Below are positions 1 through 64,000 of a DNA stretch of 64,000 nt, in pieces (the stretch's first letter is position 1; each line of letters opens with the position of its first letter). The stretch is from Bacteroidales bacterium (GTDB lineage Bacteria > Bacteroidota > Bacteroidia > Bacteroidales > UBA932): NCBI GenBank assembly GCA_017412645.1, contig JAFPWX010000022.1, positions 1 through 64,000 of the forward strand, in the 5' to 3' direction. The notes beneath the pieces are model-generated. The model saw only the letters and a program-made list of their open reading frames with translations. It made no database searches and had not been told where the DNA came from. Made by a program: the position numbers and the translations under genes.

Positions 1-56
1 CTGTATTTCGCCTTGAATAGGTAACATAACTCTTTGATTTCCAAAGGTTAAGTTAC

Positions 57-107
57 AAAAAATCGAGGAAATATCCAAATAAATTGAATACTTCCTCGAA
101 GTTTTTT
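57..107. terminator. Bidirectional intrinsic terminator downstream of lptD
   Basis: An 8-bp perfect inverted repeat (63-70 with 92-99, TCGAGGAA/TTCCTCGA), extendable through A/T pairs inside, has an A-run on its left and a T-run on its right. It therefore forms a hairpin followed by U residues on both strands. On the minus strand it lies about 80 bases past the lptD stop; on the plus strand it could end a transcript entering from the left of the window. Nothing else recognisable is seen in bases 1-178. Confidence 0.7.
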
Positions 108-178
108 AGCCGGCTTTTATAGGGACTTTTTCAGTGCCCTCGCGTTTTGCGTCGGAGTTTTTTTATGCTTGCCATTTT

Positions 179-2908
179 CTAGTTATCCCAGTAGCTGGAA
201 CTCTTGCGGAAGCGCAGCAGGTCCGCCAGGGCGCTGGCGTTGGCGCGGATGAGGAAGTTGTAGCTCTGCCACTGTCCGAGAGGTACCCAGGACACGCTGA
301 TGGTGAAGCAGTGGAGGTCGTAGGTGGCGCTCAGCTGCGTGGTGGTGATCTTCTTTGCCTGAAGGTCGAAGCCAGACGAGGCGTTCACGCTCATTCTGGG
401 CGAGAGTTTGATGTTGCCCGAGGTGGAAACCGTCTGGGTGATGTTCTTCTTGGGTTCCAGAAGATTAAGCGTGGAGTTGTATACCTGGCTCACCGAATAG
501 CTCAGGGAATAGCTGAAATTGATGCTCCAGGGCACGTTGGGATTGGTATAATAGAGCCAACCGCCGGGGATGTATTCTCCGGTAACCGGGTGATAATAAA
601 TCCTCTGGTAATAATCGGCAGGGGAGCCGCCTCCGCCGCCTTCGCTCTTGGTGCCGTCATTGCCGTTCATCGTGCCCTTTCCGGAAAGTGAATAAGACAG
701 CGAAGCCGATGCATTGGTGAAGCGGGCGAGGCCCTGACCTGCCTGGAAAGCGTATTTGTTGTACTTCTTGCCCTTGGCGTCGATGGCGTACGGGTCGAAG
801 TTGGCGCTGGCGCTCACGCTCACCTTTCCGAATAGGGAAGTGCTCATGCTCATTGACCAGGTGCTCATCTTGAGCGAGTCCGCAAGGAAATTGTAGCCGC
901 TGCGTATGCTCAGCTGGTCGATCAGCTTGACTTTCTTGCTGCCCTTGCCGGTGGTGTCGGCAAGGTCGCGCACCTTGGCTTCCAGGTTGTTGCCTATGCT
1001 CCACGACATGGTGGCGCTGCGCCCCTTGCCAGGAGGAGAATTAATCTGACCGGAGTAGATGTTGTATTCGTATTCGCGCGCGACACCGGTGGTGTCGGTG
1101 TAATAGAGGGTGCGGTATCCGTTTGCGGCCGTGCCCTTTTCGGGGCTGAGAGACAGCGAGAGCGACGGGGAGACAACGTGGCGCACTGCCTGAATACGGT
1201 GGTATTTACCGAAGTTGTACATACCGTACAGACGCGTGCTCATGGAAAGGCCGCCGCTGTAGTTTTGGGTGATGCCGAAGTGCGAGAATTGCGGACTGAG
1301 CTTGCTCTCCACCTTGTTTGTCTCCGGATTGAAATAGTAGTCCGTGGTGCGGAAGAACCAGTTCTGACCGTAACTTATGCTGGGGGAGAAATTCAGGTAA
1401 CGAAGCAGGGTGAAGCTCGGCAGACCGATGCTGAAATTATGCGACATGCCGTTCTGGAACTTGTCTGTAAAGCCTTCCTTCATGAATTCGGAGGCCTTGA
1501 AGTTGATCTTATTCTGCAGAGCGGTGTTGTAGCCGAATGATATTTTTTCGTAGAACCTTTCCTTACCCACTCGGTTCTTGCGTTTGAAAGGATAGAAGGT
1601 GGAGACGCTGAAGTTGAGCGAGGGGAGGGTGAAGGTATAGGAGGAGTCTCTGGAATTCTGCGAATGCAGGGCGTTGATGCTCAGGTTGGCCTTGCCGCCG
1701 AAGTTGTGAGACCAGCTGATTGATGACGATACCTGGTTCTGAAGGGCCTCGTTCACGGAACGGGAGTTATACCTGCTGTTTGAGGGGCTGGAGAAGTTCA
1801 CCGATGCGCTGAAGCTGGTCCCCGGATGGGCCTTGGAGTCCTGCTGGTGACTCCAGCGGACGCCGAAGTTCTTGGTTTCGTTGAAATCGGCGCTGCCCTT
1901 TTCTCCGGTGCGGTCGTCGGAATAGTTGAGGGAGAAGTTGCCGGTGAACTTGTAATTCACTTTGTACCTGGAATTTATGTCGAGAGCCCAGGATCCGAGT
2001 GAGTAAAGGTCCCCTGTGACTGATAGGTCGAAGTAATCTCCGAACACGAAGTACATGCCCAGGTCTTTCATATAGAAGCCTCGGGCAGTTTCCTCACCAA
2101 ACGATGGCATGAGCAGGCCGGTGGCCCTTTTGGGCCTTTCAGGCACGAATCCGAATGGCAGAAATATGGGGATATGGACGTCTTCCACTACCATGTGCGC
2201 AGGGCCGAAGACGATCTTCTGCGAAGGCTTGGTAACCACCTTGGCGTTGTAGAGCTTGAGATAGTAGTGAGGCTCCTCTGCATCGCAGACAGTGTATTTG
2301 CCGCCCATTATGTTGATGGATTCGTCCGGCATCATCTTGATGCTGTTGCCCCTGAGGATGCCCTCGTCCTCATCGGTGACCATATTGGTGATGCGGGCCT
2401 TCTTGGAGTTGAAGTTGTAACGAAGGTCCTGCATTTCGTAGGTTTTCCTGCCCTGGGTCATGACCGGACGGCCCTTCCAGGTTCCGGAAAGGGTATCGTA
2501 AATGCCGTAGGCGTGCACGGTTCCGGTGGACATGTCGTACTCCATGCGTTCGGCTGTGAGCTTCATGTCCTGATAAGTTACGGAGACATCGCCGTAGTAA
2601 TAGATAAGCCGCTTTCCGTCTGAGAAAACCTCGACCACGGAGTCCCGGGCGGTGGAGAAAGCCGGAGCAGCAATGGAACTCTCCTTCATGAGGGCAGCGG
2701 AATCGGCCCTGAAGAGGGAGTCGGCACGGTGCAGGGAATCCCTTCTGGCGAGCTCGACGGAGTCCGGCAGTACCACCTTCTTTTCCGCTACCTGGGAAGA
2801 GATGGCACGATCCCCACGCCTGCGGGGACGCTGGGCATCAGCAGCTATCGTGCAGAAGCACAAAAGTGCCGCCGTGAGCAGAATGTATGGAATTTTCCCT
2901 GTTTGCAA
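179..2908 (-). CDS. lptD: LptD/OstA-like LPS assembly outer-membrane protein
   Basis: The 909-residue protein has a signal peptide (residues about 1-26, hydrophobic core followed by ADAQ) and a basic linker. Then comes an OstA/LptA-like segment at about 90-250 (repeated 'YYYGDVSV', 'GKYTVCDAEEPHYY' style strands), and a long C-terminal region of alternating aromatic/polar beta strands ending in a barrel-type terminus. This matches the Bacteroidota 'putative LPS assembly protein LptD' family, which would insert LPS into the outer leaflet together with a partner lipoprotein. The only start that keeps the signal peptide is a TTG at 2908, with a stop codon directly upstream. A good promoter lies 23 bases before it. 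The assignment rests on overall architecture; the barrel sequence itself is poorly conserved in this family. Confidence 0.82.
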   Translation of the reverse strand: MQTGKIPYILLTAALLCFCTIAADAQRPRRRGDRAISSQVAEKKVVLPDSVELARRDSLHRADSLFRADSAALMKESSIAAPAFSTARDSVVEVFSDGKRLIYYYGDVSVTYQDMKLTAERMEYDMSTGTVHAYGIYDTLSGTWKGRPVMTQGRKTYEMQDLRYNFNSKKARITNMVTDEDEGILRGNSIKMMPDESINIMGGKYTVCDAEEPHYYLKLYNAKVVTKPSQKIVFGPAHMVVEDVHIPIFLPFGFVPERPKRATGLLMPSFGEETARGFYMKDLGMYFVFGDYFDLSVTGDLYSLGSWALDINSRYKVNYKFTGNFSLNYSDDRTGEKGSADFNETKNFGVRWSHQQDSKAHPGTSFSASVNFSSPSNSRYNSRSVNEALQNQVSSSISWSHNFGGKANLSINALHSQNSRDSSYTFTLPSLNFSVSTFYPFKRKNRVGKERFYEKISFGYNTALQNKINFKASEFMKEGFTDKFQNGMSHNFSIGLPSFTLLRYLNFSPSISYGQNWFFRTTDYYFNPETNKVESKLSPQFSHFGITQNYSGGLSMSTRLYGMYNFGKYHRIQAVRHVVSPSLSLSLSPEKGTAANGYRTLYYTDTTGVAREYEYNIYSGQINSPPGKGRSATMSWSIGNNLEAKVRDLADTTGKGSKKVKLIDQLSIRSGYNFLADSLKMSTWSMSMSTSLFGKVSVSASANFDPYAIDAKGKKYNKYAFQAGQGLARFTNASASLSYSLSGKGTMNGNDGTKSEGGGGGSPADYYQRIYYHPVTGEYIPGGWLYYTNPNVPWSINFSYSLSYSVSQVYNSTLNLLEPKKNITQTVSTSGNIKLSPRMSVNASSGFDLQAKKITTTQLSATYDLHCFTISVSWVPLGQWQSYNFLIRANASALADLLRFRKSSSYWDN

Positions 2909-2916
2909 TTATTTAC

Positions 2917-2962
2917 TATATTTGCAAAGTACAAAAGTAAGTTATTTTTGTGAAACACGCAA
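2917..2962. promoter_or_regulatory. Overlapping divergent promoters of lptD and the amidase gene
   Basis: On the minus strand TTG (2962-2960), 20 bases and TACTTTTG (2939-2932) fit the Bacteroidota sigma-ABfr consensus well and point at lptD. On the plus strand TATATTTG (2917-2924) lies 25 bases before the amidase GTG, but no TTG is present 19-21 bases upstream, so only its -7 box is convincing. The two promoters overlap, so transcription in the two directions may compete. Confidence 0.6.
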
Positions 2963-4107
2963 TCTGCATAGCCCTCTCTTTGCTTTTCTCGGCAATTTTC
3001 GCGCCGGCTCAGAATAATACGCTCAAGCTTTCCACAGTTGTGATTGATGCAGGTCACGGAGGAAAAGATGCAGGCGCAGTGAGCAAAGATTCCAAAACCT
3101 ACGAAAAAAACCTGGCGCTTGACATCGCCAACCGGCTCGCGACGCGTATAAGAGCCGAATTGCCATCGGTCAAGGTAGTGCAAACTCGCAGTACCGACGT
3201 CTTCGTGGAACTCCGCGAACGTGCTGCCATAGCCAACAGGGCCGGAGCCAATCTTTTTGTGTCCATTCACATCAACTCCAACAAGAGCACCTCTCCAAAC
3301 GGTTACTCTGTACATATTCTGGGCCAGTCTTCCAATAAGGATCGCGACCTTTTTGCATACAACATGGATGTGGTGAGCCGGGAAAACTCGGTCATCCTTC
3401 TGGAAGACGACTACAAAACCAACTATCAGGGCTTCAATCCTTCAGATCCGGAGTCGTACATCTTCCTCCAGCTCATGCAGAACGCCTATCTGGAGCAGAG
3501 CCTTCTCTTCGCCAGCACTGTTTCGCAGCATTTGGAAGGCGGCCCTATCAAGGCCAACCGAGGCATTAGCCAGAATCCCTTCTATGTGCTCTGGAAAACC
3601 GCCATGCCGGCGGTACTAGTGGAACTTGGCTTCATTTCCAATCAGGCCGATCTTGCCGAGCTCCTCAAAGAGGAATCCCGTCAGGACATAGCGGATCGTC
3701 TCTTCGAGGCTTTCAAGGAGTATAAGGCTCAGTATGACGGCACCATAGACCTCACGCCCGGCGAAAAGCGGGACCCTGCTGCCGCTAAGCCGGAAGCGAA
3801 ACCTTCTGAGACCCCTGTCGTCCAGCCGGAACAGCCCACTGCAGTTGCTACCACTGTGGCGCAGCCGGCATCTCCCGTTCTCTACGGAACGCAGATTTTC
3901 GCAACCTCGCGTCCTCTTGAAGAGGGCGACCCCCGTTTCCTGGGCTGGAAGCCGGAAGTGGTGCGCCTCGGTTCGCTCTACAAGTATATCATAGGCGTGA
4001 GCAGCTCTCCCGACCAGGCCCGCAAGAACAATGTGGCCATTAGGGAAGAGTATCCCGGAAGCTTCATGGTAAGCATCTCCGACGGCGTCACGACCCGCTT
4101 CAAATAG
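2950..4107 (+). CDS. Secreted N-acetylmuramoyl-L-alanine amidase (Amidase_3) with SPOR-like C-terminus
   Basis: This 385-residue protein starts with GTG and has a signal peptide (about 1-20). The amidase_3 domain (about 28-250) shows the zinc-ligand motifs of the AmiA/B/C family: 'IDAGHGGKDAGA' (first His), a Glu near residue 95, 'SIHINSN' (second His) and the catalytic Glu in 'VLVELGFISN'. A Pro/Ala/Glu-rich linker (about 270-305) leads to a roughly 70-residue C-terminal domain resembling a SPOR peptidoglycan-binding fold. The enzyme should cleave the amide bond between MurNAc and stem peptide in the periplasm, probably at division septa if the SPOR call is right. It is divergent from lptD, so two envelope genes share one regulatory region. 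Confidence 0.88.
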   Translation: MKHAICIALSLLFSAIFAPAQNNTLKLSTVVIDAGHGGKDAGAVSKDSKTYEKNLALDIANRLATRIRAELPSVKVVQTRSTDVFVELRERAAIANRAGANLFVSIHINSNKSTSPNGYSVHILGQSSNKDRDLFAYNMDVVSRENSVILLEDDYKTNYQGFNPSDPESYIFLQLMQNAYLEQSLLFASTVSQHLEGGPIKANRGISQNPFYVLWKTAMPAVLVELGFISNQADLAELLKEESRQDIADRLFEAFKEYKAQYDGTIDLTPGEKRDPAAAKPEAKPSETPVVQPEQPTAVATTVAQPASPVLYGTQIFATSRPLEEGDPRFLGWKPEVVRLGSLYKYIIGVSSSPDQARKNNVAIREEYPGSFMVSISDGVTTRFK

Positions 4108-4218
4108 GGGAGCGGACTCCTGTTCAAAAAAAAGTTGAAAATAATCGTCCGGGGGTGTATAATATCTCCGGATTTGTAATACTTTTGCACCGCAATTTAC
4201 AGTCATCTTTTATGCGGA

Positions 4219-5382
4219 GTGAAAAAGTATTCTCGAACTACCTGTGAGCTGGCCCGTTTGGTCAGTTCCGGTGCAGAACTTAAAGATTTGTTAATCAAAT
4301 CGATTGCCAAAGCTAAGGCAATAAATCCCGACAAGGATACCAATCCTGCACAGAGTCTGGAAGATTTTTTCGCTTTTATAGAGTGGAGCCTCACCACGCT
4401 CCCGCGTTTCATTCTCAATCTGCCGCAAGGTTCTTCGCTCTACGACCATATGGATCAGGGCGTGGATTACCTGTATTTCCTTCTGGACCAGCCTCTTGAA
4501 GAACTGGAAGGAAAGGGATACTTCTTCCCGTCCCTGCAGTACCATGAACCACTCCGCAGCTGGCTGAAGGATTATTGCAGGCAGTGGGGAGCCTTCCTTT
4601 CCACTCCTGAGTCGTGGAAAGCGGAATACGCCGCCGACTTCTATGCCGATCCGGCGTTCGGGGTTACCAAAGGCTGGTACGAGGCTTCGGAAAACTGGAA
4701 ATCCTATAACGACTTCTTCTCGCGCCGCCTGCGCGATGCATCCCAGCGGCCGATTTCGGCTCCCGACGATGCCTCCGTGCTCGTTTCTCCCGTGGACGGA
4801 TGGCCGCAGGGTGTTTGGAATATCAATTCCGAAGGATTCATCGAAAACCAGGTCTTGGTGAAGAGCCGCCGCTTCGACAGCGTTGAGGCCCTTCTGGGAC
4901 CGGACTGTAAATACTCCGACTGCTTTGCCGGAGGCACTCTCACCCATGTTTTCCTGGACGTAAACGACTATCATCGTTATCATTTCCCTGTCTCAGGAAA
5001 GGTTTTGGAAATGAGGAAGATAGAAGGCTGCGACGCCGGAGGTGGAGTTTACCGCTGGGATCCGGAAGCCCGCCGCTACTGGCTGGACAGCCGCAATCCC
5101 GGGTGGGAGAGTATCGAAACCCGCGCCTGCGTGGTGCTGGACAATCCCGTGTACGGCAAAGTGGCCCTTCTCCCCGTAGGTATGTCCCAGATCTGCTCGG
5201 TGAACTTCTCGGAGGGACTCGCTCCCGGAGTTGATGTGAGCAAGGGGCAGGAGCTGGGTTATTTCCTCTTCGGCGGCTCAGATTTCGTAATGGTATTCGA
5301 AAACGGCGTCCGTCTGGACCTGCAGGCCGATACCAAATCCCACATCTTCCTCGGCCAGCCCCTCGGTACGCTCAGCAAATAG
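4219..5382 (+). CDS. Long phosphatidylserine-decarboxylase-family enzyme, possibly an amino-acid decarboxylase
   Basis: The 387-residue protein has a helical N-terminal region (about 1-150) like the PSDC domain (PF12588) and a C-terminal PSD core. The predicted self-cleaving triad is visible: Asp in 'SPVDG', His in 'DYHRYHFPVSG' and Ser in 'FGGSDFVMVFE', which replaces the usual LGST. Cleavage before that Ser would create the pyruvoyl group. A separate canonical short PSD is encoded at 51648-52304, so this one is probably not the phospholipid enzyme. Long PSDC-containing relatives include fungal tryptophan decarboxylase PsiD, so an amino-acid substrate is possible but unproven. No membrane segment is apparent. 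The start is GTG; an ATG at 4212 is out of frame. A TACTTTTG box (4180-4187) could be the promoter -7 element. The alcohol dehydrogenase follows 48 bases later. Confidence 0.7.
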   Translation: MKKYSRTTCELARLVSSGAELKDLLIKSIAKAKAINPDKDTNPAQSLEDFFAFIEWSLTTLPRFILNLPQGSSLYDHMDQGVDYLYFLLDQPLEELEGKGYFFPSLQYHEPLRSWLKDYCRQWGAFLSTPESWKAEYAADFYADPAFGVTKGWYEASENWKSYNDFFSRRLRDASQRPISAPDDASVLVSPVDGWPQGVWNINSEGFIENQVLVKSRRFDSVEALLGPDCKYSDCFAGGTLTHVFLDVNDYHRYHFPVSGKVLEMRKIEGCDAGGGVYRWDPEARRYWLDSRNPGWESIETRACVVLDNPVYGKVALLPVGMSQICSVNFSEGLAPGVDVSKGQELGYFLFGGSDFVMVFENGVRLDLQADTKSHIFLGQPLGTLSK

Positions 5383-5430
5383 TTTGCAGCATCTTGTTTG
5401 GCAGACAAAGAATTCTTATCTTTGGATGCT

Positions 5431-8791
<3,361 letters not shown>

Positions 8792-8813
8792 CACCTGAAA
8801 TAACACTTTAACG

Positions 8814-11800
8814 ATGAAAAAGACCATACTTTGCCTGGCGTTTTCCGCGCTTGCCCTTTCCCTCTTCGCGGAAGATCTTCCCTTTTACAGGGATAAGGAC
8901 GTTTACAAGATCGGCGCTCAGACGCGCCGTACCGAAATAATATATTATCCCACTGCAGAAGACGCTCTCACCAAGAGTTTCGAACAAAGTCCCTGGTACC
9001 TGAGCCTGAACGGCGTGTGGGATTTCAAGTACGCGGCCTGCGAGGGCGAGCTGCCTGCAGAATGGAGCCCGATCAAGGTCCCCGGCAACTGGGAAGTACA
9101 AGGCTGGGGGACACCCGTGTATGTCAACACCACATATGATTTCAATCCTTCGAATCCTCAGCCTCCGGTGCTGCCCGATCTGATCCCCGTGGGCGTGTAC
9201 AGGCGCAGCTTCAGAGTTCCGTCCGAATGGGCCGGACGCAATATATTCATCAATTTCTGCGGCGTAAAGTCGGGAGTATTCGTGTATATCAATGGTACTC
9301 TGATCGGCTATAACGAGGACTCCAAGGATCTGGCACGCTATCCCTTGAACGATTATCTGAAGGAGGGGGAGAACGAACTGCTTGTGAAATGCTATCGCTG
9401 GAGCACGGGCAGCTGGTTTGAATGCCAGGACTTCTGGCGTATCAGCGGCATAGAGAGAGACGTGTATCTCTCTTCCGAGAAACCGTCCGCCATCGAAGAC
9501 TTCCGTGTCGTTTCCACGCTGGACGAGCGCTTTACCGACGGCATCTTCTCCCTTGCAACGGCGGCTCCGGCAAGCTATCAGCTGCTTGATGACGACGGCA
9601 GCGTCGTCGCGTCCGGTGTGGCTCCGGTGAAGAATATCCGTATCCCGGGTGTCCGTCGTTGGACTGCGGAAACTCCTGAACTCTACACGCTTCTGCTCGA
9701 ATCGGAAGGGGAGTATGCCCGTTTTGACGTGGGATTCCGGCGTCTGGAAGTGAAAGGGAATGTGTTTTATGTGAACGGACAGCCTGTAAAGTTTAAAGGC
9801 GTGAACTTCCACGAACACGATCAGTTCACCGGGCATTACATCACCAGGGAACAGATTCTGGAAAACCTGAAGCTGATGCGTTCACTGAATATCAATGCCA
9901 TACGCACATGTCACTACCCCCAGCAGAGGGCATTCTATGAACTTTGCGACAGTCTTGGTTTCTATGTGTACGACGAAGCCAATATAGAGAGTCATGGCAT
10001 GGGTTATGGGGAGCGTTCCCTCGCAAAGCACCCGGAGTGGGGAGACATGCACATGGAGCGTACCTTGAACATGTATGCGCGCACTGCCAATTATCCCTGC
10101 GTGACCATACTTTCACTGGGCAACGAAGCCGGAGACGGAGTGAATTTCACCCGTACCCATGAGGCTCTCAGGAAGCTGGAGGCCGGCGGTCAGAATCGTC
10201 CGGTTGTGTATGAAAGGGCTGAAGGAGGCCCCAATACCGATTTCCTGAATCCCATGTATCCCTCGCCCGACTGGGTCCGTGAGCAGGGCCTTAAGCCTTC
10301 ATCGAAACCGGTGGTACTTTGCGAGTATGCCCACGCTATGGGTAACAGCACCGGTTCGTTCGATTTCTATTGGGATGCATTCTATAGTTATCCCAATCTG
10401 CAGGGTGGCTTTATCTGGGACTGGATTGACCAGGGACTGGCAGAGAAGGATTCGAAGGGTCGCAGCTACTGGGCCTACGGTGGCGATTACGGAGACCCTG
10501 CTACTGACCCAGCAGGCTGGTGGGCGGATCGCAATTTCTGCTGCAATGGTCTTGTGAGTCCCGACCTTGACGTGCATCCGGGAGCATGGGAAGTGAAGTA
10601 CTGGTATCAGGATGTGCTTATCACTTTTGCGGATCATTGTGAATGCGACGAGGATGTTGCGCAGGACCGTTATCGCGTACTCAACCGCTTCTATTTCAAG
10701 TCTTTGAATCACGACCTTCATTGGGAGGTCACCGAGGACGGACGGCCTGTGGCCAGCGGAGTGAATCATCTTTCGCTGGCTCCCTTCGAGAGCGAGGAAT
10801 TCTCCGTTGAACTTCCGGAAATGCTGCCGGAACACAGTTATTACATCAACTTCGATGTGCTCACCTGTGAGGCGGATGCTCTGCTTCCCGAGGGCTATGC
10901 CATCGCTTCCGACCAGTTCCTCCTCCGCAAGGCTGAAAGGCCTGTCGTGGAGCCGAAACCCTACAGGACTGTAGTGAAGGAGTCGGACGGTCGCATAAGC
11001 GTGCGTGGGCGCGGCGGAAAGCTTGTTGTGGACACCGCTACCGGTACTGTGCTCCAGTACCGTCTGAAAGGCCGTAATGTCTTTCTGAAGGACTTCGGCC
11101 TCAAGCCCAATTTCTGGACCGCTCCCAACGATAATGAATGGGGCAATTTCGGCCCCGTCCGGAGGTATGCCGACTGGAAGGATTCGCTTTCGGTGCTGAA
11201 CGTCTCTGTGGACACCGACGAATTTGGCAGCGCCGTTCGCGTTACCTACGGCCTGCCTTACGGTTGCAGCATGGATGTAGCCTACAACCTGCTTGCAGGC
11301 GGGGCGCTCCGCATCGACGCTGAATTCCATGGTGGAAACGCGCATGTGCAGGTGCCGCGTATAGGCTTCCGCACCCGTATGAAGGCTTCATGCGACCGCT
11401 TCAGATACTTTGGCCCGGGTCCGTGGGAGAGCTATTGCGACCGCTTTGCGGCCTGCAGGGTAGGGGAATATACCGCCAGCGCCAAGGAGCAGTGCTATCC
11501 TTACGTGCGTCCTCAGGAAACAGGTCACCATTATGGGGTTGACTGGTTGGAGATCGGACCTGTCCGCATCTCCGAAGATGTCTGCTTCGAGTTCTCGGCT
11601 CTTCGCTGCAGTATCGAGGATCTGGACCCCCGCACTCCCGACGGAGGCCGCGTGTGGGCTCATGTGAACGATATAAAGGTCCGTCCGTGGGTGGAACTCT
11701 GCATTGACGACCGCATGACCGGCGTGGGTGGCCATGATTCATGGGGAGCCCGTCCCGAGTCAGTACGCACGGTCTGGGCCGACTGCGACTATACCTTCAG

Positions 11801-11822
11801 TATAGCCTTCGAGGCTAAGTAG
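8814..11822 (+). CDS. lacZ: GH2 beta-galactosidase (LacZ family), secreted
   Basis: This 1002-residue protein has a signal peptide (about 1-20) followed by the full LacZ order: sugar-binding jelly roll, immunoglobulin-like domain, catalytic barrel (about 320-600), DUF4981-type linker and the C-terminal Bgal_small_N domain (about 730-1000). Acid/base Glu438 lies in 'GNEAG' and nucleophile Glu504 in 'LCEYAHAMGN'. The 'FHEHD' motif near 335 is the usual substrate/metal site. It should release terminal beta-galactose in the periplasm. The gene follows the GH97 gene with a 22-base gap and probably shares its transcript. Substrate remains uncertain because Bacteroidales GH2 enzymes with this layout act on several beta-galactosides. 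Confidence 0.93.
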   Translation: MKKTILCLAFSALALSLFAEDLPFYRDKDVYKIGAQTRRTEIIYYPTAEDALTKSFEQSPWYLSLNGVWDFKYAACEGELPAEWSPIKVPGNWEVQGWGTPVYVNTTYDFNPSNPQPPVLPDLIPVGVYRRSFRVPSEWAGRNIFINFCGVKSGVFVYINGTLIGYNEDSKDLARYPLNDYLKEGENELLVKCYRWSTGSWFECQDFWRISGIERDVYLSSEKPSAIEDFRVVSTLDERFTDGIFSLATAAPASYQLLDDDGSVVASGVAPVKNIRIPGVRRWTAETPELYTLLLESEGEYARFDVGFRRLEVKGNVFYVNGQPVKFKGVNFHEHDQFTGHYITREQILENLKLMRSLNINAIRTCHYPQQRAFYELCDSLGFYVYDEANIESHGMGYGERSLAKHPEWGDMHMERTLNMYARTANYPCVTILSLGNEAGDGVNFTRTHEALRKLEAGGQNRPVVYERAEGGPNTDFLNPMYPSPDWVREQGLKPSSKPVVLCEYAHAMGNSTGSFDFYWDAFYSYPNLQGGFIWDWIDQGLAEKDSKGRSYWAYGGDYGDPATDPAGWWADRNFCCNGLVSPDLDVHPGAWEVKYWYQDVLITFADHCECDEDVAQDRYRVLNRFYFKSLNHDLHWEVTEDGRPVASGVNHLSLAPFESEEFSVELPEMLPEHSYYINFDVLTCEADALLPEGYAIASDQFLLRKAERPVVEPKPYRTVVKESDGRISVRGRGGKLVVDTATGTVLQYRLKGRNVFLKDFGLKPNFWTAPNDNEWGNFGPVRRYADWKDSLSVLNVSVDTDEFGSAVRVTYGLPYGCSMDVAYNLLAGGALRIDAEFHGGNAHVQVPRIGFRTRMKASCDRFRYFGPGPWESYCDRFAACRVGEYTASAKEQCYPYVRPQETGHHYGVDWLEIGPVRISEDVCFEFSALRCSIEDLDPRTPDGGRVWAHVNDIKVRPWVELCIDDRMTGVGGHDSWGARPESVRTVWADCDYTFSIAFEAK

Positions 11823-11968
11823 AGGAGTTCCGAGCTCCGCGAGGGCGCGTCAGCGCCGCGGCGAAGAGAGGAGCGATGCGACGAACGGGAGCCGCCCGGC
11901 GAAGCCGGTGCATGCCCCTGGGGGGCTGGCTGCGAAGCAGACTGGGGGGATGGAAACAGGCTCCGAAC
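11823..11968. repeat. GC-rich, hairpin-rich noncoding block after the beta-galactosidase gene
   Basis: The roughly 145 bases are markedly richer in G+C than the neighbouring spacers and contain several short inverted repeats with a GAA loop, for example CCGGCgaaGCCGG and CTGCgaaGCAG, plus runs of G. No plausible gene covers it. It resembles a dispersed palindromic repeat or unit cluster, but only one copy is present in this window, so its repeat status is untested. Confidence 0.35.
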
Positions 11969-11996
11969 AAAACAGCCCGCTCGTGCGGGCTGTTTT
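11969..11996. terminator. Strong bidirectional intrinsic terminator
   Basis: A perfect 12-bp stem (11969-11980 with 11985-11996) with a TCGT loop begins with AAAA and ends with TTTT, so it works on both strands. It would stop the glycosidase transcript on the plus strand and the tRNA-Cys transcript on the minus strand. Confidence 0.85.
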
Positions 11997-11999
11997 GTG

Positions 12000-12070
12000 A
12001 GGTGCCTAGCGGAATCGAACCGCTGTACCAGGTTTTGCAGACCTGTGCCTAACCACTCGGCCAAAGCACC
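12000..12070 (-). tRNA. tRNA-Cys (GCA anticodon)
   Basis: Read on the minus strand the sequence folds into a full cloverleaf: 7-bp acceptor stem (GGUGCUU with AGGCACC, one G-U), D arm with GG, anticodon stem CAGGU/ACCUG with loop CUGCAAA giving anticodon GCA, short variable loop and T arm with GGUUCGAUUCC. The discriminator base is U73, as expected for cysteine tRNA. The 3' CCA is not encoded. The gene is 71 bases long and is followed at once by the terminator at 11969-11996. Confidence 0.96.
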
Positions 12071-12180
12071 AAAGGGGATGCAAAGATACATTAAATTAAT
12101 CAAATTGCAAATTTTGTTTGTGCAGCCCTAGTCCCTTGAAACGCCAAAATAAAAATTTTTAAAAAATTCTTGAAAATATT

Positions 12181-12210
12181 TTGGATATTAAAAAATAATA
12201 TCTACCTTTG
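12181..12210 (+). promoter_or_regulatory. Promoter with no following full-length gene before a terminator (candidate small-RNA promoter)
   Basis: TTG (12181-12183), 19 bases and TACCTTTG (12203-12210) match the Bacteroidota consensus. The predicted start is near 12216. The next strong signal downstream is an intrinsic terminator at 12291-12326, not a full-length gene. Confidence 0.6.
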
Positions 12211-12215
12211 TATCC

Positions 12216-12326
12216 GGGTTGAGCAAGTGATAGTTCTTATCCATCAACCTATTGGTTATTAGTTTTAGTGTTATTAATTATGTGGTTAGGAGAGTTGCTG
12301 CCTGCGAAGGTCGCAACTCTTTTTTT
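12216..12326 (+). ncRNA. Candidate ~110-nt small RNA
   Basis: The stretch is bounded by a good promoter (12181-12210) and a strong intrinsic terminator (12291-12326). Within it, GGTTGA near 12218 can pair with TCAACC near 12244 around an inner GATA/TATC stem, giving a 5' hairpin, followed by a U-rich single-stranded region and the terminator hairpin. No known family is recognised. It is transcribed toward DUF3467, whose own promoter overlaps the terminator tail, so the two transcripts look separate. The call is an inference from flanking signals only. Confidence 0.45.
12291..12326 (+). terminator. Intrinsic terminator ending the candidate small RNA
   Basis: AGAGTTGC (12291-12298) pairs perfectly with GCAACTCT (12313-12320). 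The loop can close further by CCT/AGG pairing around GCGA, and a run of T residues follows to 12326. Confidence 0.8.
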
Positions 12327-12355
12327 GCTCTTTTCCGCAATCTGTGCTATATTTG
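12325..12355 (+). promoter_or_regulatory. Promoter of the DUF3467-kdsC-maf-valS gene run
   Basis: TTG (12325-12327), exactly 20 bases and TATATTTG (12348-12355) form one of the best consensus promoters in the window. It lies 26 bases before the DUF3467 start codon, and its -33 element is part of the T-run of the preceding terminator. Confidence 0.75.
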
Positions 12356-12381
12356 TAAGATATTAAAGAATAGCAACAATT

Positions 12382-12696
12382 ATGGCAGAAGAAAAGAAAG
12401 TCAGCATCAATCTGGCGCCTGAGGTGGCGGGAGGAATCTATTCCAACCTGGCCATCATATCCCACTCCAGAAGCGAGTTCACCTTCGATTTCGCGGCATC
12501 TCTTCCAGGTCTTCCCGGCCCGAAGATCCAGAGCCGCATAATCATGACCCCGGAGCACGCGAAAAGGCTTCTGAACGCCCTGGCGGAGAATATAGGCAAA
12601 TATGAAAACCAGTTCGGCCGCATCGAGATAGTTCAGGAACAGCCCCGCGGCACCTTCCATATTGAAGATTTCAATCCGGGAGGCCCCAAGTCGTAA
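12382..12696 (+). CDS. DUF3467 family small protein
   Basis: This 104-residue cytoplasmic protein matches the DUF3467 family through the 'GGIYSNLAIISHSRSEFTFDF' region (about 17-37), the central 'P....SRIIMTPEHAKRLLNAL' motif and the conserved length. Its function is unknown; it has no signal peptide or membrane segment. It is the first gene after a strong promoter and is separated from kdsC by one base, so it heads an operon of lipid A precursor, quality-control and translation genes. Members of this family are widespread in Bacteroidota and are often annotated only as hypothetical. Confidence 0.85.
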   Translation: MAEEKKVSINLAPEVAGGIYSNLAIISHSRSEFTFDFAASLPGLPGPKIQSRIIMTPEHAKRLLNALAENIGKYENQFGRIEIVQEQPRGTFHIEDFNPGGPKS

Positions 12697-12697
12697 A

Positions 12698-13219
12698 ATG
12701 GATTTCTCTCGAATCAAAGCAATTACCTTCGACGTCGACGGTGTTATGACCGACGGCAGCCTTATCGCGATGGACCATTCGGAATTCGTCCGTGTGTTCA
12801 ATGCAAAAGACAGTTTTGCCGCCCGTACGGCCGCTATGAAGGGCTATGCCCTGGGCGTCTTCACCGGAGGCGAAACCGAGGGCGTGCATACGCGCATGCT
12901 CAGCATGGGCGTACCTGAAGAAGACATCTACATGCGCTGCCGCGGCAAGATCAAGGCATTCGAAGATTTCTGCAGGCGGCATTCCCTCAAGGCAGACGAG
13001 GTGCTGTATGTCGGAGACGACATTCCCGACCTCCCGGTAGTGAAGGCCGCTGGCATCGGTGCCGTTCCGGCCGATGCCTCACCGGAGTTGCTGGAAGCTG
13101 CTGACTATGTGTGCAGCGTGCCCGGCGGCCGCGGCTGTCTGCGGGAAATAATTGAAAAGGTTCTCCGGGCCGCCGGCAACTGGACCTTCGAATCCGACTG
13201 CTACGAAAAAATCTTCTGA
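12698..13219 (+). CDS. kdsC: HAD phosphatase, KdsC-type (3-deoxy-D-manno-octulosonate 8-phosphate phosphatase)
   Basis: The 173-residue protein is a minimal HAD phosphatase of the KdsC subfamily: nucleophile and acid Asp in 'FDVDGVMTDG' (about 10-19), motif II Thr in 'GVFTGGET', Lys near 85 and the Asp pair in 'YVGDDIPDLPVV' (about 105-115). It should remove phosphate from KDO-8-P during LPS inner-core synthesis in the cytoplasm. The KdsC family usually has about 170-190 residues and lacks a cap domain, as here. I chose ATG at 12698, directly after the DUF3467 stop; an earlier in-frame start would overlap that gene by 35 bases. 'GVFTGGE' differs from the more usual 'ITGR' Arg motif, so a related sugar-phosphate substrate is possible. 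Confidence 0.85.
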   Translation: MDFSRIKAITFDVDGVMTDGSLIAMDHSEFVRVFNAKDSFAARTAAMKGYALGVFTGGETEGVHTRMLSMGVPEEDIYMRCRGKIKAFEDFCRRHSLKADEVLYVGDDIPDLPVVKAAGIGAVPADASPELLEAADYVCSVPGGRGCLREIIEKVLRAAGNWTFESDCYEKIF

Positions 13220-13221
13220 TC

Positions 13222-13801
13222 ATGAACCTTCGCGGCAAAAAAGTGATTCTGGCAAGCGGCTCTCCCCGAAGAAGGGAGCTGCTCGCCGGTCTGGACGTGC
13301 CGTTCGAGGTCGACACACGGAACAGCTTCAACGAGAGTTTCGCTCCGGAAACGCCGCATGAGGAAGTCCCGGCCCTGATGTCCATGGGTAAGAGTCACGG
13401 GTTCTGGAGGCCGCTTGAGGCGGGGGAGATACTCGTCACTTCCGATACCATGGTGCTTCTTGACGGTCTAATCATGGGAAAGCCTCACAGTCGTCCGGAG
13501 GCGGTGGAGATGCTCCGCAGACTATCTGGCCGCACCCACGAAGTCATCTCGGCGGTTACCGTGAGGGACGCCTCACATGAGGAAACCGTAACGGACGTAA
13601 CCATGGTGACTTTCCGTGAGTTTTCCTCCGAAGAAATTGATTATTACATAGATAAATACGCCCCCTTCGACAAAGCCGGGGGCTACGGCGTCCAGGAATG
13701 GATAGGATACGCCGCCTGCACGGGAATAGAAGGCTCGTTCTTCAACGTGATGGGATTCCCGGTGCACAAAGTTTACTCACTGCTGAAAAAATTTATTGAA
13801 T

Positions 13802-13809
<8 letters not shown>
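13222..13809 (+). CDS. maf: Maf family nucleotide pyrophosphatase
   Basis: The 195-residue protein carries the Maf signature 'ILASGSPRRRELL' at about 9-21 and the conserved catalytic Asp in 'TSDTMV' near 75, followed by 'GKP....EA..ML..LSG..H' typical of the family. Maf proteins hydrolyse non-canonical or selected nucleoside triphosphates (dTTP/UTP or m7GTP, depending on subgroup) to monophosphates in the cytoplasm. It begins two bases after kdsC and overlaps the valS start by eight bases, so it is part of the same transcript. The subgroup cannot be decided with confidence from the visible residues. Confidence 0.93.
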
Positions 13810-16440
<2,631 letters not shown>

Positions 16441-16441
<1 letters not shown>

Positions 16442-16848
16442 TGATACGTTTCGAGACCTCTTTCCCGGTACGCTATTATGAATGCGACCCTATGGGGATA
16501 GTGCATCACAGCAACTATCTCCGCTATTTCGAATGCGCTCGCGACGAAATGATAGCCTCATGGGGCTACGGAGTGGAACAGTGCCAGGCCGACGGCATCA
16601 CCTTTCCGGTGGTGAAGGCAGAACTGCGTTTCCATCGTCCCGCCGTGAGCGGAGATATTCTCACGGTGGTGGCCGAGATTCCCGAGATTCCGCTGGCTAA
16701 GCTGGTGGTGAACCAGAAAGTGCTCAACGCCCGCGGCGAGCTCTGCTGTGAAGGCACTGTAACCCTGGGCTTCCTCTCCGCGGCCACCGGCCGTCCGACG
16801 CGCTGTCCCGACCGTATGCTGGAGCTTCTGAAGGCGGCCGACAGGTAA
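16441..16848 (+). CDS. 4-hydroxybenzoyl-CoA thioesterase-like hotdog protein (YbgC type)
   Basis: The 135-residue hotdog-fold protein has the catalytic 'YYECDPMGIVHHSNYLRYFECARDE' signature of YbgC/4HBT thioesterases near residues 12-36, with the active-site Asp of 'CDPMG'. It probably hydrolyses acyl-CoA or acyl-ACP thioesters in the cytoplasm; the acyl chain is unknown. It overlaps valS by one base at its start and the ABC-F gene by one base at its end, so it is embedded in the operon. Length is normal for the family (about 130-140). Confidence 0.9.
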
Positions 16849-18635
16849 TGGTCAGTATAAACAACGTAACTGTGTCGTTCGGCAGTTTTACCCTGCTGGA
16901 CGGCATTTCTTTTCATATTTCCGATGGAGAGAAAATAGGTCTGGTAGGCAAGAACGGGGCGGGGAAGTCTACCATCATGAAACTCATCATGGGCCTTGAA
17001 AAGCCCGATTCCGGCCGTGTGGAGATGCCTCGTGAACAGACCCTTGGCTATCTTCCCCAGTTAATGGAACACCATCGTGGCCGCAGCGTCATCGAAGAGG
17101 TGAAGGGTTCGTGTCCGTCTGCCGGCCCGGGAGAAGCGGAGAAGGTGCTTCGCGGCCTGGGATTCCTGCCTGATGAACTGGGGCGCCTCTGCGAGACCTT
17201 CTCGCAGGGTTGGAACATGCGCATAGAGCTGGCCAAGATACTTCTTTCAAAGCCCTCTCTGCTGCTTCTGGACGAGCCTACGAACCATTTGGATATCGAG
17301 TCCATAGAATGGCTTGAAGACTATCTGAAGGCCTACAGAGGGGCTCTTCTGGTGGTTTCTCATGACCGTAAGTTCCTGGACGGGGTAACTACTCGAACCG
17401 TAGAGATTATCCTGGGGAAGATATACGATTATAAAGTCCCGTATTCGAAGTTTGTGGAGCTGCGTGCAGAGCGAATGGCCCAGCAGAAGGCGGCCTATGA
17501 CAATCAGCAGAAGATGATTGCCAAAACCGAAGATTTCATACGGACCTTCCGCTACAAGCCCACCAAGAGCAATCAGGTGCAGAGCCGAATCAAGGCCCTG
17601 GAGAAATTGGACCGCATCGAGGTAGACGAAACCGACAACGCCAGCCTTCATATCAAGTTTCCGCCCGCCACCCGCACCGGCGACGTGGTGTTCAAGTGCG
17701 AAGATCTCACCGTTGGCTATCCCGGAAAAGTAGTTTTCAGCGGAGCCAATGTGGAGATAAAGCGAGGGGAGAAGGTGGCCTTCGTGGGACGCAACGGAGA
17801 GGGTAAAACCACCCTGATGAGGGTGTTGGCAGGGGAGTTGGATCCCATCTCCGGATTATCTAAAGTTGGACTTCACGTAGACTTGGGTTACTTCGCTCAG
17901 AATCAAGAAGAAGTACTGGACCCAAAAGATACGGTTTGGAGTGCTGTTGAAAGGATTTGCCCTGCCTCGATGAGGACGTCTCTCCGAGATCTTCTGGCAC
18001 AGTTCCTTTTCCGGGGAGACGATATCGACAAGCGGGTCTCGGTGCTTAGCGGGGGAGAGCGGGCCCGACTGGGGATGGCCCGCCTCATGATCCAGAGTCA
18101 CAACGTCCTGGCTTTGGACGAACCGACCAACCACATGGATATCAAGAGTAAGGATATCCTCAAACAGGCGCTCCAGGCATTTGACGGGACCCTTGTAGTT
18201 GTTTCCCATGACCGTGATTTCCTTGACGGTCTGGTGGACAAGGTATATGAGTTCAGGGCCGGCGCAGTAAAAGAACACCTGGGCGGAGTGCAGGACTTCC
18301 TGCGCAAACTGCATATAGAAACTCTTCGCGAGCTGGAACGCAAGGACAGCCCGGCTGTCGAGAGCCCCTCAGTTGCCACAGCAGTCACTCCCAAGCCGGC
18401 TCCTATAGACTATGCCGCCCTTCGGGAACAATCTAAAGCAGAAAAGAAGAAGCGGCAGCGTATCGACTTTTTGGAGAAGCAGATAGCTAAAGATGAAAGT
18501 CGTATGAAAGCCATCGAGGCAGTGCTTTCAGCTCCGGGAGAGGGTGACGATATAATGGAGCTTACCAGGGAGTACCTGGAACTCAAGCGTGACTGTGACG
18601 CCTGGACCTCCGAATGGGTTGAACTTAACGACTAA
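16848..18635 (+). CDS. ABC-F family ATPase (Uup/EttA-like)
   Basis: This 595-residue protein has two ABC domains and no membrane segments. Domain 1 shows Walker A 'GKNGAGKST' (about 35-43), signature 'FSQGWNMR' and Walker B 'LLLLDEPTNHLD'; domain 2 has 'GRNGEGKTT', 'LSGGERARLG' and 'VLALDEPTNHMD'. The linker between them is the ABC-F arm that contacts the ribosomal E-site. A charged C-terminal tail (about 510-595) forms a coiled coil as in Uup. ABC-F proteins modulate translation; some give antibiotic resistance, but nothing here supports that. It overlaps the thioesterase gene by one base and lies in the valS operon, consistent with a translation role. Confidence 0.92.
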   Translation: MVSINNVTVSFGSFTLLDGISFHISDGEKIGLVGKNGAGKSTIMKLIMGLEKPDSGRVEMPREQTLGYLPQLMEHHRGRSVIEEVKGSCPSAGPGEAEKVLRGLGFLPDELGRLCETFSQGWNMRIELAKILLSKPSLLLLDEPTNHLDIESIEWLEDYLKAYRGALLVVSHDRKFLDGVTTRTVEIILGKIYDYKVPYSKFVELRAERMAQQKAAYDNQQKMIAKTEDFIRTFRYKPTKSNQVQSRIKALEKLDRIEVDETDNASLHIKFPPATRTGDVVFKCEDLTVGYPGKVVFSGANVEIKRGEKVAFVGRNGEGKTTLMRVLAGELDPISGLSKVGLHVDLGYFAQNQEEVLDPKDTVWSAVERICPASMRTSLRDLLAQFLFRGDDIDKRVSVLSGGERARLGMARLMIQSHNVLALDEPTNHMDIKSKDILKQALQAFDGTLVVVSHDRDFLDGLVDKVYEFRAGAVKEHLGGVQDFLRKLHIETLRELERKDSPAVESPSVATAVTPKPAPIDYAALREQSKAEKKKRQRIDFLEKQIAKDESRMKAIEAVLSAPGEGDDIMELTREYLELKRDCDAWTSEWVELND

Positions 18636-18646
18636 AACCATAGGCA

Positions 18647-19168
18647 ATGCATCAGGTATTGGAAGTGTGCGGCTCCAGATTCCGCTTCATCGAAAACGGA
18701 TCTACAGTCTTTGAATGCCGCTGCGGTTACGGCCGCAATGGCTTCTCTTCCGACAAGCGGGAAGGGGACGGAAAGACCCCTCTCGGAAGCTTCGAAATCG
18801 AGAGCGCTTTTGGCTTCGAAACGCCGGTAAAATGTGCCCTTCCTTTCCGGAAAATTGGAGCGGATTCATGGTGGTCGGGGGAGAAGGAAGACTATAATTC
18901 CTGGGTAGAAAATCCGGGCGGAAAAAGGTCGATGCCGGGCAGTGAACACCTCGCCGATTACCCCACAGAATACCGCTTCGGATTCGTCATCGGATACAAC
19001 ACAAAGAGTCCTGAATGGGGACGCGGATCGGCCATATTTCTGCATTGTAAAGCAGCCCGAAAATGGAGCACTTCGGGGTGTATCAGCCTCCCGAAAGCCC
19101 GAATTTCCGAACTTCTCGCTCGTCTTCTCCCCGGAGCCATAATAAAAATCGCAAGTCCTTGTAAATAA
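18647..19168 (+). CDS. YkuD-type L,D-transpeptidase-like protein without signal peptide
   Basis: The 173-residue protein has the YkuD catalytic core: 'REGDGKTPLGSFEI' (about 37-51), the His of 'IFLHC' and the 'TSGCISLP' motif with nucleophile Cys near 147. This resembles the short ErfK/YbiS-like L,D-transpeptidases that make 3-3 peptidoglycan crosslinks. Unusually, I see no signal peptide; the protein begins directly with a beta-strand, as some Bacteroidota and Proteobacterial YkuD proteins do. Whether it is exported is unclear. It is the last gene of the DUF3467 run, 11 bases after the ABC-F gene, and is followed by a 9-bp inverted repeat spanning its stop codon. Confidence 0.8.
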   Translation: MHQVLEVCGSRFRFIENGSTVFECRCGYGRNGFSSDKREGDGKTPLGSFEIESAFGFETPVKCALPFRKIGADSWWSGEKEDYNSWVENPGGKRSMPGSEHLADYPTEYRFGFVIGYNTKSPEWGRGSAIFLHCKAARKWSTSGCISLPKARISELLARLLPGAIIKIASPCK

Positions 19169-19179
19169 GAGACTTGCGA
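19149..19179 (+). terminator. Hairpin at the end of the valS operon
   Basis: TCGCAAGTC (19149-19157) pairs perfectly with GACTTGCGA (19171-19179) around a 13-base loop that includes the stop codon. No clear T-run follows, so it may be a weak terminator or a 3'-end stabiliser. The remaining spacer to cinA is A+T-rich and holds nothing else I can name. Confidence 0.4.
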
Positions 19180-19266
19180 CCTGTTATAAATGTAACTAAT
19201 TGTTTACAGATATTTATATAACAAAAATGTTATGCGTTTCAACATCTTTGTTTTATTTTCTGTATA

Positions 19267-20541
19267 TCAATTATTTGAGTGTTTAATAATGTAACGCCTT
19301 AAAAAGTCGAGTGCAGAGGCCGAAAAACGCTCGATATTGCGTTTTCTATCCCCCTTGTAATTGAACCTTTCGGTCTCTGTTCCGGCCTCTCCTGACACCC
19401 CGACCCATACCGTTCCGGCAGGTTCATGAGAGTCTCCGTAAGCGTCCGCCCAACCGGTGGTCGCAACCGAAAAATCACTCCCAGTCAGAGCCCTCACTCC
19501 CTCTGCCATGGAGGCTGCAACTTCGCTGCTGACTATGCCTTTCTGCTCGATGATTTTTTCCGATACAACAAGAACTTTTTTCTTCACTTCGGGGGAGTAA
19601 GAAGTGACACTTCCAAGGAAATATTCGCTTGCTCCCGGGACGGTTGTCACCAGGTGAGCAATCTCTCCGCCGGTACATGATTCTGCCACGGAAAGGGTGG
19701 CAGATCTTTCCTTGAGCAAGCGTCCAACGACTGCCTCAAGGGGCTCCTCGCGTAGGGAGTAAATACGATCGCCGAGGATTGGTTGGAGTTTGGCAATCTC
19801 CGTGTCCATGTCGGCTTCAGCTTTATCTTTCTCCCCACTGTACACAGATAAGCGCAAGCGCACGCCCGTAAGCGTATTTGGAAGGTAAGCAAGGTGCATC
19901 CCGGCCGGAAGGGCCTCCTCCCATGGTGCAATGAGTTTAGCCAGGGCGGATTCTGCCAATCCGTAGACCATTACGTTACGATGACATATATTTTCAGTGG
20001 GGAAGTGAGTGCGTATATCTTCCATAACGGCATCCAGCGCAGCCTCTGTTTCATATGGCACACCAGGCATAGCGTATAGGGTTGCCGGATGTCCAAAACG
20101 CTCTTCTGGGAAGCGGAATACCATAATTGGGGCAGTTCCCATATGGTTGACGATGACCTCGCAGCCTGCCGGAACGTCCGCCTGTGCCAGGTTTACTTCG
20201 AGCGCGTCAAGTCCTCTGGAGTGGAGAATGCGTCGCACCTCCTCTTCCTGTCCCTCATGGCGCACATAAGCAGTGCTGCCGAAGAGGCTGGCAAGGGCAT
20301 CCTTTGTGATGTCGTCTTTTGTGGGGCCAAGGCCTCCTGTGGAGATTACTACGGAGCTTCTTGCAAGTTCTTCCGAAAGTCGGGAGATAATCTGCTCCCG
20401 ATCATCAGGAATTGAAATCATATCAAGGGTTTTCACCCCAATGCCGCCCAGCCGGCGGGATATCATGGAAGAGTTGGTATCGACTATCTGGCCGATGAGG
20501 ATTTCGTCTCCTATGGTGACGATCGAAGCACCTGTTGTCAT
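19267..20541 (-). CDS. cinA: CinA-like competence/damage protein (molybdopterin-binding plus NMN deamidase domains)
   Basis: The 424-residue protein has the two-domain CinA layout. The N-terminal COG1058 domain (about 5-170) shows 'IGDEILIGQIVDTNS' and 'STGGLGPTKDD', the MoaB/MogA-like nucleotide motif; the C-terminal COG1546 domain (about 260-415) shows 'AESCTGGEIAHL.T.VPGAS.YFLGS'. Full-length CinA proteins hydrolyse ADP-ribose-type substrates and deamidate NMN, so a role in pyridine nucleotide salvage is likely. It overlaps the dehydrogenase-like gene by four bases (ATGA), so the two are co-translated. The start at 20541 places the first motif at the normal distance. Confidence 0.93.
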   Translation of the reverse strand: MTTGASIVTIGDEILIGQIVDTNSSMISRRLGGIGVKTLDMISIPDDREQIISRLSEELARSSVVISTGGLGPTKDDITKDALASLFGSTAYVRHEGQEEEVRRILHSRGLDALEVNLAQADVPAGCEVIVNHMGTAPIMVFRFPEERFGHPATLYAMPGVPYETEAALDAVMEDIRTHFPTENICHRNVMVYGLAESALAKLIAPWEEALPAGMHLAYLPNTLTGVRLRLSVYSGEKDKAEADMDTEIAKLQPILGDRIYSLREEPLEAVVGRLLKERSATLSVAESCTGGEIAHLVTTVPGASEYFLGSVTSYSPEVKKKVLVVSEKIIEQKGIVSSEVAASMAEGVRALTGSDFSVATTGWADAYGDSHEPAGTVWVGVSGEAGTETERFNYKGDRKRNIERFSASALDFLRRYIIKHSNN

Positions 20542-21344
20542 TTCTTCTTAAGAGATTTCATAATGGCCTTTGGGAGCTCCGGTTTGAAGCGCTGCGGACT
20601 GCACTGAATTGCTACAAGTGAGGCTCCGGATTCGATAAGTGCCACGGCCCTGGACGGAATGCCTATTCGGCCTTCAGCAATTATGGGTAAACGCCCCTTT
20701 GAAAATTCAGCCGTATGCTTGATTAGAGGCTCTCCAGACAGCATTACGCCATCGATTCCATTCATCAGGCAGAAGTCCAGGATGGGGGGAAGTTCCGTTG
20801 GTCTGAGCGTTGCAGAAAGCCTCAGGACCAGGGGGTGATAAGTGTCATATGCCATCCTTGCCTCGATGAGAGGATCCGTCAAAGCCTTAATGAATACGGG
20901 GTCCCTTACTGGACCTAGAGAGTCGTCTGAAAAGTCGATAACAGTGAAATCAGAAAAGTCGTAACTATAGTCAAAAGCATCCAAAAAGTCCCGGGCTATG
21001 TCTTCTTCGGAGTTGCTGTCAGGGGCTTTTGTGATGTCCAAACCTATTAGGGCATTGCGGGTAGGAACGGCCCTCAAGGCATCTACAGCGGCTTTTACTC
21101 CCTCCTTTCTGGTGAAGCAGACCGGCCCGATAATTACGAACGCGCACCCGGCGGCCGAGGCAGCATTATAAAGCTCGGCCGAAGTATCGAAGCCGGGGGC
21201 CAGGCCCACTGGATTCCTGAAGTCAAGGTCCATTACCTCCCTGTGAAGATCGGGAGAGTCATAACCAAAAAGCATCCGGAAAATGCCGGATGCTGTCTGA
21301 CTACCGGAGATATGTTTCAACAATGACTTGTGCATCTCCGACAA
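20538..21344 (-). CDS. Dihydroorotate-dehydrogenase-like protein, divergent and shortened
   Basis: The 268-residue protein aligns by eye with class 2 dihydroorotate dehydrogenases: 'FRNPVGLAPGFD' (about 42-53), a 'VIIGPVCFTRKEG' strand and a TIM-barrel end 'LPIIAEGRIG...ALIESGASLVAIQ'. Class 2 enzymes have about 340 residues, and key FMN/substrate motifs are altered here. The Asn-x-Ser-Ser-Pro-Asn loop is replaced by 'DFSDDSLG', the Lys of 'PVLLKIAPDL' by Arg, and 'GVGGI' by 'AEGRI'. The residues after the first motif are also shortened. It is probably a paralog with lost or changed activity rather than the pyrimidine enzyme. It is cotranscribed with cinA. Confidence 0.6.
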   Translation of the reverse strand: MSEMHKSLLKHISGSQTASGIFRMLFGYDSPDLHREVMDLDFRNPVGLAPGFDTSAELYNAASAAGCAFVIIGPVCFTRKEGVKAAVDALRAVPTRNALIGLDITKAPDSNSEEDIARDFLDAFDYSYDFSDFTVIDFSDDSLGPVRDPVFIKALTDPLIEARMAYDTYHPLVLRLSATLRPTELPPILDFCLMNGIDGVMLSGEPLIKHTAEFSKGRLPIIAEGRIGIPSRAVALIESGASLVAIQCSPQRFKPELPKAIMKSLKKK

Positions 21345-21374
21345 AGATAATGAATAATTGCGAATTCGTAAATT

Positions 21375-21788
21375 CTACTTCAGCTCTTCGAAGCTGTTAT
21401 CGTCGTAGAAAACGATAATTCTGGAGATAGAGCGCTGTTTATTAGCATGTTGTGCAGCTCTATTTAAAGTAATTCTTTCGGTCTTTGGGGCTTCAGGCAA
21501 TGGTTCAGGCTCCGAGAAGAGGGTATCTTCTACAGTTTCAGAAGGGTTCTCTTTAACTGGTTGTACAGGAGCAAAATCGGCCTTGTACATCTTTCCTTTG
21601 CCGGTTATGAGCCATTCAAGGTTCAGAGTAGGGTAGCGTTTTGCCATACTTTCGATGAAGTCGAAGCCTGGACGGTTTCGTCCGGCCAAAATATGGGACA
21701 CGCTTGCGCGCGCGACGCCGATCGAGTCGGCAAACTGCGACTGCGAGATGTTCTCCGCTCCGAGAAACTGTTGAAGACGAGTGTTCAT
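21375..21788 (-). CDS. XRE-family helix-turn-helix regulator
   Basis: The 137-residue protein has an N-terminal HTH domain (about 1-65): 'ISQSQFADSIGVARASVSHILAGRNRPGFDFIESMAKRYP'. A 'LNLEWLITGKGKMYK' segment follows, typical of Bacteroidota repressors, and then an acidic, Pro-rich tail and a short C-terminal basic-acidic segment. It is probably a repressor of its own gene and perhaps of neighbours. I chose ATG at 21788; an upstream frame extension to 21857 would overlap the promoter. A consensus promoter lies 20 bases upstream and two copies of TTTG(G/T)TTACAAA flank it. Whether it also controls the downstream dehydrogenase-like and cinA genes, 30 bases away, is open. Confidence 0.88.
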   Translation of the reverse strand: MNTRLQQFLGAENISQSQFADSIGVARASVSHILAGRNRPGFDFIESMAKRYPTLNLEWLITGKGKMYKADFAPVQPVKENPSETVEDTLFSEPEPLPEAPKTERITLNRAAQHANKQRSISRIIVFYDDNSFEELK

Positions 21789-21799
21789 TTTGTTTACTG

Positions 21800-21868
21800 T
21801 TTGGTTACAAATGTAGAAAGAATAATTTAAATAAACAAACATTGTTGTCGTTAACATTTGTTTACAAA
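21800..21868 (-). promoter_or_regulatory. Promoter and probable operators of the XRE gene
   Basis: On the minus strand TTG (21838-21836), 20 bases and TACATTTG (21815-21808) match the promoter consensus. Two near-identical 12-mers, TTTGGTTACAAA (21800-21811) and TTTGTTTACAAA (21857-21868), lie 57 bases apart. They are palindromic (TTTGT/ACAAA halves); the first overlaps the -7 box and the second lies just upstream of the -33 region. This is the usual arrangement for autorepression, and the XRE protein is the obvious candidate ligand. A related TTTACAAA copy occurs at 22168-22175 before queA. Confidence 0.5.
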
Positions 21869-22219
21869 CCTTTAAAATAGCCTGTAAATAATATGTAGTA
21901 ATAGATTAGATACCAATAATTAAATAATTGATTAATAAAGTAATAATTATTGTTATATTGTCTCAAAAGCAGGGGAGTTTCCTCGCCGCTCGCTTCAATC
22001 TTGCTAACAACGTAAATTGAAACTTTATCAAATAGTGGATAAAGCGCTGATTATCAATAAATAAACTAGCATATATTTTACTTATAAATTTTCCTTATAA
22101 TAATATTGTTGACTTATGTGAATTTCTGTTAAAAACTTATGTAAATTTACATATATTTTCGTGTGGGTTTACAAATATTTACACTCCGAAACAGTATTTC
22201 ACTTGCTTCAAAAAAGTGT
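21869..22219. other. A+T-rich intergenic region between the XRE and queA genes
   Basis: No gene is seen here. It holds A+T-rich stretches (about 21895-21960), a CTTTATC-N8-GATAAAG inverted repeat (22023-22029 with 22038-22044) containing TTATCCACT on the minus strand, and two other TTATC words within 35 bases. These resemble weak DnaA boxes but are too few to call an origin. The region near 22150-22185 contains several TTTACAAAT-like words. Confidence 0.4.
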
Positions 22220-22227
22220 TATCTTTG
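22220..22227 (+). promoter_or_regulatory. -7 element directly in front of the queA start codon
   Basis: TATCTTTG matches TAnnTTTG and ends four bases before the GTG at 22232. The predicted transcription start would fall at or within the start codon, so the queA message may be leaderless. The -33 region at 22197-22200 (TTTC) is weak. Confidence 0.4.
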
Positions 22228-22231
22228 CTTC

Positions 22232-23446
22232 GTGATACCCGACATTAGCATAGAAGATTTCGCATATCCCCTTCCTGATGAGAGAATAGCAAAGTATCCT
22301 CTCCCGGAGCGAGATTCTTCAAAACTCCTCGTTTATCGTGGTGGAGATATATCTGAATCAGTATTCAGAAATCTACCTTCAGAACTTCCTAAAGGTGCCC
22401 TCATGGTGTTCAATGACACGAAAGTGGTTCCTGCAAGGCTATTTTTCAAGAGAGATTCCGGTGCACGTATAGAGATTTTCTGCCTGGAGCCTTACGATCC
22501 TTCTGATTATAACGTTTCTTTTGCTTCGGTAAGTGAGTGTGTATGGAAATGCGTAATAGGCAATTCAAAGCGCTGGAAAGGCGATATTATCAGCTTTGAT
22601 TGCCCTTCCGGAACCCAACTTGCAGCGATGGAACTCAAGGCGGAACTGGTGTCCAAGACAGATCGCACCGGTCTAGTCCGTTTCTCCTGGAAAGGGGGAG
22701 AACCTTTCTCCAGAGTGTTGGAGCTTTGCGGGCAGGTGCCGATTCCGCCCTATCTGAACAGGGATACCGAGGAGATGGATACTGAGCGTTACCAGACGGT
22801 CTATGCTCATATAAGGGGCTCTGTCGCAGCTCCGACCGCGGGTCTCCATTTTACTGAAGCAGTACTTGAGGCAATTAGGGCTAAATCTATTGATACAGAA
22901 ACAATTTGCCTTCATGTCGGAGCCGGCACGTTTCTGCCGGTCAAAGGAAGCAGGGTAGCAGAACACCCCATGCATCGAGAACCTTTCTCCGTTACTCTGG
23001 ATTTCCTGAGAAAGCTTCGAGATGGAGGGCGAAAAGTGGTAGCCGTTGGCACCACCTCTGTCCGTACTCTGGAAAGCCTCTATTATGTTGGTGTTGCGTG
23101 TATCGAGGAAGGCGAGCCTTCTGACGTCTCTCAATGGGCTCCATATGAAAGGGAATACCCCTACGGTCTTGAGGAGGCTCTAAACGCAATTATCGCTTAT
23201 CTGGAGGCAAATAATCTTCATGAGCTCAATATAGGGACGCGTATAATTATAGTGCCCGGCTTCCGTTTTCGGGTGGTAGACATGCTGGTAACCAACTTCC
23301 ATCAGCCCGAAAGTACCCTCCTGCTGCTTGTTTCCGCCTTTGTGGCTGGTGATTGGCGCAGCATATATGACTATGCTCTCGGGCATGGTTTTCGCTTTCT
23401 CAGCTACGGCGATTCATCGCTACTATTCAGAAAGGACAGTCTATGA
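22232..23446 (+). CDS. queA: S-adenosylmethionine:tRNA ribosyltransferase-isomerase
   Basis: The 404-residue protein has the QueA landmarks 'YPLPDERIAKYPLPERDSSKLLVY' near the N-terminus, 'VFNDTKVVPARL', 'PPYL', 'GSVAAPTAGLHFT' and 'VGAGTFLPVK', and a C-terminal 'TNFHQPESTLLLLVSAF'. It transfers the ribosyl part of SAM to preQ1 in the wobble position of tRNA to give epoxyqueuosine. I chose GTG at 22232 because it gives a normal N-terminus close to the conserved motif; an earlier GTG at 22163 would add 23 residues unlike the family. The stop overlaps the acyltransferase start by four bases. Confidence 0.95.
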   Translation: MIPDISIEDFAYPLPDERIAKYPLPERDSSKLLVYRGGDISESVFRNLPSELPKGALMVFNDTKVVPARLFFKRDSGARIEIFCLEPYDPSDYNVSFASVSECVWKCVIGNSKRWKGDIISFDCPSGTQLAAMELKAELVSKTDRTGLVRFSWKGGEPFSRVLELCGQVPIPPYLNRDTEEMDTERYQTVYAHIRGSVAAPTAGLHFTEAVLEAIRAKSIDTETICLHVGAGTFLPVKGSRVAEHPMHREPFSVTLDFLRKLRDGGRKVVAVGTTSVRTLESLYYVGVACIEEGEPSDVSQWAPYEREYPYGLEEALNAIIAYLEANNLHELNIGTRIIIVPGFRFRVVDMLVTNFHQPESTLLLLVSAFVAGDWRSIYDYALGHGFRFLSYGDSSLLFRKDSL

Positions 23447-24588
23447 CATACGACGAAGAATTTGCAAACATCAGCCCCTACACCGACGAAGAAGCTGTAG
23501 CGGCTCTTAAACGGCTTTCGTATCATCCGATGCTGCCGTTCATCACCAAGTACCTGTTCCCCAAACAGGATCCCGGAATGCTGGGGCGGACGCTCCGTCA
23601 GATAGAAAGCATCGACGACTTCCAGCAGACCGTCATGAGCAAGGTCGTTTCCGCGGTAGTGGATCAGACCTCGTCCGGATACACCTACGATGGAATCGAG
23701 AACCTCAAAGGGGATGCGCGTTACCTTGCGGTAAGCAATCATCGCGACATCATCCTGGATCCCGCTATCACCCAGTGGACTCTCTATCGTGAAAATCTTC
23801 CCATGACGGAGATCTGTGTGGGAAGCAACCTCCTGAGCAGTCGCACCTTCGAAGATCTTCTCCGAAGCAACCGGATGATTAAGGTCATACGCGGAATCTC
23901 CGCCCGCGAACTCTACCTTTCCAGTCAGTTGCTGAGCCGCTATATCCGGCAAACCGTCACCTCCGGCCGTGCATCCGTCTGGATCGCCCAGAGGGAGGGT
24001 CGCACAAAGAACGGTCTGGATGTGAGCGAACAGGGCATACTGAAGATGTTCGATCTCTCCGGTACCTCGGACTTCAAAACCAACTTCAAGGAGCTCAATA
24101 TCGTTCCTATGAGCATCTCATATGAGTATGAGCCGTGCGATGCCCGCAAGGCCCGGGAAATCCTCATAAAACGTGAAACAGGAACATATGTTAAGAAGTC
24201 GGACGAAGACATGCACAGCATCCTCACCGGTATCAGGCAGTGGAAGGGTGGCATACACCTGAGCGTGGGCAAGCCGCTTACGGATCTGGAAATCATCCGG
24301 GCCAGCTGGTACGAGAAGAACGACCGTTATCAGGCCATACGCCGCTGCATAGACCGCCGCATCATCGACGGTTACAAGCTGTGGAAAACCAACTACATGG
24401 GCTACGATCTCATGACGGGGGGCAACCGTTTCGCGGAAATGTACACTCAGGAAGACCTCAAAGATTTCAAGGCCTATACCGAGCACAAGCTGGGGAAACT
24501 GGAAAAGCGCCTCGACCGAGACGCTCTTCGTGATATCTTCTGGCATATCTACGGTAATCCCGTAGTAGCAAAAGTAGAGGCCTGGTAA
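23443..24588 (+). CDS. PlsC-like glycerophospholipid acyltransferase
   Basis: This 381-residue protein has the acyltransferase motif I 'NHRDIILD' (HX4D; about residues 97-104), motif III in 'AQREGRTKNGLD' and 'NIVPMSISYEYEP' (motif IV region), all as in 1-acyl-sn-glycerol-3-phosphate or related acyltransferases. It lacks a clear signal peptide and probably acts at the inner face of the cytoplasmic membrane. Compared with PlsC (about 240 residues) it is long; the N-terminal ~80 and C-terminal ~100 residues are extra. It is coupled to queA by an ATGA overlap. The exact lipid substrate cannot be inferred. Confidence 0.85.
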   Translation: MTYDEEFANISPYTDEEAVAALKRLSYHPMLPFITKYLFPKQDPGMLGRTLRQIESIDDFQQTVMSKVVSAVVDQTSSGYTYDGIENLKGDARYLAVSNHRDIILDPAITQWTLYRENLPMTEICVGSNLLSSRTFEDLLRSNRMIKVIRGISARELYLSSQLLSRYIRQTVTSGRASVWIAQREGRTKNGLDVSEQGILKMFDLSGTSDFKTNFKELNIVPMSISYEYEPCDARKAREILIKRETGTYVKKSDEDMHSILTGIRQWKGGIHLSVGKPLTDLEIIRASWYEKNDRYQAIRRCIDRRIIDGYKLWKTNYMGYDLMTGGNRFAEMYTQEDLKDFKAYTEHKLGKLEKRLDRDALRDIFWHIYGNPVVAKVEAW

Positions 24589-24606
24589 AAACCGGGCCTC
24601 TGCTTT
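24576..24606. terminator. Terminator between convergent acyltransferase and DUF5723 genes
   Basis: AGAGGCCTGGT (24576-24586) pairs with ACCGGGCCTCT (24591-24601) around AAAA, with one T-G wobble, making a stable 11-bp hairpin. A short T-rich tail follows on the plus strand. It contains the stop codon of the plus-strand gene and can serve both directions. Confidence 0.75.
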
Positions 24607-24607
24607 A

Positions 24608-26032
24608 TTATTCCGTTTTGGACTTTTTGGATTTGGGAGCCTTGGCTTCCTTCTTTTCTTTGGCCGCTGCCTTTGCTTCGGCTTTCTGTTTGGCCGCAGC
24701 GGGGCTGCTCTTGCCGAAAGCGATCGCTACGCCTGCATTGACGGTTGTGCACACAGGATCAAGCGGGATGTACTGAGGAGAGAACCTCATCTGGATGGCA
24801 TCCGCTCCAACATAAACGTTTATGCCCAGCAGACGGACGCTTGCGGCCACTCCGATCTCCGAACCCTGGTCGCCGAAGGAATAGGTCCCGGCAATGTTCA
24901 GCTGGCGGAATGGGGTAAGGGCGGCGCCAAGGCGAATGTCCCTGGTCATGTAACCGTTATACTTGTACATGGTTCCGACAGCTCCGAGAGTTATGAACTC
25001 GAAGGGTTTGAACTTGGCCGACAGGTTGAAACTGCAGGGGAGCATTTCCAGTTTGCCCAATGCGCTGCCTTCCACAGGCTTGAACTTGATCATGTCCTTG
25101 ATTGCATCGCCCATGTTCTCGTCTCCCATATTGATGTAGACCTTATTTCCTGAATTCTGTCCATAGAGATTGTCGGTCCACTTCATCATGCCGAGATTGC
25201 GCACTGCGGCGCCGAGAATCAGCCTGTCCCTGAGGAGATAATAGCTAACGCCGATGTCGACTGCTCCGCCGATGCCGGCAGGCTTAATGCCCTGCGGGTT
25301 GAATGTGATCTTGCTGGGATCATAGTTGCCTTCACCGTCGAGTCCGATGTCCACAATTGGGCAGACAGCAGCTTGGAGCGTACCCTGGGACTGAACCCAC
25401 AGGTTGTCTCCGGCGGTATTGATTGCCATGTCCACCGCGGCGTTGATCCTGGCCACGCCGACCAGAGCCTTGGCTGTCCAGCCTATAGCCAGATCGCGTT
25501 TGCGCAGGCTGCGGCCGTAGGCGATTTCCAGATAGTCGGTTGTATGAAAATTCAGGTTCTCAACCTGATAGCTGCCGGTGGTATTCTTGACCTTGAGAGC
25601 CTCGAAGAGCGTACGCGGGACTCCGATCTCATTTTCAGAAACGAAATTGATCTCAAAATGACCATAGCCGCCCTTCTTTCCGGAAGTGCCGATAGCCAGA
25701 ATGTTGGCGTTGATGTGTGCCGAAACGCGGCTCATCTCTTCAAGTCCGCCGGGGAAAACGTCTGAGTTGACGGCGGAATTGAGACCTGTTACCAGACGTC
25801 CGTCTTCGAGGGGGAAGAGGAAGTTGGAGAGACCGAAATTGGTTTCGGGAGTGAGCCAGACGTTGCCGATACCCACGAATCCTGCCGTGCCCTGGGGCCT
25901 TACGGAAGGATTAAGGCGATAGCCGTAGAGATAGTTGTCGAGGAAGTTAGCGGTTTTGAGTTCTTGAGCCTGCGCAACTGTTGCGAAGGAGAGTGCGAGT
26001 GCCAGAACGGCAATGGTTTTGACTGTCTTCAT
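24608..26032 (-). CDS. DUF5723 family outer-membrane protein
   Basis: The 474-residue protein has a signal peptide (about 1-22) and then 'NFLDNYLYGYRLNPSVRPQGTAGFVGIGNV.L', the N-terminal signature of DUF5723, a PorP/OmpP1-like barrel family of Bacteroidota. The body is rich in amphipathic beta strands; residues about 440-474 form a Lys/Ala/Glu-rich tail that would be periplasmic or surface-exposed. Function is unknown. It is the last of three genes transcribed together with two lipoproteins, a layout that suggests one envelope complex. Confidence 0.8.
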   Translation of the reverse strand: MKTVKTIAVLALALSFATVAQAQELKTANFLDNYLYGYRLNPSVRPQGTAGFVGIGNVWLTPETNFGLSNFLFPLEDGRLVTGLNSAVNSDVFPGGLEEMSRVSAHINANILAIGTSGKKGGYGHFEINFVSENEIGVPRTLFEALKVKNTTGSYQVENLNFHTTDYLEIAYGRSLRKRDLAIGWTAKALVGVARINAAVDMAINTAGDNLWVQSQGTLQAAVCPIVDIGLDGEGNYDPSKITFNPQGIKPAGIGGAVDIGVSYYLLRDRLILGAAVRNLGMMKWTDNLYGQNSGNKVYINMGDENMGDAIKDMIKFKPVEGSALGKLEMLPCSFNLSAKFKPFEFITLGAVGTMYKYNGYMTRDIRLGAALTPFRQLNIAGTYSFGDQGSEIGVAASVRLLGINVYVGADAIQMRFSPQYIPLDPVCTTVNAGVAIAFGKSSPAAAKQKAEAKAAAKEKKEAKAPKSKKSKTE

Positions 26033-26035
26033 GGC

Positions 26036-27196
26036 TTATTCCTCCCCGTTATTCTTTTTATCCAGGAATTCAAGTTCCACACCATCAGGCAGCGTGACGC
26101 TCTTGATAGTGAGCTTGATTCCCTGTTTGTCGTTAAGTTGTGCGTTTGCACTAGTGATGGAACCGGCGATATCGGTTACCAGAGAACTGATTGCAGTGTA
26201 GCTCTTGTAGGTGAGGACAACATCGCCTTCCGTAGTTGCAGGAGCATCCAGTGTCCCCGGCTGTATGGTGGGGAAGCTGATGCTTACGCTGTCGTTGGGC
26301 TGTCCGGTGATGGAGATTGCCACAGGAGCAGTATTCACCGCCTCAAAGTGTGCGGAAATGGAGCTGAGACCGACTTTAACCTGATCCGAATTCGGCGTGA
26401 CCTTGACTCCGGAGAATGCAAGTGCGCTGCCGAATGAGGACGGAGCCTTGAATGCCGCCGGAAGGATGAAGGATGCGGTGAGCGTAAGATTGAGTGGAGT
26501 GCCCGGAGTGTAGGCCGGGGAGCCAGTGCCCCTCAGCACCACTTCGGAGACGGTGATGTTGTAGGGAAGGGGAGAGACCGCCGCGGCGAAACCGGCAAGC
26601 ACAGCATCGCTCGTGCCCTCTGCTCCTTTGCTGAAGCCGCCCAGTTCGGAGACATAAACGGTCTGACTGGAAAGAGCCTGGAGGGGAATGTTCGTCAGCG
26701 AGAGGGGAGAGCCGCCTACGCTGAGCTTGACATCCATTTCCATGGGCTGTTTCCAGTCGGTGCCGATCTGAAGGGCGATGCAGGGATTGCTCAGGTTATA
26801 CTGGTTGGAAACATTGAGCATACCGGGAACGTCCACCATGTAAACGGCAAGAGCATTCTTGAAAGTGGCTTCGCCGCTTCCGTTGAAAAGATCATCCCTG
26901 TTCGGAGTGATGTTCTTCGCGCTGCCGTCCTGGCGGAAGTAAAGGTCGCCTTCGTCGAAGAGTGGATGGTACTCCTCCGCTACCTTGAGGAAGCTGTCCG
27001 GACCGGTGGCTTCGCCGAGAAGTTCGCCGATATGCATGTCGAGCACTTCCTGTTCGAAGGAAACCGTGGCCCCGGGGAATACGGTGACGGTTTTGTCGAG
27101 TTTGGAGATCTCGTACTTTTCGTCAACGGTCCAGGGGTTGCAGGCCACTGCGAAAATGAGCAGGGCTGCAGCTGAAATGTGTAGTACCTTGTTCAT
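26036..27196 (-). CDS. Lipoprotein of unknown function
   Basis: This 386-residue protein has a lipoprotein signal with lipobox 'FAVAC' and Cys near residue 19. The mature part is rich in Ser/Thr/Val/Leu beta strands and resembles repeated Ig-like or barrel-associated modules, but I cannot place it in a named family. Two segments (about 130-200 and 220-310) have comparable strand patterns and may be tandem modules. The gene lies five bases after the hydrolase stop and three bases before the DUF5723 start, so all three are one transcript. Confidence 0.7.
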   Translation of the reverse strand: MNKVLHISAAALLIFAVACNPWTVDEKYEISKLDKTVTVFPGATVSFEQEVLDMHIGELLGEATGPDSFLKVAEEYHPLFDEGDLYFRQDGSAKNITPNRDDLFNGSGEATFKNALAVYMVDVPGMLNVSNQYNLSNPCIALQIGTDWKQPMEMDVKLSVGGSPLSLTNIPLQALSSQTVYVSELGGFSKGAEGTSDAVLAGFAAAVSPLPYNITVSEVVLRGTGSPAYTPGTPLNLTLTASFILPAAFKAPSSFGSALAFSGVKVTPNSDQVKVGLSSISAHFEAVNTAPVAISITGQPNDSVSISFPTIQPGTLDAPATTEGDVVLTYKSYTAISSLVTDIAGSITSANAQLNDKQGIKLTIKSVTLPDGVELEFLDKKNNGEE

Positions 27197-27201
27197 ATCG
27201 C

Positions 27202-28545
27202 TTATTCTTTAGCCATTGGGAAACCTTTCTGAAGACCCAGCCATGAGTAGAACTGCACGCCCACGGAAGAGTGGTCGCCGGTCTGCTCATGCAGGGTGGC
27301 GAGATTGGAGGGGAAGACCTCCATGGCCCTTTCGGTATTGGCATAGGGCACGACTTCGTCTTCCGTAGAGTGGAAGAACACTATGGGATGAGTGGGAGTC
27401 CAGGAACCGTCCAGCAGGTCGTTCTCCTGGGCTATCTGCATGAATTTGTAGGATGCGTCCTTCCAGTCAGAAGCAAGAAGATTGGCGACTGTGGCATTGC
27501 CTGGGCCAACATAGCTCTTAATAGTATTGTTGATGACCCCGATGTTGTCGCTGCGATCCGCAATCTGAGTGAGTGCTCCGGAATTGCGGAAACTCGCGCT
27601 GAGGAATTTGTTCACGGCAGTATTGCTGCCAAGCAGCTCGGGGTAGTAGGCATCCCACGCAAGGGCGATGAGGCCGATAGCCGCCGGGAATGCCAGGTCT
27701 CCGCTCGCTGACCATTCTTCCCATTTGTTCAGAGTGATGGTCATGCTGTAAGGGCCGGCGCCGCTGTAAGTTCCGCGGAAGCCTATGGCCTGCTCCAGCT
27801 GGGCATCCTGTTCGATGGCACGGTGTACCGCAAGTGCGGATGCGCCGCCCTGCGAATAGCCGATGCTGTAGCCTTCACAAACCTTCAGGGGGGCCATGCC
27901 GCTGTCTTTGAGGAAGCCCATCGCAGCCTTGGCCATGGCTATGGTGCGGTTGGCCGTAATTGTCTCACACAGATATGGTTGCGCTTTGCCTGCGGCCATC
28001 TGGTCCGGGCAGACGTAAACGGCGTCCATGTGGGCCAGGGCTATCACAGGAGCGGCACCGACTGACGGGAACTCGTCGGCACCGGTCATGGTCCAGTGGC
28101 TGTCGATCACGAAATAGCGCGGATTGATGGGTACTGCGTTTTCCTTGCTGGTACCATGAGTGCACCAGATAAGGCTTCCGGGAAGGGTTTCATTGTCGTA
28201 ACTATATGTTACAGAGGCAATTACCCAATACGGAGTGTCTTCGAAACCGTAATCGCTGATAGAAGCTTTGCAGAAGGCTTCGAAGCCCAGCTGGGTGTTG
28301 GATTTTTCCGAATCGCTCATACCGGAAAGGTACGACGTGGAGTAGAGGTCGAACAGTTCGGCAATCGTATAGCTTGTCGAACTGTCCACAGTGATGCCAT
28401 TGGGGTAGCCGGTCCATGCATCATCGTTAGTTTCGGTCGTTTCCGGGTTGACGGTGCCTGCCAACTCAAAACCGAACTCGATGTCGCAAGCCGAAAGCCC
28501 GAACAGCATCAATGCCGCCACAGGTAGGATTGCAATCTTTTTCAT
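27202..28545 (-). CDS. Alpha/beta-hydrolase lipoprotein (lipase/esterase-like)
   Basis: This 447-residue protein starts with a lipoprotein signal whose lipobox 'GLSAC' puts the lipidated Cys near residue 20. The nucleophile elbow 'GYSQGG' is at about 225-232, a probable catalytic Asp lies near 'HSTEDEVVPYAN' (about 390-402), and His lies in 'TGDHSS' near the C-terminus. The layout and the long insertion before the nucleophile resemble secretory lipases (PF03583), but no lid or substrate motif is diagnostic. It would act in the periplasm or on the cell surface. It heads the operon with the unknown lipoprotein and DUF5723 protein and has a consensus promoter 33 bases upstream. Confidence 0.75.
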   Translation of the reverse strand: MKKIAILPVAALMLFGLSACDIEFGFELAGTVNPETTETNDDAWTGYPNGITVDSSTSYTIAELFDLYSTSYLSGMSDSEKSNTQLGFEAFCKASISDYGFEDTPYWVIASVTYSYDNETLPGSLIWCTHGTSKENAVPINPRYFVIDSHWTMTGADEFPSVGAAPVIALAHMDAVYVCPDQMAAGKAQPYLCETITANRTIAMAKAAMGFLKDSGMAPLKVCEGYSIGYSQGGASALAVHRAIEQDAQLEQAIGFRGTYSGAGPYSMTITLNKWEEWSASGDLAFPAAIGLIALAWDAYYPELLGSNTAVNKFLSASFRNSGALTQIADRSDNIGVINNTIKSYVGPGNATVANLLASDWKDASYKFMQIAQENDLLDGSWTPTHPIVFFHSTEDEVVPYANTERAMEVFPSNLATLHEQTGDHSSVGVQFYSWLGLQKGFPMAKE

Positions 28546-28577
28546 ATACGTTTAGAAGATGATTATCGATAATTGTA

Positions 28578-28608
28578 CAAATATATAAAAAGAAAAGTCA
28601 AAACGCAA
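28578..28608 (-). promoter_or_regulatory. Promoter of the hydrolase-lipoprotein-DUF5723 operon
   Basis: On the minus strand TTG (28608-28606), 20 bases and TATATTTG (28585-28578) match the Bacteroidota promoter consensus. The start codon is at 28545. Confidence 0.65.
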
Positions 28609-28690
28609 ACATGCTTGGAACGCTAGTTGTTACACAATTTATATTATGTTAACTTAAGTATATAACTGTGTCCCCTTCCGTGTTTTTTAG

Positions 28691-28698
28691 TATCTTTG
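28691..28698 (+). promoter_or_regulatory. -7 element just upstream of the RlmD-like gene
   Basis: TATCTTTG ends seven bases before the ATG at 28706. No TTG is found at the expected -33 distance, so the promoter is weak by sequence; if used, the leader would be only one to a few bases. Confidence 0.35.
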
Positions 28699-28705
28699 TG
28701 TCGAA

Positions 28706-30112
28706 ATGAGACATCGCAAATTAGACCTGGTTCTCCAGGACGTCACAATAGAGGCTGTCGCAGCCGAGGGAAAGGCTATTTCACACAGCCCGGAGGGCCT
28801 TGTCGTTTTTGTTCCCTTCGCGGTTCCCGGCGATGTCGTGGACATACGTGTCACCAAAAAGCGCAACAGCTACATGGAAGGCTTCATTACAGAGATAAAA
28901 AAGCCTTCAGAGCGCCGTCTGGAGCCGTTTTGCAAACATTTTGGAACTTGCGGAGGCTGCAAATGGCAACCTCTCCCCTACGATATGCAACTGGCTGCCA
29001 AGCAGCAGCAGGTTTATGATCAGCTGGTACGCATCGGACATTTGCAAGTGCCTGAAATTCAGCCGATTATCCCTTCGGATAAAACGGTCTTCTATCGCAA
29101 TAAGCTGGAATTCACCGCTTCCGACCGCCGCTGGCTTCTGGACGGCGAAATCGCCGAGGAACTGCCACCCGCGGAACTCTGCGGCCTGGGCTTCCATGTA
29201 GGCAAATTCTTCGACAAGGTGCTGGATCTGGAAAAATGCTGGCTTCAGCCGGAACCATCCAACGAAATCCGCCTGTTCGCGAAGAAATATGCCATAACCC
29301 ACGGGATTCCTTTCTACAATATCCGAAACAACAGCGGTATCTTCCGCAGCATCTTCGTCCGCACGACCGATTCCGGCGAAGTTATGGCCATAGTGTGTTT
29401 CGCCGCGGATTTTCCACAGAGAGAAGCATTTCTCGATGCTCTGAAAGTCCGCTTCCCGGAAATCGTATCTCTTTATTACATAATTAATTCCAAGCTCAAC
29501 GACTCCATTTCCGACCAGACTCCCCTGCTCTATTCAGGACAGGAGGCAATCTATGAGGAGATGGAAGGACTTAGGTTCAAGATTGGCCCGAAATCCTTCT
29601 TCCAGACAAATACCGGCCAGGCATACAAACTCTACAGCGTAGCAAGGGAATTCGCCGGCCTCACAGGCAACGAAACGGTATACGATCTGTACACCGGGAC
29701 GGGAACGATTGCCCAGTTCGTTTCCAGGAAGGCAAAGAAGGTGATAGGCATAGAATACGTTCCGGAAGCCATAGAAGACGCAAAAATCAACGCAAGTGCC
29801 AATGGGATAAGCAATTGCGAGTTCTTTGCCGGAGATATGAAGGATGTCCTAGACGAGGCGTTTGTAGCCAGTCATGGACGTCCGGAGGTAGTTATCCTCG
29901 ATCCTCCGCGGGCAGGCATCCATCCGGATGTGGCCAAGGTCATACTGGGAGCGGCGCCCGACAGAATTGTCTATGTTAGCTGCAATCCGGCTTCTCAGGC
30001 ACGTGACCTTGCGGCCTTCGCCGCCGATTACGAAATCGTCGCTGTTCAGCCTGTGGACATGTTCCCCCATACCCAGCATGTGGAGAACGTTTGTAAACTA
30101 GTACGCAGATGA
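28706..30112 (+). CDS. RlmD/RumA-like 23S rRNA (uracil-5-)-methyltransferase
   Basis: The 468-residue protein has an N-terminal TRAM domain (about 5-62), the four Cys of a [4Fe-4S] site in 'CKHFGTCGGCKWQ' plus a distal Cys near 170, a SAM-binding region ('YDLYTGTGTIAQFV') and the catalytic Cys in 'YVSCNPASQARDL'. This is the layout of TrmA/RumA-type m5U methyltransferases that modify U1939 or U747 in 23S rRNA, or tRNA U54 in some cases. The target cannot be decided from sequence alone. It overlaps the antiporter gene by four bases (ATGA), so the two are coupled, although they have no obvious functional link. Confidence 0.9.
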   Translation: MRHRKLDLVLQDVTIEAVAAEGKAISHSPEGLVVFVPFAVPGDVVDIRVTKKRNSYMEGFITEIKKPSERRLEPFCKHFGTCGGCKWQPLPYDMQLAAKQQQVYDQLVRIGHLQVPEIQPIIPSDKTVFYRNKLEFTASDRRWLLDGEIAEELPPAELCGLGFHVGKFFDKVLDLEKCWLQPEPSNEIRLFAKKYAITHGIPFYNIRNNSGIFRSIFVRTTDSGEVMAIVCFAADFPQREAFLDALKVRFPEIVSLYYIINSKLNDSISDQTPLLYSGQEAIYEEMEGLRFKIGPKSFFQTNTGQAYKLYSVAREFAGLTGNETVYDLYTGTGTIAQFVSRKAKKVIGIEYVPEAIEDAKINASANGISNCEFFAGDMKDVLDEAFVASHGRPEVVILDPPRAGIHPDVAKVILGAAPDRIVYVSCNPASQARDLAAFAADYEIVAVQPVDMFPHTQHVENVCKLVRR

Positions 30113-31077
30113 TAATCAAGATACTTCTCCTTCTTCTTGGCCTGGGATTGGTCGTAGCGGGTGCGGAAGCTCTCGTGGAGGGTGCGTCTTCAATAGCCAG
30201 GCGTTCCGGCGTAAGTGAGTTTGTAATAGGACTGACAATAGTCGGATTCGGTACTTCCCTTCCTGAGCTGGTAGTGAGCGTTACCGGAGCGCTTGAGGGC
30301 AATTCGGCAATCGCAATCGGAAACGTGGTGGGAAGCAATGTGTTCAATGTGCTGCTCATACTGGCGGTCTCTGCTTTAGCGCGTCCGATAACAATCACGA
30401 AATCAAATCATTACAGGGATATCCCCGTGACTTTGGGCGTGACCCTTCTGCTTATAGCTCTGGGCATGAGCAGGACCCTCTTCGGACTGGGTGCCGCGGA
30501 CGGTCTCTCAAGACTGGAGGGCGCCGTGTTCGTGCTTCTTTTCATAGCATATATCATCTGGTGCTTCCGTTCCGGTCGCAGCCAGGAAACAGTCGAAGGC
30601 GATTCGGACGATGTTAAGATCTATCCCATCTTCCTGTCGGTAATAATGGTCCTTGCGGGTCTTGCGGGGCTGGTCTTCGGTGGTCGTCTTTTCGTGGATT
30701 CGGCGGAGGCGGTGGCCCGTATGCTGAATGTCAGCGATAAGTTCATCGCCATTACGGTCCTTGCCATGGGGACTTCCCTGCCGGAGTTGGTAACGTGCAT
30801 CGTCGCTCTTGCCAAACACAGGAGTCAACTGGCGCTGGGAAACATTCTGGGAAGCAACGTCTTCAATATCCTGCTCATTCTTGGCACTTCTGCCCTCATC
30901 ACCCCGATGAGTTTTGCAACAGTGAATCTGGTGGATATGGCTACGTTGGCGCTCAGCGCAATCCTGGTATTCACAGCGATTTATACGGGAAAACGCAATA
31001 TGATAGACCGTCTGGACGGCTCGATAATGCTTGCAGCATTCATCGGCTATATGGTCTGGCTCTTCATAAAACTATAG
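30109..31077 (+). CDS. Calcium/sodium antiporter (CaCA family, YrbG-like)
   Basis: The 322-residue membrane protein has ten predicted transmembrane segments in two homologous halves. The family's alpha-repeats are both visible: 'GFGTSLPELVVSVTGALEGNSAIAIGNVVGSNVFN' in the first half and 'AMGTSLPELVTCIVALAKHRSQLALGNILGSNVFN' in the second. The acidic and Asn/Ser residues in them bind Ca2+/Na+. It should exchange Ca2+ for Na+ across the inner membrane. It starts inside the end of the methyltransferase gene. Confidence 0.94.
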   Translation: MIIKILLLLLGLGLVVAGAEALVEGASSIARRSGVSEFVIGLTIVGFGTSLPELVVSVTGALEGNSAIAIGNVVGSNVFNVLLILAVSALARPITITKSNHYRDIPVTLGVTLLLIALGMSRTLFGLGAADGLSRLEGAVFVLLFIAYIIWCFRSGRSQETVEGDSDDVKIYPIFLSVIMVLAGLAGLVFGGRLFVDSAEAVARMLNVSDKFIAITVLAMGTSLPELVTCIVALAKHRSQLALGNILGSNVFNILLILGTSALITPMSFATVNLVDMATLALSAILVFTAIYTGKRNMIDRLDGSIMLAAFIGYMVWLFIKL

Positions 31078-31100
31078 AACTGGGAAACAGCTTTCGTTTT

Positions 31101-31712
31101 CTAGAAGCTGATTGCAATCCCAAATTCAAGGGAGCCAATTAACGTGTAATCCTTACGTATGAGGCTCTTTTCCACGTAATTACGGTTCTCCTCATCCCAT
31201 ATGGGTGGTGAATCCCTTAATATTCTGCTTCTCAGCAGCAGATCCAAGTTCCATGCATCATTGAGACTGAAGCGCCACCCTGCGCCCAGTGTTCCGAAGG
31301 CTGCCTTGGAATAACTGAAATCGGTGTTGAAGGCTATTCCACCTGCCAGAATAAAAATGGGGCCTGACATGGCATTACCACGTGGCGAAATATTGGTCTG
31401 CAGTCCCAAGGGAACCAAAAGTCTGTCCTTGGATACTCCCATAATACCGCTGAAAGCGGACAGCCCCATCCAGGATGTAGGCTCGAAGCCGACAGAAAGA
31501 GAGCAGTATGCGTAGGGCCTTGCGGGCACCTCACTATCCTGATCCTGAACGACATAACCCATCTCTGAATCCAGATAGATGAGATTCCAGTATCGGTAAA
31601 CCTCCATTCCGTATCCCCAGTCTATCCCTATACGCGGGACTCCCCTGCCTCCGGCAAAGGCGGGGCTGCAGCAGAGCAGCAGACATATGATATGGAAGAG
31701 AAGGCGTTTCAC
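31101..31712 (-). CDS. Small outer-membrane beta-barrel protein
   Basis: This 203-residue protein has a signal peptide (about 1-20, 'LLFHIICLLLCCSPAFAGG') and a body of alternating hydrophobic/aromatic strands ending in a Phe-terminal strand ('LEFGIAISF'), as barrels have. It resembles the small porin-type barrels often found in Bacteroidota. I chose GTG at 31712, which overlaps the upstream stop by four bases (GTGA); a longer frame would merge with the preceding gene. No specific function can be assigned. It forms a two-gene unit with the next barrel gene. Confidence 0.65.
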   Translation of the reverse strand: MKRLLFHIICLLLCCSPAFAGGRGVPRIGIDWGYGMEVYRYWNLIYLDSEMGYVVQDQDSEVPARPYAYCSLSVGFEPTSWMGLSAFSGIMGVSKDRLLVPLGLQTNISPRGNAMSGPIFILAGGIAFNTDFSYSKAAFGTLGAGWRFSLNDAWNLDLLLRSRILRDSPPIWDEENRNYVEKSLIRKDYTLIGSLEFGIAISF

Positions 31713-32254
31713 TTGAACTGGTATAGGATGGTGAGATGAGGCAGTATAGTCTGGTAGATGCCGTCCCGGTACAGTGTGGTTGTGGGGTGCCCGCCATTGT
31801 CGTACAGCAGCAGCCCTGTTTCCAGAGTAATGCCTAGAATAAAGCAGACTCTGCAAGGGAAGACAGCTCTGGCGCCAAAGGTGCCGCTAAGAGCGCCGCA
31901 AAGGCCGTAATTGTCTCTGTCGCTGTCTTTTATCCAACCGGCAGAAAAGCCGCTCCCGGCGATGAGACTGAGGTCGTCGAGAGTCTGTGGATTGAACTGA
32001 GCGATACGGATGTTGTGGGAGAAGCTGAACTTTACACCCGGGGCCGTATTGTCGCCCAGATAGACCGATGCCAGGTCAGCATAAAGAGTGAAGGTATTGA
32101 ATTCTCTGCCCGATGGCGAGAGGGTCTCAAAGGAAAGTCCGGCTCCCTTGAAAGACTGGAAGGAACCAACTGCAAATCCCTTCTGTGCCAGAGCGTCGTG
32201 ACCGTTGGGCAGCAGAAGAAGGATAAAGGCTAGTAGGTTTGGGCGGAGTCTCAT
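31709..32254 (-). CDS. Small outer-membrane beta-barrel protein
   Basis: The 181-residue protein has a signal peptide (about 1-23) and a strand-rich body ('LSFETLSPSGREFNTFTLYADLASVYLG' style) ending in 'LTILYQFK'. It looks like the partner of the following barrel gene, with which it overlaps by four bases. Its family is not recognised beyond a small barrel fold. No clear promoter is seen between it and 32318. Confidence 0.62.
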   Translation of the reverse strand: MRLRPNLLAFILLLLPNGHDALAQKGFAVGSFQSFKGAGLSFETLSPSGREFNTFTLYADLASVYLGDNTAPGVKFSFSHNIRIAQFNPQTLDDLSLIAGSGFSAGWIKDSDRDNYGLCGALSGTFGARAVFPCRVCFILGITLETGLLLYDNGGHPTTTLYRDGIYQTILPHLTILYQFK

Positions 32255-32317
32255 TTCCGACTACGAATATAGAAATTTTTTGTACCTTTACAAACTGAAT
32301 AAATAAAACCCAAACCT

Positions 32318-33448
32318 ATGTCAATCGAGATCAAGGAAGTGAAATCGAGGAAAGAACTTCGTCGTTTTGTGAATTTCCCGGAAAAGCTTTACAGGCACAA
32401 TCCCAATTACGTTCCATATCTGGAATTCGACCAGATGGATACACTTGATCCCAAGACCAACCCAGCTGCTGAATTCTGCAATTACAAGCTCTATATGGCG
32501 TTCAAGGACGGAGAAGAGGTTGGTCGAGTGGCAGCTATAGTAAACCATAAGAACAACGAGCAGTGGAACCATAAGCAGGTTCGTTTCGGCTGGATAGACT
32601 TCATCGACGATCGTGCAGTTTCCACGGCACTTATGAATAAAGTGGAAGAATTCGGCCGCGAATATGGTATGGACGAGGTTGTAGGTCCTCTGGGATTCAC
32701 CGATATGGACCCTGAAGGCACCCTGATCGAAGGTTTCGACCGCGAGAGTACCATGCCCCAGATATACAACGATCCTTATTATCAGGATCATCTGGAGGCT
32801 ATGGGCTTCACGAAAGATGCAGACTGGCTGGAGTTCAGGGCCGCTATACCCGAGAAACTTCCCGACAAGATAGAACGTCTGGAAAAGATAGTGCTCGAGC
32901 GCAACAACCTGCGTCTGGTCCAGGTTACCCGCAAACTCATCAGGGAGAACGATTACGCTCACAAGATATTCGCCCTCGACAACGAGACTTATAAGACCCT
33001 TTATAACGTTACCGAGTTGCCCATGGATGCGGCCGACCGTTATATCGGTTTCTACCTTAAGGTCCTCGATCTTCGTTACCTCAGCTGCGTGGAGAATGAA
33101 GCCGGCGAACTGGTGGGTTTCGGTATCACCATGCCCTCGCTCGCCCGCGCCCTCAAAAAGAGCCGCGGTCGTCTCTTCCCGTTCGGCTGGTGGCATCTGC
33201 TTCACGACCTCTTCATCAAGCATTCCGAGGGAGCCGAGTTGCTCCTTATTGGTGTCCGCCCTGATTATCAGAACCTGGGAGTGAATGCGGTTATCATTGC
33301 AGACATTTTCCACAAGTATCAGAAGTTAGGAGTGAAGTGGGTGGAGAGCAATGGTGAACTTGAAACCAACATCAAGGTGCAGAAACAGTTCGAGATGTTC
33401 AATCCAGACTGGTGCAAGCGCCGTCGTGCCTATATAAAGAAACTGTAA
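32318..33448 (+). CDS. GNAT-fold N-acyltransferase-like protein
   Basis: This 376-residue cytoplasmic protein starts with 'KELRRFVNFPEKLYRHNPNYVPYL' and contains a GNAT-type central region ('EEVGRVAAIVN', 'GPLGFTDMDPEGTLIEGFD', 'LVGFGITMP') and a C-terminal 'GVRPDYQNLGVNAVI...KLGVKWVESNGELETN' segment like the acyl-CoA pocket of acetyltransferases. The family is known as large N-acyltransferases. A close relative is encoded at 59359-60476 beside fatty-acid activation genes, so an acyl donor is likelier than acetyl-CoA. A related GNAT-like protein is described as ceramide synthase in Caulobacter, and Bacteroidales make sphingolipids, but the link is an inference. It lies just before rarA, sharing a one-base junction. 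Confidence 0.7.
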   Translation: MSIEIKEVKSRKELRRFVNFPEKLYRHNPNYVPYLEFDQMDTLDPKTNPAAEFCNYKLYMAFKDGEEVGRVAAIVNHKNNEQWNHKQVRFGWIDFIDDRAVSTALMNKVEEFGREYGMDEVVGPLGFTDMDPEGTLIEGFDRESTMPQIYNDPYYQDHLEAMGFTKDADWLEFRAAIPEKLPDKIERLEKIVLERNNLRLVQVTRKLIRENDYAHKIFALDNETYKTLYNVTELPMDAADRYIGFYLKVLDLRYLSCVENEAGELVGFGITMPSLARALKKSRGRLFPFGWWHLLHDLFIKHSEGAELLLIGVRPDYQNLGVNAVIIADIFHKYQKLGVKWVESNGELETNIKVQKQFEMFNPDWCKRRRAYIKKL

Positions 33449-34738
33449 ATGAACGTGGTTTTGCCTCCCCTGCCCGAACGGATGCGTCCCCATACCCTTG
33501 ATGGTTATGTTGGACAGAAGCATCTCGTAGGCAAGGGCTGCATACTTCGTAACATGATTGAAAGCGGCAACCTGAGTTCCTTCATACTGTGGGGGCCTCC
33601 GGGTGTTGGCAAGACTACTCTAGCGCGCATCATTGCGGAGACCCTCGACAGGGCTTTCTTTACGCTTTCTGCGGTCAGCGCCGGGGTGAAGGATGTGCGG
33701 GATGTCATAGAGGCAGCAAAGGGTCGCAATTTGTTCAGCGGAGCAAAGGCCCCAATCCTCTTTATCGACGAGATCCACCGTTTCAACAAAGCCCAGCAGG
33801 ACGCCCTGCTCGGAGCGGTAGAGGCCGGCACCATAGTGCTGATAGGCGCAACTACGGAGAATCCCAGTTTCGAAGTAATCACTCCCCTTCTTTCCCGTTG
33901 TCAGGTGTATGTCCTCAAAAGCCTCGAAGCGGAAGACCTTAAAGTGCTGCTGGACAGGGCCGTGAATGAAGACGAGGAACTGAAGGCGAGAAAGATTGAG
34001 GTAAAGGAGACCGAAGCCCTGCTGCGTCAGAGCGGAGGCGATGCCAGAAAGCTCCTGAACATCCTTGAGATAGTGGTGGATTCCCAGGCAGGAAAAGACA
34101 AGGTAGTGATTACCAACAAACTGGTCACGGACTGCCTGCAGGAGAACATTGCCATCTACGACAAGGATGGCGAGATGCATTACGACCTGGTGAGCGCCTT
34201 TATCAAGAGCATTCGTGGCTCGGATCCCAATGCCGCCATATATTATATGTGTCGCATGCTCGAAGGGGGTGAGGATCCTCTCTTCATAGCCCGCAGGCTC
34301 TGCCTAAGCGCGTCGGAAGACGTGGGGCTGGCCAATCCCAACGCCCTGCTGCTTGCCGAGGCCACTTTCAGGGTCGTTCACGAAATCGGCATGCCGGAGG
34401 CCAGAATCCCACTTGCGGAGTGTACGGTCTATCTGGCATCCTCCCCTAAGAGCAACGCTTCCTATATGGCGATGGAAAAGGCCATGGCCGCGGCAAAAGA
34501 AAACAAGACGGCTGCTGTGCCCTTGCACCTTCGCAACGCTCCCACCAAGCTTATGGAAGATCTGGGCTACAGCGACGGATACAAATACGCTCATGACTTT
34601 CCTGGCAATTTCGTGGATCAGGAATTCCTGCCGAAGGGTATGGAAGGCACCGTTTTCTACGAGCCCCAGCATAACGCCCACGAGGATAAACTCAAGGCAT
34701 ATCTGGAGGCATGCTGGCCGAAATATTACAAAAAGTAG
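33449..34738 (+). CDS. rarA: Replication-associated recombination protein A (RarA/MgsA)
   Basis: The 429-residue AAA+ protein shows Walker A 'GPPGVGKTTLARIIA' (about 48-63), Walker B 'ILFIDEIHRFNKAQQDALL' (about 105-123), sensor 1 in 'LIGATTENPSFE', and the RarA C-terminal domain with 'IRGSDPNAAIYYMCRMLEGGEDPLFIARRL' and 'DVGLANPNALLLA'. RarA acts at stalled replication forks in the cytoplasm. It begins immediately after the GNAT-fold gene stop. Length and motifs are typical of the family. Confidence 0.94.
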   Translation: MNVVLPPLPERMRPHTLDGYVGQKHLVGKGCILRNMIESGNLSSFILWGPPGVGKTTLARIIAETLDRAFFTLSAVSAGVKDVRDVIEAAKGRNLFSGAKAPILFIDEIHRFNKAQQDALLGAVEAGTIVLIGATTENPSFEVITPLLSRCQVYVLKSLEAEDLKVLLDRAVNEDEELKARKIEVKETEALLRQSGGDARKLLNILEIVVDSQAGKDKVVITNKLVTDCLQENIAIYDKDGEMHYDLVSAFIKSIRGSDPNAAIYYMCRMLEGGEDPLFIARRLCLSASEDVGLANPNALLLAEATFRVVHEIGMPEARIPLAECTVYLASSPKSNASYMAMEKAMAAAKENKTAAVPLHLRNAPTKLMEDLGYSDGYKYAHDFPGNFVDQEFLPKGMEGTVFYEPQHNAHEDKLKAYLEACWPKYYKK

Positions 34739-34747
34739 CTGATTTTC

Positions 34748-34777
34748 TTGCAATTATAAGATTTATCACTATATTTG
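34748..34777 (+). promoter_or_regulatory. Promoter of the trpB2 attenuator transcript
   Basis: TTG (34748-34750), 19 bases and TATATTTG (34770-34777) match the consensus. The predicted start falls close to 34783, right at the first codons of the leader peptide, so the leader may be translated with almost no untranslated region. Confidence 0.7.
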
Positions 34778-34779
34778 TG

Positions 34780-34836
34780 ATGAAGATGTTTAAGAATACA
34801 TCATATAGCTCACCGCGATGGTGGCGTCTGGCATAA
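34780..34836 (+). CDS. Trp attenuator leader peptide with tandem Trp codons
   Basis: The 18-codon frame encodes MKMFKNTSYSSPRWWRLA, with consecutive Trp codons at 34819-34824, and ends at TAA 34834-34836. An alternative start is the third codon at 34786, giving MFKNTSYSSPRWWRLA. It lies right after a consensus promoter and before an intrinsic terminator in front of trpB2. A ribosome stalled at the Trp codons under tryptophan shortage would cover the base of the first long-range stem, so this is the sensor of an attenuation system. The bacteroid-trp RNA motif is the closest described counterpart. Confidence 0.8.
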   Translation: MKMFKNTSYSSPRWWRLA

Positions 34837-34950
34837 TCTTCGGCCAGGCTAAATATGATGTATAGTGATATTTACCCCAAGTAGGCGTTGTGCGCCGAAA
34901 GGAAAGAATAGATGCCTGTCCGAATGTACGGATAGGCGTTTTTGTTTTTT
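34796..34950 (+). promoter_or_regulatory. Trp attenuator: long-range stem, antiterminator and terminator
   Basis: ATACATCATAT (34796-34806) pairs perfectly with ATATGATGTAT (34853-34863), enclosing the Trp codons. The terminator hairpin is GCCTGTCCG (34914-34922) with CGGATAGGC (34929-34937) and a T-rich tail to 34950. TAGGCGTT occurs both at 34882-34889 and in the 3' arm of the terminator, so the upstream copy can compete for the 5' arm as an antiterminator. A GGCG/CGCC hairpin (34884-34887 with 34893-34896) could sequester that copy. The known logic of Trp attenuation would make trpB2 expression rise when charged tRNA-Trp is scarce. Confidence 0.75.
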
Positions 34951-34973
34951 GTCATTTATCAACCTTTTATATT

Positions 34974-36347
34974 ATGAAACAGAAAAAATTCCTGCTCCCA
35001 GAGAGCGAAATCCCTACGGCATGGTACAACATTCAGGCTGACATGCCCAACAAGCCTTACCCTCTTCTCAATCCCGGAACCGGTGAACCCCTGAAGGCGG
35101 AAGACATGTTCCCCATCTTCTGTGAGGAATGCGCCAGACAGGAGGTGAACACCACGGACCAGTACATCCCTATTCCCGACGAAGTGCGCGAGAAACTTGC
35201 CTTCTACCGCTGCACTCCCCTTGTGCGTGCCTATGATCTGGAAAAGGCCCTGGATACCCCCGCTCACATCTACTTCAAGAACGAGAGCGTGAGTCCGGTG
35301 GGCTCTCACAAACTCAATTCCGCCCTTGCGCAGGCCTACTATGCCCGCGAGGAGGGAACCACCAACATTACCACTGAGACGGGTGCAGGACAGTGGGGTG
35401 CCGCCCTTTCATATGCTGCCAAGGCCTTCGGGCTGGAAACAGCCGTCTATATGGTAAAGGTTTCCTATGAGCAGAAACCCTACAGGCGCAGCATCATGCA
35501 GACCTTCGGCGCCACTGTGACCGCTTCTCCCTCGATGAGTACCAGGGCCGGCAAGGACATTATCACTAAGGATCCCAATAACCAGGGCTCGCTCGGAACC
35601 GCTATTTCGGAGGCATTGGAACTCGCCAGGACCACTCCCCATTGCAAGTATGTCCTCGGTTCGGTGCTCAACCACGTCTGTCTTCACCAGACCGTCATAG
35701 GTCAGGAAGCGGAAAAGCAGATGGAGATGGCGGGAGAATACCCGGATATAGTGATAGGATGCTTCGGAGGCGGAAGCAACTTCTCCGGAATCGCCTTCCC
35801 GTTCCTGAAACACAATTTCCTGGATGGCAAAAAGACCCGCTTCATAGCTGCGGAACCGACATCCTGCCCCAAGCTCACCAAAGGCGTCTATCTCTACGAT
35901 TTCGGCGATGTAGCCGGATATACTCCCCTTCTGGGAATGTATACCCTTGGCCATACCTTCCAGCCTGCTAATATCCATGCGGGCGGACTCCGTTACCATG
36001 GTGCCGGCAGCATCATCTCGCGCCTGCTCAAGGATGGCTTTATAGAAGCGGTGGATATCGACCAGCTGAAATCCTTCGCGGCAGCCTCGCTCTTTGCCAA
36101 GACCGAGGGTATAATTCCCGCTCCAGAGAGCTCCCATGCTATCGCAGCCGCAATCGACGAAGCGCTTAAGTGCAAGGAAAGCGGCGAGGCCAAGACTATA
36201 CTCTTCAACCTCTCCGGACACGGACTCATAGACATGAGCGCCTATGACAAATATCTAGCGGGCGATCTCGTCGGAGGCGGAGTGAGCGACGAAGAAATAG
36301 CCAGAACGCTCAAGGAAAGCGGCCTGGATCCTTCCAAAGCTCTTTAG
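34974..36347 (+). CDS. trpB: TrpB2-type tryptophan synthase beta-like PLP enzyme
   Basis: This 457-residue protein belongs to the TrpB2 subgroup: N-terminal extension, 'PVGSHKLNSALAQAYYA' with the PLP-binding Lys near residue 114, 'TETGAGQWG' and C-terminal 'GLRYHGAGSIISRL' and 'HGLIDM'. TrpB2 enzymes make tryptophan from indole and serine, often without TrpA, or act on related indole substrates. The start is ATG at 34974; a longer frame starting at 34890 would run through the terminator. Its expression is controlled by the attenuator in front, which itself supports a tryptophan-related role. No other trp gene is in the window. Confidence 0.93.
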   Translation: MKQKKFLLPESEIPTAWYNIQADMPNKPYPLLNPGTGEPLKAEDMFPIFCEECARQEVNTTDQYIPIPDEVREKLAFYRCTPLVRAYDLEKALDTPAHIYFKNESVSPVGSHKLNSALAQAYYAREEGTTNITTETGAGQWGAALSYAAKAFGLETAVYMVKVSYEQKPYRRSIMQTFGATVTASPSMSTRAGKDIITKDPNNQGSLGTAISEALELARTTPHCKYVLGSVLNHVCLHQTVIGQEAEKQMEMAGEYPDIVIGCFGGGSNFSGIAFPFLKHNFLDGKKTRFIAAEPTSCPKLTKGVYLYDFGDVAGYTPLLGMYTLGHTFQPANIHAGGLRYHGAGSIISRLLKDGFIEAVDIDQLKSFAAASLFAKTEGIIPAPESSHAIAAAIDEALKCKESGEAKTILFNLSGHGLIDMSAYDKYLAGDLVGGGVSDEEIARTLKESGLDPSKAL

Positions 36348-36353
36348 AGGGCT

Positions 36354-37220
36354 CTAATTGATCGATTCTATATCAATCAGTCCCTGGAGGATTGCATAAG
36401 CGGTAAGACCGGCTATCGACTTGATGCCGGTCTTTTCCGTAATGTTTTTGCGATGAGTCATTACGGTGAACACGGAAATGTCGAACCTTGCGGCTATCTC
36501 CTTGTTCTGCATACCCTGCGCCACACACACCAGGATTTCCTTTTCACGTGGACTGAGCTTGCCCTCGATCATGGGAAGAATGAGGCAATCCTCTATGCGT
36601 GAATGGATTGCAAGATCTTCCCTGAAGCGGTACAGGAAGGAGAGCAGGTCTGTTATGCGAGACTCACGGGTGCCGTAGCTCACATACTTGAGCAGCAGGT
36701 TGATAAGATCCTGTATCTTCTCGTTGATGTCGCCGTGTTCATGGCGGAACACCTTCTCGTTGGGCTGACCCTTGCGATCGAGCGCTTCGAGCGAGGGGAA
36801 TATCTTTTCTTCCTCGAGTTTGAAATGCCTGGCCAGCTCGCTCTTGAACTTTACGAAGAATTCGTTGATGACCTTCTTTTCCGAATCCGGGCGGCCCACC
36901 ATCACCAGGGCAATCTGCCTGTCCAGTTCGGGCAGCAGGCCGTAGATATAGGAATCGTGCGAATTACGCAGGAAATACATCACGTCTGCGGCTTTCATCT
37001 TCTCTATCTCCGCCTCTGTGGGCTTGTAGTTCCCGGATGTGGAAATATTGCAGATGGCAAGGAAAGTGAAGGCGTCGCGGCCCTCGTGAGCGCACCATTC
37101 TTCCACGGTGGACTCGCCGAAACCGAGGCTCATTCCAAGTCTTTCCACAATCAGGAGTATCTCCGGGGCCGAATTGATGAGATCGGCCATCTTCATGTTG
37201 CCTGTCATGCCAGAATTCAT
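36354..37220 (-). CDS. Hemerythrin-like and LuxR-type HTH transcription regulator
   Basis: The 288-residue protein has an N-terminal domain of unknown type (about 10-85), a hemerythrin-like four-helix region (about 100-215) with conserved His/Glu residues in 'HFKLEEEKIFPSL', 'FRHEHGDINEKI' and 'IHSRIEDCLILPMIE', and a C-terminal LuxR HTH (about 223-285; 'LSPREKEILVCVAQGMQNKEIAARFDISVFTV'). Hemerythrin domains bind a diiron centre and O2 or NO, so a redox or gas-sensing regulator is likely. The ATG at 37220 overlaps the TamL-like stop by one base. The regulon is unknown; it is the last gene of the pfk-to-regulator run. Confidence 0.82.
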   Translation of the reverse strand: MNSGMTGNMKMADLINSAPEILLIVERLGMSLGFGESTVEEWCAHEGRDAFTFLAICNISTSGNYKPTEAEIEKMKAADVMYFLRNSHDSYIYGLLPELDRQIALVMVGRPDSEKKVINEFFVKFKSELARHFKLEEEKIFPSLEALDRKGQPNEKVFRHEHGDINEKIQDLINLLLKYVSYGTRESRITDLLSFLYRFREDLAIHSRIEDCLILPMIEGKLSPREKEILVCVAQGMQNKEIAARFDISVFTVMTHRKNITEKTGIKSIAGLTAYAILQGLIDIESIN

Positions 37221-39367
37221 TAGAAAGGATAACCTATACCGAAATGAAATGCGTTGTTGCCGCTCTTGAGCCAATCTTCTGCCCCTATGAGACGATGCCC
37301 TGCGCGGCGGCTGGGATCATACAGCTGCATGCCGAAATCCAGCCTTATCAGGATGAACTGGAGGTTGAGCCTCAGGCCAACTCCCCAGTCTGCTCCAAGT
37401 GTCTTGTAAAAGTCTTTTATGTGGAATTCTCCAGCTGCTCCGGTGTTGGTAAGCGTCCACACATTGCCAATATCTCCGAAGAGGGCACCTTCGAATTTCC
37501 AGACTATGCCAAAGCGATATTCCAGGTTGGCCTCTAGCTTGATGTCGCCGGTCTGGCTTGGAATGGAGAAATATGTATTGATAGGCTCTGTGCCCGGGCC
37601 GAGGGCCCTTGCCTGCCAGCCTCGCATGCTGGAGGCTCCGCCTGCGTAGAATTGTTTTTCAAACGGAAGTGCACTGCTGTTGCCGTAGGCATATCCGGCA
37701 CCTGCCAGAAGCCGGATTGCTACCGCCTGACGATCTTCATAACCGTAACGGTAGGCCCTGCCCCATGAGAACTCCCCTCTCACGTACTGCGAGTAGGGAA
37801 CCCCGGCAATCAGGTCTGTTCCGTCGGAAGATTCCGGCAGATAATAGTTGAACAGACTGATGAGGTTGCCGGATAAGTCCAGGCTGAAGCGGCGGAAGGT
37901 ATATGAGCCCTGAGGTACGATGTCGCTACTGGAATTGTAATAGAAGTCCGCTCCGAGACCGGCGTCCAGGTGATCCTGGTAAGCGTATCTCATGAAAGGA
38001 TTGCGCGAGAGCGTGGTGGCAAAGTCGGAGTCGAGTCCAAAGAGCCGAACGAAGTTTGCCCTCAGCGGGAAGACCTTGTATGAAATATTGGTTCTGGTGA
38101 TTCCGGTGTAGCCCAGGGAGGCAGAGAACACTTCCCTGTTGTATTCCGGCCTGTTCTGATAATTGTATGCGGCGTTGATTTCGGTACGGGGAATACGCGG
38201 ACCCTTGAATGCCGAATATGGCAGCCCGAGGAATTTGGGCAGACTGAGTCCGGTAGAAATGCCGTATTCGATAGCTTTGGTCTGGTCGGAAATGCGATAT
38301 TGGAAATCCCCGCTGAAAGCCAGATTGAACCACTCCCCTCCATGGAAGAGATTCTTGTGGTAGAACGATACCTGGGGCGAGAAGCCAAGCAGACCTGTAG
38401 AATTCGAACTACCCTCCGCCTTGATCTTGATGCCTCGAACCGGAGATTGAGACAGTTGTATGCCACAGTCCACGACATTCGTATCAGATGGGGTCATCTG
38501 CACCTGTACGCTGCTGAACACCCTGATGTTGGAGATCCTGGAGTAGGTGTTGGCCACGCTCCTTTCGGAATAGATGTCTCCAGGATGAATGGTAGTCAGG
38601 TCCCTGAGCAGCTTTTTCCTGAATGGAAGCGTTTCTGGCTTGGTAATGGTTACCTGGCCGATATAATAACGGCGCAGCGGCCTGGCGGCAGCGGGAGTCT
38701 CATTTCGGGTGTATTCCCTTACCCGGTAGATGAGCTCGGCGGTGCCGTCTGCGAGAGTGTCTGCCTCGAAGGAGTAGTGATTCCGGCTAAGGTCGAAATA
38801 GCCTAGATTGCGAAGACGGTCGGCACTACGAACTGTTTCGGCCTCGAGCATCTCTTCGGAGAGCCACTGACCCTTGATTGCGGAGCTGGCTGTCAGAGTG
38901 TCGGCGTAAAAATCTATAGGGAAAATCCCTCCCTCCGGGATTTCATAGCGTATGGAACTCACCCTGTAACTGCGTCCAGGCTTCACGTGGTAGCTGACGT
39001 ATGCCTTGCGACCCTTGTAAGTGGTGGTGCTGGTCACATCAGACCCGTAATAACCCAGATACTCCATTCGGGTGGCAATATTCTCGCAGGAAGAGGCCAC
39101 TGCCGTGGAGTCGTATACTACAGGTGCGCGGCCAATTTTATGGAAGAGGCCGTCGCGGCGGGACCAGTTGTAAACGCAGATAAAGGGGCTCCAGCTCTGG
39201 GCATCCTGCCGGATATAGGAATCCAGCTCGCTGCTGGAGAAACGCACCGGCTCGCTCATCTCGATTTCATTTTTGACGAGCCTGTACTGCCCTTCCTCCA
39301 GGACCCTGGTGGTGCTGCAGGCTGCGGCTGCAAATAGCAGGCAGAATAAAGGCAGAATGCGTTTCAC
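37220..39367 (-). CDS. tamL: BamA/TamA-family outer-membrane assembly protein (TamL-like lipoprotein)
   Basis: This 715-residue protein begins with a lipoprotein signal (lipobox 'AAAC', Cys about 17), contains POTRA-like segments in the N-terminal half (about 20-330) and the Omp85 surface-antigen barrel in the C-terminal half. The barrel ends in 'FHFGIGYPF' with a terminal aromatic. A lipidated TamA relative called TamL is known from Bacteroidota, where it works with TamB in outer-membrane protein assembly; no tamB is in this window. It lies between the GH13 gene (three bases away) and the regulator gene (one-base overlap). Confidence 0.82.
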   Translation of the reverse strand: MKRILPLFCLLFAAAACSTTRVLEEGQYRLVKNEIEMSEPVRFSSSELDSYIRQDAQSWSPFICVYNWSRRDGLFHKIGRAPVVYDSTAVASSCENIATRMEYLGYYGSDVTSTTTYKGRKAYVSYHVKPGRSYRVSSIRYEIPEGGIFPIDFYADTLTASSAIKGQWLSEEMLEAETVRSADRLRNLGYFDLSRNHYSFEADTLADGTAELIYRVREYTRNETPAAARPLRRYYIGQVTITKPETLPFRKKLLRDLTTIHPGDIYSERSVANTYSRISNIRVFSSVQVQMTPSDTNVVDCGIQLSQSPVRGIKIKAEGSSNSTGLLGFSPQVSFYHKNLFHGGEWFNLAFSGDFQYRISDQTKAIEYGISTGLSLPKFLGLPYSAFKGPRIPRTEINAAYNYQNRPEYNREVFSASLGYTGITRTNISYKVFPLRANFVRLFGLDSDFATTLSRNPFMRYAYQDHLDAGLGADFYYNSSSDIVPQGSYTFRRFSLDLSGNLISLFNYYLPESSDGTDLIAGVPYSQYVRGEFSWGRAYRYGYEDRQAVAIRLLAGAGYAYGNSSALPFEKQFYAGGASSMRGWQARALGPGTEPINTYFSIPSQTGDIKLEANLEYRFGIVWKFEGALFGDIGNVWTLTNTGAAGEFHIKDFYKTLGADWGVGLRLNLQFILIRLDFGMQLYDPSRRAGHRLIGAEDWLKSGNNAFHFGIGYPF

Positions 39368-39370
39368 AAT

Positions 39371-40627
39371 CTACAAATGTAGTAAAAATTTCTTGTACGA
39401 GGCATCCCAGGGAGCCACATTCAGGCATATGACCTCAGGATGCGGGAACGGCAGTTCGTCGGGAAGCCTCAGGGATACTCCTGCAGGACGGTCCGAGAAA
39501 TTGCACAGCACCGCAGTCGCTTCCGAGGAACTGTAACGCAGGAACGCGCTATGCCGGTCAGGATCGAATCCCGGAGTGGAAAGATTGCAGTAGCAAAGGT
39601 CCCAGTTGGGCCGCCCTTCGAGTTCGTGGGCAAGTTTCAGAATGGACCTGTAGCGCTTCAGAACGGCATTGCCGCTGTGTGGCAGAGGAGTATCCTGTAG
39701 AGAAGTGACCCTTACAGTATTGAAGATGGAAGTGCGACCGTCTGTCGATTCAGGGGCGGATTCTCCAAGTTCCTGGCCGGCGTAGATCATGAAGGAAGCC
39801 GGTCCGAAGAGAGCGCCGTATGCAAGGGCGGCGTAGCCTTTCTGAGGGCTTCCGGCAAAGAAGTTACTGGCCAGACGCTGCTCGTCATGGTTTTCCAGGA
39901 AATTAAGCATGCGGCACTGGTGAGGACCCAGGCGCTGCCAGTTGGCCGTGAGCTCCCGGGCACTGCGGCTGCCATTCATTATTCCCCTGACAATGTCATA
40001 GAAGCCCGATTTGTCGTAAAGATAATCAAAGCCGGCTGCAAGCAGGGGCTCATAGTTGGAGAGTTCGTATGCTTCGGCTATGAAGATGAAGCGGGGATGC
40101 ATTTTGCGTACCTGGCCGATGAGCCATCCGAGAAAGTCCCGAGGAACCAGTTCGACCATGTCGCAACGCATGCCGTCCACACCGAGGCCGGCCCAGAATA
40201 GGACGACGCGGAGCATGGCTTCCCACGCCCCTGGAGCGGAATAATCCACCTTACGGGTGTCGGTCCAGTCGAAATCGCACCATGGCAGAGTGGGGACATC
40301 GGTGCATTCCGGCGACACGTGGTTTGGAATAAAGTCGGTGATGACCTTGAGCCCCGCTCTGTGGGCCCTGGAAACCAATGCCTTGAACTCCTCCAAACGG
40401 CGCTCGGGATTGTCGGCCAGATAAGGGTTTACGTCGTACCAGGATGAGACCGAATACGGTGAACCCGGATTGCCTTTGACATAGGATTTGCCGGTGGCGT
40501 GGCGGGGAATGCCGGTCAGCCAAACGGCATCGGCTCCAAGGCTCTTCACATAGTTCCAGGCGGGAGCTTTCCAGTCGGAAAACCGGCCGCTCCCCCACAG
40601 TCTCGGAAGAACCTGATAAAGTATCAT
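39371..40627 (-). CDS. GH13 alpha-amylase family protein, cytoplasmic
   Basis: The 418-residue protein has no signal peptide. The (beta/alpha)8 barrel shows the GH13 motifs: 'VITDFIPNHVS' (region I), 'GMRCDMVELVP' with nucleophile Asp (region II), 'FIAEAYE' with acid/base Glu (region III) and 'FLENHDEQRLA' with the third Asp (region IV). A short C-terminal beta domain follows. It may trim glycogen, starch oligosaccharides or maltodextrins inside the cell. The start overlaps the SpoU stop by four bases, and the stop is three bases before tamL, so it lies in the middle of a compact operon. Confidence 0.9.
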   Translation of the reverse strand: MILYQVLPRLWGSGRFSDWKAPAWNYVKSLGADAVWLTGIPRHATGKSYVKGNPGSPYSVSSWYDVNPYLADNPERRLEEFKALVSRAHRAGLKVITDFIPNHVSPECTDVPTLPWCDFDWTDTRKVDYSAPGAWEAMLRVVLFWAGLGVDGMRCDMVELVPRDFLGWLIGQVRKMHPRFIFIAEAYELSNYEPLLAAGFDYLYDKSGFYDIVRGIMNGSRSARELTANWQRLGPHQCRMLNFLENHDEQRLASNFFAGSPQKGYAALAYGALFGPASFMIYAGQELGESAPESTDGRTSIFNTVRVTSLQDTPLPHSGNAVLKRYRSILKLAHELEGRPNWDLCYCNLSTPGFDPDRHSAFLRYSSSEATAVLCNFSDRPAGVSLRLPDELPFPHPEVICLNVAPWDASYKKFLLHL

Positions 40628-41325
40628 CTGCGCCTGAATTCAGATACCGTCACGGCGGTGGCCACTGCCACGTTGAGAGATTCGGCGTGGGTGCCTTTGG
40701 AGAAACTGGGAATCGTGAGCCTGCGGCTGACCCTGGCAGCCACTTCGCGGGACACTCCGTCGGACTCGTTGCCCATCACGATAAGGGCTTCCGAGGGGAG
40801 CTCGCAGGAATAGATGTCGTCCCCGTCAAGGAAGGTGCCGAATACCCCTATCGAAGCTGAAGTAAAGCTTTCGCAAAGCAAAGGCAAGTTGCAGTATACA
40901 GGCCTTTTACGAAATATCGTTCCCATGCTGGCCTGAATGACTTTGGGATTGAAGACCTCCACCGTGTCGGGCGATGCGAACACCGTGTCCACGCCGAACC
41001 AGTCGGCTATCCTGAGGATAGTGCCGAGGTTGCCCGGATCGCGTATGGAATCGAGGGCAAGGCAGAGGCCGGCCGGCTTTCCGGGGACCTGGTCGGAGGG
41101 TTGCTTCACTACGGCCATGACCGGAGGCGGGGAACTCAGGCCGGAGAGCCTTTCCATGGTTTTTTCGCCCACCTCGTCGCGACGTATGACGCGTTCGACG
41201 CTGAGTCCCGAGGAGAGGGCCTCGGCGACCATCTTCTCCCCTTCCACTACAAACAAACCAAAGGAGTCCCGGTACTTCTTTTCCCGGAGACTCCTTATGG
41301 TCTTGATGTCGTTAGCGCTGAGCAC
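40624..41325 (-). CDS. SpoU/TrmH family RNA 2'-O-methyltransferase
   Basis: This 233-residue protein has an N-terminal substrate-binding domain (about 1-75) and the SPOUT knot with 'LALDSIRDPGNLGTILRIADWFG', 'IVMGNESDGVS' and 'IPSFSKGTHAESLNVAVATAV'. These are motifs 1-3 of TrmH/RlmB methyltransferases. It methylates a ribose 2'-OH in rRNA or tRNA; the exact site is uncertain. GTG start at 41325 overlaps the pfk stop by one base. In Bacteroidota this family often precedes TamL, as it does here with one gene between. Confidence 0.9.
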   Translation of the reverse strand: MLSANDIKTIRSLREKKYRDSFGLFVVEGEKMVAEALSSGLSVERVIRRDEVGEKTMERLSGLSSPPPVMAVVKQPSDQVPGKPAGLCLALDSIRDPGNLGTILRIADWFGVDTVFASPDTVEVFNPKVIQASMGTIFRKRPVYCNLPLLCESFTSASIGVFGTFLDGDDIYSCELPSEALIVMGNESDGVSREVAARVSRRLTIPSFSKGTHAESLNVAVATAVTVSEFRRR

Positions 41326-42557
41326 TACTCCCAGTTAAGAATCTTGAGGAAGTCGTATTCCTCGGGATTCGCCACGTACTTCTTCACGTCTTCGTAGCTT
41401 TCGGGGCTGACGTAGTGGCAGATGTAGCGGTAGTAGTTGCGGGCGATACCTTCCTGGATGTCCACGCGGCGCGGCGGAATCTTGCCTTCCGCATTCTGAA
41501 GATCCTTGAGGTAGAGCGGGTGCGAGGCGCCCTGCGGGTCGATGTAGACCATGCAGCCGGTTTCGCCCTTCTTGTACAGGTCGTACACGCCCATTGCGAG
41601 TTCGGAGCAGTAGCCGAGGTCGTAGGCGATGGGATCCTGGCAGCGGGTGTCGTAGCCGATTTCCACGGGACGGGTCTTGACCTTGAGGCCGAGGCGGTCG
41701 AATTCCTTGATGAGGATTTCGTTGAAGAGGACTGCCTTGCTCACCTTGCCGAGTTCGGGATGGCCGTGCTCGTCGTAGGTGACATTCACGCCGGCTGCCT
41801 TCATCTCGGCGGGATCGAGGTCGTGGAATACGCCCTCGGCGACTATGACAGCGCCGTAATTGATGCCCAGGGACTTGCGGCGGATGATTGCTGAAAGAGT
41901 GAGCTTGATGATCTTGTCGAGAGTGATCTTGGTTTTGTCGAACATCTCGGGGATGATGGTCATGGGGGCGTGGATGGCCTCGCCTATACCCAGGGCCAGA
42001 TGACCGGCGCTGCGACCCATTGCGCTCACGATGAGCCAGTTGCCAGAAGTGCGGCCGTCCTCATAGATGGTGCGGGCCAGGTGTGCGCCCTCGTTGCGGG
42101 CCGAGTTGAAGCCGAAAGTGGGGGCATTGCCCGGGAGAGGCAGGTCGTTGTCGATGGTCTTGGGAACGTGGATGTTCGCTATGGGATAGCTCTTTGCTTC
42201 GAGGAACTTGGCGATACGGTTCGCGGTGGATGCTGTGTCGTCGCCGCCTACGGTTACTAGGAGCTTGATGTTGTTGCTGGTGAAGAGATCAAGGTTAAAG
42301 TTCTTTTCAAAGTCTTCCGCGGTGGGTTTGAAGCGGCTCATGCGAAGATAGCTGCCACCTCTGTTGAAGAAGTAGTCGGCCAGCTTGAAATTGAGGTCTT
42401 CGGTCTCGGGGTTCTTGGAGAAAAGGCCGCTGTAGCCGCCGTGAAGTCCGATTACCCTGTAACCCTTTGCAAGGAAGGTTTTTGCGATAGTGAAAACGAC
42501 GGTATTCATGCCCGGAGCCGGACCGCCGCCACAAAGGATGATTATTGAGTCTTTCAT
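41325..42557 (-). CDS. pfp: Pyrophosphate-dependent 6-phosphofructokinase
   Basis: The 410-residue protein shows the PFK signature 'GGGPAPGMNTVV' near the N-terminus, 'TVGGDDTAST' with the second Asp that marks PPi-dependent enzymes (ATP enzymes have Gly there), and 'PKTIDNDLPLPG'. It converts fructose 6-phosphate and PPi to fructose 1,6-bisphosphate reversibly in glycolysis. A TAAATTTG -7 box (42601-42594) lies upstream on the minus strand but its -33 partner is weak. It heads the run pfp-SpoU-GH13-tamL-regulator. Confidence 0.92.
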   Translation of the reverse strand: MKDSIIILCGGGPAPGMNTVVFTIAKTFLAKGYRVIGLHGGYSGLFSKNPETEDLNFKLADYFFNRGGSYLRMSRFKPTAEDFEKNFNLDLFTSNNIKLLVTVGGDDTASTANRIAKFLEAKSYPIANIHVPKTIDNDLPLPGNAPTFGFNSARNEGAHLARTIYEDGRTSGNWLIVSAMGRSAGHLALGIGEAIHAPMTIIPEMFDKTKITLDKIIKLTLSAIIRRKSLGINYGAVIVAEGVFHDLDPAEMKAAGVNVTYDEHGHPELGKVSKAVLFNEILIKEFDRLGLKVKTRPVEIGYDTRCQDPIAYDLGYCSELAMGVYDLYKKGETGCMVYIDPQGASHPLYLKDLQNAEGKIPPRRVDIQEGIARNYYRYICHYVSPESYEDVKKYVANPEEYDFLKILNWE

Positions 42558-42593
42558 TTTGTAATGATGAATATAGTCTCTTAAAAATTCTTA

Positions 42594-42657
42594 CAAATTT
42601 AGTAATAAAATGATAAAACTGCATTATGGCTTTTGAAGAGATTTTTTGCTATTTTTG
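42594..42657. promoter_or_regulatory. Divergent pfp/ligA promoter region
   Basis: On the minus strand TAAATTTG (42601-42594) points at pfp; on the plus strand TATTTTTG (42650-42657) lies eight bases before the ligA ATG. Both have poor -33 elements, so these are weak calls based on the -7 consensus alone. Confidence 0.4.
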
Positions 42658-42665
42658 TGATTTGT

Positions 42666-44720
42666 ATGGAAAGAAGCGCTGCAAAGGCCAGAATTGAGGA
42701 ACTGGTTGCTCTCCTGCGGGAGAACAGCAGGCGTTATTATGTGGATAACGCCCCCACCATGTCGGACTATGAGTTCGACATCCTCATGCATGAGCTGGAG
42801 CGTCTGGAGGCCGAATGGCCCGAATTCAAACAGGCCGACTCCCCCACGCAGCGAGTGGGCAGCGACCTGCAGAAGGGTTTCGTCCAGAGGCCTCACCGCT
42901 ACCCCATGCTCTCCCTTGCCAATACCTATTCCATTTCAGAGGTGGAGGAATTCGCCGCCCGCGCCGAGAAAACCCTCGAAGCGGGTTTCTCATACTGCTG
43001 TGAGCTCAAGTTCGACGGCACCGCCATCTGCCTCACCTACCGTGACGGCAAACTCTACCGCGCGCTGACCCGCGGCGACGGAGTGAAGGGCGACGACATC
43101 ACCGAGAATGCGAAGCGCATCTCCAATATCCCCCATACCCTCAAGGGCGATTTTCCGGCCGATTTTGAAATCAGGGGCGAGGTGCTCATGCCGTACTCCG
43201 CCTTCGACGCCCTGAATGCCGAAAGGGAAGACGCCGGCGAGCCCCCCTTCGCCAACCCTCGCAACGCAGCGTCGGGTTCGCTCAAGCTCCTCGACCGCGA
43301 GGAAGTGGCGCGTCGCGGCCTCATCTGCACTCTCTACCACATTCCGGCCCAAAGCGGCCTGGAATTCGAAAGCCACGACGAGGCCCTGCGGGCAGCTGAA
43401 AGCTGGGGTCTTCCGGTATCCCACGAACGCCGTGTGGTGCATTCGATAGGCGAAATCAAGGAGTACATCGACCACTGGGACACCCAGCGCAAGTTCCTCC
43501 CCTTCGCCACCGACGGAATAGTTATCAAGATCAACGAAATGTCGTTCCAGCGCGCCCTGGGCTTCACCGCCAAGGTGCCCCGCTGGGCGGTCGCATATAA
43601 GTTCAAGGCCGAACAGGCCCTCACGCCCATCCTGTCCATTGATTATCAGGTAGGTCGTACCGGAGCGGTTACCCCGGTGGCGAACCTGCAGCCGGTGCAG
43701 CTCAGCGGCACCGTCGTCAAACGTGCGACTCTGGTCAACGCCGACCAGATGGCCGCCCTGGACATTCACGAAGGCGACTGGGTATACGTTGAGAAGGGCG
43801 GCGAGATTATCCCCAAGATCACTGCCGTTGAACCTTCAAAACGGCGGCCCGGCGCCGTGCGGCCTGCTTTCCCTGCCGTCTGCCCTGACTGCGGCACTCC
43901 CCTGGTGCGTGAAGAAGACGAAGCCAAATGGTTCTGCCCCAATTCAGATGGCTGCCCAATGCAGATCAAGGGCGAACTGCTGCATTTTACCGGCCGAAAG
44001 GCCATGAATATCCTTGCCGGCGAGGCCACTGTGGAACAGCTCTACAGCCTCGGGCTCGCCCGTACTCCGGCCGACCTGTACGATCTCACCCTTACGCAGC
44101 TTCTCACTCTGGAGGGCTGGAAGGAGAAGAGCGCCAGACGTTTCCGCGCCAGCCTGGATGCCTCGCTGGACGTTCCCTTCGACCGTGTGCTCTTCGCCCT
44201 GGGAATCCGTTTTGTCGGCGAAACCACTGCGCACGAAATAGCCGTTCACTTTGGCAGCATAGAAGCTGTGGCGGCTGCAAGCAGAGAAGAGCTCCTGGCG
44301 GTTCCCGACGTGGGAGAAGTGATCGCCGACAGCATCCTGGCCTGGTTCGCGGACCAGCGCCATACGATAGAAATCGAACGCCTCAAGGCACATGGTCTGC
44401 GTTTCGCCATGGGAGAAGCCAAGGCGGCTGCATCAGACGCTCTTGCAGGCAAAACCATAGTGGTGTCGGGAGTCTTCAGTATCTCCCGCGACGCCATGAA
44501 AGACCTTATCTCCAAGCACGGAGGCAAGAATTCCGGAAGCCTTAGCGGCAAAACCAGCTTCCTTCTGGCAGGAGAGAATCCAGGTCCTGAAAAGCTGCGA
44601 AAATGCGAGGAACTGGGGGTCCCCATCCTCAGCGAAGATGCCTTCAGGGCCCTTCTGCCCGAAGACGCGGCTGAAACACCAGAACCGAAATTGTTTGACG
44701 ACGAACCTACTCTGTTTTAG
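42666..44720 (+). CDS. ligA: NAD-dependent DNA ligase
   Basis: The 684-residue protein has the full LigA order: N-terminal NMN-binding Ia domain, adenylation domain with nucleophile Lys115 in 'LKFDGTA', OB fold, Cys4 zinc finger (about 405-430), helix-hairpin-helix repeats (about 435-585) and a C-terminal BRCT domain (about 595-670). It seals nicks in DNA using NAD+. I chose ATG at 42666 because the conserved N-terminus begins there; an upstream start at 42633 would overlap the promoter region. The acidic C-terminal tail is slightly longer than average. Confidence 0.97.
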   Translation: MERSAAKARIEELVALLRENSRRYYVDNAPTMSDYEFDILMHELERLEAEWPEFKQADSPTQRVGSDLQKGFVQRPHRYPMLSLANTYSISEVEEFAARAEKTLEAGFSYCCELKFDGTAICLTYRDGKLYRALTRGDGVKGDDITENAKRISNIPHTLKGDFPADFEIRGEVLMPYSAFDALNAEREDAGEPPFANPRNAASGSLKLLDREEVARRGLICTLYHIPAQSGLEFESHDEALRAAESWGLPVSHERRVVHSIGEIKEYIDHWDTQRKFLPFATDGIVIKINEMSFQRALGFTAKVPRWAVAYKFKAEQALTPILSIDYQVGRTGAVTPVANLQPVQLSGTVVKRATLVNADQMAALDIHEGDWVYVEKGGEIIPKITAVEPSKRRPGAVRPAFPAVCPDCGTPLVREEDEAKWFCPNSDGCPMQIKGELLHFTGRKAMNILAGEATVEQLYSLGLARTPADLYDLTLTQLLTLEGWKEKSARRFRASLDASLDVPFDRVLFALGIRFVGETTAHEIAVHFGSIEAVAAASREELLAVPDVGEVIADSILAWFADQRHTIEIERLKAHGLRFAMGEAKAAASDALAGKTIVVSGVFSISRDAMKDLISKHGGKNSGSLSGKTSFLLAGENPGPEKLRKCEELGVPILSEDAFRALLPEDAAETPEPKLFDDEPTLF

Positions 44721-44723
44721 GAT

Positions 44724-45578
44724 ATGGAAAAGGAAAAGAGGAAATTCAAACTGGGAGACCTGTTCACCGGCAGATTCTGGAGAGTGGTGTTCTACACCTT
44801 CGACAAGTTCGCCGAGAACCGTATGGGTTTCCAGTGCGTTTCCCTGAGCTACTTCGTCACCCTCGCGATAGTGCCAATGCTGGCATTCATCTTCGCCGTG
44901 TCCGGCGGTCTGGGCGTGGAAGACAAAGTGACAGCCTTCCTTCACGAAGTGCTCCCCTCCGCCTTCACTTATACCGACGTTCTGGTGGAGAAGTCCCGCA
45001 ACATCATAGATGTGGCCAAGTCCGGCCCTGTGGGAATAGTCTCCGCCCTCATGTTCCTCTGGACCATCATCTGGCTTATGTTCCAGACGGAGAGGATTTT
45101 CAACAACGTGTGGGGCATACGCAAGATTCCCCGCAACATCTTCAAGCGCTTCGGCTTCTATTTCGGACTGCTGCTCCTCATTCCTTTCGTAGTCATCATC
45201 TTCAGCTATGGAATCGCCCTTACCACCAACGCCACAAGCCTCATAGGCCTCAATGCGTCGGAATGGCGCTTCTTGGGCAGGTTCCTGAGCTGGATCATCC
45301 TCTATATTGGAAGCGCCCTCGTGTTCTCGGTGATGTTCAAGTACATCCCGGCCGTGAAGGTGCAGTATCGCTACGCCATCAAGGCTGCCCTCTTCGACGC
45401 TCTGGTGTTCGTGGGCTTTCAGTACCTCTACCTCGAAACCCAGACCTTCATGGGCAGGCTCAACACTGTGTATGGAGTTTTGGCTGCCATTCCCCTGTTC
45501 CTCATCTGGCTGAATTTCAGCTGGCAGATAATTATTTACGGTGCGGCGCTGACAAGGGCCCTCCAGGAAGCTGAGTAA
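44724..45578 (+). CDS. YihY/BrkB family inner-membrane protein
   Basis: This 284-residue protein has about six transmembrane segments and the YihY (old name RNase BN) pattern: 'FQCVSLSYFVTLAIVPMLAF' in the first segment and 'GVLAAIPLFLIWLNFSWQIIIYGA' near the end. Despite its old name, the family is not a nuclease; its function is unresolved. It starts three bases after ligA and two bases before rel, so the three genes are likely one transcript, though no functional link is evident. Confidence 0.9.
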   Translation: MEKEKRKFKLGDLFTGRFWRVVFYTFDKFAENRMGFQCVSLSYFVTLAIVPMLAFIFAVSGGLGVEDKVTAFLHEVLPSAFTYTDVLVEKSRNIIDVAKSGPVGIVSALMFLWTIIWLMFQTERIFNNVWGIRKIPRNIFKRFGFYFGLLLLIPFVVIIFSYGIALTTNATSLIGLNASEWRFLGRFLSWIILYIGSALVFSVMFKYIPAVKVQYRYAIKAALFDALVFVGFQYLYLETQTFMGRLNTVYGVLAAIPLFLIWLNFSWQIIIYGAALTRALQEAE

Positions 45579-45580
45579 TA

Positions 45581-47743
45581 ATGAGTTTTTCCAGATTCAC
45601 CATAAAGGATTACATCGTAATTAAGAAAGCTTGGGAGCGTCTCGAGGCTGCTGCCCGTGCGCGCTGTCGCACTCCCGAGGAGTTCGAGGTGGTGCGTTCC
45701 GCATTCGATTTCGCCAACAAGGCCCATAAGAACGTGCGCAGACGCTCCGGAGAGCCATATATTCTTCATCCCATCGAAGTGGCCGAAATCGTCGTCAACG
45801 ACATCGGCCTGGGTTACAAGAGTATCTCGGCGGCCCTGCTTCACGACGTTGTGGAGGATACCGAATACACCGTGGAAGACCTCCGCGTTCAATTCGGCGA
45901 CAAGATAGCCTCTCTGGTCGAGGGGCTAACCAAGATCAAGACCGTGCTCGACAATGAAGACCGTCGCGGCGGTCGTCTCACGCAGAGCATTCAGGCGGAG
46001 AACCTGAAACGTATACTCCTCACTCTGGGTGACGACGTGCGCGTGGTGCTGATCAAACTGGCGGACCGTCTGCACAACTGCCGCACCATAGAGTTCATGC
46101 CTGAGCACAAGCGCGACAAGATCCTCTCCGAAACCATGTTCATCTTCATCCCCCTGGCCCACAGGCTGGGTCTGTACGGGGTAAAATCCGAGATGGAGAA
46201 CATCTGGCTGCGCTACAAGGAGCCCGACGCATACGCGGAAATCACTGACAGGATCAATCGTAAGGTGGCCGTCCGCGACCGCGAAATCGATGAGTTCATA
46301 GCTCCCATAGAGGGCGCCCTCAAGCAGGCGGATATCTCCTTCGAGATAAAGAAACGCATCAAGACCCCCTACTCTATCTGGTTCAAGATGCGCAACAAGA
46401 ACGTCCCCTTCGACCAGATCTACGACCTCTACGCGGTACGCATCATCTACAATCCAGGAAGCGCTTCGCTGGAGGCAGAAAAGACCCAGGCCTTCCTCAT
46501 CTATTCCACCCTTTCCGCTCTTTACGGCCAGCAGCAGAACCGTTACCGCGACTGGATCAACAATCCCAAGGCAAACGGTTATGAAGCTCTGCACTGCACT
46601 CTCATGAGCAAGGCGGGCTTCTGGGTGGAGGTACAGATACGGTCTCGCCGCATGGACGATATCGCGGAAAGGGGTATCGCGGCCCACTGGGCCTACAAGA
46701 ACGACGGCTACATATCCGAGAACGATTCCAACATGGACCGCTGGCTGGCCAAGGTGCAGAGCATCATCACCAGCGAAGACGTGGATGCGATGGAACTGCT
46801 GGACATCATCCATCACGACCTCATCACCACGGACATCGTCGTCTTTACCCCCAAGGGCGAGCAGCGCAGCATCCAGGCCGGAGCCACTGTACTGGACTTC
46901 GCGTACACGATACACAGCCATATAGGAAGCAGCGCCATCGCCGCCAAGGTGAATATGAAACTTGTCCCCCTCTCCCAGGAACTCAAATCCGGGGACCAGG
47001 TGGAGATAATCACCGCCCAGAGCGGCCGTCCCAAGCTGGAATGGCTCCAGTTCCTACAGACCCGTCACGCCCGCAACGCAGTGCTGGATTATTTCCGCGG
47101 AGACCGCAAGACCCTGATGAAATCCGGCCGCAACATCTACCAGGAACGTCTGGCTGCACTTGGAGTGGCGGACAATATGGAGACCATAAAACGTCTGCTG
47201 GAAACCACTCAGCTCAACGACCAGGCGGAACTCTTCTTCCGCATAGGTGTCGGCCTGGTGGGACCGGAAGAATTCCGCAGGGCTTTTGTTCATGGTAATT
47301 CCGCCCGCCAGGTGCGCATGGGCCGTTTTCTCATGGCGGACTGCTGCAACCCCATCCCCGGCGATCCGGTAATCGGCTTCAAGACTTCCGACGGCACTGT
47401 TGTTGTACACAAGAAGAGTTGCCCCATAGCCGAGAACATGGCCAGCAAGCACGGAGATATGGTGGTGGTGGTTTCTCCCGAGGATATTCAGGGTGAAGCC
47501 GAGGAATTCGGTGTGCGAATCTCCCTGAAGGGGATAGACAGGCTCGGGTTGCTCAACGACATCACCCAGACGGTCTCGGTCGCAATGGGCGTCAATATGA
47601 CTGGGTTGCGGCTCGGCACGCGCGACGGGGTGTTCGAAGGCTACATAGATATGAAAGTTAAAGACCGGGGCGAGCTGGATTCCATGCTCTCCTCGCTCAC
47701 AAAGATAGAAGGCATCTCGGATGTCGTCAGAACGGATATTTGA
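45581..47743 (+). CDS. rel: Bifunctional (p)ppGpp synthetase/hydrolase (RelA/SpoT homolog)
   Basis: The 720-residue protein has the HD hydrolase domain (about 45-190) with intact 'LLHDVVEDTE' His-Asp pair, the RelA-SpoT synthetase domain (about 230-350, 'YDLYAVRIIY'), TGS domain (about 390-450), a helical region and a C-terminal ACT domain (about 640-720). Since both the hydrolase and synthetase motifs are present, it should make and degrade (p)ppGpp, controlling the stringent response. It starts two bases after yihY. Confidence 0.95.
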   Translation: MSFSRFTIKDYIVIKKAWERLEAAARARCRTPEEFEVVRSAFDFANKAHKNVRRRSGEPYILHPIEVAEIVVNDIGLGYKSISAALLHDVVEDTEYTVEDLRVQFGDKIASLVEGLTKIKTVLDNEDRRGGRLTQSIQAENLKRILLTLGDDVRVVLIKLADRLHNCRTIEFMPEHKRDKILSETMFIFIPLAHRLGLYGVKSEMENIWLRYKEPDAYAEITDRINRKVAVRDREIDEFIAPIEGALKQADISFEIKKRIKTPYSIWFKMRNKNVPFDQIYDLYAVRIIYNPGSASLEAEKTQAFLIYSTLSALYGQQQNRYRDWINNPKANGYEALHCTLMSKAGFWVEVQIRSRRMDDIAERGIAAHWAYKNDGYISENDSNMDRWLAKVQSIITSEDVDAMELLDIIHHDLITTDIVVFTPKGEQRSIQAGATVLDFAYTIHSHIGSSAIAAKVNMKLVPLSQELKSGDQVEIITAQSGRPKLEWLQFLQTRHARNAVLDYFRGDRKTLMKSGRNIYQERLAALGVADNMETIKRLLETTQLNDQAELFFRIGVGLVGPEEFRRAFVHGNSARQVRMGRFLMADCCNPIPGDPVIGFKTSDGTVVVHKKSCPIAENMASKHGDMVVVVSPEDIQGEAEEFGVRISLKGIDRLGLLNDITQTVSVAMGVNMTGLRLGTRDGVFEGYIDMKVKDRGELDSMLSSLTKIEGISDVVRTDI

Positions 47744-47744
47744 T

Positions 47745-49541
47745 ATGAGAAGACATCTCCTCCCCATAGTCTGCTCGCTGCTGGTTCTGCTCCCGCTCAT
47801 GTTCGCGCATTCCTGCGCGAACACCACTCAGGCACCCAGCGGCGGCGACAAGGACACTATTCCACCCTACATAGTGAATATCAAGCCGTATCCTGGAGCA
47901 GTGGGTTTCCCCACGGAAAAGCAGAAGATAGTCTTCACCTTCAACGAGTACGTTAGTGTCAAGAACCCCAAAAGTATCTTCCTGTCCCCTCCCCAGGCCA
48001 AGCAGCCCAAGAATCGCATTCAGGGAAAGAGCGTCATAGTATACTTCGAAGAGCCCCTGGAGCCCAACACTACCTATACGCTGAATCTTGGCGACGCCAT
48101 AGCAGACAACAATGAGGGCAACATCTTCCCCGGTTTCACCTACGTATTCTCCACAGGAGAACAAATAGATTCCATGTTTACCACAGGCACGGTGCTTGAC
48201 TGCAATACCCTGCTTCCGGTCAAGGGCGCTACGGTGATGCTCTATAAGAACCATGCCGATTCAGCAGTTTTTCTGGAAAGGCCTTATGCCGCGGCACGCA
48301 CGGACGACTGGGGCTACTACGTGATACCATTCATTCAGGATACGCTTTACCGCATCTACGCCGTCATGGACGGTAGCGGAAACAATATTTACGATCCGGA
48401 TGAAGACCGTATAGCATTTATAGACAGCCTGGTGCACCCGAAATGGGCGGTTGCTGACTCGGTACCGGAGCTGCTCAAGTACGACATGAAGGACACCCTT
48501 GGCTGCGAGGAGCGCCGCGTGGAAAGGACCCTGAATCTTTTCCGGGAAAAGCCATCCAAGCAGTACCTCAAGAATAAGGAACGCACAGGTCTCCGTTCTG
48601 CCTATATTAGTTTCCAGGCCCCCTATGTTTGGATTGATTCCCTCTGGTTCGGGGGTTTCCGTGCAGACGAAGTCATCTCCCAGTTCAATCCCAGCCAGGA
48701 CAGTCTGGAACTGTGGCTCAATTCCCGTAAGCCAGCTCCCGACACCCTGCATCTCTTTGTGAACTATCGCAAAACCGACTCCACCGGGGTACTCAAGCCG
48801 GAACTGGAGCACTTGCGTCTGCCCATCGATCAGAAGCTCAAGCGCAAGTATGCCCGCACCCAGAGGCGAAACCTCAAGCATGAGGACACCCTATGTACAT
48901 TCAAACTGGACGCAAAGCCGGAAAGGGTTGAGCAATATGGATTCGAACTCGAATTTGCACAACCCATCATTTCCGCGGACTTCGACTCTCTGCATTTCCG
49001 TTATCTCAATCCCAAGCGCAAGGAGTTCAAGGGAAAGGTAAAGATTGAAAGGGATTCGCTGAATCTCCGCTGCTACAACATCAGACCGGAGGTCGTGATG
49101 CAGCCTGGATATGAGTACTTCCTCAAGGTGCCTCACAGGGCTTTCAGAGACATTAACGGCTTCTATTCCGACAGCACTGAAGTCAAGGTAGCTCTTCCGT
49201 CTGACGACAAATTGAGCACGCTTTCAGCTATACTCAGCGAGGTGAATGGGAAGTACATTGTAGACCTTCTGGACGAAAAACTCAAGGATATCCTTCGCAG
49301 CTACACCATCGAGTCCGACTGTACCCTGCGTTTCCCCTACCTCAAGGAAGGCCGATATTGTCTCAGAATAACATCCGATCTCAACCGCAACGGTGTGGTG
49401 GATACCGGAAGCCTGCTCGAGCGTCGCCAGCCAGAACTGGTAAAATTCGTGCTGTTTAGGGACGGAAAGTTCCTGGAGGTGCCTCCTTCGGCCGAGATAG
49501 ACCAGGAAATCAATATTCAAAAACTCTTTACCGATGAATAG
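47745..49541 (+). CDS. Lipoprotein with N-terminal Big_5 Ig-like domain
   Basis: This 598-residue protein has a lipoprotein signal (lipobox 'AHSC', Cys near 26). It is followed by 'GGDKDTIPPYIVNIKPYPGAV' and a Big_5 Ig-like module (about 40-140, 'IVFTFNEYVSV...YTLNLGDAIAD'), then further beta-rich modules of the same general type to the C-terminus. This family is widespread in Bacteroidota and thought to be envelope-associated; the function is unknown. I chose ATG at 47745, one base after the rel stop, since an earlier start would overlap rel by 20 bases. The next gene starts inside its end (eight-base overlap), suggesting a functional pair. Confidence 0.82.
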   Translation: MRRHLLPIVCSLLVLLPLMFAHSCANTTQAPSGGDKDTIPPYIVNIKPYPGAVGFPTEKQKIVFTFNEYVSVKNPKSIFLSPPQAKQPKNRIQGKSVIVYFEEPLEPNTTYTLNLGDAIADNNEGNIFPGFTYVFSTGEQIDSMFTTGTVLDCNTLLPVKGATVMLYKNHADSAVFLERPYAAARTDDWGYYVIPFIQDTLYRIYAVMDGSGNNIYDPDEDRIAFIDSLVHPKWAVADSVPELLKYDMKDTLGCEERRVERTLNLFREKPSKQYLKNKERTGLRSAYISFQAPYVWIDSLWFGGFRADEVISQFNPSQDSLELWLNSRKPAPDTLHLFVNYRKTDSTGVLKPELEHLRLPIDQKLKRKYARTQRRNLKHEDTLCTFKLDAKPERVEQYGFELEFAQPIISADFDSLHFRYLNPKRKEFKGKVKIERDSLNLRCYNIRPEVVMQPGYEYFLKVPHRAFRDINGFYSDSTEVKVALPSDDKLSTLSAILSEVNGKYIVDLLDEKLKDILRSYTIESDCTLRFPYLKEGRYCLRITSDLNRNGVVDTGSLLERRQPELVKFVLFRDGKFLEVPPSAEIDQEINIQKLFTDE

Positions 49542-50376
49542 ACAGCTGCTCACCCTGCTTCTGGTCCTCACCTTCGGCCTTCCGCTTGCTGCACAAGAGC
49601 TTCCGGCGGGGTTGGAGGTGGATACTACCACCGTAGTGATACGGGACAAGGGGATGGTGAACGACTATTCCATGGTGGGCGTGAATTTCGGTCCCACGGT
49701 ATCGCGTCTGTTCACCAACCCGTCGGGCTACAGCCAGGGCTGGCTATACAACCCATGGTACTTCTCTGTCACTTTTATCAAGAACATGAAGATGTTCGAC
49801 TTCCTGCCCTACTTCGGCTACCAGATTGGTTTTGCCTATGGCCACGAGGGCTACCGTTTTACAGAGAACAAGAAATCCCATTATACCCATACGGTGGACG
49901 GCTATTCGCAGGCGAGCTACAGCGTGGTTGAAATGCCGTTCATGATACACGGTCACTTCGATGCCTCGCATTTCAAGTTTATGGTAAATGCCGGTCCCTA
50001 TGTGGGCTACCGTCTCGGCATCACCCGAGGAGGAACCTTAAGCGGCGATTCCAGCATTCAGAATTCCTTTGTGGACCATGACCGTCGCTGGGATTACGGC
50101 ATCTACGGGGGCGTGGGCTTCGCACTCGTATTTGATCCCGTAGAATTCCATTTCAATGCGATAGGCCATATGTGGAGCTGGGGCAGCATCTACACCCCCA
50201 ATTCCAATCCGGCACCCTATACCAACTATTACTACCGATACGCCTATCCCTTCGATATCAATCTCACATTCGGCGTGTATTTCCAGCTTAGCAAGCGATA
50301 CGGCAAGACTTCCGCTCAACTTCGCAAGGAAGCCTACGACATAGTATATGGAGAAGATAACAGCCAGAATAGGTAA
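49534..50376 (+). CDS. Outer-membrane beta-barrel protein (PorT-like)
   Basis: The 280-residue protein has a signal peptide (about 1-21) and a body of amphipathic strands, with conserved aromatic girdles ('WLYNPWYFSVTFIKNMKMFDFLPYFGYQIGFAYG') and a final 'INLTFGVYFQL' strand. It resembles Bacteroidota PorT/OMP beta-barrel proteins of about 250-300 residues. It is translationally coupled to the Big_5 lipoprotein gene, and its 3' end overlaps ispG by 29 bases. The barrel call is good; any role in secretion is speculative. Confidence 0.7.
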   Translation: MNRQLLTLLLVLTFGLPLAAQELPAGLEVDTTTVVIRDKGMVNDYSMVGVNFGPTVSRLFTNPSGYSQGWLYNPWYFSVTFIKNMKMFDFLPYFGYQIGFAYGHEGYRFTENKKSHYTHTVDGYSQASYSVVEMPFMIHGHFDASHFKFMVNAGPYVGYRLGITRGGTLSGDSSIQNSFVDHDRRWDYGIYGGVGFALVFDPVEFHFNAIGHMWSWGSIYTPNSNPAPYTNYYYRYAYPFDINLTFGVYFQLSKRYGKTSAQLRKEAYDIVYGEDNSQNR

Positions 50377-51667
50377 GTCCCTTCTCATAGGTCCAGGGCA
50401 GAGTGTGGTGGTGCAGACCATGTGCAACACACATACTTCCGATGTGGAGGCCACGGTGGCCCAATGCCGCCGTCTGGCAGCTGCAGGAGCTCAGATGATA
50501 CGCATCACTGTCCCCGGCCTTCAGGATGTCCCGCACATGGCGGAAATCTCATCCAGGCTCCATTCCGAAGGAATCTTTACTCCCCTTGTGGCCGATATCC
50601 ATTTTTCCTCCGCTACAGCAATCGCAGTTGCTCCCATCGTGGAAAAAGTGCGCATCAACCCTGGCAATTTCAACCGCGACCATGACGAAGCCTGCCGCCA
50701 GTTCCGTGAACTTCTGGACGTATGCCGGCAGCACAGTACCGCCATAAGGGTGGGAGTGAACCACGGCTCGCTTGGAAGCCGCATAACCTCCCTTTACGGA
50801 AACACTCCTCTGGGCATGGCAAAAGCTGCGATGGAATGGTTGGAAATGTGCCTCGAAGCAGATTTCAAGAACGTCGTGGTGTCGCTCAAGAGCAGCAACA
50901 CCGTCGTGATGGTGCAAGCCTACCGTCTGCTTGAAGAAATGATGGAGGCCCGAGGAGTGATCTTCCCCCTGCACATAGGTGTAACAGAGGCAGGAAACGG
51001 CGATTCCGGCCGTATCAAAAGCTGTATAGGCTGCGCTGCACTGCTGTCAAAGGGCCTGGGCAATACCGTTCGCGTTTCCCTTACCGAAGATCCGGAGGCT
51101 GAGCTGCCAGTTGCACGCTACCTGTCCGACCGCTACGGCGAGCGCCTGTTTTCCAGCCTGGAAGAGGCTTCTGTCGATGCCGGAGTAGTTCACGCCCGTT
51201 ACGAGGCTCCTTCCCGCGAGAGACTCATGCTGGATGCCTCATGCGACTGGGGGCCGTCCCTGCTTGACCGCACTGTAGACGATTTGATGATAACAGGTAC
51301 CGTTGCCGGAGAACCCATTCCGGAAGATTATGCCCGCTACCTTTCAGATGAAATCATGCAGGCCTCGAGGCGCCGCTTCTATAAACCCGAATACATCGCC
51401 TGCCCCGGCTGCGGACGTACTATGTATGACCTTCAGAAGGCCTTTGAAGAAGTGAAGGCACGCACTGCTCATCTCAAAGGCATGGTAATAGCCGTGATGG
51501 GCTGTATAGTGAACGGTCCCGGCGAGATGGCCGATGCCGACTGGGGTTATGTGGGAGAAGGAAACGGAAAAGTGAGTATCTACCGCGGAGCGGAACCGCT
51601 GCTGCGTCACGTACCGGAAGAAGAGGCCCCGGGAAAGCTCGTCGAGCTTATTGAAGAATCGCTATAA
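50348..51667 (+). CDS. ispG: 4-hydroxy-3-methylbut-2-enyl diphosphate synthase (flavodoxin/ferredoxin), shortened-insert form
   Basis: The 439-residue protein has the IspG TIM barrel ('VVQTMCNTHTSDVEATV', 'RINPGN', 'HIGVTEAG') and the C-terminal [4Fe-4S] domain with 'IACPGCGRTMYD' (Cys352, Cys355), Cys386 in 'MGCIVNGPGE' and Glu393. It reduces MEcPP in the MEP pathway. E. coli IspG has 372 residues with no insert. Bacteroidota and plant enzymes usually carry a large inserted domain (about 600 or more residues in total), but here the segment between barrel and Fe-S domain (about residues 260-347) is only about 90 residues. The start at 50348 overlaps the preceding gene by 29 bases. The end overlaps the convergent psd gene by 20 bases. 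Confidence 0.93.
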   Translation: MEKITARIGKSLLIGPGQSVVVQTMCNTHTSDVEATVAQCRRLAAAGAQMIRITVPGLQDVPHMAEISSRLHSEGIFTPLVADIHFSSATAIAVAPIVEKVRINPGNFNRDHDEACRQFRELLDVCRQHSTAIRVGVNHGSLGSRITSLYGNTPLGMAKAAMEWLEMCLEADFKNVVVSLKSSNTVVMVQAYRLLEEMMEARGVIFPLHIGVTEAGNGDSGRIKSCIGCAALLSKGLGNTVRVSLTEDPEAELPVARYLSDRYGERLFSSLEEASVDAGVVHARYEAPSRERLMLDASCDWGPSLLDRTVDDLMITGTVAGEPIPEDYARYLSDEIMQASRRRFYKPEYIACPGCGRTMYDLQKAFEEVKARTAHLKGMVIAVMGCIVNGPGEMADADWGYVGEGNGKVSIYRGAEPLLRHVPEEEAPGKLVELIEESL

Positions 51668-52304
51668 TACCCTCTGCGGCAAGTACTTTGTCGCCGATTT
51701 TCACCTTTACATCTGCATTCAGCGGAAGATACATGTCCAGGCGTGAGCCGAACTTGATTATCCCGCACTGTTCGCTTGCTTGGACCTTTTTTCCTGGCTC
51801 CGCATGGCAAACAATACGCCTTGCAAATGTGCCTGCAAGCTGACGGAAAAGCACTTCCTGACCATCCGCTGTGCGGATTACAACCGTGGTATGCTCATTC
51901 TCTTCCGAGGCCTTGGGTTTGAAGGCCAGTAGATGCTTGCCGGGATGGTAACGGTAGTATGTGATTTCGCCGCTTACAGGCCAGTAATTGGCATGCACGT
52001 CAAAGAAATTCATATATACGCAAATGCGCTTGCACTGGCGCTTCAGTACCTCACCTTCATAGACTTCATCCACTATCACCACCCTTCCGTCGGCAGCGCT
52101 GGCAACGGCCTTGTCACTCCCCCTGCGGGCTCTGTCCGGCACGCGGAAAAAGAAAAGCTGCCAGGTGCAGAATGCCCACACCAGAACAACAATAGCCCAG
52201 GCCAAAAAACGAACCGGTATAAACCTGAGGCTTGCCCAGATGGCGAATGCGCCGAGGATAAACACCAGTGCCAGAGTACCGTAAGAATCGCGGTCAATTC
52301 TCAT
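51648..52304 (-). CDS. psd: Short phosphatidylserine decarboxylase proenzyme
   Basis: This 218-residue protein is the compact type common in Bacteroidota. It has an N-terminal membrane helix (about 12-50), 'ASAADGRV' with the triad Asp, 'VYMNFFDVHANYWPVSG' with the catalytic His, and 'CGIIKFGSRLDMYLP' with the self-cleavage Ser that becomes the pyruvoyl group. It makes phosphatidylethanolamine at the cytoplasmic membrane. It is coupled to cdsA by a four-base overlap, which fits the phospholipid pathway. The convergent ispG 3' end overlaps it by 20 bases. This is the likely housekeeping enzyme, unlike the long PSD-family protein at 4219. Confidence 0.94.
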   Translation of the reverse strand: MRIDRDSYGTLALVFILGAFAIWASLRFIPVRFLAWAIVVLVWAFCTWQLFFFRVPDRARRGSDKAVASAADGRVVIVDEVYEGEVLKRQCKRICVYMNFFDVHANYWPVSGEITYYRYHPGKHLLAFKPKASEENEHTTVVIRTADGQEVLFRQLAGTFARRIVCHAEPGKKVQASEQCGIIKFGSRLDMYLPLNADVKVKIGDKVLAAEGIIAILQ

Positions 52305-53125
52305 AAGAGTCCCATTAATGAAAGATAAATGGCGCCCAGAGGCATAGCCACGAGAGTGCTGTCGAAGCGGTCGAGCATGCCACCGTGTCCGGGGATGATG
52401 TTGCCGGAATCCTTAACTCCGCACTGGCGCTTCCAGAGGCTCTCGAACAGATCTCCGAATACACCGCCTATATCCATAATGAGGGCAAGGATAAGACAAT
52501 GATACCATGGGAAGTCGAAAAGCCCAGTGAGCATGATAAGAATAGCGGCTGCCATACAGAACGCAAGGCCTCCGAAGAAACCTACCCAGGTCTTTTTCGG
52601 GGAGATGTCTTCAGCCAGCTTGCGCTTTCCGTTTCCGAAAAGTTTGCCCACCGTATATGCGCCGATATCGGAACTCCATATGAGGATGAAGAAGCAGAGC
52701 AGCAGCCTGGCATTGAAACTGCCTCCCTTGAAGGCAATGATGTTCGAGAGTGCGAGAGGAGCCGCTATATAGAGGATTCCGGTGAAGATGTATGCCACGT
52801 CACGCGGATGGGAACGGTCTTTCGAAAGAACGGCGCTGATGGGTATGGCCATGAGCAGGATGATGGGCAGGGAGATGAACTTCAGTTCCATTCCCCAGTT
52901 GAAGTAACAGAAGAGAAGCGCGAATTCCACTACTCCTGCGGCTATGGCAATAGCTTTGGAGACAGGATGCCTGCCGTTCATCGACATTCGGTAGAACTCC
53001 AGCATCATACTTACCATCATGAAGAGTACCAGGGCCGCGAAGACATACTGGTTGAACAGAAGGCCGCAAAGCATTACCGCTATGAAGCCCACTCCGGAAA
53101 TGGTCCTTAATGCAAGATTACTCAT
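52301..53125 (-). CDS. cdsA: Phosphatidate cytidylyltransferase
   Basis: The 274-residue membrane protein has about eight transmembrane segments and the CdsA signature near the C-terminus: 'KKTWVGFFGGLAFCM' and 'DIGGVFGDLFESLWKRQCGVKDSGNIIPGHGGMLDRFDS'. The Asp and Lys residues of this motif bind CTP and Mg2+. It makes CDP-diacylglycerol, the precursor of the phosphatidylserine that psd then uses. I chose ATG at 53125; it lies eight bases inside the ftsH 3' end. The upstream in-frame extension would overlap ftsH by 67 bases. Confidence 0.95.
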   Translation of the reverse strand: MSNLALRTISGVGFIAVMLCGLLFNQYVFAALVLFMMVSMMLEFYRMSMNGRHPVSKAIAIAAGVVEFALLFCYFNWGMELKFISLPIILLMAIPISAVLSKDRSHPRDVAYIFTGILYIAAPLALSNIIAFKGGSFNARLLLCFFILIWSSDIGAYTVGKLFGNGKRKLAEDISPKKTWVGFFGGLAFCMAAAILIMLTGLFDFPWYHCLILALIMDIGGVFGDLFESLWKRQCGVKDSGNIIPGHGGMLDRFDSTLVAMPLGAIYLSLMGLL

Positions 53126-55070
53126 TGCTCTCCGTTGTTTCCTTGTTTGAACCGGCTTTGGGGCCGAGTATACGCTCCAGGTCATCCGAGAAGATCACTT
53201 CCTTTTCGAGCAGGAGTTCCGCTACCTGGGTAAACTTGTTGAAGTTCTCCTTGAGGAGCTTCAGAGTGCGGGCGTGAACGTCGTCTACCAGCTTCTTGAC
53301 CTCCTTGTCCATGAGTTCGGCGGTCTTTTCACTGTAAGGCTTGTTGAAATCGTAGCCCCTGGCTCCCGTGGAATCGTAGAATGAGAGTTCGCCTACCGCT
53401 TCGGACATGCCGTAATACTGCACCATTCCGTATGCTATTCGGGTTATGCGTTCCAGGTCGTTAAGGGCGCCCGATGCCGGTTCTCCGTTCACCATTTCCT
53501 CGGCTGCACGGCCACCCATGAGAGAGCACATCTCATCGAGCATGTAGCTCTTGGGAAGAATCTTCCTTTCCGCAGGAAGGCTCCAAGTGAGGCCGAGGGC
53601 CTGTCCGCGCGGGATAAGGCTCACCTTGAACACCGGATCGGCGTTGGGAAGAAGCCAGCCGACGACGGCGTGACCAGCCTCGTGATAGGCGGTAGTACGC
53701 TTTTCGGCTGCAGTCATGATGGTGGAACTCTTGCGCTCTATGCCGCCTACTATACGGTCTACCGAGTCCATGAAATCCTGGGTGTCGATGATATTCTTGC
53801 CTCTGCGGGCAGCTGTCAGGGCTGCTTCGTTGCAGAGATTGGCAATATCCGCTCCGGAGAATCCGGGAGTGTGTTTTGCCATGGCATCCAGGTCGAAATC
53901 CGGGGCGACACGAAGGCCGCGCATATGCACCTGGAAGATCTCCTTGCGCTCGTTCAGTTCGGGAAGATCCACATGAATCTGACGGTCGAAACGGCCGGCA
54001 CGCATGAGAGCCTTGTCCAGGATATCTGCCCTGTTGGTTGCCGCAAGAACTATGACACCGCTGTTGGTACCGAAGCCGTCCATCTCGGTGAGGAGCTGGT
54101 TGAGCGTATTCTCGCGCTCGTCATTGCTGCTCCAGCCCACGTTCTTGCCACGGGCACGGCCTACTGCATCGATTTCGTCGATGAACACTATGCACGGGGC
54201 CTTTTCCTTGGCCTGTGCGAAGAGGTCGCGTACGCGGCTTGCGCCGACGCCTACGAACATCTCCACGAAATCGGATCCGCTGATGCTGAAGAAAGGTACG
54301 TTTGCCTCCCCTGCCACAGCTTTTGCGAGAAGGGTTTTACCTGTGCCCGGAGGGCCTACCAGAAGCGCGCCTTTGGGGATTTTACCGCCGAGAGCGGTAT
54401 ATTTTGAAGGATTCTTGAGGAAATCCACGATTTCCATGACTTCTTCCTTTGCACCATAGAGGCCGGCCACGTCCTTGAAGGTGACCTTCACGTCTTTTTT
54501 GTTGGCTAGCTTGCCAGTGGACTTACCGACGTTGAAGATGCCTCCGGGACCGCCACCACTGCCACCAGGACCTCCGCTCATACGATTCATGCCGCGGAAC
54601 ATCCAAACCCACATGAGTATAAGAAGGAGCGGCCAGATGAGCCATTCGAGCCACTGCATCCAGTTCTTGGAGTCATTCTCCATCACAATCTTCACCTGAC
54701 TTTCCGCCGGCAGCTCGGCATTCAGAGTCTCGAACTCCTGCTCCGCGTTGAAGGACGCGGACACCAGGAAGGTGAACTGCGGGGATTTTGGCGGGAGCTG
54801 GCCCTGCGGGAAAAGGTCGGCGTATTTAGCCGCCCTCTCGGGACGAAGGGTGATGGCTCCTTTGTAGTCGTTTCGTACGAAGTGGATCTCTTTGATGTCC
54901 CCTTCGCGTATCATTTGTTTTACCTGGGCCCACTCGACCTTAACTGGCTGAGGGCTGCGGTTTCCCAGCAACATCCAACCTAGACCTACGAGCAGTAATA
55001 TATAAAACCAAGACAGGTTTATCTTGATAACGCGACGCTTTTTGTCGCCTTCGTTTCCTTTATTCGGCAT
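53118..55070 (-). CDS. ftsH: ATP-dependent zinc metalloprotease FtsH
   Basis: This 650-residue protein has two N-terminal membrane helices flanking a periplasmic domain (about 20-150). The AAA+ module carries Walker A '[18 protein letters not shown]', Walker B '[12 protein letters not shown]' and the SRH Arg finger motif 'LMRAGRFDR'. A Gly-rich linker (about 165-185) precedes that module, and the zinc site is 'HEAGHA' (about 435-440) with a distal Asp. It degrades membrane and some soluble proteins. A TATATTTG box (55116-55109, minus) lies upstream. FtsH-CdsA is a conserved Bacteroidota pairing. Confidence 0.97.
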
Positions 55071-55077
55071 TTAATCG

Positions 55078-55116
55078 TAAATTTGCCCGGAGCACAATCC
55101 GGATTTTACAAATATA
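55078..55116. promoter_or_regulatory. Divergent ftsH/birA promoter elements
   Basis: TATATTTG (55116-55109, minus) points at ftsH and TAAATTTG (55078-55085, plus) at birA. Neither has a good TTG at the expected -33 distance, so both are weak calls. Confidence 0.4.
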
Positions 55117-55125
55117 ACAACAAAA

Positions 55126-55803
55126 ATGAAACCAAGAAGCGCTTTTCCCTCCATAGAATGGCTGGATACGATAGATTCCACCAACAGCGAAGCGAAAAGG
55201 CGTTCAGAGGCCCTTGACAATTTGTCAGTAATTGCGGCCATAGAGCAGATAGCCGGCCGCGGAAGGGGCTCTCACAGCTGGATATCAGCTCCCGGAGAGA
55301 ACCTCACGTTCACATTGTTTCTGCGTTTCGGCCAAGGTGGAATTGCTCCCCTTCTGTCGTCGGAAGCGGTCCGGATTACCCATTTCTGCACGCTTGCAGT
55401 CTCTGATTACCTCGAAGCCCAGGGCCTTCAGCCTCGCATCAAATGGCCCAACGACATATGGATAGCCGAACGGAAGATCTGCGGCATCCTCATCGAGAAC
55501 AGCTTTTCCGGTGAGTATCTGAAAGACAGTATTGTGGGAATAGGACTCAACCTTAACCAGACGGCCTTCGATCCAGCCCTGCCCAATCCTACTTCGCTGC
55601 GTGTGCTCACCGGCCGCGAGTATGCTCCGGACACCGCCCTTGATGATCTTTACAAAGCAATCTGCCGACGGGCGGAACAGCTGTCCGATGCCGACGGCAG
55701 AAACGCACTCGAGTTGGAGTTCTCAAAGCGTATGTTCGTGATAGATAAAGGCTTGCAAGCCGGGATAGACGCCGCTATCGAGGATTTCGAAGCGAAGCGA
55801 TAA
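55126..55803 (+). CDS. birA: Biotin-[acetyl-CoA-carboxylase] ligase
   Basis: The 225-residue protein lacks the HTH of E. coli BirA and has the catalytic core: 'EQIAGRGRGSHSW' (the GRGRxxxxW biotinyl-AMP loop, about 37-49), 'IKWPNDIWI' and 'GIGLN'. It activates biotin and attaches it to the carboxylase carrier protein. Its 3' end overlaps the convergent rpe gene by 29 bases. Length fits the shorter, non-repressor BirA group, so biotin-dependent transcription control by this protein is unlikely. Confidence 0.93.
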   Translation: MKPRSAFPSIEWLDTIDSTNSEAKRRSEALDNLSVIAAIEQIAGRGRGSHSWISAPGENLTFTLFLRFGQGGIAPLLSSEAVRITHFCTLAVSDYLEAQGLQPRIKWPNDIWIAERKICGILIENSFSGEYLKDSIVGIGLNLNQTAFDPALPNPTSLRVLTGREYAPDTALDDLYKAICRRAEQLSDADGRNALELEFSKRMFVIDKGLQAGIDAAIEDFEAKR

Positions 55804-56422
55804 CCTTTGCCGGGCTGGGCGAACGGAAAACCGAACTACCTGCTACAAGAATGTCGGCTCCCGCTTCCTGAAGCGCAGCCGCATTTTCCTCACTCACACC
55901 CCCGTCCACCTCTATGAGAGCAGCATCATTTCTGGCTGCCAGCTTCGCTTTGAGGGCGGCAACGCGATCCAGGCTCTGATAGATGAACTTCTGACCGCCG
56001 AAGCCAGCGAATACCGACATTATGAGGAAATAATCAGCTTCTCCGATGAGGGGAAAAAGCTTTTCGACAGGAACGTCGGGATTAATTGCCAGACCCGCCT
56101 TCATTCCATGGGAGCGGATGTCACGGAGTATCTTTCTTGTTTTTCGCCCTGCGGCCTCCATGTGAAAGCTCATCATTGCTATTCCGAGCTCGCTGCAGCG
56201 TTTTACCCAATTCTCGGGATTTACCACCATAAAATGGGCATCCATTGGCACAGAAGCCTTTTTTGCAACGGCCTCGACAACGGAGAATCCGAAGGATAGA
56301 TTGGGCACGAAGGTGCCGTCCATGATATCCAGATGGATAATGTCGGAAGCGGCATTAAGCATCTCGACATCCTTTTCGAGCCGAAGGAAGTCGGCTGCGA
56401 GGAGTGAGGGGGCTACTTGCAT
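55775..56422 (-). CDS. rpe: Ribulose-phosphate 3-epimerase
   Basis: This 215-residue TIM-barrel enzyme shows 'PSLLAADFLRLEKDVEML' (N-terminal), the metal-binding 'HLDIMDGTFVPNLSFG', 'DAHFMV' and 'IEVDGGVSEENAAAL' motifs. It interconverts ribulose 5-phosphate and xylulose 5-phosphate. Conserved Asp and His residues for the divalent metal are all visible. The start overlaps the dnaA stop by one base. Its 3' end overlaps birA by 29 bases on the other strand. Confidence 0.96.
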   Translation of the reverse strand: MQVAPSLLAADFLRLEKDVEMLNAASDIIHLDIMDGTFVPNLSFGFSVVEAVAKKASVPMDAHFMVVNPENWVKRCSELGIAMMSFHMEAAGRKTRKILRDIRSHGMKAGLAINPDVPVEKLFPLIGEADYFLIMSVFAGFGGQKFIYQSLDRVAALKAKLAARNDAALIEVDGGVSEENAAALQEAGADILVAGSSVFRSPSPAKVIASLRNPR

Positions 56423-57849
56423 CAGTGGTTGGCTTTAACGAGTATGGCTTCGATACCGGTGACGTCTTTGCGGAAGACGCGGTCGGTTGCGCAGAGGTCG
56501 CTCACGGTATTACAGGCATGAAGAACGGTGGCGTGGTCTTTACCGCCAGTCTCGTTGCCTATCGTGGCAAGTGAGATATTCTCTATGAGCTTGCGGCACA
56601 GGTACATTGAAATCTGCCTGGCCTGCACTACCTGACGTTTGCGGGTGGGGCTGAGAAGGGTGTCCCTGGAGATGCCGAAGTAGTCGCAGACGGTACCCTG
56701 GATTTTATCTACAGTGAGGGAGGATTCCTCTTCGCCGACAATGTTTTCGGTGATGCGCGCAGCCTGTTCCACCGTGACGTTGCTGTGAGAAATGGTGGAA
56801 GAAGCCATTACGGAAATGAGGGCTCCCTCGAGCTCACGGAAATTGGTCTTGATGCGGGTTGCAAGGTACTCCAGCACGTCGTCGGGGACATTTACGCCCT
56901 CGCGGAACGCGCGCTCGCGCAACATGCGCAGGCGGGTTTCAAAGGAGGGTGCTTCGAGTTCAACTGAAAGGCCCCATTTGAAACGGGAGAGAAGTCTGTC
57001 TTCGAAGGTTTGGAGTTCCACTGGCGGACGGTCGCTCGTGAGAATAAGCTGTTTGCCGTTCTGGTGGAGATGGTTGAAGACATTGAAGAAGGCTGTCTGG
57101 GTGCCCTGACTGGCAAGGTCCTGGATGTCGTCCACAATGAGGACGTCGATCTTCATGTAGTAAGCCAGGAAGTCCGTGAGCTTGTTGCGCACGTACACGG
57201 CATCCATGTATTGGGTCTTGAACTCGTTACCGGTGACATAGAGTACCACGAGTTCGGGGAATTGCTTTTTGATGGCAAGACCGGCAGCCTGAGCTACATG
57301 GGTTTTGCCAAGACCCGGACCTCCGAAGATGAACAGCGGGTTGAACGGGGTTTTACCAGGATTTGCGGCGATGTTTTCCGCGGCGTTGACAGCCAGACGG
57401 TTGCAGTTCCCTACCACCAGATTGTCGAAATTGTAGGAAGGATTGAGCCTTGGATTGACCTGAACCTTGGTGATGCCCGGGAACACAAAGGGACCGGGAT
57501 TGCCGCTGGGCTGCCAGGTGCTGATACTGATGGTTTTGTTAGTCGGAGGATCGCCGGGACCCTGAGGATATGTCATCGCACCCTGACTGCGGACCGGGCG
57601 TATGGTGTATACCAGGCGCGCGCCCGTACCTATCTCTTTTTTGAGTGCAGCCTTGATTACATCGAGGAAGGCGCTTTCGAGATATTCACAGAAGAACTGG
57701 GATGGAACCTCTACTGTGAGAGTAGAATCCTGGAGGGATACGGGCGTGATTTTGCTGAACCAGATTTCGAACTGGCGCGGCTCAACCACCTGCGAAATGA
57801 AGCGCAGACAGTTATTCCAGGTTTCGATATGTCGCCCGTTAAATTCCAT
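56422..57849 (-). CDS. dnaA: Chromosomal replication initiator DnaA
   Basis: The 475-residue protein has the N-terminal oligomerisation domain (about 5-85, 'LRFISQVVEPRQFEIWFSKI'), a variable linker, the AAA+ domain with Walker A 'GGPGLGKTHVAQAAG' (about 170-184), Walker B 'VLIVDDIQDL' and the C-terminal domain IV with 'GNETGGKDHATVLHAC' that binds DnaA boxes. It starts initiation at oriC. The upstream spacer is A+T-rich but I see no clear cluster of TTATCCACA boxes, so the origin is not necessarily adjacent. Confidence 0.97.
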   Translation of the reverse strand: MEFNGRHIETWNNCLRFISQVVEPRQFEIWFSKITPVSLQDSTLTVEVPSQFFCEYLESAFLDVIKAALKKEIGTGARLVYTIRPVRSQGAMTYPQGPGDPPTNKTISISTWQPSGNPGPFVFPGITKVQVNPRLNPSYNFDNLVVGNCNRLAVNAAENIAANPGKTPFNPLFIFGGPGLGKTHVAQAAGLAIKKQFPELVVLYVTGNEFKTQYMDAVYVRNKLTDFLAYYMKIDVLIVDDIQDLASQGTQTAFFNVFNHLHQNGKQLILTSDRPPVELQTFEDRLLSRFKWGLSVELEAPSFETRLRMLRERAFREGVNVPDDVLEYLATRIKTNFRELEGALISVMASSTISHSNVTVEQAARITENIVGEEESSLTVDKIQGTVCDYFGISRDTLLSPTRKRQVVQARQISMYLCRKLIENISLATIGNETGGKDHATVLHACNTVSDLCATDRVFRKDVTGIEAILVKANH

Positions 57850-58112
57850 GTGTTTGTGTGATGACGGTGCAAAACTGGTTAAAAAGATTGTGTAAAAAAA
57901 ACTTTTTAACTATTGTTTGTTAATTTTTTTTATGTATGAAGAATAATAGCATGTGAAAAAATATTTTGTATTTTTACACCGCTGATTATCAGTCACTTAC
58001 ATAAATACAACCGCCTAAGTGCTTAACACTCAAAAAAATGCTTGTATGGAATAAATCCAAATAGCAAGATGAGGTTTTTGTGCGTTTTACCCCACCCTTT
58101 TCTAGGAGAATC
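57850..58112. other. A+T-rich spacer upstream of dnaA
   Basis: This spacer holds poly-A/T tracts near 57891-57935 and a TAGGAgaaTCCTA hairpin near 58098-58110 just past the acp stop. No gene and no good promoter pair for dnaA are visible. One TGTGTAAAA word (57889-57897) is two mismatches from a DnaA box, which is not enough to call an origin. Confidence 0.4.
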
Positions 58113-58340
58113 CTATTTATTCAGAGAATCTAAATAACTCACCACGTCGCCCACTGTTTCGAACTTGGCGAGGGCCTTGTCGGGAATCACAATTCCGTAG
58201 TCGTCTTCCAATCTCATGAGGAGTTGGAGTATGTCCAGGGAATCGGCACCGAGATCTTTCTTTATCTGTGCGTCGAGGGTGACGCGGGAGGGATCTACGC
58301 GCAGCTGACGCGCGAGTATGGTTTTCACTTCGTCGTACAT
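58113..58340 (-). CDS. acpP: Acyl carrier protein, Firmicutes-like
   Basis: The 75-residue acidic protein carries the phosphopantetheine attachment Ser in 'LGADSLDIL' at about residue 37 and the usual four-helix spacing. The wording 'VKTILARQLRVDPSRVTLDAQIKKDLGADSLDILQLLMRLEDDYGIVIPD' resembles clostridial ACPs more than the Bacteroidota housekeeping form. It lies two bases after plsX and at the end of a fatty-acid activation operon, so it is probably a dedicated acceptor for acyl groups delivered by PlsX. Whether it is loaded by the usual phosphopantetheinyl transferase is unknown. Confidence 0.88.
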   Translation of the reverse strand: MYDEVKTILARQLRVDPSRVTLDAQIKKDLGADSLDILQLLMRLEDDYGIVIPDKALAKFETVGDVVSYLDSLNK

Positions 58341-58342
58341 GG

Positions 58343-59362
58343 CTAATATTCGTAGTGATCGTATTTCATGATAATCTCTTCCATCTTGGCGGGAAGGGCG
58401 TTCTGCTCCATCTTCCAGGCCTGCTCGATGCATTTGAACACGGCAGTGGCCTTGCTTGAGCCGTGCCCCTTCACTATGGTCTTGCAGGTACCCAGGAGCA
58501 CGCTTCCGCCGTAGTTCTGGTAGTTCATAAAGTCTTTCTCCTCCATGAACATACGTTTCATCAGCAGGGCGCCCAGCTTGTAGATGGTGCGGGAATATAT
58601 GTCTTTCTTGAGTTTTTTAAGCAGTTCCAGGGCTGTGCCTTCGGTGGTCTTGACCAGCACGTTGCCCGAGAAGCCGTCGGCCACCACAAGGTCGTAGCTG
58701 CCGGAGAGCAGATCGCGGCTTTCCATATTGCCCACGAAGTTGATTTCGGGAGTCTGAGAAAGGAGCTCGTAGGCCTTCTGATGCGTTTCGTCGCCCTTTT
58801 CGGCCTCTTTGCCCACGTTCAGCAGGGCCACTCTCGGCCGCGCTACGCCGTACACGTTTTCCATATAGAGGCTGCCCATTATGGCAAATTGCCGGAGATG
58901 CTCCGGGGTCACATCCACATTGGCTCCGCTGTCGCAGATGACCACGAGCCCACCGTCCATGGTTGGCAGGATGGGGCAGAAGGCGGGACGTATCACACCC
59001 CTGATGCGGCCTATGCGTGTGAGGGCTGCGGTAACCAGGGCTCCGGTGGAGCCCACGCTCACCAGAGCGGCGATGTCATCGCGGTCACGCAGCAGGCGTA
59101 TGGCCTTGATCATGGAGCTCTCTTTCTTGAGGCGCACGGCGTCGATGGGGCGCTCGTCGCAGCCTATCACTTCGGGAGCATGCACAATCTCCAGACGGGC
59201 GGCGTCGTACTTCTTTCCCTCCAGGCAGGCCTTCAGCGAGGCTTCGTCGCCCGTGAGGATAAGATACAGGTCGGGAAAGGCCTCCAGGGCCTTCAGTCCA
59301 CCTTCCACATTGGCTTCGGGGCTGTGGTCGCCGCCGAAGCAGTCGAGCAGAATCTTCATCAT
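58343..59362 (-). CDS. plsX: Phosphate acyltransferase PlsX, clostridial-like
   Basis: The 339-residue protein starts with 'ILLDCFGGDHSPEANVEG' and shows the PlsX landmarks 'APEVIGCDERPIDAVRLKKESSM', 'GSTGALVTAALTRIGRI', 'DGFSGNVLVKTTEGTALELL' and 'GGSVLLGTCKTIVKGHGSSKA'. PlsX interconverts acyl-phosphate and acyl-ACP at the membrane face. The second half, with 'STEGTAL.LL', 'GALLMKR' and 'HGSSKA', resembles Clostridia more than the Bacteroidota form. Two overlapping ATGs (59362 and 59359) could start it; the stop of the upstream gene overlaps both. It is followed by acp after two bases, the natural pair for an acyl-phosphate to acyl-ACP step. Confidence 0.93.
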   Translation of the reverse strand: MMKILLDCFGGDHSPEANVEGGLKALEAFPDLYLILTGDEASLKACLEGKKYDAARLEIVHAPEVIGCDERPIDAVRLKKESSMIKAIRLLRDRDDIAALVSVGSTGALVTAALTRIGRIRGVIRPAFCPILPTMDGGLVVICDSGANVDVTPEHLRQFAIMGSLYMENVYGVARPRVALLNVGKEAEKGDETHQKAYELLSQTPEINFVGNMESRDLLSGSYDLVVADGFSGNVLVKTTEGTALELLKKLKKDIYSRTIYKLGALLMKRMFMEEKDFMNYQNYGGSVLLGTCKTIVKGHGSSKATAVFKCIEQAWKMEQNALPAKMEEIIMKYDHYEY

Positions 59363-60372
59363 AACGGTTTTACATATGCACGGTGGAGCTTTATCTTCTC
59401 TTCGTCGAAGCGCTTCCACTGGTTCTGTATGGCGTAATTGTCTTCCAGGTTCATATTGGTCTCGGCGTATTTGATGCCCGGACGTGCCAGCATATCCAGC
59501 AGGCCGGCCGAAACTATCACGCTCACTCCCCTGTTCAGCCATTCCGGATCCACGCCCACAAGACAGAGATCTATCACGTCCGGCTTTTTCAGGGCCTTCA
59601 GGAGGCGCAGCAGGCAGCCGGGGGTAAGATGACCGGCACTCTTGCGCACAGCGTCCCCTACGGCCGGGAAAGCGATGCCGAAGCATACCATATGGTCGTT
59701 CTCGTCCAGGATCACCGCCACGTTGCGTACGTCCACCACCAGCTTGAAGTTGTCTATCATCAGCTTCTTCATGCCAGGGCTGAAGGGAACGGTGCCGTAG
59801 AGCAGGTCGTAGCTCTTGTCGATGAGTTCGAAGATGCCGTCGGCATACTTCTTAATGAACTCCCCGGTGCTGCGGGCGGTGCCCAGATGCAGCTTGTAGC
59901 GGCGCATCACGTAGTCCGCCATCTTGTGCAGATCTTCGCCGCCCTCGGCGGGCACGCGCAGACGGCTGCCTGTCCAATCCACTTCCTTCTTATAGCCCAG
60001 CCTTTCGATGAATTCACCGTAGTAGGGCGGATTCCAGGTCTCTTCGAAGGTGGCGGGATACTCGAAACCGCCAACCAGAAGGCCTTCGCGCTCGAGGTCC
60101 GAGAAGCTCAGCGGGCCGCAGGCGGTGTCCATGCCCTTTTCGCGGGCCCAGGCCTCTACGGCCTCGAAGAGTTGCCGTGCCACCTCGAAGTCTTCCACTG
60201 CCTCGAAACGGCAGAAACGAACCCGTTTTTCGCCGTTCTTTTCGTTGGCTGCCTTCTGGATGATGCCGGAGATGCGGCCTGCCATGGCGCCGTCGCGATA
60301 GGCGTTGAAGTACACCGCGTCGCAGGTATCGTTATAGATGAAATCCTTGCGGAAAATCTTCCGCTCATCCAT
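59359..60372 (-). CDS. GNAT-fold N-acyltransferase-like protein, open part of a frameshifted gene
   Basis: The open part encodes 337 residues that align with the 376-residue protein at 32318: 'YFNAYRDGAMAGRISGI', 'ACGPLSFSDLEREGLLVGGF', 'CFGIAFPAVGDAVRKS', 'LCLVGVDPEWLNRGVSVIV' and 'KYAETNMNLEDN' match 'AFKDGEEVGRVAAI', 'VVGPLGFTDMDPEGTLIEGF', 'GFGITMPSLARALKKS', 'LLIGVRPDYQNLGVNAVII' and 'KWVESNGELETN'. The missing N-terminal ~35 residues are present upstream in a different frame (next entry). It lies between fakB and plsX, so a role as an acyltransferase using acyl-ACP or acyl-phosphate is the natural reading. It may be inactive as assembled if the frameshift is real. Confidence 0.72.
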   Translation of the reverse strand: MDERKIFRKDFIYNDTCDAVYFNAYRDGAMAGRISGIIQKAANEKNGEKRVRFCRFEAVEDFEVARQLFEAVEAWAREKGMDTACGPLSFSDLEREGLLVGGFEYPATFEETWNPPYYGEFIERLGYKKEVDWTGSRLRVPAEGGEDLHKMADYVMRRYKLHLGTARSTGEFIKKYADGIFELIDKSYDLLYGTVPFSPGMKKLMIDNFKLVVDVRNVAVILDENDHMVCFGIAFPAVGDAVRKSAGHLTPGCLLRLLKALKKPDVIDLCLVGVDPEWLNRGVSVIVSAGLLDMLARPGIKYAETNMNLEDNYAIQNQWKRFDEEKIKLHRAYVKPL

Positions 60373-60476
60373 ATAGAGCGGCGGGGTGTAATACGGATTG
60401 CCCTTGTACAGTTTTCCGGGAAACGGAGGAAGTCCCTCCTCTGCCGGGCGGTGCTCACTTTAACTGTTTCTATCAT
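60373..60476 (-). pseudogene. Frame-displaced 5' end of the GNAT-fold gene
   Basis: ATG at 60476 opens MIETVKVSTARQRRDFLRFP, then the frame must shift at the three-C run (60418-60420 on the minus strand) to continue as GKLYKGNPYYTPPLYMDER and join the open part at 60372. The combined order matches the N-terminus of the relative at 32318 ('LRRFVNFPEKLYRHNPNYVPYL'). One extra C would restore a single frame. This could be a real mutation, a phase-variable or programmed slip, or an assembly/sequencing error in a homopolymer. Confidence 0.65.
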
Positions 60477-60479
60477 GTT

Positions 60480-61349
60480 TTATCTGTGAATTGCGTGGAA
60501 GCAGATGCCGAGTCCGTTGGGGCCGCAGTGGCTGCCGATGGTGGGATTCACCACGGTTGTGAGGATGCGGAGGCTGTCGCCGAACTTCTCGAGCAGCATG
60601 CTCTTGGCGAGCTCTACCAACTCCGGGCAGTCGGAATGGCCTATCACCACGCGGTGTGCGGTCACGTCTTCGCCCAGTTCCTCCACATACTGCACGAGCC
60701 TGGCTACCGCCTTGTTGCGGCCGGTCTCCTTGCCTATGGACACCATCTTGCCATTCTCGTCCACGTGGATTACCGGACGTATGCCGATAAGGCCACCCAT
60801 AGTAGCTGCGAGTCCGCTCACGCGGCCGCTGCGGCGGAAGAACTTGAGATCGTCGGCGATGAAGTACATCGGGAACTTGGGAACCTCGGTCTTCGCCCAT
60901 TCCACTATCTCGTCGGGAGTCTTGCCGGCCTTCAGAAGGTCGGCAACCTCCAGCACTATATTATAGGATTCGGCGCTGATGCCAAGGGTGTCCACGTGCC
61001 AGAATTTGCGTTCAGGATACTTGGCTAGCAGCTTTTTCACTGCCATGTCCATGTTGTTGAAGGTGTTGGACATGCCTGACGAGAAATGCACGTAAAGGAT
61101 ATCGTTTCCCGCAGCGAATTCAGGTTCAAAGTATTTCACGTAAACTTCCTCGCCCTGGGCGCTGGTGGTGGGAATCACTCCCCCGCGAAGCATGTCGTAG
61201 AAGGCATGGGAGTCGAATTCCTCGAAGTCCACATAGGGGGTGACCACCTTGTCGCCCACGGTATAGGGCATATGGATGAGTTTAATTCCGTATTCTGCAC
61301 ACTCACGCGGGGTGATGTCGCAGTCGGTATCGCTGAAAAAGCTTAACAT
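60480..61349 (-). CDS. DegV-family fatty-acid-binding protein (FakB-like)
   Basis: This 289-residue protein has the DegV fold: 'FFSDTDCDITPRECAEYGIKLIHMPY' at the N-terminus, 'TTSAQGEEVYVKYFEP' (Thr/Ser of the carboxylate site), 'SSGMSNTFNNMDMA' and 'LKFFRRSGRVSGLAATMGGLIGIRPV'. In Firmicutes FakB holds a free fatty acid while FakA phosphorylates it to acyl-phosphate. The ATG overlaps the FakA stop by seven bases, strengthening the FakA-FakB assignment. It also has a C-terminal 'HCGPNGLGICFHA' tail. It starts the order FakB-GNAT-PlsX-ACP. Confidence 0.85.
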   Translation of the reverse strand: MLSFFSDTDCDITPRECAEYGIKLIHMPYTVGDKVVTPYVDFEEFDSHAFYDMLRGGVIPTTSAQGEEVYVKYFEPEFAAGNDILYVHFSSGMSNTFNNMDMAVKKLLAKYPERKFWHVDTLGISAESYNIVLEVADLLKAGKTPDEIVEWAKTEVPKFPMYFIADDLKFFRRSGRVSGLAATMGGLIGIRPVIHVDENGKMVSIGKETGRNKAVARLVQYVEELGEDVTAHRVVIGHSDCPELVELAKSMLLEKFGDSLRILTTVVNPTIGSHCGPNGLGICFHAIHR

Positions 61350-62977
61350 AGTACTGTGATGTAATCATAAACGGGCTGTCCGCCCTCGTTCAACATAATT
61401 TCAAGATTAGGATATTTTGCCGCTGCGGCCGCACGGAAGGCTTCTGCCTCGGGGGCGGGCACGTCTGAGCCTGAGAAGATGAGCAGCACGTCCCTGTCGG
61501 CGGCGCCCATCTTGTCCAGAAGGGCGACGGCTGCTTCGGCGCGCAGCTTGGAGCCGCTGAGCATGGTTTTGCCGCTGTAACCCACGAATTCTCCGCAGTG
61601 CACCGGGGTGCCGTCGGCAGTAACCGTGTCGCGGATGGCGGTGGAAACCTGCCCCGTGGCCACCGAGGCCATTATTTCGCGCACCCCCGCCAGCACTTCC
61701 TCCCCGTCTGCGTTGTCCCGGTCTACCGAGGCGATGCCGTAGTAGCCTTCGCCGATGTTGGCCGACGGGACCACGTCAACGTCACCATCCTTATACAGCG
61801 TGGCCGCCTGTTCAGCCGCCATGCGTATGTTGGGATTGTTCGGGAAGACGAGTATGTGCTGCGCATTGATGCGGCCGAAAGCGTCCAGGAAGTCCTGGGT
61901 AGACGGGTTCATGGTCTGCCCGCCGGCTATCACCTCGTCGGCACCGATTTCCCGGAACGCGGCGGTGAGACCCTCTCCTGAGGCGACGGTGACTATGCCG
62001 TATTTCTTGGGAGGCAGCTTGAATGAAGCGTTGCCCGCATTGCTTTCCTGATGGTGCTGCAGGGCCATGTTCTCTATCTTTATGGTAAGGAACTCGCCGT
62101 ACTGCTGAGCGTGGTTCAGGATTTCACCGGGATGAAAAGTATGGACGTGCGCCTTGAATATGCTGCCGTCGCGGAAGGCCACAACCGAATTGCCGACGCT
62201 CTCGAGCCACTGTATGAGTGGCTTCTCGTCGAAGGTTTCCAGATCCACCTTGTCGCTGCGGAGACGCAGCAGAAACTCCGTGCAGTAGCCGAACTCAAGC
62301 GGGGTTTCCGGGCCGAATTTCGACAGGTCCACGTAATTTGCCTGAGGTGCCGACGGCTCAGCCGCGTCTTCGGCGGAAACCACCCCGTGAAGGGCGTCCT
62401 TCATTCCCTGGAAGATGCTCAGCAGGCCTGCGCCGCCGCTGTCCACCACTCCGGCGTCCTTAAGAGCCTGCAGCAGTTCGGGAGTATGCTCAAGCGAGCG
62501 CTCCATTGCGGGGATGAGGGTGTCGAAATAGAGTTCCAGGTCGCCTGATGCATCGGCGGTTTCGGCTCCTTCACGGAGTACCGTGATGATGGTGCCTTCC
62601 ACCGGCACGGGGACTGCCCCGTAGGCCGATTCCACAGCCTTGCCCATTGCAGCGGCAAAGCCGGCGGCATCCACGGTTTCCCTGCCCTCCAGGCCCTTTG
62701 CGAGCCCTGCGAAAATGCGGGAAAGGATTACCCCGGAATTGCCCCTGGCGCCGAGCAGCATGCCCTGGGAAGCGGCGTATGAGTTTTCGCCAAGGGCCTT
62801 GCCGCTCTGAATCCCTGCGACACCTGCCCTTAAGGTCATAAGCATATTGTCGCCGGTGTCGCCGTCTGGCACGGGGAACACGTTCAAGTTGTTTATGGTG
62901 TTCCTATTATTTGAAAGGGATGCCACACCTTCGCGCAGCATCCCCGTAAAGAGACTTGAATCTAGATATGTAGTCAT
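61343..62977 (-). CDS. FakA-like fatty acid kinase (DAK2/DhaL plus DegV-like C-terminal domain)
   Basis: This 544-residue protein has an N-terminal DhaL/DAK2 domain with Mg/ATP-site motif 'NVFPVPDGDTGDNM' (about 30-43) and 'GARGNSGVILSRIFAG', a middle domain and a C-terminal FakA-type segment from 'KKYGIVTVASGEGL' (about 320) onward. This matches the YloV/FakA family. In Firmicutes it phosphorylates fatty acids presented by FakB. It lies 36 bases after the coiled-coil gene and overlaps fakB by seven bases. FakA is not a usual Bacteroidota housekeeping protein, which supports acquisition of the operon. Confidence 0.85.
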   Translation of the reverse strand: MTTYLDSSLFTGMLREGVASLSNNRNTINNLNVFPVPDGDTGDNMLMTLRAGVAGIQSGKALGENSYAASQGMLLGARGNSGVILSRIFAGLAKGLEGRETVDAAGFAAAMGKAVESAYGAVPVPVEGTIITVLREGAETADASGDLELYFDTLIPAMERSLEHTPELLQALKDAGVVDSGGAGLLSIFQGMKDALHGVVSAEDAAEPSAPQANYVDLSKFGPETPLEFGYCTEFLLRLRSDKVDLETFDEKPLIQWLESVGNSVVAFRDGSIFKAHVHTFHPGEILNHAQQYGEFLTIKIENMALQHHQESNAGNASFKLPPKKYGIVTVASGEGLTAAFREIGADEVIAGGQTMNPSTQDFLDAFGRINAQHILVFPNNPNIRMAAEQAATLYKDGDVDVVPSANIGEGYYGIASVDRDNADGEEVLAGVREIMASVATGQVSTAIRDTVTADGTPVHCGEFVGYSGKTMLSGSKLRAEAAVALLDKMGAADRDVLLIFSGSDVPAPEAEAFRAAAAAKYPNLEIMLNEGGQPVYDYITVLC

Positions 62978-63013
62978 TCAGTTAGGTTCAGGTTATTCGG
63001 GGAGAGCAGGTGC

Positions 63014-63817
63014 TTATTCAGCAACGGGCTCGGCAGGAGCCGGAACAGGCTCTGCAGGTGCCTCAGCGGGAACCTCGGGAGCAGCGGGAACCACCACGGG
63101 CTCTTCAACAACGGGCTGTACGGGTTCGAGAGGGACAATGGGTTCGTTCTGAACGGGAACCACAACACTGTTTTCAACCTGCGGAGCAGAGGTTGCGGCG
63201 GAAGCAGCGGCGGCAGCCTTTTCAGCAGCGGCGGCAGCCTTTTCTTCGGCGGCAGCCTGCTTCTGGGTGTTCTTGAGGGTCTGCTTTGCGAGGTTCACTT
63301 CGTCCTTTGCGGCGCTGTTGGCTGCCTTGTAAGCGGAGATCTTCTTGTTCTCGGTGGAGATATTGTCGTTCAGTGTGGCGATCTTGGCCTTGCTGGTCTT
63401 GATATCCTGCTTGATGGCACTGATTTCGGCTTCAATGGTTTTCCATTCGCCTTCGAGAGCTTTCAAATGAAGCTTGTCGGACTGGCTGAGGCCGCCGTCG
63501 GCGGAGAGGTTCTCCTTCTCGGCCTTGTAGGCATCCTTCTTGAGCTTGATGGTGGTCTGCTTGTTCTTGATCTGAGTATTGAGGTTCTCGATGACAACCT
63601 TCTCCTGCTCGATCTGAGCCTTGTAGGCGGCGATGCTGGACTTACTCGCGGCTATCTGGCCTTCGCTTTCACGCACTTGGGCAACATACTTTGCCTGGGC
63701 GGCATCGAGCCGGGCCTGGGCGATGTTGATGGCGTCGTTGCTGTTCTGGGCGTTTGCTGAAACGCCGGAAACGAGAGCTGCCACAGCAGCTGCAATGAGG
63801 ATGAGAGACTTTTTCAT
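63014..63817 (-). CDS. Secreted coiled-coil protein with Pro/Val/Glu-rich tail
   Basis: This 267-residue protein has a signal peptide (about 1-23), a long Lys/Glu/Ala-rich coiled-coil region (about 25-190) and a tail rich in Ala, then Pro/Val/Glu ('PVQNEPIVPLEPVQPVVEEP' style repeats). It has no enzymatic motif. The coiled-coil and extended tail suggest a periplasmic spacer or envelope-anchoring protein. It precedes fakA by 36 bases and may be cotranscribed, but a functional link is unproven. A TATATTTG box (63852-63845, minus) lies 28 bases upstream, with a weak -33 region. Confidence 0.75.
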   Translation of the reverse strand: MKKSLILIAAAVAALVSGVSANAQNSNDAINIAQARLDAAQAKYVAQVRESEGQIAASKSSIAAYKAQIEQEKVVIENLNTQIKNKQTTIKLKKDAYKAEKENLSADGGLSQSDKLHLKALEGEWKTIEAEISAIKQDIKTSKAKIATLNDNISTENKKISAYKAANSAAKDEVNLAKQTLKNTQKQAAAEEKAAAAAEKAAAAASAATSAPQVENSVVVPVQNEPIVPLEPVQPVVEEPVVVPAAPEVPAEAPAEPVPAPAEPVAE

Positions 63818-63878
63818 ATTGCTTTTTGATTAGTTCCTAAAATACAAATATACGAAAAAATGACAAAAACCGTTCCAA

Positions 63879-64000
63879 CTATCTCGGATAAGTGAAGGAG
63901 GAGCCGCCGACGAATTCTCGCAGAAGGCTGGTTGCGGGGATTTCGTTGTCGGGCACAGGGGTGAAGTAGTGGATGAACTTGAGCAGCCTGTGGGCTTCGG
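63879..64000 (-). CDS. C-terminus of a nucleoside/uridine kinase, cut by the window edge
   Basis: The partial minus-strand frame encodes the last 39 residues, ending in TAG at 63881-63879. The sequence 'RLLKFIHYFTPVPDNEIPA' followed by 'TSLLREFVGGSSF' matches the end of Bacteroidota nucleoside kinases of the uridine kinase/phosphoribulokinase family, which have an N-terminal TGS domain. The rest of the gene lies beyond the right edge. Confidence 0.7.
   Translation of the reverse strand, partial: EAHRLLKFIHYFTPVPDNEIPATSLLREFVGGSSFTYPR

Follow-up and report, generated by a model that had tools for sequence, protein, structure and literature searches.

A FakA–FakB–acyltransferase–PlsX–ACP operon shared by Bacteroidales and Clostridia and its possible role in making N-acyl lipids

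The window analysed here, a 64-kb stretch of a Bacteroidales genome, holds five adjacent genes, all on the minus strand, for FakA, FakB, a GNAT-type acyltransferase, PlsX and an acyl carrier protein (ACP) (Table 1). Judged from sequence, the unit could be a fatty-acid salvage line that feeds an N-acyltransferase of the YghO/CC_1154 family, with a long-chain base as the likeliest acceptor, carried on a cassette that came from Clostridia; we put the probability of this reading at roughly 0.45. FakB would present a free fatty acid, FakA would phosphorylate it to give acyl-phosphate, and PlsX would load the acyl group onto the ACP of the operon, from which the GNAT-type enzyme would N-acylate an amine. 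The likeliest amine would be 3-oxo-sphinganine or sphinganine, supplied by a serine palmitoyltransferase (SPT) encoded elsewhere in the genome, in which case the product would be an (oxo-)dihydroceramide. We infer these reaction steps, which way PlsX works, the role of the ACP as donor and the identity of the acceptor.

Composition of the five-gene unit

The original prediction of a five-gene unit in which FakB and PlsX flank an acyltransferase was borne out by open reading frames (ORFs), Pfam and NCBIfam profiles and homology to YghO. FakA scores above the cut-offs for PF13684, PF02734 and PF21645 (Pfam) and YloV (NCBIfam), FakB above those for PF02645 and TIGR00762 (DegV), PlsX above those for PF02504 and TIGR00182 (equivalog; 342.1 bits versus a cut-off of 243.4) and the operon ACP above those for PF00550 and TIGR00517. 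The genes of a Fak system are therefore present, namely a FakA with DAK2, middle and C-terminal domains and an adjoining FakB/DegV protein. FakA falls below the FakA_VfrB equivalog cut-off (407.7 versus 975 bits) and FakB below that of FakB1 (79.2 versus 350 bits), so that both are Fak-family proteins whose orthology to the assayed enzymes is unproven.

The 337-aa GNAT ORF in the window is a 5′-truncated call. Ten orthologues in the genus have 373–377 aa, and at 78 of 80 further loci the gene is open across 370–384 codons (of the other two, L242 ends at a contig edge and L258 is interrupted). The initial residues of the window gene lie in another frame, starting from the ATG at 60476, with the break in the A run; the relatives are mostly unbroken. 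Counted from this ATG, the gap between FakB and the acyltransferase gene is 3 bases, in line with the tight spacing first described, but the 337-aa ORF would leave 107 bases.

Table 1. Coordinates of the five-gene unit and of a related acyltransferase gene in the window
Feature	Position	Strand	Remarks
FakA-like fatty acid kinase, 544 aa	61343..62977	−	DAK2, middle and FakA-like C domains
FakB/DegV-family fatty-acid-binding protein, 289 aa	60480..61349	−	Domain profiles; start overlaps FakA stop by 7 bases
YghO/CerS-family GNAT-type acyltransferase gene, full extent	59359..60476	−	Frame broken in A run near 60,410
GNAT ORF of 337 aa, 3′ open portion of the acyltransferase gene as called originally	59359..60372	−	
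PlsX, acyl-ACP:phosphate acyltransferase, 338 aa	58343..59359	−	Sole PF02504 match of the genome
Acyl carrier protein, 75 aa	58113..58340	−	Within ORF 58113-58433; start placed at 58340
Paralogue of the same GNAT family, 376 aa, clade R, outside the operon	32318..33448	+	Adjoins rarA-like gene (named by eye)

The acyltransferase belongs to the YghO family

The window acyltransferase matches none of the Pfam families and obtained no NCBIfam name; a PDB search with the GNAT sequence returned no match, and one with the GNAT profile returned only chance-level matches to a DNA-protection protein (E ≥ 0.8). We assign it to the GNAT proteins because relatives pass the Acetyltransf_1 cut-off, if narrowly (23.0 and 22.6 versus 20.7 bits), and because of its homology to YghO. 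An intact relative (L211) is 26% identical to E. coli YghO across almost the full length (119 bits), hhalign aligns the family with YghO at 100% over 362 columns, and phmmer with YghO as the query recovers 101 of 101 GNAT rows (window protein, E 3.5e-26), with a single match, the window protein again, among 357 other ORFs of similar size. By these comparisons, the protein belongs over its full length to the family of E. coli YghO. The reference was YghO of E. coli K-12, and the link to CC_1154 is taken from PMC9386255, in which yghO and CC_1154 are given as the same ‘aca’ gene, needed for dihydroceramide. CC_1154 is named a presumed CerS in PMC11324152, where Spt is described as favouring the acyl-AcpR produced by AasR. 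The N-acyltransferase role proposed at the outset thus gains support from a family that PMC9386255 ties to ceramide synthesis.

A tree of 101 places and YghO (from which shorter, weaker or unfetched places were excluded, among others the second GNAT of G028, which adjoins a ligase) divides the family into several clades. Clades R and F are found in genomes without SPT, and the family is therefore not restricted to ceramide. In clade S, an AMP-binding ligase is adjacent or at most three genes away in 11 of 14 rows, and the operon at L220 adjoins a ligase of this kind together with an ACP and a GNAT resembling clade S (outside the tree). A GNAT of the family immediately follows SPT in two other families (L094 in G055; L124 in G047). 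Clade F members lie near FabF, in L092 within a fabH–fabK–fabF–fabZ-like cluster (named by eye except for FabF). All 37 genomes of the genus encode at least one GNAT of this family, and 11 of the 37 encode one of clade A.

PlsX and the direction of the pathway

The original prediction asked whether second, housekeeping copies of plsX and acpP exist. An AcpP of the housekeeping type, distinct from the operon ACP (32 of 75 residues identical), is encoded on contig C22; a second plsX was not found in this 96% complete genome, and the idea that the operon PlsX is a specialised copy beside a housekeeping one was discarded on the strength of the single match. Strong PlsX matches occur in exactly the 13 FakA-bearing genomes of the genus and in none of the 24 of 37 without Fak; of the 13, G004, G011 and G034 have another type of PlsX. 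No PlsY (PF02660), and hence no PlsX/PlsY pair for phospholipid synthesis, was found among the 37 genus genomes, many of which are incomplete (58–98% complete), and PlsY was found in 14 of 24 other genomes of the order. PlsB (GPAT_C, PF19277) exceeded the cut-off in 0 of the 37 and in 0 of 61 genomes overall, with one sub-threshold match (G015). Because the genus yields no PlsY match and no PlsB over the cut-off, PlsX most likely runs from acyl-phosphate to acyl-ACP, and its being the sole PlsX strengthens the salvage direction. Lost fatty acid synthesis was considered as the cause of salvage and dismissed, as FabF is present (other genes of the pathway were named by eye).

A genus without PlsY or PlsB matches, all of whose members carry a GNAT of the family, is also what would be expected if the GNAT were a glycerol-3-phosphate (or lysophospholipid) O-acyltransferase fed by Fak, PlsX and ACP in place of PlsB/PlsY, and the position of clade F near FabF and in the fab-like cluster of L092 fits this too. 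However, clade A is found in only 11 of the 37 genomes, G037 and G051 lack PlsY yet have no GNAT match, and Clostridia normally possess PlsY. YghO and CC_1154 are, moreover, presented in PMC9386255 as N-acyltransferases needed for dihydroceramide. The case for the GNAT as the missing GPAT is weakened by these points, and we consider it unlikely.

Gene order across two phyla and probable clostridial origin

Among loci with enough flank on both sides, the order FakA–FakB–GNAT–PlsX–ACP occurs at 31 of 36 loci in Bacteroidales and 13 of 29 in Clostridia, and FakA–FakB–GNAT–PlsX at 33 of 36 and 22 of 29, respectively. The isolate Eubacterium ruminantium ATCC 17233 is among the clostridial carriers. 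Recurrence in two phyla places the unit beyond chance and extends the gene order past the single genome for which it was proposed; no description of the operon appears among the literature matches listed, in which coverage of subscription journals is thin. Many Bacteroidales copies carry an added MMPL-type exporter gene and a gene for a LolA-like carrier.

In phylogenetic trees, the Bacteroidales operon PlsX and GNAT group with clostridial copies, which makes transfer from Clostridia into rumen and gut Bacteroidales the best reading of the sequences. The clostridial origin suspected earlier is upheld by the position of the operon PlsX outside other Bacteroidales PlsX; the ACP was judged by pairwise identities. 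The PlsX tree was built from the 97 loci, out of 106, whose match spanned at least 220 aa, and the PlsX of the clostridial locus L263 lies on a long branch outside the operon clade. The GNAT-A tree left out the fragment L258; its change table counts the clade-R paralogue of the window with Bacteroidales, which adds changes and leaves the topology unaffected.

Partial units bear on two further explanations. GNAT and ACP occur with neither Fak nor PlsX at the locus in L264, L285 and L287 (two of these three genomes encode an AMP-binding/ACP/SPT fusion), and FakA–FakB–GNAT occurs without PlsX and ACP directly after it in L248, L252, L258 and G004. The operon might do no more than incorporate exogenous fatty acids into phospholipid and fatty acid synthesis, as FakAB–PlsX is described to do in Firmicutes (PMC11586512, PMC10146087), in which case the GNAT would be a passenger or would acetylate proteins; with FabF present, acyl-ACP could indeed enter fatty acid synthesis. 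A passenger, however, would hardly keep its place between FakB and PlsX in two phyla or be retained with ACP at the three loci from which Fak and PlsX are absent, and we regard this explanation as quite improbable. The second set of partial units would suit a GNAT that uses acyl-phosphate directly, with PlsX and ACP also supplying acyl-phosphate from endogenous acyl-ACP; the three loci with GNAT and ACP speak against it, at locus level only, and it seems to us very improbable.

Association with serine palmitoyltransferase

The window genome encodes SPT (G000:C12) away from the operon, with no sphingolipid-like neighbours recognized by eye. Queries for SPT, SDR-reductase and the clade-S ligase found no match in the window or the following 11 kb of the contig, and the ligase had no match at E ≤ 1e-30 in the window genome. 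Nor is the unit of the AasR/AcpR kind: an AMP-forming acyl-ACP synthetase is absent from the five genes and has no match in the window. Across the 80 further loci, the same queries gave SPT-type matches of 33–38% in L274 and L289, the ligase in L220, L245 and L268, and nothing else.

Within the genus, SPT (55–59% identity) accompanies Fak in 13 of 13 genomes and is present in 8 of the 24 that lack Fak (Fisher test, P = 7e-5, ignoring descent). The link to SPT might reflect descent alone: on a FabF tree, the Fak label needs 4–5 changes, and with so few independent events, the Fisher values are no measure of causal linkage. In Clostridia, 7 of 20 carriers (hand-picked genomes of 37 clostridial loci) have SPT, compared with 46 of 390 genomes in a class sample that may itself include carriers and for which at most four candidates were scored per genome (P = 0.008). 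The sample threshold was at least 48% identity and E ≤ 1e-112, without G064; at 47% or more, the count is 49 of 391. Among the seven positives, an in-frame stop interrupts the gene of G078, and those of G070 and G062 are fragmented or incomplete; the partial match of G070 was counted, whereas a comparable one in the class sample (G247) was not. No clostridial SPT is described among the literature matches listed, again with thin coverage of subscription journals.

SPT of this type was not found in the other 13 of the 20 clostridial carriers (11 if two fusions are counted as SPT), and E. ruminantium had no SPT match at all. At least in such Clostridia, the same salvage line may serve a GNAT that N-acylates a different amine (an amino acid, an amino lipid or a biogenic amine) to give an N-acyl amide or aminolipid, as the several GNAT clades, some of them in SPT-less genomes, would allow. 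The characterized branch of the family is nevertheless tied to dihydroceramide (PMC9386255), in both phyla SPT is commoner among carriers, and no gene that might supply an amine stood out among the listed conserved neighbours; we hold this alternative to be possible but doubtful.

Discussion

If the unit does acylate a long-chain base, the Fak/PlsX/ACP line would do by way of acyl-phosphate what the AasR/AcpR pair does in Proteobacteria, namely channel free fatty acids into sphingolipids. The AasR–AcpR–Spt–CerS (aca/yghO) system of Caulobacter and E. coli BL21 is described as likewise loading a dedicated ACP with free fatty acid for sphingolipids and needing an N-acyltransferase of the same family (PMC9386255, PMC11324152). 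Activation there is by an acyl-ACP synthetase, whereas here it would be by a kinase and PlsX; this unit contains the N-acyltransferase rather than Spt, and its hosts are Clostridia and Bacteroidales. With the FakA/FakB–PlsX salvage of Firmicutes (S. aureus, E. faecalis) it shares the kinase, binder and PlsX that lead to acyl-phosphate and acyl-ACP, but the systems described there feed phospholipid through PlsY/PlsC and fatty acid synthesis, whereas this operon, in a genus with no PlsY match, also has an ACP and an acyltransferase of the YghO family. Host fatty acids are also put on ACP in Bacteroidales by the acyl-ACP synthetase of Alistipes, a Bacteroidete (PMC9386255, pointing to PMC7176543), with different activation chemistry. 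Gut Clostridia couple fatty acids to amines in the fatty-acid-amide clusters (OaaC, NRPS-like) of PMC13142362, through a free-standing condensation domain instead of a GNAT; the opening of its abstract names neither Fak nor PlsX.

More tentatively, the operon may be a mobile clostridial cassette for N-acyl sphingoid lipids made by an acyl-phosphate route, in which FakAB and PlsX take the place of the acyl-ACP synthetase and the operon joins a divergent ceramide synthase to an ACP of its own. An SPT-keeping rumen Bacteroidales genus would have acquired this cassette, often adding the MMPL exporter and LolA-like carrier, which would take the product to the outer membrane. Were this so, many gut Clostridia would make sphingolipids, and the findings do point to sphingolipid genes in Clostridia. 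They also expose an unsolved step in Bacteroidales, in a genus in which neither PlsY nor PlsB was found and 24 of 37 genomes, those without Fak, have no strong PlsX.

The unit is compact and has a cultured carrier, E. ruminantium ATCC 17233, which makes the proposal testable. If the proposal is true, Fak/PlsX would gain a second use, in supplying acyl groups to a pathway for N-acyl lipids, beside the phospholipid building described in Firmicutes, and bacteria of the rumen and gut would build fatty acids from host or diet straight into their sphingolipid-type molecules.

A five-gene unit with a recurrent gene order

Five adjacent minus-strand genes for FakA, FakB, an acyltransferase (GNAT), PlsX and ACP are present in the window, as originally predicted. 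FakA and FakB overlap by 7 bases, FakB and the acyltransferase are 3 bases apart (counted from the upstream ATG at 60476), the acyltransferase and PlsX overlap by 1 base, and 2 bases separate PlsX from ACP. The predicted acyltransferase gene stands, but the ORF first assigned to it lacks ~36 N-terminal residues, which are encoded in another frame. The frame break at the 5′ end of this gene, marked by a run of A near 60,410, is either a mutation or an assembly error; the reading frame is intact in 10 of 10 orthologues from the genus and open in 78 of 80 further loci (the best 80 of at least 574), with L242 ending with its contig and L258 interrupted. The protein encoded directly upstream of FakA appears by eye to be secreted and coiled-coil-like, and matched no Pfam or NCBIfam family over the cut-off.

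Coordinates of the unit and of features at this and related loci
Feature	Location	Strand	Basis or remark
FakA, FakB, acyltransferase, PlsX, ACP	window, 58113-62977	minus	ORF and family searches
Acyltransferase frame break	window, 60,405-60,476
Protein upstream of FakA	window, 63014-63817		267 aa
PAP2-like protein	L290:10682-11344		below Pfam cut-off
PAP2-like protein	L268:7882-8565		below Pfam cut-off
Ketosynthase-like and MMPL-like cluster	L076:2159-8919		G005
AMP-binding, PP-binding and SPT-like aminotransferase fusion	L293:2829-5951		Lachnospiraceae MAG
AMP-binding, PP-binding and SPT-like aminotransferase fusion	L294:1873-5016		Lachnospiraceae MAG

Sought outside the window in a scan of 84,980 species genomes, the gene order recurs in both Bacteroidales and Clostridia. 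The best 80 of at least 574 loci comprise 43 titled Bacteroidales/Bacteroidia and 37 titled Clostridia/Bacillota; labels of loci from MAGs are the submitters' titles, and the Bacteroidales loci are titled at order or class level except L241 ('Candidatus Cryptobacteroides choladohippi'). Among those of the best 80 with room, all five genes occur in order in 31 of 36 Bacteroidales and 13 of 29 clostridial loci, rising to 33 of 36 and 22 of 29 when ACP is not demanded. At three loci (L264, L285 and L287), only the GNAT and ACP genes of the five are present, and the Eubacterium ruminantium operon has an extra gene, HAD-like by eye, between PlsX and ACP. PAP2-like proteins are encoded shortly after ACP at L290 and L268 (E. 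ruminantium and a Lachnospiraceae MAG).

Within the genus, an operon-type GNAT follows FakB in 11 of the 13 genomes with FakA, accompanied in 10 by operon-type PlsX and ACP; in G036, ACP precedes PlsX. Two genomes (G011 and G034) have FakA-FakB without this GNAT. A PlsC-related protein of 440–460 aa lies near PlsX in G034, G011, G004 and G039 (PF01553 in both tested), and could possibly be an alternative acyltransferase in Fak-bearing genomes. At L075, L079, L085 and L088 the PlsC-domain protein near PlsX bears a zinc-ribbon-like stretch. The cluster on the operon's contig in G005 is one that we take to resemble, perhaps, an aryl-polyene-type cluster.

Origin of the operon

In the PlsX tree, operon copies group in a single clade of 81 rows (SH-aLRT 97), which excludes 12 other PlsX sequences from Bacteroidales. 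Within it, the 52 Bacteroidales rows are one clade (99), whose link to clostridial rows has a support of 80; the clostridial row L263 is not part of the operon clade. The suspicion that PlsX is clostridial in style, and the unit perhaps horizontally acquired, is supported by this placement. The GNAT tree, rooted on paralogues, places Bacteroidales rows in two clades among clostridial rows (99, 82, 96). These placements are best read as transfer of the operon from Clostridia to Bacteroidales, which would have taken one or two events.

The acyltransferase family

The family of the operon GNAT, ACYLTRANSFERASE, has 1–4 matches in each of the 37 genus genomes; of 24 genomes that represent other families of the order, 19 have a match. 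The clades resolved in a tree of 102 members are clade A, with the operon copies (11 rows, support 100/100), clade R (34 rows, 89/94), whose members in the window and at L093 adjoin a rarA-like gene, clade F (24 rows), which lies near FabF or within a fatty-acid-synthesis cluster, clade S (14 rows, 99/98) and further smaller clades. Clade-F genes near FabF were seen at L091, L092 and L089 (the last on the window genome's contig C3); that of L092 sits in a fabH-fabK-fabF-fabZ-like cluster, named by eye except for FabF. An AMP-binding ligase is adjacent to, or at most three genes from, clade S in 11 of 14 rows, six of them with a small ACP in view. Clade S is confined to genomes positive for serine palmitoyltransferase (SPT), if the SPT fragment of G015 counts as positive; its type of ligase also occurs without SPT (G010, G018 and G053).

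The operon GNAT is 26% identical to Escherichia coli YghO (119 bits), and profile comparison gave 100% over 362 columns. A YghO search recovered 101 of 101 GNAT rows and no unrelated ORF among 357. Judged by sequence, the operon GNAT family is the YghO family. PMC9386255 treats yghO (ECD_02850) and its counterpart CC_1154 as one gene, 'aca', needed for dihydroceramide, and PMC11324152 names CC_1154 as the presumed CerS; our comparison was with YghO, and the link to CC_1154 runs through PMC9386255.

Acyl supply and the direction of PlsX

The window genome (1.8 Mb, 96% complete; the window is contig C20) encodes FabF and a 396-aa SPT (C12). Of the second housekeeping plsX and acpP proposed as a check, a separate housekeeping-type AcpP is present (C22; C18 holds a third, weak PP-binding match), but PlsX is single. 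The operon ACP is identical to this AcpP at 32 of 75 residues and to its counterpart in the E. ruminantium operon at 42 of 75. Among the 37 genus genomes, none matched PlsY, none matched PlsB over the cut-off and 24 lack a strong PlsX; Bacteroides ihuae, a control, likewise had no match to PlsY, PlsB or strong PlsX. Strong PlsX and FakA co-occur in exactly the same 13 genomes, with PlsX of G004, G011 and G034 being a second type (33% identical). Because no PlsY was found to consume acyl-phosphate, PlsX would most simply move acyl groups from acyl-phosphate to ACP.

Association with sphingolipid genes

Strong SPT is present in all 13 Fak-positive genus genomes versus 8 of 24 Fak-negative ones (9 with the G015 fragment), and in 8 of 8 versus 2 of 9 among those at least 85% complete. 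The Fak label needs 4–5 changes on the FabF tree, so the genomes are not 37 independent points. Among 20 carriers chosen from the 37 clostridial ones (loci among the best 80 of at least 574), seven have SPT at 48–51% identity, one with an in-frame stop and two partial or in pieces; in four, an SDR (by eye, one Pfam-confirmed) follows. Two more carry an AMP-binding/ACP/SPT fusion of 1041 or 1048 aa, and the remaining 11, E. ruminantium included, have neither. The L293 fusion is followed by an SDR. SPT-like proteins (47–56% identity) occur in 49 of 391 Clostridia genomes of a class sample (that of G064), and none of 30 such loci (L302–L331) has a YghO-family GNAT within 1.5 kb. By eye, an SDR-like ORF adjoins many of these SPT-like genes. 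In two other Bacteroidales families (L094 and L124), the gene immediately after SPT encodes a GNAT of the YghO family.

A possible route to outer-membrane lipids

The components of the unit are known already; our literature search found, among the matches listed, no description of the Fak-GNAT-PlsX-ACP combination. The unit would work like the AasR/AcpR/CerS system, which directs free fatty acids to sphingolipids in Proteobacteria; however, that system has an acyl-ACP synthetase and the unit does not, and it is therefore not a member. The GNAT is probably an acyl-ACP-dependent N-acyltransferase of some amine, and we put the probability that the unit makes a ceramide-type product, by N-acylation of a long-chain base, at roughly 0.45.

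Neither an MMPL-type exporter nor a LolA-like gene lies near the window's copy, and neither cluster occurs at any of the 37 clostridial loci among the best 80 of at least 574. Both flank the operon at L213, L216, L221, L222, L225 and L226. Among the Bacteroidales loci of the same best 80, 19 of 30 with room have an MMPL-type exporter gene immediately upstream of FakA. LolA-like genes are present in 26 of 43, and in 11 of these the gene comes next after ACP/PlsX in the same orientation (two members of each type were checked with Pfam). Such neighbours would suit a lipid product destined for the outer membrane.
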